Source of the DNA: Syntrophobacteraceae bacterium | GTDB lineage: Bacteria; Desulfobacterota; Syntrophobacteria; Syntrophobacterales; Syntrophobacteraceae | NCBI GenBank assembly: GCA_029974695.1 | Contig: JARKQW010000175.1 | Location: 1-33,866, forward strand | Direction: 5' to 3' | Length of the DNA: 33,866 nt | Shown here: piece by piece, positions 1 through 33,866 of the stretch | Layout: every line of letters begins with the position of its first letter | Position numbering within the stretch: position 1 is the stretch's first letter | Position numbers and translations under genes: made by a program | The notes under the pieces: model-generated | Told to the model about the DNA's origin: nothing | The model's database searches: none | The model's input: the letters and a program-made list of their open reading frames with translations, nothing else

Positions 1-2
1 CC

Positions 3-629
3 ATTGCCCTGGCATGTGAAAGACTCAAGCTTCCACGTGAGAAGCTAGAAAACGAGGACCTATCCAAAGGATCTTCCGGAATCTTCGGCATTGTCGGAGC
101 CAAGAAGGCAAACATTCGGGTCACCTCCAAGGTGACGGCCCCCGAGGCGATTGCGGAAAGAGCCAAAGAAGTCCTGGTGGAAGTCTTGAAATACGTGGAT
201 TTGCCCACGGTGGTCGAACCGGACGCCCACGAAGACCACGTCTGCCTGAACATCATCAGCAACGGATCGGGCATTCTCATCGGCAAACGCGGCAAGACCC
301 TGAACGCTCTTCAGTACCTGGTCGGCAAGATCGTGCAAAAGGAGATGGGTGAAAACATCTCGGTCATCGTCGACACAGAGAATTATCGATCCAAGAGAGA
401 AGTCAGCTTGACGGAACTTGCCCAGCAGCTGAGTGAAAAAGTCAAGAAATCCCGCCGCCCTTTGACCACGGGCCCCATGAACGCCCAGGATCGTCGGGTC
501 ATTCACCTTGCGCTCAAAGAGGATGAAGAGGTTCGAACCAAGAGCAAGGGGGAAGGCAATCTGCGGCGAGTGGTCATCTACCCGGTCAAGCGCGGCAAGA
601 AATCCCCCGAAGTTGCCGCCCAGGAGTAG
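3..629 (+). CDS. khpB: RNA-binding protein KhpB (Jag/EloR), 5' end missing
   Basis: The reading frame is open from the window edge, so the true start lies upstream; about 208 residues remain. The visible part holds the end of a Jag-N domain (G-IFGIVGAKKANIRV), a KH domain with the GKRGKTLNALQYL loop near the middle, and a C-terminal R3H domain (SRRPLTTGPMNAQDRRVIH, ending RRVVIYP). This order is diagnostic of KhpB/Jag, which in other bacteria binds RNA and influences cell elongation and division. mnmE follows 28 bases after the stop. The rpmH-rnpA-yidC-khpB-mnmE order is common near oriC, so yidC is the expected upstream neighbour, but it is not visible. The identification is firm; the role in this organism is inferred from the family. 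Confidence 0.93.
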   Translation: MALACERLKLPREKLENEDLSKGSSGIFGIVGAKKANIRVTSKVTAPEAIAERAKEVLVEVLKYVDLPTVVEPDAHEDHVCLNIISNGSGILIGKRGKTLNALQYLVGKIVQKEMGENISVIVDTENYRSKREVSLTELAQQLSEKVKKSRRPLTTGPMNAQDRRVIHLALKEDEEVRTKSKGEGNLRRVVIYPVKRGKKSPEVAAQE

Positions 630-657
630 GACGGGATGCAGCAGGTTCTCGGAGCCC

Positions 658-2058
658 ATGGGACCCGAAGCCCCGGATGATACCATTTGTGCCGTCGCCA
701 CACCCGTGGGCGAAGGGGGCATCGGGATCCTCAAGATCAGCGGGGCCGGGGCCTTCCAAGTTCTCCAACGCCTTTTCCGGCCCCACAAGAGCGTTGGGAC
801 CCTGCAATCCCACCGCCTCCATCATGGGTGGATCCATGACCCCGAGTCCGGCCAGGCCGTTGACGAAGTCCTCGTGAGCTACATGGCGGCCCCTCATACC
901 TACACCCGGGAGGACGTTGTGGAGATCAACTGCCACAGCGGCTACTGGGTCCTCGATCACATTCTTCAACTGGTGTTGAAATCCGGGGTGCGGCTGGCCG
1001 AACCGGGGGAGTTCACGCGGCGGGCTTTTCTCCACGGACGCATCGATCTTTCCCAGGCGGAAGCCGTGATCGAAGTGATCCGTTCCAAATCCCACCACCA
1101 TCTGCTCATGGCAAACCGATCCTTGCGCGGCGGCTGTCGCACAAGGGTCCAATCCTGGCGGGAAAGCCTCCTCGAGCTCCAAGCCCGTCTCGAGGCATCC
1201 ATCGACTTTTCGGACGATCTGGAGGAAGGGGAAGCTTCAGGCTGGGAAGCCTGGGCCGAAAGCTTGGAGCAAGACCTGTGTCGCCCTTTGACCCGTTACC
1301 TGGAAGAATACGAAAGCACGCGGGTGCTTCGGGAGGGACTGACCCTGGTTCTCGTGGGAAAGCCCAACGTTGGGAAGTCCTCCCTGTTGAACGTCCTGCT
1401 GGGTAAAGATCGGGCCATCGTGACCCCTTTGCCGGGGACGACACGAGACGTCATCGAGGACACGTTCCTGCTTTCGGGAATACTCGTAAGAATCCTGGAC
1501 ACCGCGGGAATACGCCGGGAGCCCGACGAAATCGAGTCCCTGGGGATTGAAAGGACCCTGCGCTCCGTAGATGAGGCGGACATCGCCCTTTGGCTGATCG
1601 ACCGGAGCAGCTCCTTGACCCCGGAGGACGACGCGGTCTTCGAGGCCCTATCCGGCATCCCATTCATGATCCTATTGAACAAGTCGGATTTGTCCCCGCA
1701 CCTCTCCCCGGAGGACGTCCGGAAACGCTACGGCGGCTCACCCTTGATCATGCCCCTTTCGGTGTTGAACCCCCGAGACATCGAAAGGCTCCGGGAAACC
1801 CTGGCGGACCGTTACCTCTCCCGTCCCCTGGACACCCGCCGTTCGGAATTCATTCCCAACCTGCGCCAGAAAGAATGTTTGGAGGGGGCGCTTCGGGCAC
1901 TGCGGGAAACACAGAAGCTCCTCGCATCGGGAAAAGACACGGAACTGGCGTGCCTCGAGCTCGACTCCGCGCGCCGACAGCTGGATGCCATCCTCGGCCG
2001 AGAACCGGATGACGAGCTTCTAGACCGAATCTTCTCTCAGTTTTGCATCGGAAAATGA
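658..2058 (+). CDS. mnmE: tRNA modification GTPase MnmE
   Basis: MnmE works with MnmG to install the (carboxymethyl)aminomethyl group on wobble uridine 34 of certain tRNAs. The 466-residue length fits the family. The N-terminal folate-binding domain begins with DTICAVATPVGEGGIGILKISG. The GTPase domain lies inside the helical domain: G1 GKPNVGKSS near residue 235, the TTRDVIE switch, G3 DTAG and G4 NKSD. The protein ends in the invariant CIGK, whose cysteine is needed for modification. The ATG at 658 is preferred because the family's usual N-terminus follows directly and a GGAG lies just upstream; the frame is open further upstream, but that stretch only overlaps khpB. rsmG starts one base after the stop. 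mnmG, often next to mnmE, is absent here. Confidence 0.97.
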   Translation: MGPEAPDDTICAVATPVGEGGIGILKISGAGAFQVLQRLFRPHKSVGTLQSHRLHHGWIHDPESGQAVDEVLVSYMAAPHTYTREDVVEINCHSGYWVLDHILQLVLKSGVRLAEPGEFTRRAFLHGRIDLSQAEAVIEVIRSKSHHHLLMANRSLRGGCRTRVQSWRESLLELQARLEASIDFSDDLEEGEASGWEAWAESLEQDLCRPLTRYLEEYESTRVLREGLTLVLVGKPNVGKSSLLNVLLGKDRAIVTPLPGTTRDVIEDTFLLSGILVRILDTAGIRREPDEIESLGIERTLRSVDEADIALWLIDRSSSLTPEDDAVFEALSGIPFMILLNKSDLSPHLSPEDVRKRYGGSPLIMPLSVLNPRDIERLRETLADRYLSRPLDTRRSEFIPNLRQKECLEGALRALRETQKLLASGKDTELACLELDSARRQLDAILGREPDDELLDRIFSQFCIGK

Positions 2059-2059
2059 A

Positions 2060-2734
2060 ATGAAAGAGGACCCTTTTGTGTCCCTGCTTCTCCGGAAGTG
2101 CCGGGAACACGGCATCGCCTTCTCGGAAGAGCAGGCCCACAGGGTTTTTCAGCATGTGGAGCTCATGCTGGAATGGAATCGCCGGGTCAACCTCACGAGA
2201 ATCACCGAACCTGAACAGATCCTGAACGAGCATATCCTGGATTCACTCATCCCCGCCCAATGGCTGCCCCGGGAAGGGAGCATCCTGGATGTGGGATCCG
2301 GGCCGGGATTCCCCGGAGTTCCCCTGAAGATCTTTTCTTCCCATCGAACGGTGGTGCTCCTGGAGTCCAACCGCAAGAAGGTGAGCTTTCTCCGGGTCCT
2401 GCTCGCCCGTTTGGGCATGAAATCCATTGCCGCCGTGCAAGGCCGGTGGGAAGAGTGGGAGCGACTTGCCGTCCCGGGCATTCCCCGGAAATACGAGCTG
2501 ATCGCTCTGCGCTCCGTGCGCTTGGATCCGCGAAGGTTCGGCGACTATGCCCGGGACTCCCTGGGGCCGGGGGGAGTCCTGGCCTATTGGGGGGGGGAAC
2601 TGGCCTTTCCGCCCGAATCCCTGCACGAATCGACCCCCTCCCCGGGTTCCCTGCGGTTTCGAGGAAAGCATCCTTATACCGTCCCGGGTCTGCACAAACC
2701 TCGATACCTGTGGCTTTGGGAAAAAGGCCTCTGA
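2060..2734 (+). CDS. rsmG: 16S rRNA (guanine-527-N7)-methyltransferase RsmG (GidB)
   Basis: RsmG methylates N7 of G527 in 16S rRNA using S-adenosylmethionine. The 224-residue protein has the RsmG N-terminal helices (VELMLEWNRRVNLTRI, then HILDSL), followed by the SAM-binding loop ILDVGSGPGFPGVPL near residues 75-89 and the acidic VVLLESNRKKVSFL strand. The ATG lies one base after the mnmE stop, so the two are almost certainly translationally coupled; no clear ribosome-binding site is seen beyond the purines at the end of mnmE. In many genomes parA-parB follow rsmG. Here the next gene is convergent (pncB, 27 bases between stops), so the origin-proximal block ends at this point. Confidence 0.95.
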   Translation: MKEDPFVSLLLRKCREHGIAFSEEQAHRVFQHVELMLEWNRRVNLTRITEPEQILNEHILDSLIPAQWLPREGSILDVGSGPGFPGVPLKIFSSHRTVVLLESNRKKVSFLRVLLARLGMKSIAAVQGRWEEWERLAVPGIPRKYELIALRSVRLDPRRFGDYARDSLGPGGVLAYWGGELAFPPESLHESTPSPGSLRFRGKHPYTVPGLHKPRYLWLWEKGL

Positions 2735-2761
2735 AGCGGACTCTTCCCCGGGGACTTCGTC

Positions 2762-4126
2762 TCAATCAATCTCCTGGAGACTTTTCTCGCGTATCGTTTT
2801 CTCCTGCAGCGCACCCAGTTCCGCACCGATGGATACGGGATAACGGTGCCGGGGACGCAACTCCCGATAGATCGGGGGAAGTCCTTCCCACTCTTGCCTG
2901 AATCGCTCCCGGATGGTCGCCGGAGTTTCCAGGGGATGCACGAGTCTGCCGCCTTCCACCACCGTCTCCAGCAGCGGTTCCGCTCCGGGAACCTTTTCCC
3001 CGGCAAGGGCCAACCGGTCTTCTTTCATCTTCCCCTCCCCATCCCGAGAGCGGTAGACCTGCTTTCTGCCCACCCAGGTCTTCTTGCCGGCGCTCAACTT
3101 CAAAACGGGCCTTCCGTCGTATTCCACCAGCTTGTAGGCAATATCAAGGTAGGGGGAATCCGCCGACACCCCCATGCGGGTCCCCACGGCAAAAATATCG
3201 ATTTCGGCCCCCGCCCGGACCAGTTCCTCCACCTTGTACTCATCCAGGTTCCCGCTGGCGAAGATCATCACGTCGGGGAAGCCTTCCCCTACGAGGATGG
3301 CCCGAACCTGCTTGCTCAATTCCGCCAGGTCCCCGCTGTCCAGGCGAACGCCGACGAGCTGTTTGCCCTCGTCCCTCATCCGCTTTGCCACTTGGACGGC
3401 CTTCCGGGCGCCGCTCAGGGTGTCGTAGGTGTCGATGAGAAGCACCGTATTGTCGGGAAAGGCCCGGGCATAGGCAACGAACGCATCCATCTCCGAAGGG
3501 AAGCTCGTGACGTAGGAGTGGGCCATGGTGCCGAAAACCGGGATTTTGTACCACTCGCCCGCCATGAGATTGCTGGTTCCCAGAAAGCCCGCAATATAGG
3601 AGCCCCTCGCTGCTTTCAGTCCCGCCTGAATCCCCTGAGTCCTGCGCAAGGAGAAATCAATAAGGCCTCTTCCCCGGGCGGCATGGACGCAGCGGGCTGC
3701 CTTGCCGGCAATGAGGGTTTCCAGCTGGATCGTATTCAGGATGAGGGATTCCAGGATTTGTCCTTCGATGAGGGGAGCCGTCACTTCCAGGATGGGCTCC
3801 TGGGCAAAAAAGATCCTCCCTTCCGGCATTGCCCGGATGGTTCCCGAAAATCGAAACCGCCGCAAATAGTCGAGAAACTCCCGGGGGAACTTTTCCAGGG
3901 AGGAGAGGTACTCCAGGGAGGAGTGGCTGAAATTCAGATCGGTGACGGTTTCCACCAGGTCTTCGATCCCGGCGCAGACAAAGTAGGCGCGGTCCGGAGG
4001 ATAATCGCGGATGAACAGGCTGAAGGTCGCCTCCCGGATCATCCCTTCCCGCAAATAGCTTGCCGCCATGGTCAGTTCATACAAGTCCGTGACCAACTCG
4101 GGAGCATACCGTCGACTTGCACTCAT
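2762..4126 (-). CDS. pncB: nicotinate phosphoribosyltransferase
   Basis: This enzyme converts nicotinate and PRPP to nicotinate mononucleotide, the entry step of the Preiss-Handler NAD salvage route. The 454-residue protein starts with the family's LVTDLYELTMAASY segment. It carries GFLGTSNLMAGEWYKIPVFGTMAHSYV, in which His203 is the expected phosphorylated histidine, followed by VRLDSGDLAEL near residue 260 and SGNLDEYKVEEL, both phosphate-binding signatures. Length and motifs match bacterial PncB. It lies 40 bases downstream of the nicotinamidase-like gene on the same strand, so the two probably form an operon that turns nicotinamide into NaMN. A purine-rich GAGAGGG precedes the ATG. Confidence 0.95.
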   Translation of the reverse strand: MSASRRYAPELVTDLYELTMAASYLREGMIREATFSLFIRDYPPDRAYFVCAGIEDLVETVTDLNFSHSSLEYLSSLEKFPREFLDYLRRFRFSGTIRAMPEGRIFFAQEPILEVTAPLIEGQILESLILNTIQLETLIAGKAARCVHAARGRGLIDFSLRRTQGIQAGLKAARGSYIAGFLGTSNLMAGEWYKIPVFGTMAHSYVTSFPSEMDAFVAYARAFPDNTVLLIDTYDTLSGARKAVQVAKRMRDEGKQLVGVRLDSGDLAELSKQVRAILVGEGFPDVMIFASGNLDEYKVEELVRAGAEIDIFAVGTRMGVSADSPYLDIAYKLVEYDGRPVLKLSAGKKTWVGRKQVYRSRDGEGKMKEDRLALAGEKVPGAEPLLETVVEGGRLVHPLETPATIRERFRQEWEGLPPIYRELRPRHRYPVSIGAELGALQEKTIREKSLQEID

Positions 4127-4166
4127 AGGGCGACCCTCTCGATGGCCGGCGGTTGGAAACCGTGGA

Positions 4167-4703
4167 TCAGTCTTCCGTCGTCTTCACCAGTCTCGCGCCA
4201 TAGACGCGCTGCATGCGGGTCAGGGCAAATTCGTGGAACTTCGGGTCGAAATCCGCCACTGCATCCATGGGAACCACCACCGAATAGTTCCGGTTTCGAA
4301 GGTCTCCCGCCGTATCCATGACGCAAATGGAGGTCACCACTCCCGCCACCCAGACTTCCTCGGGTCCCGCGGACGAAAGAATCTTGTCCAGGTCATTTCC
4401 AAAAAACCCGCTGAAACGGGTCTTGTCGACCACCAGACTGCCTTCGGGGGGCGCCAACTCCGGAATGACTTGACTTCCCCAGCTGCCCTTCACGGCATGC
4501 GGGGAAAACAGCTCGAATTCCTTGTCGTCCACTGAATGGGCATCCCGGAGGAACACAATCAGGTGTTTGTCCCGGGCGAAGCGGTCCAGCAGAACACGGA
4601 TTGGGGGAATGATTTTTCTGGAGTCGTCCCCGCAATAGAGGGCACCTTTAGGGTCCAGAAAATCATTCAGAACATCGATCACCAATAGGGCTTTGCGTGC
4701 CAT
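4167..4703 (-). CDS. nicotinamidase-like cysteine hydrolase (isochorismatase fold)
   Basis: The 178-residue protein has the isochorismatase/nicotinamidase fold with the full catalytic triad in order: Asp in ALLVIDVLNDFL near residue 10, Lys in VVDKTRFSGF near residue 94, and Cys in VAGVVTSICVMDTA near residue 127. Its position directly upstream of pncB argues for nicotinamidase activity (nicotinamide to nicotinate plus ammonia). However, the metal-binding D-x-H-x3-H pattern of classical PncA is not complete: around RDAHSVDDKEF I see a histidine and acidic residues but not the exact motif. A related amidohydrolase remains possible, and no gene symbol is given. GGAGG precedes the ATG by about nine bases. 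Confidence 0.85.
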   Translation of the reverse strand: MARKALLVIDVLNDFLDPKGALYCGDDSRKIIPPIRVLLDRFARDKHLIVFLRDAHSVDDKEFELFSPHAVKGSWGSQVIPELAPPEGSLVVDKTRFSGFFGNDLDKILSSAGPEEVWVAGVVTSICVMDTAGDLRNRNYSVVVPMDAVADFDPKFHEFALTRMQRVYGARLVKTTED

Positions 4704-4764
4704 GATTCAATTCCTCCGGATCTCCGGATTCATGCTCCCTTGCATGGGACCTGACCGATATCGA

Positions 4765-4824
4765 GCAAGGACCTTGACTTGGTGTCCACGAGTCCACGTC
4801 CGTGGCCGTGCCGAGGTCCCTTGC
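4765..4824. repeat. imperfect inverted repeat in a divergent intergenic region
   Basis: The arms are GCAAGGACCT and AGGTCCCTTGC, with one unpaired base. They enclose a smaller CCAC/GTGG stem. The element lies between the divergent nicotinamidase-like gene and the small unknown gene. It could fold in the leader RNA of either gene or act as a regulator-binding site. No known riboswitch class was recognised. Confidence 0.3.
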
Positions 4825-4841
4825 AGGGTATCAAAAAGTCG

Positions 4842-4870
4842 TTTCAATTGTCACAGAAAACCCATATAAT
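4842..4870 (+). promoter_or_regulatory. candidate sigma-70 promoter for the 5-7 kb gene group
   Basis: A perfect TATAAT at 4865-4870 is preceded, with a 17-base spacer, by TTTCAA at 4842-4847, which matches the -35 consensus at only three positions. The surrounding stretch is AT-rich compared with its neighbours. It points towards the small unknown gene and the DUF3842-cobU-cobS genes. The -10 is strong and the -35 weak. Confidence 0.4.
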
Positions 4871-4964
4871 TTTATAGGTTCGAGGCCGTATGGAAAACCC
4901 CTATCCCCCGTGGAATTGCAGGCACGAGCCGTGCGCACGCCGTTCTGCAACCAGTGGATGGCCC

Positions 4965-5234
4965 ATGGAGTATGAGCGGGTCCAAGTCCTTACCCGGGAC
5001 GAATACCGGGAAGCGCAAGAACCGATCTCCTTCCAGTGGCGAAACAACCGGTACCGGATCCGGGAAATCGTGGACCGATGGTATTCCGGCTACCTGGACG
5101 CGAGGCGTGTGCCGCTCCGCTACTTCAAGGTAAAGACTCAAGATGGAAAGGAGTTCATCCTCCGATATCATGAGCTGTTTCGAGCATGGAGTCTCCTCGT
5201 CCCACCGGGGGAGGAGGAAGAACGGGACCCGTGA
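4965..5234 (+). CDS. small conserved-looking protein of unknown function
   Basis: The 89-residue soluble protein is rich in aromatic and charged residues. Notable segments are ISFQWRNNRYRIREIVDRWY and YFKVKTQDGKEFILRYHELFRAWSLL. A short W-R-x-x-R-Y strand, a tryptophan-containing helix and a closing xWxL strand recall the small beta-rich domains annotated as DUF6504, but this is only a pattern resemblance. An ATG at 4890 would add 25 residues of cysteine- and proline-rich sequence unlike the rest of the protein. I therefore prefer the ATG at 4965, although its ribosome-binding site (GGATGG) is weak. It lies upstream of DUF3842 and cobU on the same strand, probably in the same transcript. No function is assigned. 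Confidence 0.6.
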   Translation: MEYERVQVLTRDEYREAQEPISFQWRNNRYRIREIVDRWYSGYLDARRVPLRYFKVKTQDGKEFILRYHELFRAWSLLVPPGEEEERDP

Positions 5235-5312
5235 TTTCGCCCCCATAATGCTCTCCGGTTTCATGTTCACTGCCCCCGCCGGAGGGTTGCCGAAGGGCAA
5301 AGGGAGGACGTT

Positions 5313-5747
5313 TTGATCCGCATCGCTGTAATCGACGGACAAGGTGGAGGGATTGGAACGACCATCATCCGAAAGATCAAGGACGTGTACGGGGAGCGAA
5401 CGGAAGTCTGGGCCCTGGGCACCAATGCCATCGCAACCGCTCAAATGATGAAGGCCCGGGCTAACCGGGGGGCTACGGGGGAGAACGCCATCTGCCATTG
5501 CGTCAACGAGGTGGAGGTCATCATAGGCCCCATCTCCATTCTTCTTGCCAATTCCATGATGGGGGAGGTCACTCCGGGCATGGTCCGAGCAGTCGGAGCA
5601 GCCAAGGCGACCAAGATCCTTTTGCCCATCACCCAGGATCCCATCGTCATCGTGGGCACCGTACGGGAACCCCTGCCGCACCTGGTGGACAAGCTGGTCC
5701 TGGAACATCTGCGGGGCTTTTTCCCCCAGGATATCGAGTCCTCATGA
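5313..5747 (+). CDS. DUF3842 family protein
   Basis: The 144-residue protein begins MIRIAVIDGQGGGIGTTIIR, a glycine-rich loop after the first beta strand that suggests a nucleotide-binding, Rossmann-like fold. It continues with EVWALGTNAIATAQMMKA and GPISILLANSMMGEVTP, which are features I associate with DUF3842. The start is TTG at 5313, supported by an AGGGAGG ribosome-binding site six to seven bases upstream. The stop overlaps the cobU start as ATGA, implying translational coupling. The pairing with cobU and cobS suggests a role linked to cobalamin or corrinoid handling, but no biochemical function for the family is known to me. Confidence 0.8.
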   Translation: MIRIAVIDGQGGGIGTTIIRKIKDVYGERTEVWALGTNAIATAQMMKARANRGATGENAICHCVNEVEVIIGPISILLANSMMGEVTPGMVRAVGAAKATKILLPITQDPIVIVGTVREPLPHLVDKLVLEHLRGFFPQDIESS

Positions 5748-6325
5748 GTGCCCCGGACCTTCCTTCGACCCCTCACCTGATTCTCGGCGGAGCCAAGAGC
5801 GGCAAGAGCAAGTGGGCCGAAGAGCTCATCACCGCATTTCCTCCTCCCTACATCTATGTGGCAACGGCCCAGGCGCTGGACGAGGAAATGAAGGAGCGTA
5901 TTCGAATCCACCGGGAACGCAGGTCTTCTTTCTGGGAAACCTTGGAATGTCCCATCCGGCTCACGGAAACCCTGGGCAACCTCCAAGGACGGAATCTTCC
6001 CGTTCTAGTGGATTGCCTCACTCTCTGGTTGTCCAATCTTCTGCTGCGATTTTCGCCCGGGGTCGTCGAGTCCCAAATCACGGAGCTTCGAGGCTTCATC
6101 GGTCAGGTCGATTATCCGCTGATCCTGGTCTCCAACGAGGTGGGAGCGGGCATCGTGCCCGACAATCCCATGGCCAGAAGATTTCGGGACTTGGCCGGAA
6201 CGGCAAACCGGGAATTTGCCGGGGCATGCGCCTCGGTAACCTACGTGGTGGCCGGCCTGGCGTGGGTTTTGAAAGGGCCGAATCTTACCCCGCCGGGAAT
6301 TGCGGGGCATTCGGAAAAGGCATGA
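5744..6325 (+). CDS. cobU: adenosylcobinamide kinase / adenosylcobinamide-phosphate guanylyltransferase
   Basis: CobU phosphorylates adenosylcobinamide and transfers GMP to it, giving adenosylcobinamide-GDP for lower-ligand attachment. The 193-residue length fits. The Walker A loop GGAKSGKSKWAE is at residues 15-26. The YVATAQALDEEMKERIRIHRER segment carries the guanylylation-site region (the H in RIRIHRER), followed by LVDCLTLWLSNLL and VSNEVGAGIVP with DLAGTANREFA, all typical of CobU. The ATG overlaps the DUF3842 stop. cobS follows, so this is a compact pair for the last shared steps of B12 assembly or corrinoid salvage. cobT and cobC are not in the window. Confidence 0.95.
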   Translation: MSAPDLPSTPHLILGGAKSGKSKWAEELITAFPPPYIYVATAQALDEEMKERIRIHRERRSSFWETLECPIRLTETLGNLQGRNLPVLVDCLTLWLSNLLLRFSPGVVESQITELRGFIGQVDYPLILVSNEVGAGIVPDNPMARRFRDLAGTANREFAGACASVTYVVAGLAWVLKGPNLTPPGIAGHSEKA

Positions 6326-6454
6326 GTCCCCTCTTGCGGCCAAACCGTTCCGGATTTCCCTGCCATGCCGCGATTTCGGCGGCGATCGTCCCCTTCTCCA
6401 AGCCGGGAACCGGTCCTATCCACGCCCCGGCGACCGGAATTCTCGGGTGACCTG

Positions 6455-7207
6455 ATGTGGTGCGATTTCGTAACGGCCCTGTCCTTCCTGACCCTCTTGC
6501 ACGTTCCGTCCATGACCGGAAGGGAACCGACACCCGTCTCCCTGGCCAGGAGCTTTTCATTCTTCCCCCTGGTCGGCTTCCTGTTGGGAGGGGGTTCCTG
6601 GGGACTGGCGCTGCTGCTGGCCCGGACCACCCCCCCCTTCCTTTTGGCCTGCATCCTGACCCTGTATTCGGTCCTCGTCACCCGGGCATTTCATATGGAC
6701 GGTCTTGCAGATTTTTGGGACGGCCTCGGAGGGGGATACAACCCGGATCGACGTCTGGAGATCATGAAGGACAGCCGCACGGGAGCGTTCGGCGCGGTCG
6801 CGCTCTCCCTGGCCGTGGCCTTGAAGATTGCGGCCCTTCACGCCCTCCTGACCCATCGGCTAGGCTCGCCTCTGCTCATAGTCCCCGCCTTCAGTCGCCT
6901 GGCAATGGTGCTCACCGCCTACAAGACGCCTTACGCACGAAAGGAGGGAGGCCTGGGGAAGCCCTTTCTCGAGCACATGAGCGCCAGGGAACTGCGAATC
7001 GCCCTGGGAATATGCCTCTTGTTGAGCGCAGTCGTGAATCCTTTCTTTACGCTCCTGTGCGCGGCGACGGTGCTCGTCTTTTCCCGGGTCATGAAACGGG
7101 GTTGTCGAAAGTGGTTCGGAGGCGTTACGGGAGATGTTCTGGGAGCCGTGAACGAGATGACGGAAATCCTTCTTTATGCTTTGGGGGCCATGGTTTTGGC
7201 CTCCTGA
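6455..7207 (+). CDS. cobS: adenosylcobinamide-GDP ribazoletransferase (cobalamin synthase)
   Basis: CobS joins adenosylcobinamide-GDP to alpha-ribazole (or its phosphate), completing the cobalamin loop, and is an integral membrane enzyme. The protein of about 250 residues opens with FVTALSFLTLLHVP and has several hydrophobic helices. Its catalytic signatures are HMDGLADFWDGLGGG and MKDSRTGAFGAVALS, both highly conserved in CobS. TGDVLGAVNEMTE near the C-terminus is also typical. The frame is open upstream to an ATG at 6365, which would add 30 arginine/proline-rich residues. The ATG at 6455 gives the usual family N-terminus and length and is preferred. About 130 bases separate it from cobU. 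Confidence 0.94.
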   Translation: MWCDFVTALSFLTLLHVPSMTGREPTPVSLARSFSFFPLVGFLLGGGSWGLALLLARTTPPFLLACILTLYSVLVTRAFHMDGLADFWDGLGGGYNPDRRLEIMKDSRTGAFGAVALSLAVALKIAALHALLTHRLGSPLLIVPAFSRLAMVLTAYKTPYARKEGGLGKPFLEHMSARELRIALGICLLLSAVVNPFFTLLCAATVLVFSRVMKRGCRKWFGGVTGDVLGAVNEMTEILLYALGAMVLAS

Positions 7208-7355
7208 TGATTGGACGGACCCGGCAAACCTTCTTGGGAGAGATCCGCGGTCCCTCCGGCAAGGCCGGGAAGGCCGCCTCCCTGTGCATTACGGAGTCCG
7301 TTGATCCTTCCCGGCATTGGAAGGGCTTCTCTTTTGAGAATTCAAGGAATTGGGA

Positions 7356-8390
7356 ATGATGGTTGCGCAAGACCCGACTCATTGGCAGATCCTGCAACTG
7401 CTAAAAGATCAAAAGGGTGGGTATCTTTCGGGAAGCTTCGTGGCTACCGGCCTCGGTCTGACGAGAACGGCCATCTGGAAGCACATACAGAATCTTCGGC
7501 AGATGGGCTATGACATTGAAAGCCATCCCAAGGAGGGATACCGGTTGCTGGACGTCCCGGACCTGCTGATCCCGGAGGAAATCCTGCCCAATCTCGAGAC
7601 CCAGTGGCTGGGCAGGTCTTACCATCATTTCTCCCGGGTAGCCTCGACCAACGACCACGCGTTGTTGCTTGCAGCCCGGGACGCCCCCCACGGAACGGTG
7701 GTCGTTGCCGAAGAACAGACCCATGGAAGGGGCCGGTTGAAGCGCGAATGGCTTTCTGCATCCCAAAAGGGGATCTATTTTTCCATGCTCCTTCGAACCC
7801 CCTTGCCCATCCGGATCGCTTCCCAAACAACCTTGGTGGCCGCCCTTGCCCTGGCAAAGGCGATTCGAACCCGCTACCGCCTGCCGTCCGCCATCAAATG
7901 GCCCAACGACATTCTCATCCGGAATCGAAAGGTGGCGGGCATTCTTACGGAAATCCAGTCGGACTTGGACTTTACCCGGTTCCAGGTGATCGGGGTGGGT
8001 ATCAATGCCAACTACACGGCAGCGGAGCTCGGGGGGCCTTTCCGATACCCCGCTTCCTCCATTGCCGTTGAGCTGGGCCGATCCATCCGGAGACAGGAGC
8101 TTTTGCTGGAGTACCTGCATGAATTCGAGCGGGAGTACTCCCGCTTCATCCGGGAAGGATTTGAGACTCTTCTGACCGAACTGGAGCGGTATTCTGCGGT
8201 TTTGGGCAAAACCATCCGAATTCTGAGGGGGGAAGAAGAGCTGGAAGGAAAAGTGTTGGGCTTTACCCCGGAAGGAGCCCTCCGGCTGTTGACGGAGGAC
8301 CACGTGGAAAAGATCATCTGGGTCGGGGATGTGACCCAAGTCCTGGGAAGTGTCCCGGGGGAGTCTGCAGACGGCGCCCTCGAGAGTTGA
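7356..8390 (+). CDS. birA: biotin-protein ligase / biotin operon repressor BirA
   Basis: The protein activates biotin to biotinyl-AMP and attaches it to carrier proteins such as acetyl-CoA carboxylase. It is the bifunctional form: residues about 10-60 are a winged helix-turn-helix (LSGSFVATGLGLTRTAIWKHIQ, then GYDIES..GYRL), followed by the catalytic domain. The biotinyl-AMP loop GRGRLKREW lies near 124-132, and IKWPNDILIRNRKVAGIL carries the conserved lysine. The C-terminal SH3-like domain is present. The ATG at 7356 is seven bases from AAGGA. A repressor role at biotin genes is inferred; none are in this window. It converges on dksA with only three bases between stops. Confidence 0.95.
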   Translation: MMVAQDPTHWQILQLLKDQKGGYLSGSFVATGLGLTRTAIWKHIQNLRQMGYDIESHPKEGYRLLDVPDLLIPEEILPNLETQWLGRSYHHFSRVASTNDHALLLAARDAPHGTVVVAEEQTHGRGRLKREWLSASQKGIYFSMLLRTPLPIRIASQTTLVAALALAKAIRTRYRLPSAIKWPNDILIRNRKVAGILTEIQSDLDFTRFQVIGVGINANYTAAELGGPFRYPASSIAVELGRSIRRQELLLEYLHEFEREYSRFIREGFETLLTELERYSAVLGKTIRILRGEEELEGKVLGFTPEGALRLLTEDHVEKIIWVGDVTQVLGSVPGESADGALES

Positions 8391-8400
8391 GCGTCAACCG
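8382..8400. other. shared dyad over two convergent stop codons
   Basis: GTTGAGCGTCAAC spans the TGA of birA (+) and the TGA of dksA (-), which are three bases apart. The dyad is short and lacks a T-tract, so it is a weak terminator at best. It shows how tightly the convergent genes are packed. Confidence 0.3.
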
Positions 8401-8756
8401 CCCCTGGCCCTTTCCGCCGCCTCCTGCTTTCTTTTGCACTCAATACACTGAGTGGTTACGGGCCGGGCTTTCAACCGGTCGATGCCGATATCGTCCCCAC
8501 ACATTTCACAGATCCCGAAGTTGCCGTCCTCGATTCGTTGGAGGGCTTCCCGGATCTTCATGATGAGCTTGCGTTCGCGGTCCCGGATTCGAAGCATAAA
8601 GTTACGGTCGGACTCGAGGGTTGCCCGGTCCGTGGGGTCAGGGAACGTTTCTTCCGTATCGGTCATCCCGGCAACCGTTTTTTCCGCCTCCTGGTACAAT
8701 TCGTCCAGTCGCTTGAGCAGCAGTTCCTTAAAGACAGCCTGCATCTCCCGATCCAT
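8394..8756 (-). CDS. dksA: DksA-type RNA polymerase-binding transcription factor
   Basis: DksA binds in the RNA polymerase secondary channel and, with ppGpp, adjusts transcription of stable RNA and amino-acid genes. The 120-residue protein has the two-helix coiled coil with the tip motif DPTDRA (Asp40, Asp43, Ala45), matching the DxxDxA motif needed for function. It ends in an intact C4 zinc finger (CEMC at 83-86 and CIEC at 104-107). It is shorter at the N-terminus than E. coli DksA but keeps all key residues, so it is not a TraR-type fragment. It is the last gene of the minus-strand group starting at 11.1 kb, 77 bases after moaC; a promoter of its own was not obvious. Confidence 0.93.
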   Translation of the reverse strand: MDREMQAVFKELLLKRLDELYQEAEKTVAGMTDTEETFPDPTDRATLESDRNFMLRIRDRERKLIMKIREALQRIEDGNFGICEMCGDDIGIDRLKARPVTTQCIECKRKQEAAERARGG

Positions 8757-8833
8757 AGTTCCACCCCCAGAGATAGATTAAAGGTTTCCTGGCTAGCATA
8801 ATCCCGGAAAAGAGTAAAGGGGAAATGTAGCTT

Positions 8834-9316
8834 CTAGGCCCGCTGGTAGGTCCCGCTTCGCCCCCCGGATTTGTAGGTCAGCCTTACCTCGTGAATGGAC
8901 ATCTCTCGGTCAATGGCCTTGCACATGTCATAGATGGTCAGAGAGGCATGGGTCGCCGCAACCAGGGCCTCCATCTCCACTCCCGTGCGATCAAGGGCCT
9001 TCACCGTAGACAGGACCTTGATTTCGCTCCGCTCCTCCTCGACCAGGAAATCCACCCGGATGCCGCTCAGGTGGATGGGATGACACAAGGGAATGAGCTC
9101 CCAAGTCTTCTTGGCCGCAAGGATTCCTGCCAATCTGGCAGCCTCCAACACGTTGCCCTTGGGCACTTTCCGATCCAGGATCTGTCGGAGTGTCTCCCGT
9201 GACAATCGGAGGGTCGCCTCGGCCCTGGCCTCGCGTTCCGTAATGTTCTTTTCGGTCACGTCCACCATTCGCAGGCGGCCGCTGGAGTCGATATGAGTCA
9301 GCTCGCGCTCGCGCAT
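8834..9316 (-). CDS. moaC: cyclic pyranopterin monophosphate synthase MoaC
   Basis: MoaC turns the product of MoaA into cyclic pyranopterin monophosphate, the first stable intermediate of molybdenum/tungsten cofactor. The 160-residue length matches E. coli MoaC (161). Expected active-site residues are present: K-VPKGNV near residue 50, LIPLCHPI with His79, DRTGVEMEALVA with Glu114 and Glu116, and YDMCKAID with Asp130 and Lys133. The ATG at 9316 has an AGAGGGAG ribosome-binding site seven bases upstream; an earlier ATG at 9349 would add an unusual 11-residue tail. It lies 35 bases downstream of the internally duplicated unknown gene. No other molybdopterin genes are nearby. Confidence 0.95.
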   Translation of the reverse strand: MRERELTHIDSSGRLRMVDVTEKNITEREARAEATLRLSRETLRQILDRKVPKGNVLEAARLAGILAAKKTWELIPLCHPIHLSGIRVDFLVEEERSEIKVLSTVKALDRTGVEMEALVAATHASLTIYDMCKAIDREMSIHEVRLTYKSGGRSGTYQRA

Positions 9317-9351
9317 TCCATTGCTCCCTCTGGAGATTCTCGGGGACAACG

Positions 9352-9822
9352 TCAGTGGGGACGGCCCCGGATTTCCATGACCTCTCGCCGTGCCCTGTCG
9401 TAGAACTCCGATTCGCCGATATTGCCGGCCACGAAGTCGCTCCAGCTGAGGAAATCATGAAAGAAGTACACGCTCAGTCCCGCCTCCCGGCACACTTCCC
9501 GGTAGATGGCGTTGGCCCGTCGGGCCCGCTTCTTCTTCTCGGCTTCCTTGTCGGTTTGCTTCGGTTGCTCCTGCTCGATCACCAGGTACTTGCCAAAAAC
9601 CGTGGAGAACTCATCCAGCTCGCGTCTGGCTTGTTCGGTCAGTTCGGCTTCCTCGATCTTCCCATCCACGTATTGTTTCCAGGCATCGAACTGCTCCCAC
9701 GAAGACACCTTGACCCCGGTCGCATCACAAGCCCTGCAGCAGATGCGATTGGCCGCCTCCGCCCGCTCCCCTTCCCAGGGTTCGATGCAGGCATCCTGAG
9801 TTCCCTTGGGCTCATCAGTCAT
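9352..9822 (-). CDS. unknown protein with two copies of a roughly 50-residue domain
   Basis: The 156-residue soluble protein is built from an internal duplication. About residues 20-70 (AEAANRICCRACDATGVKV.., then FDAWKQYVDGKI, then QARREL) align with about 100-150 (ARRANAIYREVCREAGLSV.., then FLSWSDFVAGNI, then RARREV). The shared frame is A-x-x-A-N-x-I, C, G-[VL]-x-V, F-x-x-W-x-x-[YF]-V-x-G-x-I and A-R-R-E-[LV]. A charged, glutamate/lysine-rich linker joins the copies. The N-terminal copy has a C-C-x-x-C cluster that the second lacks except for one cysteine. The start codon overlaps the end of pyrE, so translation is coupled. No function is recognised; no membrane segment or signal peptide is seen. 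Confidence 0.8.
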   Translation of the reverse strand: MTDEPKGTQDACIEPWEGERAEAANRICCRACDATGVKVSSWEQFDAWKQYVDGKIEEAELTEQARRELDEFSTVFGKYLVIEQEQPKQTDKEAEKKKRARRANAIYREVCREAGLSVYFFHDFLSWSDFVAGNIGESEFYDRARREVMEIRGRPH

Positions 9823-10387
9823 GGATCACGCCCTCCCCGTAGACTTGCATGATTTCCTCTCGAGTTACCAAAGCATCAAGAGCCGGAACCGTTTGCAGGA
9901 TGCTCTCTCTGCCCCCCATCTCTTGACGGTCCACCAACACCACGACTTTTACGACCTCGAGTCCGTAAGATCGGCATGCTTCCACGGCCTGTATCGTGGA
10001 CCCCCCCGTGGTGATCACGTCATCCACCACGACCACGCGATCCCCCGGGCGCACTTTTCCTTCAATGAGGCTCCCCGTTCCATGATCTTTGGTCTTCTTT
10101 CGAACCACAAAGGCTTGAATGGGGTCCTTCCGGAGCCAGGAAGTATAGGATACGGCATTGGCAATGGGATCCGCCCCCAGGGTCAGTCCCCCAATGGCCC
10201 GGACTTGCAGGTCCCGGATCTTCTCCAGTACCAAGTGGCCGATGAGGTATTGGCCCTCGGGGTCCAGGGTCACTTGCTTACAATTGAAGTAAAACCGGCT
10301 CATCCCGCCGTGAACCAGCCTAAAGACGGGTTTTTCCGAATACTGGAACGCGTAATCCAGGATCAGCTCTATGAGTCGATTTTTCAT
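9815..10387 (-). CDS. pyrE: orotate phosphoribosyltransferase
   Basis: PyrE makes orotidine 5'-phosphate from orotate and PRPP in pyrimidine synthesis. The PRPP-binding loop VVVVDDVITTGGST is clear. Also typical are FYFNCKQVTLDPEGQYLIG, AIGGLTLGADPIANAVSY and the RKKTKDHGTGSLIEG catalytic loop. From the ATG at 10387 the protein has 190 residues. The ATG at 10399 (194 residues) and a GTG at 10438 are alternatives; none has an ideally spaced ribosome-binding site, so the start is uncertain while the family call is not. The stop overlaps the start of the next gene by eight bases. No other pyrimidine genes are in the window. Confidence 0.93.
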   Translation of the reverse strand: MKNRLIELILDYAFQYSEKPVFRLVHGGMSRFYFNCKQVTLDPEGQYLIGHLVLEKIRDLQVRAIGGLTLGADPIANAVSYTSWLRKDPIQAFVVRKKTKDHGTGSLIEGKVRPGDRVVVVDDVITTGGSTIQAVEACRSYGLEVVKVVVLVDRQEMGGRESILQTVPALDALVTREEIMQVYGEGVIHD

Positions 10388-10482
10388 GAATTCAATCATT
10401 CTCCATCCGATGAGGCCGCCTCCGAAAACCCCCGGCACCCTTACCGGGCCCTCCCGTTTCGGCCGTTGGGTTCAACCCGCCG

Positions 10483-11106
10483 TCAGCTCCAGGTCATCAT
10501 TCGGGCCAACTTGGACCAGAAGCCCTCCCGTTGCTGGATTTCCAGGAGTTTCCGTCCGTACTTTTCCTTCTCCCACTCGAGCTTTTCTTCCAGGTGTTTT
10601 TCCTGAAGGGCCAAACGATCGAGAAGCAACTCCCTTTCCCCGGCTATCCTCTCCCGGCATTGTTTCTCGATCCACGCGCCCTTCTCCTCCATCGCGGTTC
10701 GGCAATCCTGCAGTTCCTTTTCAAGCAATCGTTTCTGGTAGAGAAGGTCCCGCTGAAGTCTCTCGACCTCGGAGGTCTTCTCAGCCAGTTGCCGCCGACT
10801 CTGGTTCAGTTCTTCCAAGAGTCGCCGATTCTCCCTCCAAAGGCTCCATTTTTCGTCCACCTGTCGTTCCAGTTCCGCCACCTTTTGGAGGAGAGACGCC
10901 AACATGTCCCGGAGCGTTTCGTCAGGGCCCGGAGGCATTGCGTCCCCTGGAGGCGACTGTTTGAGGAGACCCTCAACGGCATCCTCGGGAATGACGGTCC
11001 CTCGCCCCTTCTTCCTGGTGGGCAACGTCCCCGAGGCGATGTAGTCTCTCACCTTGCTCTCGCTCACCTTCAATCGATTCGCAGCCTGTCTTACCGTAAG
11101 ATCCAT
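10483..11106 (-). CDS. helix-turn-helix protein with long coiled-coil tail
   Basis: The 207-residue protein starts with an excisionase/MerR-type DNA-binding domain (LTVRQAANRLKVSESKVRDYIASG, then a K-KGRGTVIPEDAVE wing) in about the first 55 residues. A long, highly charged coiled coil follows from about residue 70 to 190, rich in Glu, Arg, Lys and Leu (for example LRENRRLLEELNQSRRQL-type heptads). The C-terminus ends in a short FWSKLARMMTW tail that could be amphipathic. No ligand-binding domain is seen. The ATG at 11106 gives the usual HTH start, and the frame upstream is arginine-rich and unlikely. It is first in the minus-strand group with pyrE, and a good promoter lies upstream. The role could be gene regulation or nucleoid/chromosome binding; neither is shown. 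Confidence 0.75.
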   Translation of the reverse strand: MDLTVRQAANRLKVSESKVRDYIASGTLPTRKKGRGTVIPEDAVEGLLKQSPPGDAMPPGPDETLRDMLASLLQKVAELERQVDEKWSLWRENRRLLEELNQSRRQLAEKTSEVERLQRDLLYQKRLLEKELQDCRTAMEEKGAWIEKQCRERIAGERELLLDRLALQEKHLEEKLEWEKEKYGRKLLEIQQREGFWSKLARMMTWS

Positions 11107-11233
11107 AAGGACGCGACCCGCTCCTGTTCGGCCTTCGGACGACGCTCCTTGGCTCCGAGCCCGAGACCTGTCCTTCCACCCGAGAGATTTACTTCTCCAT
11201 TCCCTTTCTCCCACCAATGGAGAAGCATAGAAC

Positions 11234-11262
11234 TTTATAAATCTTTTGTCCTATGTTATCAA
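11234..11262 (-). promoter_or_regulatory. sigma-70-type promoter for the HTH/coiled-coil gene group
   Basis: On the minus strand, TTGATA (plus-strand 11257-11262) and TATAAA (11234-11239) are separated by exactly 17 bases and lie in an AT-rich island. Predicted transcription starts near 11227, giving a leader of about 120 bases before the ATG at 11106. The transcript probably continues through pyrE, the duplicated unknown gene and moaC. Confidence 0.6.
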
Positions 11263-11280
11263 TTTTCAATTGGGCAGGGT

Positions 11281-11370
11281 GCCGAGCCGAAGGCGGCAAT
11301 GCCGCGTGCACAGACTTCTCACTCGGCGTTCGAGACGAACGGCCGGCCCGGGTCGGGAATCGTTCCGACC
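11281..11370 (+). other. run of hairpins ahead of a membrane-protein gene
   Basis: Read as plus-strand RNA, four complementary pairs follow each other: CCGAG with CTCGG enclosing GCGGC-aat-GCCGC, then GTTCG-aga-CGAAC, then GGTCGGGA-atcg-TTCCGACC at 11351-11370. The run is followed by GGGTGAAAGTCC and then the start region of the membrane-protein gene. The density of perfect short stems suggests a structured leader, but no known riboswitch class is matched convincingly. Confidence 0.35.
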
Positions 11371-11404
11371 GGGTGAAAGTCCAGATAAACTTATGTCCGG
11401 ATCA

Positions 11405-11818
11405 ATGCGTCGGATCAGTATCGTGTTTGCGGGAGGGGTCTTTGGGGCCTTCGTGAATTCCTTGCTGGCATGGTACCTGGGGAGGAAGGGCATCCCTCAG
11501 CAATTCGGCGTGGCCATCGCCCCGGCGTGGAGTGCCCAGTATCTGTATCCCAGGCTTGTATGGGGGGGATTGTGGGGACTGGTTTTTCTGGCTCCCGCCT
11601 GGAGGTCCGGATTTTGGGTCGGCGTGTTTGCCCGAGGCGTCCTTTTCAGCCTCCTGCCTACTCTCTTCCAGCTGCTTTACGTATTCCCGGTGCTCCAGGG
11701 CAAAGCCGTCTTGGGGTTGACTCTGGGCAAGCTGACGCCGGTTTTTGTATTCTTCTACAATGCCGTTTGGGGCTTTTGCGCGGCATTGTGGACCTACGGT
11801 TCCAAGGGAGACGCTTGA
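11405..11818 (+). CDS. small integral membrane protein of unknown function
   Basis: The protein of about 137 residues is nearly all hydrophobic, with four likely transmembrane helices: RISIVFAGGVFGAFVNSLLAW, WGGLWGLVFLAPAW, FWVGVFARGVLFSLLPTLFQLL, and the C-terminal VFVFFYNAVWGFCAALW. Short basic or polar loops separate the helices. The ATG at 11405 follows GGAT; an in-frame ATG at 11393 is the alternative. It is 70 bases upstream of cooC in the same direction, so co-transcription is likely. I do not recognise the family. A link to nickel or carbon monoxide dehydrogenase biology is only suggested by the neighbour. Confidence 0.7.
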   Translation: MRRISIVFAGGVFGAFVNSLLAWYLGRKGIPQQFGVAIAPAWSAQYLYPRLVWGGLWGLVFLAPAWRSGFWVGVFARGVLFSLLPTLFQLLYVFPVLQGKAVLGLTLGKLTPVFVFFYNAVWGFCAALWTYGSKGDA

Positions 11819-11888
11819 CCGGGATTGCCCGAGGGGAGGATCCGGGACCTGCCGTTTGCATCCTTGTTGGAATCAAGGAGTATCGTTC

Positions 11889-12647
11889 GTGGGATTTACA
11901 GTGGCTTTGGGAGGAAAAGGCGGTACCGGCAAGACCACCATAGCGGGCTTGCTGATCCGATATTTCATCAAGCACGGGATGAAGCCGGTGCTGGCCATTG
12001 ATGCCGACTCCAATGCAAACCTGAACGATGTCCTGGGCGTTTGCCTGGACGAGACCCTGTCCGATGCCCGGGAGATGATGAAGACCTCCGTTCCGACAGG
12101 CATGACCAAAGATGTGTTCATGCAGATGAAGATGGAACAGTCCATGGTGGAGGCGGAGGGCTTCGATCTGGTGGCCATGGGGCGGCCCGAGGGCCCCGGC
12201 TGTTATTGTGCCGCAAACAATTTACTGAGCAGCCTCATGGATCGGCTGATCAAGAACTACCGTTACCTGGTGGTGGACAATGAGGCGGGCATGGAGCATT
12301 TCAGTCGTCTCACTCAGAAGGACATCGACTTTCTCCTGCTGGTGTCGGACCCCAGTCGTCGAGGCCTTGCCGCGGCCTGCCGTATTGCCGAACTGGTGCG
12401 CACCCTCCCCATGAAGGTCGCCGAGGTGAGGCTTTTGGTCAACCAAATGGACTCCTCTCCTCCGTCGTGGCCGGAAGAGGTGATTCAAACCTTTGGGGAA
12501 GATCACATCCACGTACTGCCCAAGGACCCGCTCGTGGCCCAGTATGATTTTGAGGGCAAACCGACCCTGACGCTCCCCGAGGATGCCCTTATCGTGAAAG
12601 CGGCCGATTCGATCTTCGACGCCCTCTTTTCCCGGAATCGTGAATAG
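11889..12647 (+). CDS. cooC: CooC-type nickel-insertion ATPase (MinD/ParA family)
   Basis: CooC proteins are ATPases that help load nickel into carbon monoxide dehydrogenase/acetyl-CoA synthase. The 252-residue protein has the deviant Walker A loop KGGTGKTT at the N-terminus and [13 protein letters not shown] just after it. The EGPGCYC motif (Cys105 and Cys107) is the CxC that binds metal at the CooC dimer interface and separates this group from MinD and Par[15 protein letters not shown] is the Walker B region. The start is GTG at 11889, eight bases after a full AAGGAG. No cooS, acsB or other CODH/ACS gene is in the window, so the client enzyme must be encoded elsewhere. Confidence 0.9.
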
Positions 12648-13057
12648 GGGATCATCCCGAGATTCGGAACCGATCCTCCCCGGGGATGGGAAGGGTGGGG
12701 GGGGAGTTTTCCGCACGACCTTTGACCCCCTTTCACCCTTGTCCTCCGAGGGAGTCGGTCCCGGATAGTTTCGGGGATGTCCAAATAAGTCTGGACACCC
12801 GCCATGAGCCTGGTTTATGTGAGTTCTTTTCCGGAGATTGGCCGGAATCCGGCTTCAATAGTTCCGCCTCGCCCGGACTCCTCATCGGACCGGTCGGGTC
12901 CCCGCGGTATGAATGCCGGAAGACGGTACGCCCTTCTCGGAGGCTCCCTGCCGGAGGACCTTCACCCTGCCGGTCGATCGGTCCGGGAATGCCCGGATCC
13001 GGGAGGGATCATCGAGCAGCGCATGTTTGCATCATGGAACCCTTTGGAGGAGGAAGT
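12648..13057 (+). other. 410-base gap before purH with palindromes but no gene
   Basis: No reading frame here looks like a protein. Visible items are a perfect TGTCCA-N8-TGGACA palindrome at 12778-12797, flanked by further pairing GGG/CC, and an eight-pair hairpin with an AATG loop at 12980-12999 just upstream of purH. The first could be an operator, the second part of a purH leader. The conserved cores of the ZTP and purine riboswitches were looked for and not found. The purH ribosome-binding site GGAGGAGG is at 13046-13053. Confidence 0.35.
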
Positions 13058-13669
13058 ATGTTTCCAATTCGTCGCGCACTCATCAGTGTGACGGACAAGA
13101 CGGGGTTGGTTGACTTCGCTCGGGGCCTGGAGCGATGGGGGGTGCACCTGTTGTCCACCGGGGGCACCGCTCGCCTGCTTCGGGACAACGGCATTGCCAT
13201 TACCGAAGTCTCGGACTACACGGGATTCCCGGAAATGCTGGACGGAAGGGTCAAAACCCTGCATCCCAAAATACACGGGGGGATCCTGGGGATTCGAGAC
13301 AACGGGGAGCACCTCGAGACCATGAGGAAGCACGGGATCGAACCCATCGATATGGTGGTGGTGAACCTGTATGCTTTTGCCAAAACCGTGGCCCGCCCCG
13401 GGTGCACCCTGGAGGAAGCCGTCGAGAACATCGATATCGGGGGTCCGACCCTCATACGAGCCTCAGCCAAGAACCATCGCCATGTGGCCGTGGTCACCGA
13501 TCCCGAGGACTACCCCCTCATCCTTGAGGAAATGAACGGACACGGGGGGTCGTTGTCCCGCAAGACGAGCATGAGCCTTGCCTGCAAGGCATTTTGCCTG
13601 ACCCACGCCTACGACGGAAACATCTGCGAGTATCTTCGGTCCGTGGTGAACGGTTCGGCCCGAGATTGA
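13058..13669 (+). CDS. purH: IMP cyclohydrolase (PurH N-terminal domain only)
   Basis: This domain closes the ring of FAICAR to form IMP, the last step of purine synthesis. The 203 residues cover only the MGS-like IMP cyclohydrolase half of bifunctional Pur[77 protein letters not shown]. The frame ends in a proper stop right after this domain. The roughly 310-residue AICAR formyltransferase half is missing, and the following 120 bases do not encode it in any frame. A stand-alone cyclohydrolase is therefore more likely than a truncation, with the formyltransferase encoded elsewhere. The ATG at 13058 has a strong GGAGGAGG five bases upstream. purD follows. Confidence 0.92.
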
Positions 13670-13791
13670 TCCGGGAACGAGTTCCCGCCCCTGCCCCTGC
13701 CGGGCGGGAGAGGACCGGGAGGGGAAACTGCGTTTCTTGTGGCCGGGGCCTTGGCATTGGGGTTCAAATCGAGAGCTGGGAAGATACCTTC

Positions 13792-15087
13792 ATGAAAATT
13801 CTGGTTATCGGAAGCGGCGGAAGAGATCACGCCATTGCCTGGAAGTTCGCCCAGAGTCCCCGGGTTAAGCACGTCTACGTGGCCCACGGCAACGCCGGCA
13901 TTGCTCGGACGGCCACCTGCGTGGACGCTCGAAGCATCGAAGACATGGCGGCCTTTGCGGAAAAGGAGCGCATCGACCTGACCTTTGTGGGGCCCGAGAA
14001 ACCCCTTTCCGCAGGCATTGTGGACCTGTTCGAGAGCAAGGGACTGGCTATCGTTGGGCCCGACAAACGAACGAGCTGCCTGGAATCCAGCAAGTGCGAC
14101 ACCAAGATCTTGCTGAGAGACCTGGGAATCCCCGTTCCCGACTTCGAGGTCTTTTCCGATCCTCAAAAGGCGAAGGACTATGTGGGCCAGGTCGGCTATC
14201 CCGTGGTGGTGAAGGCCGACGGACTGGCGGCCGGGAAGGGATCCCTGGTCTGTGATTCCGTCGAGGATGCCCGGGAGGCCGTCCGCGCCGTGATGGAAGA
14301 GCGCATCTTCGGGGACGCGGGGGCCCGCGTGGACGTGGAAAGGCGCCTCTACGGCCGGGAATTGTCTTTCTTTTGCTTTACCGACGGGTACTCCGTGGTT
14401 CCCATGGTGGCCGCCCAGGACTATAAACGGGCCCGGGAAGGCGACCGGGGAAAGAACACGGGGGGGATGGGAGCCTATTCGCCCCATCCTTGGTTGGACG
14501 ACGCCCTCGTTCGGACCATCATGGCCCGGGTGGCGGAACCGCTGATTCACGGAATCCGTGAAAAGCACGGAATTGTATACCGGGGCATCCTTTACCTGGG
14601 ACTCATGCTGGTGAACGAAAGCTCCGGCATCGTCCCGTACGTGCTCGAGATCAACATTCGTCTGGGAGACCCCGAGGCCCAGGTGATCCTCCCGAGATTG
14701 GAGACGGACCTGGTGGACATCTGCGAAGCCATACTCACGGGCCGTTTGGCGCAAACCCGGCTCGTGTGGGACCCCGGCTATCGCCTCTGCCTCATTGCCG
14801 TCAGCGGTCCCACCAAGGGGAAGAAGGGCTGGTACAAAGGGTATCCCGATCGCTACAAGATCGGCCTCCCCATCACGGGACTCGACCAAATCGATCCCCG
14901 GGTCCTCGTGTTCCATTCGGGCACGGAAACGGATTCCAACGGGACCTGGATCACCACGGGAGGACGGGTTCTATGCCTGGTGAGCCGGGGCGAGACCCTT
15001 GCCGAGGCCCGGGCCGTTGCTCTCGAGGAAATGAAAAAGATCTCCTTCGAGGGTCTCTATTTTCGGAGCGACATCGGCCTGGAATGA
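13792..15087 (+). CDS. purD: phosphoribosylamine-glycine ligase (GAR synthetase)
   Basis: PurD joins phosphoribosylamine and glycine using ATP, an ATP-grasp enzyme of purine synthesis. The 431-residue length equals the usual size. Visible motifs are MKILVIGSGGRDHAIAW at the N-terminus, DLTFVGPEKPLSAGIVD, PVVVKADGLAAGKGS (ATP loop), KNTGGMGAYSP, and YVLEINIRLGDPEAQ, which carries the metal-binding Glu and Asn (often LEFNVRFGDPE in other bacteria). The ATG at 13792 matches the family start; its ribosome-binding site is weak. It lies between the purH domain and purE on the same strand, with short spacers, which indicates a purine operon. Confidence 0.96.
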   Translation: MKILVIGSGGRDHAIAWKFAQSPRVKHVYVAHGNAGIARTATCVDARSIEDMAAFAEKERIDLTFVGPEKPLSAGIVDLFESKGLAIVGPDKRTSCLESSKCDTKILLRDLGIPVPDFEVFSDPQKAKDYVGQVGYPVVVKADGLAAGKGSLVCDSVEDAREAVRAVMEERIFGDAGARVDVERRLYGRELSFFCFTDGYSVVPMVAAQDYKRAREGDRGKNTGGMGAYSPHPWLDDALVRTIMARVAEPLIHGIREKHGIVYRGILYLGLMLVNESSGIVPYVLEINIRLGDPEAQVILPRLETDLVDICEAILTGRLAQTRLVWDPGYRLCLIAVSGPTKGKKGWYKGYPDRYKIGLPITGLDQIDPRVLVFHSGTETDSNGTWITTGGRVLCLVSRGETLAEARAVALEEMKKISFEGLYFRSDIGLE

Positions 15088-15129
15088 GGCTGCAATCCCA
15101 ACGAACCGGATTCAATCGGGTAGACAACC

Positions 15130-15660
15130 ATGACAGAAAGGCCACATCCGCTGGTAGGTATCGTAATGGGAAGCGATTCCGATCTTCCCGTCATGTCGGG
15201 GGCGATTCAGGTGCTCGAGGACTTCGGTCTCCCCTACGAGGTGCAAATCCTTTCGGCTCACCGCTGTCCCGACGAGACGGCGAGCTACGCCCGGGAATCG
15301 GCTGCCAAAGGCCTGAAGGTCCTCATTGCCGGGGCGGGTTGGGCGGCCCATCTGGCAGGGGCCCTGGCGGCTCAAAGCACCCTTCCCGTGATCGGGATCC
15401 CCATCGACTCGTCCCCTCTCCAGGGTTTGGATGCATTGCTTTCCACGGCCCAGATGCCCCCGGGAGTCCCCGTAGCCACAATGTCCATCGGCAAGGGAGG
15501 AGCACAGAACGCCGCGCTTTTTGCCGTCCAGATCCTGGCGCTCCTGGACCCGAACCTGGCGCGGAAGCTGGAAAATCATAAGCAGGATATGAAACGAGAC
15601 GTGCTCCTGCACAAGAACAATAAATTGCAGGAACACCTCTCGGAGCGAAAGACCTCGTGA
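15130..15660 (+). CDS. purE: 5-(carboxyamino)imidazole ribonucleotide mutase
   Basis: PurE moves the carboxyl group of N5-CAIR to give CAIR. The 176-residue protein has GIVMGSDSDLPVM and ILSAHRCPDE, the active-site Ser-Ala-His-Arg stretch, then LIAGAGWAAHLAG. PVIGIPIDSSPLQGLDALLST and MPPGVPVATMSIGKGGAQNAALFAVQIL complete the fold. The glycine-rich loop reads GAGWAAHLAG where E. coli has GAGGAAHLPG. SAHR and the AAHL histidine are kept, so a class I mutase is expected; a PurK partner is not in the window. A lysine-rich C-terminal tail of about 20 residues extends past the core. tsaC starts seven bases after the stop. Confidence 0.93.
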   Translation: MTERPHPLVGIVMGSDSDLPVMSGAIQVLEDFGLPYEVQILSAHRCPDETASYARESAAKGLKVLIAGAGWAAHLAGALAAQSTLPVIGIPIDSSPLQGLDALLSTAQMPPGVPVATMSIGKGGAQNAALFAVQILALLDPNLARKLENHKQDMKRDVLLHKNNKLQEHLSERKTS

Positions 15661-15667
15661 GGCGGAC

Positions 15668-16324
15668 ATGAAGTATCGGGACCGGATTTGGAGAATCAAC
15701 GGGTCCGGGCCGCCGGATCCGTTCATCGCCGAGGCTTCGGCACGGCTGGCAAGGGACGGGGTGGTGATCTATCCCACGGAAACCTTTTACGGCCTGGGAG
15801 CCAATCCCTTCTCGGCCGATGCGGTCCTCCGGGCCTACCGGATCAAGAGAAGATCCCTCGCCAAAGCGATGCCGCTCATCGCCTCCGATATCGCTGCGGT
15901 GCGCAACGTCGCCGCCGACTGGAGTCCTTCCACGGACCTGCTCGTCCGCGCCTTTTGGCCGGGGCCCCTGACCTTGATCCTTCCCACCGCCGTCCCGTTC
16001 CCTTCAATGTTGCTGACCGGGCCGGGAAAGATCGCCGTGCGGGTTTCCTCCCACCCCGTAGCCGGAGCGCTTGCGACCGCAGTAGGTGGACTTGTGACCG
16101 CAACGAGCGCCAACATTGCCGGAAGTTCCCCCATTGCGGACCCGGCAGAGATCCCTCCGGACCTGCTCCGGGAAGTGGACGGAATGCTGGATGCAGGGAC
16201 GCTCCCGGGGAACTTGCCGTCCACCGTCCTGGATGTAAGCCGTCCGGTACCTCGGCTGGTGCGTGAGGGCTGTCTTCCCGCGGAACTAATCGCCCGGGCC
16301 TTGAGTCGTCGGACTTCCTGGTAA
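15668..16324 (+). CDS. tsaC: L-threonylcarbamoyladenylate synthase (Sua5/YrdC/TsaC family)
   Basis: This enzyme makes threonylcarbamoyl-AMP from threonine, bicarbonate and ATP, the first step in t6A37 tRNA modification. The 218-residue single-domain protein has the YrdC signatures: VVIYPTETFYGLGANPF, then a KRR-LAKAMPLI segment that binds RNA/ATP, WPGPLTLIL, VRVSSHPVA, TSANIAGS, and PSTVLD with a final VREG. It lacks the C-terminal Sua5 domain, so it is of the short TsaC type. The ATG lies seven bases after purE, preceded by a purine-rich AGGCGG, so it is probably read from the purine transcript. Confidence 0.92.
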   Translation: MKYRDRIWRINGSGPPDPFIAEASARLARDGVVIYPTETFYGLGANPFSADAVLRAYRIKRRSLAKAMPLIASDIAAVRNVAADWSPSTDLLVRAFWPGPLTLILPTAVPFPSMLLTGPGKIAVRVSSHPVAGALATAVGGLVTATSANIAGSSPIADPAEIPPDLLREVDGMLDAGTLPGNLPSTVLDVSRPVPRLVREGCLPAELIARALSRRTSW

Positions 16325-16338
16325 CTCAACGATCCGAC

Positions 16339-16369
16339 CGGGTCCGTACGGCATTATGGCCGGGACCCG
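16339..16369 (+). terminator. strong hairpin between tsaC and the MurG-like gene
   Basis: CGGGTCC pairs with GGACCCG (seven pairs). After a three-base bulge, CGGC pairs with GCCG around an ATTATG loop. It starts 15 bases after the tsaC stop and ends 25 bases before the next start codon. No T-tract follows, so it may be an attenuator, an mRNA-stabilising stem or a weak terminator separating the purine and cell-envelope genes. Confidence 0.35.
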
Positions 16370-16393
16370 TGCCGGCACCCCGGATATGAGAGA

Positions 16394-18502
16394 ATGGACC
16401 CTTCCCTGATGATCTTGTTGGTTTTGCTCACGGCTTCGGCGGTGGTGTTTCTTTGCGCCCGTCGCTGGAAGACCCTTGCGCGCCGGGAAGTACGAGTTCT
16501 TCTGACGGGGGGAGGCACCGGGGGACACGTGAATCCCGCCTTGGCCATCGCCGAAGACATCAAGAAACGGGACCCCTGCGCCAAGTTTCTGTATGTGGGG
16601 GTGAGAGGCAAAGCGGAGAGCGTGATTGTTCGTCGAGCGGGATACCCGTTGTGGTTCGTTTTTTCCGAGGGGTTTCCCGGTCTCAAGCCTTCTTTCCGGT
16701 GTGTGCGTTTTCTGTTCAAGCTGGGACTGGGAGTCGTCCAGTCTGTGGCGTACCTCCTAATATTCGCCCCTCGCTGGGTGATCGCTACGGGAGGATACGT
16801 GAGCGCTCCCGTCATCCTTGCCGCCTTGATCCTTCGAACCCTTCGCGTTTCCCCGGCCAAGGTCTTTCTTCACGAGCAAAACAGCATCCCGGGTCAGCTG
16901 AACGGTCTTTTAGGGAGATACGTGGACCGCGTGCTCCTCACCTTTCCTCAAACCCTTTCCTTTTTCCCGAGAAACGGGGTCGTCACCGGTTACCCCATCC
17001 GCAAATCCATTGCCGTGAAGCCCCGTCAGGAAGCACTGGAGAGCCTGCCGTTTCGGATTCCCGATGGCAAACGGGTGGTTTTCGCCTTCGGGGGGTCCCA
17101 GGGAGCCCGCACCATCAACCGGGCCGTTGTGGACTCCTTGCCCCACCTCCTGCCCCATGGCCGGGAGATCTTCATCATTCACGGAACCGGCCTGGCAAGA
17201 TCGGCGGATTACGATGCCGCCGCGGACACTCTCGATCGAATCGAAAAGACCCTCACGCCCGAACAGAAGAATTCCCTTGCCCAATGCTATTACCGGCAGG
17301 ACTATTTCCATAACATTGCCGATATCTACTCCGTCTGCGACTTGATTGTGTGCCGAAGCGGAGCCGGAAGCCTGAACGAGATATCCTGTGTGGGAAAGCC
17401 TGCGGTTCTCATCCCCAAGGCCAATCTGCCCGGCGATCACCAGGTGATGAACGCACGCACCATGAAACATTGCGGGGCAGCCGTGATCCTATTTGAAGAC
17501 ACCGTGGTGGAGGCGGGAAGAATCCTCGAGAAACTGGAAGGACGCGTGCTGGCGGAATGTATCCTCCAGCTTCTCAAGGACCCGTCCACCCTGGAACAAA
17601 TGGCTCGAAACAGCCGGAGCTTTTTGAGGCAGCAGGCAAACGACCGTATTTTGAACGAGATCTACGGAAAGAACCAAGCCGTTGCATCCTCGGAACTCGA
17701 CCTCGTCAAGGTGCCCTTTCGACCCCTTCTCAGCAACCAGCAGCTGCTGCAGACTTTGAGCGCCGCATATCGGAGGGCCCCCGACCAATATCACCCCCTC
17801 TCCGTGATAGGGGATGAAAACGACTTGCACTACTACCAGCATCGGGCTTCCGGGCTCCTGAGTCATGAAGCCTGGCAGGATCGGAACGTGGGCGTAAAGC
17901 TGACGGGCCTCACCCTGCACCGGGAGAAGATCCCCACCCTTCTCCATATGCTCACGGATCGAACGCCGGTACACTGGGTGAAACGGATCCTGGGGGGAGA
18001 TTTTGAGCAGGTCGGCTTCATTCGCCGCAATATTATCCAGGCGATTCAAGTCATGGGCCACTTCGATGCGGAAGTGGAACAGGCCCTTCTCACAGCCATG
18101 GAAGACCCGTATTACGAGGTTCGGTCCCAAGCCTGCGCCGCGCTGGCCCGCTTCGGCTCCTACGGATCCGGAAAGGAAGAATGGTTTCAGGCCCTTGTGA
18201 AAAGGCTGAATGAACCGTGTTTCGAGGTGGTGGTGCAGGCGGCCGAGGCATTGGGCGAAATAGGGACCAACTCCCGAGCCCTGGAGATCCTGCTCAGACT
18301 TCGAGAGCACCACTACTGGCAGGTACGGGATGCGGCCCTCAAAGGGGTAAAACGCCTGTTGGAACGAGGAACGATCACGCCCTCCCCGCATCTGAGCTCC
18401 GAGCTCCTGGGCTTCATTCTGACGGCTACGGACTTTCGCCCTCATTTCTCCATCAAGCAGACCTACAAGTCCGTTCGGGACCTACTGAATTCCGAGCCCT
18501 GA
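16394..18502 (+). CDS. MurG-like glycosyltransferase fused to a HEAT-like repeat domain
   Basis: MurG adds GlcNAc to lipid I on the inner membrane face. This 702-residue protein is about twice the usual length. Residues 5-22 form an N-terminal membrane helix. Residues about 33-420 are a MurG-type GT-B fold: LTGGGTGGHVNPALAIA (His45), HEQNSIPGQLNGLLGRY near 160, FGGSQGARTIN near 235, and CRSGAGSLNEIS near 320, where MurG has the UDP-GlcNAc-binding acidic residue, then DHQVMNA near 350. Residues about 490-670 hold HEAT-like helical pairs (for example EVRSQACAALARFGS, EVVVQAAEALGEIG, QVRDAALKGVKRLL). A divergent MraY follows 68 bases later. Acceptor, donor and the role of the HEAT part are unknown; it could be a MurG paralogue or this organism's only MurG. 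Confidence 0.85.
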   Translation: MDPSLMILLVLLTASAVVFLCARRWKTLARREVRVLLTGGGTGGHVNPALAIAEDIKKRDPCAKFLYVGVRGKAESVIVRRAGYPLWFVFSEGFPGLKPSFRCVRFLFKLGLGVVQSVAYLLIFAPRWVIATGGYVSAPVILAALILRTLRVSPAKVFLHEQNSIPGQLNGLLGRYVDRVLLTFPQTLSFFPRNGVVTGYPIRKSIAVKPRQEALESLPFRIPDGKRVVFAFGGSQGARTINRAVVDSLPHLLPHGREIFIIHGTGLARSADYDAAADTLDRIEKTLTPEQKNSLAQCYYRQDYFHNIADIYSVCDLIVCRSGAGSLNEISCVGKPAVLIPKANLPGDHQVMNARTMKHCGAAVILFEDTVVEAGRILEKLEGRVLAECILQLLKDPSTLEQMARNSRSFLRQQANDRILNEIYGKNQAVASSELDLVKVPFRPLLSNQQLLQTLSAAYRRAPDQYHPLSVIGDENDLHYYQHRASGLLSHEAWQDRNVGVKLTGLTLHREKIPTLLHMLTDRTPVHWVKRILGGDFEQVGFIRRNIIQAIQVMGHFDAEVEQALLTAMEDPYYEVRSQACAALARFGSYGSGKEEWFQALVKRLNEPCFEVVVQAAEALGEIGTNSRALEILLRLREHHYWQVRDAALKGVKRLLERGTITPSPHLSSELLGFILTATDFRPHFSIKQTYKSVRDLLNSEP

Positions 18503-18570
18503 TGCCCGGGGTCCATCGTCATGAAATGCGGGGGTTTGAACGAAAATCGTGATGGGAGGAATCCACCGGT

Positions 18571-19680
18571 ATGATTTATGAAATCTGCAACATCCTGATT
18601 CCCCTCTCGGACGTCTTCTCATTCTGCAGGCTGGTGAACTACATCACCTTTCGCGCCATCATGGCGGCCTTGACGTCCGTGATCTTTATCTTCCTGGTCA
18701 GTCGCCATTTCATTCTGTTCATGCATCACCGCAGCCTCTTCGACCAGGTACGGGATACGGGGGTTCACTCGGCATTCGACAAGAGCGGCACCCCCACCAT
18801 GGGGGGAGTTCTCATCATCGGCTCCGTATTGAGCTCCATGCTCCTGTGGGGGAACTGGCACAATCCCTTTCTCCTGTGCTCGGTGGTCGGGATGTTGTGG
18901 TTCGGGGGCCTGGGATTCATGGACGACCTGTCCAAAGTGAAGCGGAAGAGCGGAGACCGGGGACTGTCCGAACGAACGAAACTCTTTCTCCAGGGCTTGT
19001 TCGCCCTCCTTTTTGCCTGGGTGTGCGTGGGCCCCTACGCCCCTCTGGGCGCTCCCCTGGCCACCAAGCTCTACATCCCTTTTTACAAGCACGCCGTCTG
19101 GGACCCGGGACCCTATTTCTACGGGGCGTTCATCTTCTTCTTTGTCATCTTTGTCTCCAATGCCGTGAACATCACCGACGGGTTGGACGGGCTGGCCATC
19201 ACTCCGTCCCTGTTCGTGGTGGGCGTCCTGGGCATCTTTGCGTACGTGGAAGGAAATCGGATCTACTCCGCGTATCTCTATTACCCCTATCTGCGGGGCG
19301 TGAGTGAATTGACCATTTTCGGAGCGGCTTTCGTAGGGGGCGGATTGGGTTTCCTGTGGTACAATGCCTACCCGGCGCAGATCTTTATGGGGGATACGGG
19401 GTCCCTGGCCATAGGAGGAATCATGGCCGTGATCTCCGTGCTCCTCAAGCAGGAAATGCTTTTCCCTCTGTTGGGGGGCTTGTTTCTCGCCGAGGCCCTC
19501 ACAAGCCAGTTTCAAGACAAGGTCGGGGTTCGCTGGTTGGGTCGCCGGGTCTTTTTCCGGGCACCTTTGCACCACAACCTGCAGTACAAGGGCAATGCCG
19601 AAACCAAGGTGGTGATCCGTCTTTGGATCGTTGCCGGGATCCTGGCCCTCATTTCCCTGGCCACGCTAAAACTGCGCTGA
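18571..19680 (+). CDS. MraY-family phosphotransferase, divergent
   Basis: MraY transfers phospho-MurNAc-pentapeptide to undecaprenyl phosphate, giving lipid I. The 369-residue protein has about ten hydrophobic helices and the MraY marks: KSGTPTMGG after the first helices, GFMDDLSK with Asp118-Asp119, NAVNITDGLDGLA with Asn197, Asn200 and Asp203, and FMGDTGSLA with Asp275. At 334-336, where MraY normally has HHH (PxHHHxELKG), it reads PLHHNLQYKG, so the third histidine is Asn. The N-terminus and loop sizes otherwise match MraY rather than WecA. A GGGAGGA lies ten bases before the ATG. It is paired with the MurG-HEAT gene and no other mur or fts genes are nearby, so a paralogue with altered substrate is possible but not shown. 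Confidence 0.88.
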   Translation: MIYEICNILIPLSDVFSFCRLVNYITFRAIMAALTSVIFIFLVSRHFILFMHHRSLFDQVRDTGVHSAFDKSGTPTMGGVLIIGSVLSSMLLWGNWHNPFLLCSVVGMLWFGGLGFMDDLSKVKRKSGDRGLSERTKLFLQGLFALLFAWVCVGPYAPLGAPLATKLYIPFYKHAVWDPGPYFYGAFIFFFVIFVSNAVNITDGLDGLAITPSLFVVGVLGIFAYVEGNRIYSAYLYYPYLRGVSELTIFGAAFVGGGLGFLWYNAYPAQIFMGDTGSLAIGGIMAVISVLLKQEMLFPLLGGLFLAEALTSQFQDKVGVRWLGRRVFFRAPLHHNLQYKGNAETKVVIRLWIVAGILALISLATLKLR

Positions 19681-19744
19681 AATCTCGGCAAATCCCTCCA
19701 AAACGGTTCCCAAACTCCCGGTGCACGGGGAAAAGACCCGGCCC

Positions 19745-19778
19745 AAACTCGAGACCGGGACCCCGGTCCCGGGAGTTT
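19745..19778 (+). terminator. GC-rich hairpin after the MraY-like gene
   Basis: AAACTC pairs with GAGTTT, and inside it, after a four-base bulge, CCGGGA pairs with TCCCGG around a six-base loop. The 3' arm ends in TTT. It starts 64 bases after the stop of the MraY-like gene and 37 bases before the DUF202 start. The shape suits a terminator or attenuator, but the T-run is too short for a confident intrinsic terminator. Confidence 0.4.
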
Positions 19779-19814
19779 CCCAGGTGGGAACTTCCCTTGC
19801 CGGGGGAGGCGACT

Positions 19815-20252
19815 ATGGAAGAGACCAAGACCGCACCTGTGACGAAAGAGCCCCTGAAGCCCCAGGACCTCTTCGATTTCTCCGACGAAAGGGTGTTCTT
19901 TGCCTGGCAAAGAAACCACATGGCCAATGAGAGGACGTTTCTTGCCTGGTGTCGCACGGGAATTTCTCTCATCGTCTTTGGGTTCGTCATCGAACGGTTC
20001 GATATTCTCATCCGGGAGATTCAGGCCTTCTCCAGCAACGTGAAACGCGTTTCCCAGACGCATTACCTGGGCCTGGTGACCTTCGGCCTGGGAGCGATGA
20101 TCATCATACTGGCGGGTTGGCGATTTTTTTACATCCGTTCTCACATCAACCGGGGTGAAACGGGTTTTTCGCCCCTACCGGACGTTTTCTTGATGGTGTC
20201 CGTTTTGGTCACGGTTCTGGTGATTTTTTTGCTTTTTATCTTTCTTTTTTGA
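19815..20252 (+). CDS. DUF202 (YidH-like) inner-membrane protein
   Basis: The 145-residue protein has a polar N-terminal tail, then the DUF202 signature NHMANERTFLAWCRTGISLIVFGFVIERF in two blocks (N-ERTFLAW-RT followed by the first membrane helix). Two further helices follow: LGLVTFGLGAMIIILAGWRFF and VFLMVSVLVTVLVIFLLFIFLF at the C-terminus. DUF202 members are small membrane proteins of unclear function. GGGGGAGG ends about six bases before the ATG at 19815. It sits after the MraY-like gene, separated by a hairpin, so it may or may not share that transcript. The frame is open upstream inside the MraY gene, but the conserved part starts well after this ATG. Confidence 0.85.
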   Translation: MEETKTAPVTKEPLKPQDLFDFSDERVFFAWQRNHMANERTFLAWCRTGISLIVFGFVIERFDILIREIQAFSSNVKRVSQTHYLGLVTFGLGAMIIILAGWRFFYIRSHINRGETGFSPLPDVFLMVSVLVTVLVIFLLFIFLF

Positions 20253-20331
20253 ACCTATAGTGTTCGCAAGTGCCCGGTGCTTTTATGTCCAGCCGAAAAA
20301 CAACGGGTGGCTGCATCCCTTGCACACGTAC

Positions 20332-20359
20332 CGGCGGCTTTCTCGAGTCTTTGCCGCCG
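20332..20359 (+). other. seven-pair stem upstream of panE
   Basis: CGGCGGC at 20332-20338 pairs exactly with GCCGCCG at 20353-20359 around a 14-base loop that contains CTCGAG. It ends 32 bases before the panE start and could fold in the panE leader. No T-tract follows it. Confidence 0.3.
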
Positions 20360-20391
20360 CGGGAGAATGAAAGATTCCGAGAGGTGGAGTC

Positions 20392-21336
20392 ATGCATGTT
20401 CTGATTTTGGGGGCCGGGGCCTTGGGCAGTCTCTTGGGGGCCCGCTTATCCAGGACCGACGCCCGGGTAACGCTGCTGAGCACGAATCGGCAGCACATCG
20501 AGGCCATTAGAAGGAAAGGGCTCCTCGTCGACGAACTGGACGGGACACAACAGCGGTTCGAATTGGTGAGCCATTACGATCCCGCCGCCATCACGGAGCC
20601 GGCGGATTTGGTCATCGTGCTGGTGAAACTCTACGACACCCTTCAGGCCGTTCCCACCGTTGCCTCCTGTTGCCATTCTAAGACCTTCTTCCTGACCCTC
20701 CAGAACGGGATCGGCAACTGGGAGCGCATCGCGAGCCTTGTAGGGATTGAGGGAGTCCTGGTGGGAAGCACCGCCCAAGGGTCCACCCTGGTGGAGCCGG
20801 GAAGAGTGCGCCACGGGGGCAACGGTTTGACTTATGTCGGGGAACCCCAGGGCCCCCCTTCGGAACGGGTTTACGGCGTGGTGGATCTGTTTCGAAAGGC
20901 CCGTCTCCAGACGGAAGCCTCCGACCGGATGGAACAGCTCATTTGGGAGAAGCTCCACGTAAACGTAGGGATCAACGCCATCACCGCCCTCGCCAATATC
21001 CGCAATGGTCTTGTGGCGGACGTGCCCACGGCCAGGGACCTTTGCACGAGAGCCGTTCGTGAGGCCATGGAGGTTGCAGCCGCCAAAGGGTTTGTGATTC
21101 AGAAGGATATGGTGGAGCGGGTCCTGAACGTTGCCCGCGCCACCGCCGTCAATCGTTCCTCCATGGGACAGGATGTGGATCGCAAGAAGAGAACGGAAAT
21201 CGATGGAATCAACGGGGCCATCGTGGAACTTGGACGACGGTTGGGTCTTACCTTGCCCGTGAACGAAACTCTGACCCAGCTTGTCAAGACCCTGGAAGCC
21301 GGATACCTTCAACCCCCCCCTCCTCAGACGGAATGA
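20392..21336 (+). CDS. panE: 2-dehydropantoate 2-reductase
   Basis: PanE reduces ketopantoate to pantoate with NADPH in pantothenate (CoA) synthesis. The 314-residue length is usual. The nucleotide-binding loop LILGAGALGSLLGARL opens the protein. LVIVLVKLYDT and LTLQNGIGN follow, then MEQLIWEKLHVNVGINAITAL with the catalytic lysine, and the C-terminal SSMGQDVDRKKRTEIDGINGAIV, which carries the expected Ser and Glu of the active site. A GGTGGAG lies a few bases before the ATG. panB follows within 20 bases, so the two form a pantoate operon: PanB makes ketopantoate and PanE reduces it. Confidence 0.95.
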   Translation: MHVLILGAGALGSLLGARLSRTDARVTLLSTNRQHIEAIRRKGLLVDELDGTQQRFELVSHYDPAAITEPADLVIVLVKLYDTLQAVPTVASCCHSKTFFLTLQNGIGNWERIASLVGIEGVLVGSTAQGSTLVEPGRVRHGGNGLTYVGEPQGPPSERVYGVVDLFRKARLQTEASDRMEQLIWEKLHVNVGINAITALANIRNGLVADVPTARDLCTRAVREAMEVAAAKGFVIQKDMVERVLNVARATAVNRSSMGQDVDRKKRTEIDGINGAIVELGRRLGLTLPVNETLTQLVKTLEAGYLQPPPPQTE

Positions 21337-21353
21337 TGAAAGGAGAAAGACCC

Positions 21354-22211
21354 GTGAGCAAGCGTATCACCGCCCCCGATGTTCTGGCAGCCAAAGGAAA
21401 ACGAAAACTCACCATGCTGACCGCCTATGATTACCCTTCGGCGGTTTGGGTGGACGAGAGCGGAATGGACATGATCCTGGTGGGGGACTCCTTGGCCATG
21501 GTGGTTTTGGGCCAGGAGGACACCCTTTCCGTCGGCATGGAAGAAATGCTGCACCACACGCGCGCCGTTGCCCGCGGGGCCAAACGAGCTCTGATCATCG
21601 GGGACATGCCCTTTCTATCCTACCAATGCGGGGTCGAGCAGGCGGTCTTGAATGCGGGGCGCTTCCTCAAAGAGGGAAGAGCCCAAGCCGTAAAGCTGGA
21701 GGGGGGGAAACGGGTGGTTCCCCAAGTGGAAGCCATTGTGGCGGCGGGGATTCCGGTCCAGGGTCACATCGGGCTCACCCCCCAGAGCAGTGCTCAGCTG
21801 GGAGGATTCAAGGTGCAGGGAAAGACCGCCGGCGCCGCCAAGGCTCTCATCGAGGACGCCCAAGCCCTCGCGGAAGCCGGGTGTTTCAGCATCGTCCTGG
21901 AAGCCATCCCGTCGCCGGTGGCCGCTCGGATCACCGAAACCGTCCCCGTGCCCACCATCGGGATCGGTGCCGGACCGGACTGCGACGGCCAGGTGCTGGT
22001 CATCCACGATGTGCTGGGTCTCTATGACCGCTTCCTGCCTCGCTTCGTCAAGCAGTATGCCCGGCTGGGCAAACCCATCCGAGAAGCCCTCACCCTCTAC
22101 CGGGAAGAAGTGGAACAGGGGCGTTTCCCCGGTCCAGAACACACCTTCGCCATGGCCGAAGAGGAAAAGACCAAAGTCGCCAAGATGAAGGGAAAAAAGA
22201 AGGGCCCCTGA
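21354..22211 (+). CDS. panB: 3-methyl-2-oxobutanoate hydroxymethyltransferase
   Basis: PanB transfers a hydroxymethyl group from methylene-tetrahydrofolate to 2-oxoisovalerate, giving ketopantoate. The protein of about 285 residues has LTMLTAYDYPSAVWVDESGMDMILVGDSLAMVVLG split over the first strands, with metal-binding Asp residues, then AVKLEGG, PVQGHIGLTPQS and VPTIGIGAGPDCDGQVLVIHDVLGL, all family signatures. I choose GTG at 21354, eight bases after AGGAG. ATGs at 21333 and 21336 are in frame but overlap the panE stop and lack a good ribosome-binding site. A lysine-rich tail of about 20 residues extends past the usual C-terminus. It converges on the squalene-hopene cyclase gene with 15 bases between stops. 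Confidence 0.95.
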   Translation: MSKRITAPDVLAAKGKRKLTMLTAYDYPSAVWVDESGMDMILVGDSLAMVVLGQEDTLSVGMEEMLHHTRAVARGAKRALIIGDMPFLSYQCGVEQAVLNAGRFLKEGRAQAVKLEGGKRVVPQVEAIVAAGIPVQGHIGLTPQSSAQLGGFKVQGKTAGAAKALIEDAQALAEAGCFSIVLEAIPSPVAARITETVPVPTIGIGAGPDCDGQVLVIHDVLGLYDRFLPRFVKQYARLGKPIREALTLYREEVEQGRFPGPEHTFAMAEEEKTKVAKMKGKKKGP

Positions 22212-22226
22212 GAAACGGCGGCCCCA

Positions 22227-24302
22227 TCAGGAGGACGGCCGGTCCCTCAATGTTTGAAGGTACTGGCCCAGAGCCATTAGAGGAAAGCAATTGCGGTAGT
22301 TGTGATACCGAATGTAGAAGTGGTTGGGAAAGCCGGTGCCGGTAAAGTGGATTTCCTCCCACGTGCCGTCCGGCTGCTGGTTTCGGAGCAAGTACTGCAC
22401 CCCTTTGCGTACCTCGGGACTTCCATGCTCCCCCCCTGCAAGCAGCGCCATCACCGCCCAGGCCGTCTGTGACGGCGTGCTGGGCCCCTGCCCCCGAAGC
22501 TCGGGCCTGCAGTAGGATTCGCAGGTCTCTCCCCAGCCTCCGTCGGGGTTCTGATGGTCTTTCACCCACTGCAAGGCCGCCTGGATATAAGGCAACTTGG
22601 GATCTTCCCCTATCCCGATCAAACCCCGCAACACCGACCAGGTACCGTAGATGTAATTCACTCCCCATCGACCCCACCAACAGCCGTCAGGCTCCTGCAG
22701 GTCCTTGAGGAATCGGATGGCCTTCTGAGCCCGGGGGTGAGACCGTTGGTACCCGTAGTATCCCATGGCCTCGAGCACTCTTCCGGTAACGTCCGCCGTG
22801 GGATAGTCGACCATGGCTTCCTGGTCGGCAAAAGGAATCCGATTGAGGATCGTCATGGTGTTGTCCCGGTCAAAGGCCGCCCATCCGCCGCACGAGCTCT
22901 GCATGCTGAGGACCCATTCCATTCCGCGAGACTTGCTTTCTTCCAGGCCTGCACAAGGAGTGCTGCCCAGGCGATGGAGAGCGCTGAGCACCACCGCGGA
23001 ATCGTCCACGTCGGGATACTGGGTATTCACGAATTCGAAGGCCCATCCTCCCGGCGGGCAGCAGTTTTTCACCTGCCAGTCTCCCCCCGTCTTCACCTGT
23101 CTCTGAATGAGCCACTGCTGTACCCTTTGCAGGGTCGGGTGAGTTGGCGGCATTCCGGATTCCATGAGGGCAAGTGCGGTGAGGGCCGTGTCCCACACGG
23201 GGGAAATGCAGGATTGCATCCGATAGCCCAAGTCATCCTCGATGCAAAAGTCATCGAGGGCTCTCATCCCCTTGACCAGCACGGGGTGATTCAGGGGATA
23301 CCCCAGGTAATGGAGGGCCAGGATGGAGTAAACCATGGGGGGCTGGATCCCTCCCCAGTCTCCTGTTTCTTCCTGATGCTCCAGGATCCAAGTCTCCGCG
23401 GTCCGGATGGCGCGCCGACGAAGGTCCGGAAGGGGGTGCTTTTCCAGCCACTTGGCCACCCGGTCAAAGAGGAAGAAAAGCTTGTGCGTCATGGATGCGA
23501 AGCGCTTTTTGCGGGTCGCGGACCCCGGTGTCGGATGCAGCTCCGAGACCGATTTCTCCCTGGGAAGACGGTGGGTCGGTCGAATGCACAGGACAATGGA
23601 GAGGGGAACCGCAGTGGACCTCGCCCAACTCGAAAATTCGTAGATGCTGAAGTAAAAATGCGAAGGGAGCAGGACCAATTCCACGGGCATGGAAGGGACC
23701 TTGTCCCAATCGTATTGGGAGAATAGAGCCAGCCAAATCTTGGTAAACACCCGGCTGGCTTCCAGTCCGCCATTGTTTAGGATGAACGACCGGGCCCTTC
23801 GGAGAGGTTCCGAATCCGATTTCTCTCCCAACAGCTTGAGGGCAAAATAGGCTTCCACAGTGATGCTCAGGTTGCCCTCGTCCCCGTAATAAAGGGGCCA
23901 GGACCCATTGGGGCTCTGCTTGTTGAGCAGGTATTCGGCCATCCTCCTGCCTCTGGACGGGTCCAGGCGGCCCAGCAAATACAGGAGCATGACGTATTCG
24001 GCGGTGATGGTGACGTTGGACTCGAGTTCGGACCACCAGAAGCCCTCAGGGTACTGGGTTCTGAGGAAAAACTGAGTCGTACTCTGAATGGCCTTATCGA
24101 TGGAACGGATCCAGGAGCTCTGGAGACTCGAATGTCTCGTCGAATGGTGGGGGACGGGTTCCCTTCCTTTCTCGACCCTTGGCCTCAGGTGGGAAAAAGT
24201 CTTCTCATCCAGGGGATGCTCCGAGCCCTTCAAAACAATCCGGAAATTCTCCCGCTCGTCATCTCCCTCGGGGACCTCAGCAAGGGTCTCTCGTATGCCT
24301 CT
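22227..24302 (-). CDS. shc: squalene-hopene cyclase family triterpene cyclase
   Basis: The enzyme cyclises squalene to hopene/hopanol at the membrane, giving hopanoids. The protein of about 691 residues has the catalytic acid motif DVDDSA near 432-437 (PDVDD), matching DxDD of bacterial cyclases. Several QW repeats follow the pattern Q-x3-G-x-W (for example KQSPNGSWP, LQEPDGCWWG, HQNPDGGWGE, QQPDGTWEE), and the C-terminal GTGFPNHFYIRYHNYRN segment is typical. The ATG at 24302 has AAGG six bases upstream. Starts at 24323, 24428 or TTG 24437 would add up to 45 less conserved residues. No hpn genes or squalene synthase lie next to it. Hopanoids form without oxygen, so the gene fits an anaerobe. 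Confidence 0.93.
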   Translation of the reverse strand, partial: RGIRETLAEVPEGDDERENFRIVLKGSEHPLDEKTFSHLRPRVEKGREPVPHHSTRHSSLQSSWIRSIDKAIQSTTQFFLRTQYPEGFWWSELESNVTITAEYVMLLYLLGRLDPSRGRRMAEYLLNKQSPNGSWPLYYGDEGNLSITVEAYFALKLLGEKSDSEPLRRARSFILNNGGLEASRVFTKIWLALFSQYDWDKVPSMPVELVLLPSHFYFSIYEFSSWARSTAVPLSIVLCIRPTHRLPREKSVSELHPTPGSATRKKRFASMTHKLFFLFDRVAKWLEKHPLPDLRRRAIRTAETWILEHQEETGDWGGIQPPMVYSILALHYLGYPLNHPVLVKGMRALDDFCIEDDLGYRMQSCISPVWDTALTALALMESGMPPTHPTLQRVQQWLIQRQVKTGGDWQVKNCCPPGGWAFEFVNTQYPDVDDSAVVLSALHRLGSTPCAGLEESKSRGMEWVLSMQSSCGGWAAFDRDNTMTILNRIPFADQEAMVDYPTADVTGRVLEAMGYYGYQRSHPRAQKAIRFLKDLQEPDGCWWGRWGVNYIYGTWSVLRGLIGIGEDPKLPYIQAALQWVKDHQNPDGGWGETCESYCRPELRGQGPSTPSQTAWAVMALLAGGEHGSPEVRKGVQYLLRNQQPDGTWEEIHFTGTGFPNHFYIRYHNYRNCFPLMALGQYLQTLRDRPSS

Positions 24303-24462
24303 CATTCTCCACCTTAGTTTCATTACCGACTCAACCCCACTCACCCATCCCAGCAACTGTGTCGGCAAAGGGGCCGTGGCCTTTCCGCCAATCTCGCTCC
24401 CGGCGGCACGCTCCTCCCCACGCCCCATTCGCTCCAATCCTCAGGAAAAAAGGTAGGAGTTA

Positions 24463-24489
24463 TGTATATCAAAATTAGGATTTTCTCAA
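24463..24489 (-). promoter_or_regulatory. candidate promoter for the squalene-hopene cyclase gene
   Basis: On the minus strand TTGAGA (plus 24484-24489) and TATACA (24463-24468) are 15 bases apart. The -10 is preceded by TG one base upstream, an extended -10, which can offset the short spacer. The stretch is AT-rich against GC-rich surroundings. Transcription would start near 24456, leaving about 150 bases of leader if translation begins at 24302. Confidence 0.4.
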
Positions 24490-24684
24490 GCACAGTGAAC
24501 CCCGCACGGCAACTTTGTTTCCCACGGACCCAACAGGGCCTGTCAACAGGGAGATGTAGAAGTCTTCCTGAAGCCGTATCGCCGCACGAGTCACCCTCCT
24601 CCTTCCCCCCGGCGGCCGGGGTTGGGCTTGCGAAGGCCGCCTCTGTATCCGTCCGTCCTAACGGCCCTGCCTCGCGGTCGCCCC

Positions 24685-25641
24685 CTACTCCTCGCCTTTA
24701 CACGCCTCCCCTCGGGTGTCCGCGCGGAATTGCCTTTCCCGGAGCAGCTTGATCAGGCCGCCTCGGCGAAGATAGTCGCTGTAATTGTCGGGATGCTGTT
24801 CCAAGATGTATTTGAGGTAGGATATGTTGTTTTCTATGGCTTCCCGGTAGAGGTCCGAGTCGATGCCCCAACGAGTCAGGAAATGATGAAGCATGTATCG
24901 GTCCACATTTCCCAGCTGGGTTTCAAACCTCTTCTTGGTAAACTCCCAAAAGCCCGGGGTCTTCCGAAGCAGATCCAACTCACTTTCGAACCCGGGGACG
25001 CCGCCCTCCTTAAATTCCTGGAACAGGAAAGGCAACCTCTCCAGGTAGGTCCTGTCCGCCATTTGGCCAAGCAGGTCCGAGGCCCCCAACATCATGCCCA
25101 ACATCTCGTGCTCCCCGGACTGAAATCGAATCTCGGTCATCTGCACATCCAGTCCGGTGCATCGAAGGATATCGCGGCAAGCGGCAAATTCTTGTGCCGA
25201 ATACCCCTGTGCATCGAAGTATTCCTTCATAAAGCAAATACTGCGCTCGATGTGGTTGAGGGTATACTTGGCGCCGGTTCCGGAGACATCGTCCGCCGTC
25301 TGGACGTACCCCGTATCGTGCATCAATGCCGTGATGAGGGCCAGGGTGACCATACCCTCCTCCATTTGGACCCCCGTCCGATGCGCCCCGTGGATCAGGC
25401 GAATCAAAGCCATCAGGCAATCCGTAGTGTGCTTCAAGTCATGGTAGCGGGTGTTGCACCGGAAGTACCCAGGGCATCTGCCCAGGAAAAGTCCCCGGAC
25501 GTGTTCGAAAGCCTTCTCAAGGGGCTGCTGCGAGTAGTTCGGGAACATGAGGAAAAGGAGCCTCTTGCATTCCTCAAAGACATCCTCGGGGTCCTCCATG
25601 CACACCAGATCTTCCAACTTGATCCTCTGAACCAGCATCAT
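24685..25641 (-). CDS. HD-domain protein resembling cyclic-nucleotide phosphodiesterases
   Basis: The 318-residue soluble protein has metal-site motifs RYHDLKHTTDCL at about 65-76, ALITALMHDTGY at about 103-112, and YTLNHIERS near 126-133. The first resembles the YHNxxHAxDV signature and the second the HD of class I (eukaryote-type) phosphodiesterases more than ordinary HD-GYP proteins. The second half is helical, with DLLGQMADRTYLERLPFLF supplying a further acidic metal ligand. Substrate is unknown: cAMP, cGMP or another phosphoester are all possible. The tandem ATGs at 25641 and 25638 follow GAGG. It is upstream of the squalene-hopene cyclase gene on the same strand, but a separate promoter lies between them. 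Confidence 0.75.
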   Translation of the reverse strand: MMLVQRIKLEDLVCMEDPEDVFEECKRLLFLMFPNYSQQPLEKAFEHVRGLFLGRCPGYFRCNTRYHDLKHTTDCLMALIRLIHGAHRTGVQMEEGMVTLALITALMHDTGYVQTADDVSGTGAKYTLNHIERSICFMKEYFDAQGYSAQEFAACRDILRCTGLDVQMTEIRFQSGEHEMLGMMLGASDLLGQMADRTYLERLPFLFQEFKEGGVPGFESELDLLRKTPGFWEFTKKRFETQLGNVDRYMLHHFLTRWGIDSDLYREAIENNISYLKYILEQHPDNYSDYLRRGGLIKLLRERQFRADTRGEACKGEE

Positions 25642-26035
25642 GGCCGCCTCGTTCCAAGAGATCCAAGCCGTTTCCGTTCGTCGAGCGAACTCCCCGCCAC
25701 CCCAAAATTGCGGCTGCTGTTTTGCCGTGAACCGAAAAAGATTAAGGATTCCTCTATTACGATATTACGATGGGAAAATGATGAATCTAGGGCTCCAAAG
25801 CAGTCAACGGACTCCCTGGTGATTGACAACTTTCGGAGTGGTAAAGTGAGACCGTATCCCAAAATGAGAAGAATGAATCTTTCTCTAGACTATGGACAAA
25901 GCCCTGCGTCCCCCTCCGCGTTCAGATCTACGCGAGGCGTTGATCACACTAGCAAAAGAAGGCGCGCAGCGTCAACCTCGTTCTCGTGCACAGGCCCCCC
26001 CGAACGTTTCCCAGGTCGACCTCCATCCTTCCATT
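25642..26035. other. AT-richer intergenic stretch without a convincing gene
   Basis: This stretch separates the divergent HD-protein gene and the membrane-anchored coiled-coil gene. Its composition is more AT-rich around 25730-25880 than in the flanking genes. Reading all frames gives no protein-like sequence, and no well-spaced promoter was found for the HD-protein gene. The strong plus-strand promoter at 26036 closes the region. Confidence 0.4.
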
Positions 26036-26063
26036 TTGAAACCCACGTCAAATGAACTATAAT
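26036..26063 (+). promoter_or_regulatory. strong sigma-70 promoter
   Basis: TTGAAA (26036-26041, five of six consensus bases) and a perfect TATAAT (26058-26063) are separated by 16 bases. The predicted start is near 26070, giving a long leader of about 155 bases before the ATG at 26226. This is the best promoter match in the window. Confidence 0.7.
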
Positions 26064-26077
26064 GGGCAAAAATTTAC

Positions 26078-26204
26078 GGCCGGGCATGGGAGAAGCTACC
26101 CCGTTCTTTCTCGGGGTGAACGCATCTTCTCGGTGCCCGAAGCCGACGGATAACGGGAGATTTCTCCAGCCTTCTCGAGGGGCAAATTGCTCCGCCCGCG
26201 GAGC
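26078..26204 (+). ncRNA. candidate structured leader RNA of unknown class
   Basis: The leader folds into an extended arm: GGC-CGGGCA (26078-26086) with TGCCCG-aa-GCC (26134-26144), then GAGAAG (26090-26095) with CTTCTC (26126-26131), then ACCCCG (26098-26103) with CGGGGT (26112-26117). The helices are separated by small internal loops. A GGAG/CTCC stem follows near 26156-26167. A perfect GCTCCG-cccg-CGGAGC hairpin lies at 26189-26204, ending just before the GAGAGGAG ribosome-binding site. The layout of promoter, complex fold, then hairpin beside the ribosome-binding site is what a cis-regulatory RNA looks like. I did not recognise a known riboswitch, 6S or SRP RNA. Confidence 0.45.
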
Positions 26205-26225
26205 AGAGAGGAGCGCAACCATCCC

Positions 26226-26819
26226 ATGAACCTGATCATGATGTACCAACTAATGGCAGCCCTGTTAGTGCTCGTGACCCTCCTGTCTCTGGGTTATTAC
26301 CTGGGGTACCGAAAAAACGTGCGCAAGTACCAGGCGTTGAGTGCAAACGACCGGGAGGAGATGTTGACCATCGAGCGGGCCTTGAAACGTTTTTGGGACC
26401 ACGAAAAGGAACAGCTCGAAGCGGAGAAGGCCGAGCTCGAACGCCGCATCCAGTTCCTGGAGGACCGCTTGGATCAGTACCGCAGAAAAGCCGCAGGCAT
26501 CGGCATGATGGGTCTCCGGAAGAGCAAGCTCACCGATATGCTCTTGTCGCTGCTCGTGGAGAATGAGACCCTCGAGGAAAGGCTCTTTATGCAGAACCTG
26601 AAGCTGAAACAGGAAAGAGACCAGTACCTGGAAAACGAACTCAGGCACATCAGCTATAAGCGAATCCTTCTCTCCGACCTCATCAACCAGGCGGGGGTGC
26701 GCAAGGAGATGGAGCGCGTATTGAACGAAAAGGGAAAACTCAAGCGCCTGGAAATCCGCGGAAGGGAGATGGAGCCCTCTCCATTGCCCCAGAAAAACGA
26801 GGAAGACACCGCATATTAG
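26226..26819 (+). CDS. membrane-anchored coiled-coil protein, unknown function
   Basis: The 197-residue protein has one N-terminal membrane helix (MAALLVLVTLLSLGYYLGY, about residues 9-27). A long charged alpha-helical region follows from about 40 to 185 with coiled-coil character (HEKEQLEAEKAELERRIQFL, LEERLFMQNLKLKQERDQYL in heptads) and a short polar tail. A glycine/methionine break (AAGIGMMGLRKS) near residue 95 splits the coil. This bitopic design recalls envelope or division scaffold proteins, but I recognise no family. The GAGAGGAG ribosome-binding site is about 12 bases upstream of the ATG at 26226; a second ATG at 26238 would have a longer gap still. It is driven by a strong promoter through a folded leader. 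Confidence 0.7.
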   Translation: MNLIMMYQLMAALLVLVTLLSLGYYLGYRKNVRKYQALSANDREEMLTIERALKRFWDHEKEQLEAEKAELERRIQFLEDRLDQYRRKAAGIGMMGLRKSKLTDMLLSLLVENETLEERLFMQNLKLKQERDQYLENELRHISYKRILLSDLINQAGVRKEMERVLNEKGKLKRLEIRGREMEPSPLPQKNEEDTAY

Positions 26820-26910
26820 ACGGATCGCCGGTTCGGCCTGCACCGCCGGATACCGCCGGACCTTTCCGAATCCCAATCGGCACGAACATTACAGGATCAA
26901 GGACGACCCC

Positions 26911-27381
26911 ATGCTTGCATGTACCGACTGTTCCAATTTCTTTGAATCGAATCTGGTCAAACCGGATAAGGACGGTGACCTGGTCTGCCCCGTGAAGGAC
27001 TGCGACGGCTACCTTGTGGACCTGGACGATCTGCTCGCCGACCTGCTCACCCGCTTTTGGTCCCTCGGCCACTGGACCCGGTATTCCTGTGCCGGGCACC
27101 TTTGGAGAGCCGAGTTTGAACCACACATTGCCTTTTCCCTGGACGAAGAGAATCTGAAGCTTAAAGAGATCATCGAAGGAATGAACGACGGTACCGTCCG
27201 GATCGAGACCTCCGAGGAGGAAGGAGAGGAGTCCGGTGAAGAGCCGAAGCTCGTCGTCCTGGCTGCCGCAGCCGCTTCCAGCGATCCCATCGAACGGCTC
27301 CAAATCCAGCACGATTTCCTCGAATTCATGTACGAGGTGCTCTTGCGCCTGGAAGAGGAAGCGGACAATGAGGAAGCCTGA
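26911..27381 (+). CDS. acidic zinc-ribbon-like protein, unknown function
   Basis: The 156-residue protein begins with a putative metal site: Cys4 and Cys7 (CTDC) and Cys26 and Cys31 (CPVKDC), a C-x2-C / C-x4-C arrangement. A further Cys60-x2-His63 follows in YSCAGHLW. The middle is strongly acidic (SEEEGEESGEE near 110), then an alanine-rich stretch and an acidic helix at the C-terminus. The segment LLADLLTRFWSLGHWTRYSCAGHL could be a recognition surface for a nucleic acid or protein partner. AAGGA precedes the ATG by about nine bases. It is 91 bases after the coiled-coil gene and 89 before the thioesterase gene, all in one direction. No family was recognised. Confidence 0.7.
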   Translation: MLACTDCSNFFESNLVKPDKDGDLVCPVKDCDGYLVDLDDLLADLLTRFWSLGHWTRYSCAGHLWRAEFEPHIAFSLDEENLKLKEIIEGMNDGTVRIETSEEEGEESGEEPKLVVLAAAAASSDPIERLQIQHDFLEFMYEVLLRLEEEADNEEA

Positions 27382-27470
27382 GCCCCGAGTTGCAGACCGG
27401 GTTCGTCTTTCGTGTCCTCTGGGCCGAGTCCGTCGCCCGTGACCGGAAACCGGAAAGGAGAAACTCCGGA

Positions 27471-27968
27471 ATGTCTGAAGAAAAATATCGGCTCCTTCCC
27501 CACAGGGAAAGCGACAATTGTTTTGCCTGCAGCCGCACCAACCCGTCGGGACTCAAGATGAATTTCTACACCGACGGGCAGAAGATCGTGTCCCGGGTTC
27601 GAGTCGCTCCTAATCTCAGCGGATGGGACCAACTCGTTCACGGGGGAATCCTGGCCACCATGTTGGACGAAGCCATGGGCTGGGGCGTGCTGCACCTTGT
27701 GGGCAGAATCACCCTCACGAAATCCATGACCGTAGACTTCCTGAAGCCCGCCTATGTGAACCGGGAGCTCAAGGTGGAAAGTCATATTCTGGAACGTCGG
27801 GGGGACCGGGAGGTGTGGATGGAGGGGTTCCTCTGGAACGATGCCGGGGAATTGTGCGCCAAGTCCTTGGGTTCCTACGCCCTGTTCACCGCCGAAGATA
27901 TGAAGAGGCGAAAGATCCTGAACGAGGAACTCATTCGGGACGTGGAGCGAATCATCGCCGGAGGATGA
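27471..27968 (+). CDS. hotdog-fold acyl-CoA thioesterase (PaaI-like)
   Basis: The 165-residue protein has the hotdog thioesterase pattern: NCFACSRTNPSGLKMNF at residues 16-32 (the CxxC-NPxGL signature seen in this group), LVHGGILATMLDEAMGW near 56-72 with the family's HGG and catalytic acidic residue, then LTKSMTVDFLKPAYVNRELKVE, the central strands. Such enzymes hydrolyse acyl-CoA thioesters in the cytoplasm; the substrate cannot be read from the sequence. AAAGGAG lies ten bases before the ATG at 27471. It ends the plus-strand group that starts with the promoter at 26036. Confidence 0.88.
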   Translation: MSEEKYRLLPHRESDNCFACSRTNPSGLKMNFYTDGQKIVSRVRVAPNLSGWDQLVHGGILATMLDEAMGWGVLHLVGRITLTKSMTVDFLKPAYVNRELKVESHILERRGDREVWMEGFLWNDAGELCAKSLGSYALFTAEDMKRRKILNEELIRDVERIIAGG

Positions 27969-28382
27969 TGCCGAATCATGCCCTCGCCCAAGCCGTCCCA
28001 TTGCCGGGAACAGACGCGGCTGCGGAGTGCTGCCCTACAGGTCCTCGCAATTCAGGATCGCCGAGAAATGCCGTATGGTCGGAGCTCTCTTTCGGAATGC
28101 GGGCCTGTTCCGGACCAGGGGGCGGCCGCATTGGCGGTTTCCCCCGGACTCACCGGGGCGCACCCCAGCTCTTGGGGGCCGTACCCGGACCCGAGATACC
28201 ACTCGGCCCTCGGCCTGCTTCGCAAAAGAACCCGGGGGGCCGGGCGATGAACTCTTTCCCCGCGGGTTCGCCCCCGGAGCGGGAGAGGAGGGACCGATGC
28301 CGGATTTCATCCTTCCCTCACCCCCTCCCGTTCTCCGGGATCGGCTCAGGAAGACGGAACGTGCCGTTGCCCATGAAGCAGG
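27969..28382. other. 414-base gap between convergent genes, non-coding as far as can be seen
   Basis: Frames are open here only because of GC-rich composition; none gives a protein-like sequence or has a good ribosome-binding site. The one structured item is the long inverted repeat at 28273-28339. The gap separates the thioesterase gene (+) and the lipoprotein gene (-). Confidence 0.45.
28273..28339. repeat. long stem of three helices between convergent genes
   Basis: CCCGGAG (28273-28279) pairs with CTCCGGG (28333-28339), CGGGAG (28280-28285) with CTCCCG (28325-28330), and GAGGGA (28288-28293) with TCCCTC (28314-28319). That makes 19 pairs with small bulges. No T-run follows on either strand. 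It could serve as a two-way terminator of the converging genes or be the remnant of a small mobile repeat; one copy only was noticed here. Confidence 0.4.
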
Positions 28383-28613
28383 CTACTTATGCTGCTCCCC
28401 GATAATGTATCCCGTGAGTCCTCCCACCGCCCCGCCGACACCGGCTCCAACGGCGGGATTCCCTCCGGCAATGGCTGTGAGGGCCGCCCCCCCCGCGGCT
28501 CCGATGGCCGCGCCGCTGAGGGTCCGCTGTTGAGTTTCGCTCATTCCGGCACACCCGAAGGTGAACAGACACGCCACCACAAGCATCAATGCCATGATTC
28601 TGTTTCTTTTCAT
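28383..28613 (-). CDS. small glycine-zipper lipoprotein
   Basis: The 76-residue protein has a basic start (MKRNRIM), a hydrophobic segment and a lipobox-like FTFGC, so it is probably exported and lipid-anchored at Cys21. The mature part is a glycine-zipper stretch, GAAIGAAGGAALTAIAGG followed by GAGVGGAVGGLTGYIIG, as in Gly-zipper outer-membrane lipoproteins of the SlyB/YMGG type. These motifs favour tight helix packing in the envelope. The ATG at 28613 has GGGAG upstream; an ATG at 28655 would add 14 residues before the signal peptide and is less likely. It lies 89 bases downstream of the secreted-protein gene on the same strand. Confidence 0.8.
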   Translation of the reverse strand: MKRNRIMALMLVVACLFTFGCAGMSETQQRTLSGAAIGAAGGAALTAIAGGNPAVGAGVGGAVGGLTGYIIGEQHK

Positions 28614-28702
28614 GGGGGCACTCCCTGTTTTCGGTTTGATTTTCACCGCATTCATCTATAGACGCAAAGCTGCGGGATTTCCGGCCGAGGGGATCCCACC
28701 GC

Positions 28703-29119
28703 CTATTTCTTCACCGGCTTTCCTGCGATGGTCGACACCTTGGGTTTGATCATCTCGTCCCAGACCACTCGCATGACCGGAACGTTCATTTTGGCCGGAT
28801 TCGCTTTGTAGAAGGCATCGATCCGGTTCACGACGGTATCCAGCGGGACATCTCCCAAAGCCTCCGCCACCTTTTCCGAAAAGCTATCCCGCTTCAGCTC
28901 GGGATACTTGCCGATCATCTCCTCCTCGATGTCGGCCATCTCCCCCACACCCAGAATGAACGCCCGTTTGCTCTCCAGGGACATCTTGGCCCATTCCTCG
29001 CCCTGCAAGAGCTTCGATTCCGCGGCATCTGCACGGTCACCCTGGAAAAGCGCACCCATGGACATGCCCAGGATCAAGGCCAACAGAATTGCGGAGATTC
29101 CTTTTGCCTCCCATTTCAT
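28703..29119 (-). CDS. secreted protein of unknown function
   Basis: The 138-residue protein has a Sec signal peptide (MKWEAKGISAILLALILGMSMGALF, then RADAAES, with a likely AxA-type cleavage near residue 33). The mature part of about 105 residues is charged and helical: WAKMSLESKRAFILGVGEMADIEEEM, FSEKVAEALGDVPLDTVVNRIDAFYKANPAKMNVPVMRVVWDEMIKP. The SLESKRAFILGVGEMADIE and VVNRIDAFYKANP segments resemble small periplasmic proteins of unknown role seen in Proteobacteria. There are no cysteines in the mature part. AGGAGG is five bases before the ATG. With the lipoprotein gene it makes a small envelope pair. Confidence 0.75.
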   Translation of the reverse strand: MKWEAKGISAILLALILGMSMGALFQGDRADAAESKLLQGEEWAKMSLESKRAFILGVGEMADIEEEMIGKYPELKRDSFSEKVAEALGDVPLDTVVNRIDAFYKANPAKMNVPVMRVVWDEMIKPKVSTIAGKPVKK

Positions 29120-29511
29120 CGCAGCCTCCTCATGTTTGTTTCGTTCCGGTGGTTCGAGCCGTCTGTCACGGATCAGCGGGCCTGCCCCGATCCCTATGGC
29201 AACCCTTGCCGGGCCTCGTGGAGAACGGCTCTCTCTTGCGGTGCGGCGACTCCCGCGTCATCCGGTCTTCCCGATTCCGGCGGCGGCCTGTCTCCGCAGT
29301 GCCGGGCCCGGAACCTTTCCATCCGCATTCTGTGCGCTCGAGCCCGGGGCCTTCTCGGTCAACGACCGCCGTTCCTCGCCCCGGATGGGGCCCTCAAAGC
29401 CGGGCGGCTCCCCACCGGAACCCGCTTCGATGGGCCGAATCCCGGGGCGAAGCCACAAAACTCCACCCGTCCTCTCTGCTTGGGAAAACCTATAAAGGAA
29501 GATTAGGGGGA
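29120..29511. other. 392-base gap without a supported gene
   Basis: This lies between the tRNA-His gene and the secreted-protein gene, both on the minus strand. The frames show arginine/proline/serine-rich translations of GC-rich DNA. A frame that runs on from the tRNA sequence is not a gene. No clear promoter for the secreted-protein gene and no hairpin with a T-tract after the tRNA were found. Confidence 0.45.
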
Positions 29512-29588
29512 TGGGGTGAGTGATGGGACTCGAACCCACAGCCTCTGGGGCCACAACCCAGTGCTCTAACCATTGAGCTACACCCACC
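29512..29588 (-). tRNA. tRNA-His (anticodon GUG)
   Basis: The minus strand folds as a cloverleaf: acceptor GTGGGTG / CACTCAC, D-arm around AGCTCAATGGTTAGAGC, anticodon arm CTGGGTT-GTG-GCCCCAG, and T-arm TGTGGGTTCGAGTCCCA. The extra G at -1 faces C73, the identity pair of tRNA-His, so both are encoded rather than added later. The 3' CCA is also encoded (plus-strand TGG at 29512-29514). The histidine identity is certain from anticodon and the G-1:C73 pair. No promoter with good -35/-10 boxes was obvious between it and the CAP-domain gene upstream. Confidence 0.96.
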
Positions 29589-29742
29589 ATGTCGAAGCGC
29601 CAATCCGGCGCCGGTAGGTATTTTGCCTAACACAGGTCCCGAGAAACATCAAGAGAATTCCCCGGGGATCGGCGGCCTTCCCCGCCGTGGGCCGACAGCG
29701 TCTCAGGGTGCTGCGATCCAAACGGGACCGGGTTCAGCCCCG

Positions 29743-30231
29743 TCAAAACCCGGCAAACAACTGGACGCAAATGTAATCGTAACAGCCCACCCCCAAGAGT
29801 GTGTGCCGGCGGCTCACGATGTTCTTCCGGTGGGTGGGACTATCCATGAGGGCCTCATGAAGCGTCTTGGCCGATTCATATCCCATGGCCAGGTTTTCCC
29901 CGGCATAACGGACCTTGTGGCAGGCCGTGACGTATTTCCAGGCCGGGTTCTTGCCGGTCTTGGGGTCCTGGTGGGAAAAATATCCGTCCTGCACCATCTT
30001 ACGGGCTCGAACCAGCGCCTTTCGGGCCAGACATTCGTCCCAGCGGAGCCGCTTGTTTTCCTGCTTCGCATAGTCGAACAGGGCACCGGCCTTGACTTGA
30101 TGCACCAGATCGGAATTCTGGCCGGAGTTTTTCTTGGGGGCGGAAGGCAGGGGGCTGGAATCACCCGGAACACTCCACAAAAGGAGAAATCCCACAGCCA
30201 ACCCCAGCATTCTCCCCGGCAATTTCGGCAT
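29743..30231 (-). CDS. secreted CAP-domain (SCP/PR-1-like) protein
   Basis: The 162-residue protein has a signal peptide (MPKLPGRMLGLAVGFLLLWSVPG) followed by a CAP domain: LVHQVKAGALFDYAKQENKRLRWDECLARKALVRARKM, split over helices 1-2, then FSHQDPKTGK with the conserved His, RYAGENLAMGY (the GENL motif), and a SPTHRKNIVSRRHTLLGVGCYDYICVQLFAGF end, matching the family's HR-NIL...G-G pattern. Bacterial CAP proteins are exported and their roles are mostly unknown. AGGAG is eight bases before the ATG at 30231; the open frame upstream crosses the promoter and is not coding. It is divergent from dnaE. Confidence 0.88.
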   Translation of the reverse strand: MPKLPGRMLGLAVGFLLLWSVPGDSSPLPSAPKKNSGQNSDLVHQVKAGALFDYAKQENKRLRWDECLARKALVRARKMVQDGYFSHQDPKTGKNPAWKYVTACHKVRYAGENLAMGYESAKTLHEALMDSPTHRKNIVSRRHTLLGVGCYDYICVQLFAGF

Positions 30232-30331
30232 CCCTCGCTCTCCTGAAATAGGATCGTATCTTCGCACCCCGGCCCGGGAGGAGACGACCCTGCGCAGATT
30301 GGCCCGCCCCCCCGGAAGGACGTTCCCGTGA

Positions 30332-30359
30332 ATTATAGGAGAATCCGTCTTTGAATCAA
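30332..30359 (-). promoter_or_regulatory. sigma-70-type promoter for the CAP-domain gene
   Basis: On the minus strand TTGATT (plus 30354-30359) and a perfect TATAAT (30332-30337) are 16 bases apart. The start would be near 30325, with a leader of about 95 bases before the ATG at 30231. The tRNA-His gene downstream may be read from the same transcript. Confidence 0.6.
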
Positions 30360-30444
30360 GTCGCAACGACACGGGCGGCAGGGATTTTGGCACCATGCGG
30401 CCGAGATCCGGAATCAGGCCCGGGAAAAATCCAGGGAGGACCAA

Positions 30445-30474
30445 TTGACAGATTTCATCGGCAAATGTTTTACT
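30445..30474 (+). promoter_or_regulatory. candidate promoter for dnaE
   Basis: A perfect TTGACA at 30445-30450 is followed, after 18 bases, by TTTACT at 30469-30474 (four of six consensus bases). The predicted start is near 30481, about 60 bases upstream of the dnaE ATG. The rest of the 30232-30542 gap holds only the divergent promoter. Confidence 0.5.
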
Positions 30475-30542
30475 GCCTTTCGAGGTCCATTCCACTTTTG
30501 GATTCCATCCGCGAAAACCCTCCTCGGGAGGAAAGGCTGCCC

Positions 30543-33500
30543 ATGAATCCCTTTGTTCATCTTCACGTCCACACCCAGTACAGTCTGCTGGACGGAGCAA
30601 TTCGCCTGAAAGATCTCCTGGAGACGGCGGTCGGCTACCAGATGCCTGCCGTCGCCATCACCGACCACGGCAACATGTTCGGCGCCCTCGAGTTCTACGA
30701 CATGGCCCGGAAAGCCGGGATCAAGCCCATCATCGGGTGCGAGGTCTATCTCGCTCCCCGGAGTCGTTTGGACCGCCACACCGGCGGGGAGCTCACCGCC
30801 AACGGGGAAGAGGACCGCAACTACCACCTGGTGTTGCTGGCCAAGGACCTGACCGGATATCGGAACCTGCTCAAGCTGGTCACCCGGGCGTATCTCGAAG
30901 GCTTTTACTACAAGCCCCGAATCGACAAGGCCCTGCTGAGGCAATACCACGAAGGCCTGATCGGTCTTTCGAGTTGCCTCAAGGGAGAGATTGCCTCCCT
31001 GCTTCTGCGAAACCAGGACGGCACCGCACGAAAGACGGCCCTGGAATATGCGGAGATATTCGGGCCGGAGAATTTCTACCTGGAGCTTCAGGCAAACGGC
31101 ATACCGGAACAGGATGCGGTCAATGAAACCTTGATCCGCATGGGAAAGGACCTGGGGATTCCCCTGGCGGCGACCAACGACTGTCACTACCTGCGCAAGG
31201 CGGATGCCCGTGCCCACGAAGTGCTTCTGTGCATCCAGACGGGGAAGACCATCCTGGACGAAAAGCGCATGAAGTTCCAGACGGACCACCTCTATTTCAA
31301 GTCCCCCGAGGAAATGGCCCGCGCTTTTTCCCACGTGCCCGAAGCCTTGGAAAACACCCTCGTGATCGCCGAGCGGTGCAACCTGGATCTGCAGCTGGGA
31401 GAGTACCACTTCCCGGACTTCCCCCTGGAACCGGGAGAGACTCTCGAGGACCGTTTTGAGAAGACGGTCATGGAAGGCTTTGAGGAGAGGATCGGTCAAA
31501 TCCGCTCGACTCGGCCCGATTTCACGGACAAGGATCAGCAGGAGTACCGCCAGCGGCTGCGCCTGGAAATGGACGTCATCCGCCGGATGGGATTCGTGGC
31601 CTACTTTCTCATCGTCGCCGATTTCATCAACTACGCCAAGCAGAAGGGAATCCCCGTGGGACCGGGCAGAGGTTCCGCCGCCGGGAGCCTGGTGGCCTTC
31701 GTGATGAAGATCACGGATCTGGATCCCATCGAGCACGGGCTCATTTTCGAACGGTTCCTGAACCTCGAGCGAATCAGCATGCCCGACATTGACGTGGACT
31801 TCTGCGTCCACGGCAGAGAGGAAGTGCTCCGGTACGTTACGGAGAAATACGGGCAGGACCGGGTGGCCCAGATCACCACCTTCGGCACCCTCCAGGCGCG
31901 GGCGGCCATCCGGGACGTGGGACGGGCCTTGGCCATGCCCTACAACGAGGTGGACCGGATCGCCAAGATGATCCCGGCATCCCCGGGGATGACCCTGCAG
32001 AAGGCCTTTCAGGCGGAGCCCCGGCTGGGGGAGCAGCAGCGAAACGATCCCCAGATCAAGGAACTCTTCGAAGTTGCCCTTGCCCTGGAGGGACTCACTC
32101 GACACGCATCCACCCACGCGGCGGGTGTGGTCATCGCCGACAAGCCCATCGTCGAGTACATGCCGCTCTACCGGGGGCAAGACGGGGAAACCGTCACCCA
32201 GTTTCCCATGAAATACGTGGAAAGGGCAGGTCTCATCAAGTTCGATTTCCTGGGTTTGAGAAACCTTACGGTCATCCACAACGCCGTTCAACTGATCCGC
32301 AAAAACCACCACCTGGACATCCGCCCCGAGGCCCTTCCCCTGGACGATCCCGAAACCTATGCGCTCCTGAGCCGCGCCGACACAACGGGGGTATTCCAGC
32401 TGGAAAGTTCGGGAATGAGGGACATCCTGGTTCGCCTTCGCCCCGAGAATTTCGCCGACATTGTCGCCCTGGTAGCCCTTTATCGACCGGGGCCTCTCGA
32501 GAGCGGCATGGTGGACCAGTATATCGACGGCAAACACGGCCTGGCTCCGGTCACCTACGATCTCGAGATGCTGCGCCCCATTCTCGAACCGACCCACGGC
32601 GTCATCCTCTACCAGGAACAGGTCATGAAAATCGCCAGCGTCCTGGCCAATTACACCCTCGGGGAAGCGGACATTCTGCGGCGGGCCATGGGAAAGAAGA
32701 TCCCCGACGTGATGAAGGCCCAACGGGATCGATTCATTTCGGGAGCTAAGGAGAACTCCATCGATCTGGCCAAAGCCAATCACATTTTCGACCTCATGGA
32801 GAAGTTTGCCGGATACGGATTCAACAAATCTCACAGCGCCGCCTATGCCCTCATCGCCTATCAAACCGCCTATCTCAAGGCCCACTTTCCCGTAGAATTC
32901 ATGGCGGCCCTTCTCAATAGCTTTCTCAGCAATTCCGACCAGGTGGTGAAGCTCATCAACCAGTGTCGCGAAAACCAAATCGAGATTCTTCCGCCCGACG
33001 TGAACGCCAGCAGCAACGACTTCACCGTCGTCGAGGGGAAGATCCGCTTCGGCCTGGGGGCTGTGAAGAATGTGGGAGAGACCGCCATCGAGTCCATCCT
33101 TACCGTGCGGGATCAAAACGGGCACTTCCGGTCCATCTATGATTTCTGCCGGCGGGTGGATACCCAGAAGGTGAATCGGAGGGTCCTGGAGCAACTCATC
33201 AAGTGCGGCGCCTTCGACACCATCCACGGCAACCGGGCCCAGGTGCTGGCGGCCGCCGACGACGCCCTGGAAAAGGCCCAGGTGGTGCAGAGAGACCGCC
33301 AGACGGGTCAGATGAACATGTTCGAGCTGCTTCGAAGTCAAAAAGGCAAGACCCCGGCTCTGCCCACGGTGGAACCCTGGGATAACCGCACCACCCTCCA
33401 ATTCGAAAAGGAGGCCCTGGGCTTCTACATTTCCGGTCATCCCCTGGATTTCTACGCGGAACGGATCGCCCGGCTCTGCACCGCCGATACCCAGAGCGTC

Positions 33501-33866
33501 AGTGAGAAGAGGGAAGGGGTCGAGGTCGCCCTTTGCGGTATGGTCACCATCACCAAGGAGTTGACCACCAAGCGGGGAGATCGCATGGCGTTTCTCTCCC
33601 TGGAGGACAAGGAGGGAATCCTCGAAGTGGTGGCCTTCTCGGAAGCGTTCCTGCAGGCCCGCCCCCTGCTCGACAAAGATGAGCCCCTCGTCGTTCTGGG
33701 AAAGGTTCAACACGATGAAAAAGGGACGAAATTGGTGGCCAACCGGATCCTTACCCTGGCCGAAGCTCAGCTCGAATCCGTGGATGCCGTCCGAATCCGC
33801 CTCCGTGCCGAAGACCTCGACAAGGATGCCCTTTCCCGGCTGAGGCACCTGCTCATGAGCCTTGCG
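30543..33866 (+). CDS. dnaE: DNA polymerase III alpha subunit, 3' end cut by the window
   Basis: DnaE is the replicative polymerase catalytic subunit. The frame stays open for 1108 codons to the last base, so only the C-terminal few dozen residues are probably missing. Seen in order: an N-terminal PHP domain (HLHVHTQYSLLDG, ITDHGNMFGALEF, NDCHYL), the palm with FLIVADFINYAK, GPGRGSAAGSLVAFV and PDIDVDF near residues 414-420 (the catalytic aspartates), then YQEQVMKIA and GFNKSHSAAYALIAYQTAYLK, tandem HhH motifs, and the start of an OB fold (EVALCGMVTITKE). GGGAGGAAAGG precedes the ATG at 30543. The gene is divergent from the CAP-domain gene. It is the ordinary DnaE type, not PolC. Confidence 0.97.
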   Translation, partial: MNPFVHLHVHTQYSLLDGAIRLKDLLETAVGYQMPAVAITDHGNMFGALEFYDMARKAGIKPIIGCEVYLAPRSRLDRHTGGELTANGEEDRNYHLVLLAKDLTGYRNLLKLVTRAYLEGFYYKPRIDKALLRQYHEGLIGLSSCLKGEIASLLLRNQDGTARKTALEYAEIFGPENFYLELQANGIPEQDAVNETLIRMGKDLGIPLAATNDCHYLRKADARAHEVLLCIQTGKTILDEKRMKFQTDHLYFKSPEEMARAFSHVPEALENTLVIAERCNLDLQLGEYHFPDFPLEPGETLEDRFEKTVMEGFEERIGQIRSTRPDFTDKDQQEYRQRLRLEMDVIRRMGFVAYFLIVADFINYAKQKGIPVGPGRGSAAGSLVAFVMKITDLDPIEHGLIFERFLNLERISMPDIDVDFCVHGREEVLRYVTEKYGQDRVAQITTFGTLQARAAIRDVGRALAMPYNEVDRIAKMIPASPGMTLQKAFQAEPRLGEQQRNDPQIKELFEVALALEGLTRHASTHAAGVVIADKPIVEYMPLYRGQDGETVTQFPMKYVERAGLIKFDFLGLRNLTVIHNAVQLIRKNHHLDIRPEALPLDDPETYALLSRADTTGVFQLESSGMRDILVRLRPENFADIVALVALYRPGPLESGMVDQYIDGKHGLAPVTYDLEMLRPILEPTHGVILYQEQVMKIASVLANYTLGEADILRRAMGKKIPDVMKAQRDRFISGAKENSIDLAKANHIFDLMEKFAGYGFNKSHSAAYALIAYQTAYLKAHFPVEFMAALLNSFLSNSDQVVKLINQCRENQIEILPPDVNASSNDFTVVEGKIRFGLGAVKNVGETAIESILTVRDQNGHFRSIYDFCRRVDTQKVNRRVLEQLIKCGAFDTIHGNRAQVLAAADDALEKAQVVQRDRQTGQMNMFELLRSQKGKTPALPTVEPWDNRTTLQFEKEALGFYISGHPLDFYAERIARLCTADTQSVSEKREGVEVALCGMVTITKELTTKRGDRMAFLSLEDKEGILEVVAFSEAFLQARPLLDKDEPLVVLGKVQHDEKGTKLVANRILTLAEAQLESVDAVRIRLRAEDLDKDALSRLRHLLMSLA

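Follow-up and report, generated by a model that had tools for sequence, protein, structure and literature searches.

The closest described relatives of the locus reported here belong to the murein pathway. MurG, the essential lipid II synthase, is known structurally from E. coli (1F0K, 1NLM) and P. aeruginosa (3S2U). Canonical members have about 360 residues, and their gene usually lies in the dcw cluster between ftsW and murC, a location that is typical of MurG and not defining for it. The E. coli enzyme co-precipitates with MraY (PMC2170320), and MurG also binds Mur ligases (PMC6420597). MurJ, a lipid II flippase of the MOP family (6CC4, 7WAX, 5T77), has 14 helices in E. coli with both the N- and C-termini in the cytoplasm, and its residues R18, R24, D39, R52, and R270 are essential there (PMC4790310). 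The same review speaks against a coupling of synthesis and export: in vesicles of E. coli, the synthesis of lipid II and its translocation were not coupled, and MurG did not bring the latter about. The natural fusions on record for the pathway are MurE-MurF, MurB-MurC, MurG-MurC, MurC-Ddl, and MraY-MurG (PMC6420597).

We analysed a 33,866-nucleotide stretch of DNA (the window) from a Syntrophobacteraceae genome, G000, that encodes a MurG of an unusual kind, hereafter MurG-HEAT. The protein shares with canonical MurG the GT-B fold, the donor and acceptor motifs, the active-site residues, and the place in the murein pathway. It differs in having about 700 residues, an added N-terminal membrane helix and C-terminal HEAT domain, an insert in the C-terminal half of the glycosyltransferase (about residues 266-300), a gene outside the dcw cluster, and a profile score under the NCBIfam murG cut-off. 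Like the fusions listed above, its relatives in sister families join pathway functions in one polypeptide, but none of those fusions pairs MurG with a flippase or a HEAT domain.

Architecture and active site of the 702-residue protein

The murG-HEAT gene (positions 16394-18502, forward strand, as are all features of the window given below unless stated) is a single uninterrupted open reading frame of 702 codons and the sole MurG of its genome. The first-pass annotation had described a MurG-type GT-B enzyme with a membrane helix and a HEAT-like C-terminus, an architecture borne out by Pfam, AlphaFold2, and Foldseek. The N-terminal membrane helix (residues 3-31, 16400-16486) is helical in the AlphaFold2 model and has a hydropathy maximum of 2.64. 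It is followed by the GT28/MurG GT-B domain (residues 33-422, 16490-17659), to which Pfam assigned Glyco_transf_28 (residues 35-181, 4.2e-25) and Glyco_tran_28_C (residues 228-409, 1.9e-22), and which is further delimited by NCBIfam, PDB sequence matches, Foldseek, and our alignment. A variable linker (residues 423-447, 17660-17734), with pLDDT below 50 at residues 428-436 and zero invariant residues, leads into an alpha-helical HEAT domain of about five helical hairpins (about residues 448-702, 17735-18499). Within it, HEAT_2 matched residues 563-650 (18080-18343) in two stretches at 2e-16, and the HEAT and HEAT_PBS models also matched the C-terminal part. All Pfam matches were at or above the curated cut-offs.

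Structural evidence agrees with these assignments. The AlphaFold2 model, built with 26 relatives, has a pLDDT of 86.9 and displays the helix at residues 3-31, then the GT-B fold, then helices over residues 448-699, with helical hairpins from 448 (or, read more narrowly, 475) to 657; together with the HEAT_2 match, this identifies the C-terminal region as an alpha-solenoid. The top Foldseek matches were the MurG structures 3s2u, 1f0k, and 1nlm (TM-score of 0.88 to 3s2u by target length). In sequence searches of the PDB, the glycosyltransferase part had its best matches to MurG of P. aeruginosa, E. coli, and A. baumannii, and the C-terminal part to designed alphaRep HEAT proteins. Full-length matches of 46-67% identity were detected in 36 other genomes of the class, Syntrophobacteria or its GTDB equivalent, so the architecture is not a product of chance.

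The motifs GGGTGGH, HEQN, GGSQGAR, R..E, and DHQ are intact. Twelve of the active-site positions are invariant in an alignment of 37 sequences, namely T42, H45, Y135, H160, E161, N163, N170, S235, N242, R321, E329, and Q350, which we take to be the equivalents of E. coli T15, H18, Y105, H124, E125, N127, N134, S191, N198, R260, E268, and Q288. The stretch SGAGSLNEIS had been read as an altered donor motif, and this did not hold: CRSGAGSLNE aligns with CRAGALTVSE of P. aeruginosa MurG, and since R321 and E329 stay in the CR(S/A)GAxxxxE register and are invariant in the 37 sequences, the catalytic site is not altered there. Judging from these residues, MurG-HEAT is most likely a catalytically complete MurG, predicted to transfer GlcNAc from UDP-GlcNAc to lipid I.

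The NCBIfam murG model (TIGR01133) matched residues 33-422 at 2.8e-65 and 220.6 bits, short of the equivalog cut-off of 250.25, which none of the searched relatives passed (236 bits for the best member of the class). This is the observation that favours a GT28 paralogue devoted to another lipid-linked sugar, with the real MurG missing or replaced. We regard such a paralogue as very improbable and rejected it in view of copy number, active site, and gene neighbourhood. A single match to the 702-residue protein exists in the genome, and a single murG-model match is full-length, the other reaching 44 bits over half of the model; no second, normal MurG was found in G000 or in the relatives searched, which nevertheless hold the rest of the murein pathway. 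The invariant active-site positions, the adjacent mraY, and the fusion to MurJ in sister families further argue for a genuine MurG. The cut-off is a naming threshold and not a property of the enzyme.

The HEAT domain shares with HEAT and alphaRep-type repeat proteins (PF13646, PF02985, PF03130) a sequence match over residues 556-652 and the helical hairpins. It differs from them in being fused to a murein enzyme and in having one strongly conserved non-repeat signature, GGDFxxVGFIRRN (residues 534-546, 17993-18031), situated between hairpins. Across three classes, including families f7 and f32, 20 of the 255 positions of the domain are invariant: Y480, L489, G500, G505, G534, D536, V540, F542, R544, R545, D571, Y573, E575, E611, V612, G621, W642, D680, F681, and F685. 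Six of these (G534, D536, V540, F542, R544, and R545) lie in the signature. The HEAT domain is almost as conserved as the enzyme, with mean majority fractions in the alignment of 0.61 and 0.67, respectively. A conserved non-repeat signature kept in three classes fits a specific contact, and by its conservation GGDFxxVGFIRRN is likely a contact surface. A defence-system role of the HEAT part was also considered and dropped, as PADLOC returned just a weak, generic HEAT match. A regulatory role could be imagined, in which the solenoid folds onto the GT-B cleft and gates MurG by auto-inhibition under the control of a signal or partner in the cytoplasm. The flexible linker at 423-447 and the position of the HEAT domain immediately C-terminal to the donor-binding half would suit it, but there is no evidence for a signal, and we consider such gating improbable.

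Distribution and gene neighbourhood

Of the 56 genomes of the class, 53 have MurG-HEAT. When 395 genomes were drawn evenly from the phylum, it occurred in 20, and a MurG above the normal cut-off occurred in 338 of the same 395. Outside the class, it was present in all three genomes of the class of f7, beside mraY, and in the single genome of f32 (1/1), where mraY is not adjacent. The N-terminal helix is present in the proteins of f1, f2, and f3 and absent from those of f7 and f32. MurG-HEAT is thus the standard MurG of three classes. The possibility that it had already been described as the standard of its lineage proved half right: the class does use it as its standard MurG, and no published description was found. 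Searches for MurG-HEAT, MurJ-MurG, and Syntrophobacter MurG returned no relevant description in the CC-licensed literature searched.

The majority of these genomes are metagenome-assembled, and two genes joined by gene calling or assembly could in principle mimic such a protein. That 53 of 56 genomes of the class share the architecture, single-contig assemblies included, and that the window contains no N led us to reject this reading, which is hardly credible; the lone odd split, in G422, sits at N runs.

The mraY gene (lipid I synthase, 18571-19680) starts about 70 bp downstream of murG-HEAT and is the only mraY above the cut-off in the genome. Upstream lie the conserved neighbours purE (AIR carboxylase, 15130-15660) and a Sua5/YrdC gene (15668-16324), and the order purD-purE-sua5-murG-HEAT-mraY recurs in much of the class. 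In each genome examined, the sole above-cut-off mraY directly adjoins murG-HEAT; the pair was observed at the examined loci of f1, f2, f3, f5, and f6, and also in f7, from another class. Elsewhere in the window, a 1144-codon open frame on the reverse strand (30414-33848) has zero Pfam matches.

The dcw cluster of G000 lies on contig C141 (L159) and contains mraZ, mraW, a PASTA-type FtsI, MurE, MurF, MurD, FtsW, MurB, and FtsQ as assigned by Pfam, and MurC as assigned by position and a Mur-ligase match. No mraY was found between murF and murD, and no murG between ftsW and murC, so the normal second MurG in a dcw cluster that the first-pass annotation had suggested looking for is absent. Both genes are likewise lacking there in G005, G035, G038, and G029; at dcw loci L160, L162, L163, and L164, as at L159, the run murE-murF-murD-ftsW-murC is contiguous without them, and the murD-murC spacing in further genomes agrees with their absence. 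Both murG and mraY have therefore left the dcw cluster and now stand together. An apparent murE-murF fusion was rejected: the two genes adjoin and share a reading frame, but each has its own start and its own stop codon. In G001, of the same genus and 93% complete, neither murG nor mraY was found; because the two are neighbours, a missing contig is the most likely explanation.

The HEAT domain would dock a partner, and MraY is the first choice because the gene pair persists in two classes and E. coli MurG and MraY share one complex (PMC2170320). The unlinked mraY of f32 counts against a MraY-MurG assembly. It also favours a view of the HEAT domain as a self-contained add-on for homo-oligomerisation or stability, with no other pathway partner and with the MurJ fusion described below as a by-product of co-expression. 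MurG oligomers are known elsewhere (PMC6420597), and a hexameric MurG crystal structure is reported (PMC8256705). The invariance of the 20 HEAT residues over three classes, which fits a specific contact, and the mraY linkage kept in two classes speak against such an add-on, and we hold it to be rather unlikely.

MurJ-MurG-HEAT fusions in sister families

In f5 and f6, families of the same class, the homologous gene is an uninterrupted open reading frame of 1204-1247 codons, found in 13 genomes (L124:3228-6830 in G038, L125:8133-11795 in G039, and 11 more). Its N-terminal extension of about 500 residues is a complete MurJ, followed in the same chain by GT28 and HEAT_2. The MurJ parts scored 276 and 306 bits with NCBIfam murJ_mviN (cut-off 235.55) and 5.3e-77 and 1.3e-89 with Pfam MurJ. 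In G038 the fusion lies between sua5 and mraY, the position of the shorter gene in the window, giving the shared order purD-purE-sua5-(murJ-)murG-HEAT-mraY. These fusions thus share with described MurJ the fold, the key charged residues, and passage of the NCBIfam and Pfam cut-offs, and differ in also carrying MurG and HEAT; the 702-residue protein has no MurJ domain and, at most, a single helix where TM14 would lie. The tri-fusion is a more surprising object than the 702-residue MurG-HEAT.

Equivalents of MurJ R18, R24, D39, R52, and R270 are kept in the fusions (SR..GF.RE, TD, FRR, AQRL). Both halves are, by conservation, predicted to be competent, including for flippase activity. An AlphaFold2 model of the 1,199-residue fusion of G421 (pLDDT 84.2, pTM 0.63) displayed a MurJ fold and then a MurG fold, with Foldseek TM-scores of 0.86 to 7wax (by target) and 0.86 to 3s2u; at this pTM, the relative arrangement of MurJ, MurG, and HEAT is unreliable. 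The last MurJ helix (492-520) is followed at 529 by the first strand of MurG. As the termini of E. coli MurJ are cytoplasmic, the MurG of the fusion is placed correctly on the cytoplasmic face.

The fusion is the sole MurJ found in G039, G419, G421, G429, and G431. The other f5 genomes, which are most of the family, carry a second, separate, and more ordinary MurJ, and this counts against coupling. Family f4 probably has a MurJ-MurG-HEAT gene as well: G037 holds a HEAT end (L128:6873-7343) and a fusion-type MurJ start (L143), each at a contig end, which is consistent with such a gene and is not proof of it. In G422 the tri-fusion is split between distant sites (C1:1793469 and 3098293) with N runs at both breaks; this split is a scaffolding artefact. 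Those f5 assemblies that consist of a single sequence may be scaffolds, and L232 (G429) has 100 N outside the open reading frame.

The N-terminal helix of the 702-residue protein aligns with MurJ TM14 of the f5 and f6 fusions, and a Trp and basic residues stand at a similar distance from the glycosyltransferase domain in f1, f2, f5, and f6. This helix might be what remains of MurJ, or MurJ might have been fused later to a pre-existing anchor. In our tree, f5 and f6 form one clade (100/99) that is sister to f1 and f2 (96/94), with f3 outermost and long outgroup branches. Unlike the tree, the taxonomy sets f3 in one order with f1 and f2; MurJ was either gained in f5 and f6 or lost in f1 to f3. 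The MurJ-like genes of G000 are separate from murG-HEAT (C50:2745-4196 and C510:6384-7853). The G000 bin has 5.8% contamination, and one of its two MurJ-like genes is possibly foreign. The stand-alone MurJ of f1 and f2 (L134, L139, L152) is divergent, with DFINYLLAGAYF in place of the conserved NLFRRL (R52) stretch, and retains the R18, R24, D39, and R270 positions. Because MurJ is a separate, divergent gene in the order of the 702-residue protein, coupling there is extrapolated from the sister families.

Proposed assembly at the membrane

We propose that the 702-residue protein is probably the sole working MurG of its cell, tethered within a MraY-MurG-flippase assembly in which the HEAT domain serves as cytoplasmic dock. 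The N-terminal helix would hold MurG at the inner surface of the membrane, and the C-terminal solenoid would offer a docking surface on the cytoplasmic side. MraY would then hand lipid I to MurG, and MurG would hand lipid II to the flippase. In f5 and f6, one polypeptide contains both the flippase MurJ and MurG, and the latter would be suspended from the last transmembrane helix of MurJ, which faces the cytoplasm. All three components (MraY, MurG, and flippase) may belong to a single complex in which substrate is channelled. Anchoring in a complex and tuning of activity had both been suggested for the added domain; anchoring is the best-supported idea, through the adjacent mraY and the fusions of the sister families.

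A more far-reaching proposal, which we consider unlikely, is that MurJ-MurG-HEAT acts as a combined synthase and flippase, delivering lipid II directly from the active site of MurG to the cavity of MurJ while the HEAT domain holds MraY. The order of the 702-residue protein would then have lost the flippase part, leaving the last helix of MurJ as the anchor of MurG.

In this class, mraY and murG have moved out of the dcw cluster jointly, and the HEAT domain kept in three classes provides a defined surface with which to find the partner that holds MurG. The lipid II flippase question is still debated (PMC12096821). By gene-fusion logic, the MurJ-MurG fusion supports MurJ as a lipid II flippase. 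Whether lipid II is handed over directly from synthase to flippase is likewise an unsettled question, for which a conserved natural MurJ-MurG fusion is a ready-made test object. The MurJ fusion in the sister families suggests that the making of lipid II and its export are physically linked.

Follow-up and report, generated by a model that had tools for sequence, protein, structure and literature searches.

A membrane-anchored MurG–HEAT protein and a variant MraY as the predicted lipid II and lipid I synthases of a Syntrophobacteraceae genome

The synthesis of lipid I and lipid II is essential and is an antibiotic target. Lipid II, the product of MurG, is exported by the flippase MurJ, and the mechanism by which it gets from one protein to the other is still debated. 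An alternative lipid II synthase also exists, a glycosyltransferase reportedly named MglA. This other glycosyltransferase is able to replace MurG (PMC8092295). Canonical MraY, MurG, and MurJ are described as showing a gradient of affinity for lipid I and lipid II (PMC9046198). The mur fusions listed in PMC6420597 are MurE–MurF, MurB–MurC, MurG–MurC, MurC–Ddl, and MraY–MurG. As for MraY itself, a review mentions a proposal that its HHH motif contributes to substrate specificity (PMC5039524).

The window analysed here, a stretch of 33,866 nucleotides from a Syntrophobacteraceae bacterium, carries a murG-like gene followed by a mraY-like gene (Table 1). The open reading frames and their Pfam matches bear out the original prediction that the two genes are adjacent and lie outside the dcw cluster; they are flanked by purine (purE and others), tsaC, panE, and panB genes. 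The reversed order, murG then mraY, is not a chance arrangement. The two genes adjoin in this order, on one strand and one contig, in 50 of 50 genomes of the class with both matches, and in 77 of the 79 family loci in the genome_contigs set, the remaining two loci stopping at a contig edge. They overlap by 4 nt in 39 of the 77 adjacent loci. The DUF202 gene had been put forward as a third member of the module. It adjoins mraY in just five of the 79 loci (L087, L089, L090, L092, and L161) and is rejected as a conserved member.

Table 1 Features of the murG–mraY locus, in window coordinates.
Feature	Position	Strand	Evidence or remark
tsaC/sua5	15668..16324	+	Upstream neighbour kept within Syntrophobacteria; no part in the proposed mechanism
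murG-HEAT, 702 aa: membrane-anchored MurG-type GT28 glycosyltransferase (predicted lipid II synthase) with C-terminal HEAT-repeat domain	16394..18502	+	Pfam, PDB sequence match, AF2 model, fold
N-terminal membrane helix, residues about 1–31	16394..16486	+	AF2 model (helix 3–31), hydropathy
GT28 catalytic domains, residues 33–425	16490..17668	+	Pfam, residue counts, fold; nucleotide and active-site motifs retained
HEAT-repeat domain, residues 447–702	17732..18499	+	Pfam HEAT_2
Near-invariant GGDFEQVGFIRRN motif within the HEAT domain, residues 534–546	17993..18031	+	Column conservation, invariant positions
mraY variant, 369 aa: predicted phospho-MurNAc-pentapeptide translocase	18571..19680	+	TIGR00445, PDB MraY matches
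Altered histidine triad H-H-N codons, residues 334–336 (canonical MraY: HHH)	19570..19578	+	
DUF202 protein gene, 3' of mraY	19809-20252		

The first protein combines the Pfam domains GT28_N and GT28_C with HEAT repeats, which the original prediction had not noticed. It scores 220.6 bits against the NCBIfam murG model TIGR01133, below the curated cut-off of 250.25, a cut-off exceeded in only one of 43 family genomes; the window MurG is assigned to a sister clade and is not counted as an equivalog of TIGR01133. A low TIGR01133 score is rejected as the sole marker of the HEAT type, since genomes G346, G362, and G374 score low yet have a canonical-scoring mraY adjoining murF and/or murD. The AF2 model has a mean pLDDT of 92.1 and a pTM of 0.87, and its nearest fold is Pseudomonas aeruginosa MurG (3s2u, Z 37.2). 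Both GT28 domains are detected by Pfam in the window and in the members scanned, and the MurG active-site residues H18 (GGTGGH loop), N127, N134, R163, S191, E268, and Q288 (numbered from the first residue of the E. coli protein) are retained in 76–78 of 78 family rows. HEAT_2 is detected in the window and in all 49 members scanned. Mean column conservation reaches 0.706 across HEAT residues 526–550, compared with 0.625 and 0.608 for the glycosyltransferase domains. The Foldseek and VIA lists are filled by glycosyltransferase and MurJ folds and carry little information on the nearest fold of the HEAT domain.

The N-terminal membrane helix is confined to the Syntrophobacteria members of the family. 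Its 19-residue hydropathy is 2.64 in the window and above 2 in all Syntrophobacteria rows, whereas the other rows long enough to score reach at most 1.08. The helix might be a remnant of the final helix of MurJ; a profile of 17 N-terminal helix segments, compared with the MurJ portions of 12 fusion proteins, gives nothing better than E 0.5.

The second protein scores 302.9 bits against TIGR00445, above the curated cut-off of 192.05, contains Glycos_transf_4 and MraY_sig1 by Pfam, and matches MraY sequences in the PDB with E-values down to 2e-82. The adjacent catalytic aspartates (D-D) are present in 73 of 73 family MraY rows, and the NxxDGLDGL region is retained. In contrast, the loop E triad reads HHH in all 61 canonical rows but in none of the 72 readable family rows. 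It is the third histidine that is missing in all 72, replaced variously by N, A, S, Q, D, T, G, R, or C. Altogether, the family departs from canonical MraY at 12 positions that are near-invariant there, among them H65, H327, and E329 (numbered as in E. coli). Searching the literature under the residue name His324 turned up nothing.

In the window's own genome (assembly 88.7% complete), the PF00953 and PF04101 matches examined reveal no other mraY or murG: the one other PF00953 match is a WecA/TagO-type protein, and the one other PF04101 match adjoins a NeuB-type gene. The dcw contig of this genome carries mraZ, rsmH, ftsL, ftsI, murE, murF, murD, ftsW, murC, ftsQ, and ftsA, and the mraY and murG slots, which one relative in the phylum fills in the standard order murF-mraY-murD-ftsW-murG-murC, are missing. 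With murC–murF, ftsW, and ftsI in place and no second mraY or murG among these matches, lipid I and lipid II must come from the pair. Each of the 43 genomes behind the family loci has one strong MurG (in G088 split into two contig-end pieces), and just one, G079, has an extra canonical-scoring MraY. None of murC, murD, murF, and ftsW occurs in the 79 family loci, whereas at least one of them occurs in every canonical locus examined, 59 for mraY and 60 for murG.

The single-copy synthase function predicted for the pair is thus strongly supported by genomics, and the option of relocated core genes, also raised in the original prediction, gains support from the dcw contig and the lack of second copies. 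That lack is one of the two findings which the original prediction itself had named as making the pair ordinary peptidoglycan machinery. Very probably, the pair provides the genome's sole MraY (lipid I) and MurG (lipid II) synthases, core peptidoglycan machinery belonging to a distinct clade that replaces the dcw copies. Some observations sit uneasily with this reading: the incompleteness of the assembly, the MurG score under the NCBI equivalog cut-off, the altered triad and other positions of MraY, the extra MraY of G079, and a genome of the same genus (G001, 93% complete) in which neither mraY nor murG is seen.

The 79 loci are distributed over Desulfobacterota, Acidobacteriota, Myxococcota, Latescibacterota, Zixibacteria, and others. 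Family and canonical rows split cleanly in both the MurG tree (78 versus 61 rows, support 1.0) and the MraY tree (73 versus 61 rows, support 1.0), and the MurG and MraY distances correlate with r 0.89 over 72 rows, the best of 1000 permutations giving 0.28. Most likely, this clade of both enzymes has taken the place of the dcw-encoded mraY and murG across whole lineages. A rival account is that the canonical genes of the dcw cluster simply moved and then changed slightly in place, the HEAT domain and the triad change being neutral drift of no mechanistic meaning. Function and fold do appear conserved, and relocation out of dcw is observed; however, drift would not produce the pattern observed: the HEAT domain is found in every member scanned and holds a motif whose conservation exceeds that of the catalytic domains, the triad separates family from canonical perfectly, and a single clade spans several phyla with correlated partners. 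We consider this account improbable.

Slightly less probable still is that the pair makes modified lipid I and lipid II, with the clade MraY using a different UDP-MurNAc-peptide to yield unusual peptidoglycan. An altered donor is conceivable because the triad is changed, along with other near-invariant positions, and HHH is proposed to matter for substrate specificity in the review text (PMC5039524). Nevertheless, ordinary MurC–MurF homologues in the same genome make the donor, and the variability of the third triad residue argues against a new specific contact. A parallel second pathway, the main idea of the original prediction, would make a further lipid-linked glycan or glycopeptide alongside normal peptidoglycan. 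It could draw on the divergence of both enzymes and their location outside dcw, but is rejected on copy number and is barely credible, given that nearly every other family genome has a single strong MurG and MraY and that this one has murC–murF, ftsW, and ftsI genes.

In sister families, the same gene encodes MurJ–MurG–HEAT (12 of 12 long members, Pfam PF03023). In a model of such a protein, both the MurJ and the MurG fold are recognizable, and its MurJ part superimposes on 7wax/7waw with TM 0.87–0.89. Compared with 17 stand-alone MurJ rows, the fused MurJ retains many near-invariant residues and has several changed. The idea that the stand-alone MurJ of the window's order is a split-off fused MurJ is not supported, as it falls outside the fused clade in a comparison that disregards row L141. 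The HEAT fusion, the membrane anchor, the altered triad, and the MurJ fusion of relatives together justify the earlier description of both enzymes as non-standard. We found no paper on MurG–HEAT or on a MurJ–MurG fusion, and the MurG–HEAT/MraY architecture is apparently undescribed.

In these lineages, the pair is most likely the essential machinery for making lipid I and lipid II, remodelled into a unit anchored at the membrane. MraY would load phospho-MurNAc-pentapeptide onto undecaprenyl phosphate to form lipid I, and MurG, tethered to the membrane by its own helix or, in sister families, by MurJ, would add GlcNAc to form lipid II. MurJ, which is encoded separately in the window's genome, after mraY in some Acidobacteriota, and in the fused gene of sister families, would then flip lipid II. 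Within the unit, the lipid may be passed from enzyme to enzyme, and the HEAT domain may be the surface on which MraY or the Mur ligases dock. More tentatively, a dedicated assembly might perform the membrane steps of precursor synthesis in this clade: MurJ–MurG–HEAT might pass lipid II from the MurG active site into the MurJ cavity while HEAT docks MraY with a rebuilt TM9b/loop-E and loop-A face, the helix-anchored MurG–HEAT of the window being the split form.

The MurJ–MurG fusion and the operon-linked MraY/MurG–HEAT that replaces dcw copies in several phyla suggest that physical coupling of synthesis and flipping is possible, and both MurJ–MurG–HEAT and MraY/MurG–HEAT offer natural proteins with which to test this. 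Judging by the MraY clade, the signature triad can apparently do without one of its histidines, a point relevant to how MraY works and to the design of inhibitors. If genomes are annotated with the NCBI cut-off, MurG–HEAT proteins will be overlooked.

As to known systems, the main text of PMC8092295, on the alternative lipid II synthase, does not contain the words HEAT or fused. Like MurJ–MurG, the fusions in PMC6420597 join enzymes of peptidoglycan precursor synthesis, but MurJ–MurG is absent from those listed and none of them links synthesis to a flippase. Family MurG shares the GT28 fold and active-site residues with canonical MurG (TIGR01133, with structures from E. coli and P. aeruginosa), and differs in its C-terminal HEAT domain, its location outside dcw, its score below the NCBI cut-off, its separate clade, and its added membrane helix (Syntrophobacteria) or MurJ fusion (sister families). 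Family MraY passes the cut-off of canonical MraY (TIGR00445) and shares its signature and aspartates, but has lost the third histidine of HHH, has the 12 near-invariant positions changed, and is partnered by murG-HEAT. The N-terminal part of the sister-family fusion matches the MurJ flippase by Pfam (12/12) and by fold and, unlike stand-alone MurJ, is joined directly to MurG and carries several changed near-invariant residues.

A search of the window's own genome (3.69 Mb in 518 contigs, 88.7% complete, 5.8% contamination), in which the window is contig C350, finds PF00953 in two places, the MraY of the window and a WecA/TagO-type protein, and PF04101 in two places, the MurG of the window and a PseG-like protein adjoining a NeuB-like gene; the labels of the two additional proteins are based on their sequences. 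Mur ligases are encoded on contig C141, whose genes, named from translations and Mur-ligase matches, are mraZ, rsmH, ftsL, ftsI, murE, murF, murD, ftsW, murC, ftsQ, and ftsA. On C141, mraY is not found between murF and murD, and murG is not found between ftsW and murC. With no other copies found, peptidoglycan precursors need the window's pair.

Features of the window in and around the murG-HEAT/mraY pair
Feature	Position	Strand	Length	Description
purH-like gene	12686-13669			MGS (IMP cyclohydrolase) domain and just 59/311 AICARFT domain positions
5' neighbours of the pair				tsaC and purine genes
MurG-HEAT ORF	16394-18502	+	702 aa	Pfam GT28_N and GT28_C, then HEAT repeats
End of MurG-HEAT	18485-18571			stops sooner than most Syntrophobacteria relatives; many relatives overlap mraY by 4 nt
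MraY ORF	18571-19680	+	369 aa	Pfam Glycos_transf_4 and MraY signature
3' neighbours of the pair				DUF202, panE, panB; squalene-hopene cyclase on the opposite strand
Long putative reading frames	24622-26055; 30414-33848			neither with a Pfam match

The two genes of the pair are separated by 68 nt. The bifunctional PurH encoded 5' of them looks as if it were split. Against the NCBIfam models, the MurG-HEAT protein scores 220.6 bits for murG, below the cut-off of 250.25, and the MraY scores 302.9 bits for mraY, above the cut-off of 192.05. The predicted structure of MurG-HEAT, built from 49 sequences, has a mean pLDDT of 92.1 and a pTM of 0.87. The catalytic part resembles P. aeruginosa MurG (3s2u) in fold, with a Foldseek TM of 0.88 by target length (Z 37.2, rmsd 2.5 over 325 residues for the model), and the MurG active-site residues are conserved in the family by residue counts over rows. 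The HEAT domain contains a near-invariant stretch, GGDFxQVGFIRRN. Conservation at HEAT residues 526-550 (0.706) exceeds that of the GT domains (0.625 and 0.608), indicating that the HEAT domain is strongly constrained. All Syntrophobacteria rows carry an N-terminal hydrophobic helix; none is seen in rows of other phyla.

The MraY is a variant. The HHH triad of loop E is present in 61/61 canonical rows versus 0/72 readable family rows (of 73). The first two histidines are retained in every readable family row except one; residues at the third position are N, A, S, Q, D, T, G, R, or C. Canonical MraY has 86 near-invariant columns, of which the family keeps 65 and changes 12, among them H65, V308, M321, H327, and E329 (E. 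coli numbering). H325 of MraY is reported to contact inhibitors (PMC6606608).

Among 59 genomes, mraY is matched in 57 (54 above cut-off) and murG in 55, only one of which is above the murG cut-off. Both genes are matched in 50 of the 55 class genomes, and in all 50 murG lies 5' of mraY on one strand and contig, with 994-1453 bases between the profile matches. The other five are G001 (neither gene), G002 (fragments), G039, G045 (68% complete), and G049. In G001, a genome of the same genus that is 93% complete, neither gene is matched at E 0.001 and MurJ is present; that the adjoining genes are gone together suggests a possible assembly gap. In the class, purD, purE, and tsaC are commonly found 5' of the pair.

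A scan of genome contigs with alignment A1 keeps 79 loci, from the best 80 of 97 relatives, spanning Syntrophobacteraceae, other Desulfobacterota, Acidobacteriota, Myxococcota, Latescibacterota, Gemmatimonadetes-labelled MAGs, Zixibacteria, and unnamed bacteria. Within this set, 77/79 loci have murG and then mraY on one strand, and the other two stop at a contig edge; the genes overlap by 4 nt in 39/77 and lie at most 60 nt apart in 66/77. HEAT is found in 78/79, the remaining locus being clipped by the contig end, and Pfam assigns GT28_N, GT28_C, and HEAT_2 to 49/49 non-fused members (the window and 48 of the 79 loci). By tblastn of flanks up to 10 kb, none of murC, murD, murF, and ftsW is found in any of these 79 loci, and at least one is found in 59/59 canonical mraY loci and 60/60 canonical murG loci tested. 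In two Myxococcota-type loci (L147 and L148), the mraY frames have about 455 codons rather than the usual 369, and the MraY profile matches in two parts.

Copies were counted in the 43 genomes behind 43 chosen loci of the 79. Each has one strong MurG (in G088, as two contig-end pieces), and 40/43 have an MraY above cut-off, the other three having pieces at contig ends. One genome, G079, has a canonical-scoring MraY in addition to its family MraY piece, likely contamination. In broader samples, MurG is above cut-off in 209/247 phylum genomes and 179/247 Acidobacteriota genomes, and the scores of MraY have two modes (about 370-456 versus 250-303 bits, plus a few fragments). The MurG score alone was rejected as a marker of the HEAT type, with G346, G362, and G374 as counter-cases.

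In FastTree trees, the 78 family MurG rows are split from the 61 canonical ones (support 1.0, branch length 0.72), and the 73 family MraY rows from their 61 canonical counterparts (support 1.0, branch length 0.50); the canonical rows come from Desulfobacterota, Acidobacteriota, and E. coli only, a sampling that does not fix the origin of the clade. Within the family, MurG and MraY distances correlate (r 0.89 over 72 rows; best permutation 0.28). In a MurG-HEAT tree of 70 rows (two of 72, missing the N-terminus, were left out), helix-bearing Syntrophobacteria, Acidobacteriota, and the others can each be set apart by a single branch, moderately supported (94) for the first. Desulforhabdus and other Syntrophobacteraceae are the closest rows to the window, and the fused group is unsupported as a single clade (46).

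The gene runs to about 1200-1250 codons in sister families of the class, and all 12 such complete long ORFs among the 79 loci (best 80 of 97) encode MurJ, GT28_N, GT28_C, and HEAT_2. A model of one fused protein (1199 aa) has a mean pLDDT of 85.9 and a pTM of 0.67, so its domain arrangement is less certain; it matches MurJ structures at a target-length TM of 0.87-0.89 and MurG structures at 0.86, in agreement with a sequence search. MurJ is also a neighbour elsewhere: its frame begins at most about 100 nt 3' of mraY in seven Acidobacteriota loci (L121, L123, L124, L125, L127, L128, and L132), and murJ lies 5' of murG-HEAT in a Myxococcota locus (L145). In the window's own genome, MurJ is encoded separately, by genes on contigs C50 and C510. 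Some sister genomes have a stand-alone MurJ alongside the fused one; G041, G042, G043, G046, and G053 show the fused MurJ only, G042 and G046 being single contigs. Several residues near-invariant across 17 stand-alone MurJ rows differ in fused MurJ, changes that would count against full MurJ function. In G054, a single-contig class relative, the MurJ-MurG part and the remaining MurG are two truncated frames 1.3 Mb apart, which may reflect misassembly or a broken gene.

The pair represents sole copies with conserved pairing, catalytic residues, and folds, and in relatives its MurG is physically fused to MurJ. We infer that the three membrane steps (MraY, MurG, and MurJ) act as one unit. For the canonical enzymes, native mass spectrometry is reported to indicate that lipid I reaches MurG, and lipid II MurJ, through rising affinity (PMC9046198), and MurG has been proposed to scaffold Mur ligases (PMC6420597). 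The HEAT domain and the MurJ fusion would harden contacts of the MraY/MurG/MurJ type and with the ligases. The altered MraY positions fall partly in the loop-E region and might, as a guess, form a docking face. Literature searches, with subscription papers mostly outside their coverage, returned no paper describing MurG-HEAT or a MurJ-MurG fusion by title or abstract. Unlike C141 of the window's genome, G058, a genome of the same phylum, has the order murF-mraY-murD-ftsW-murG-murC.
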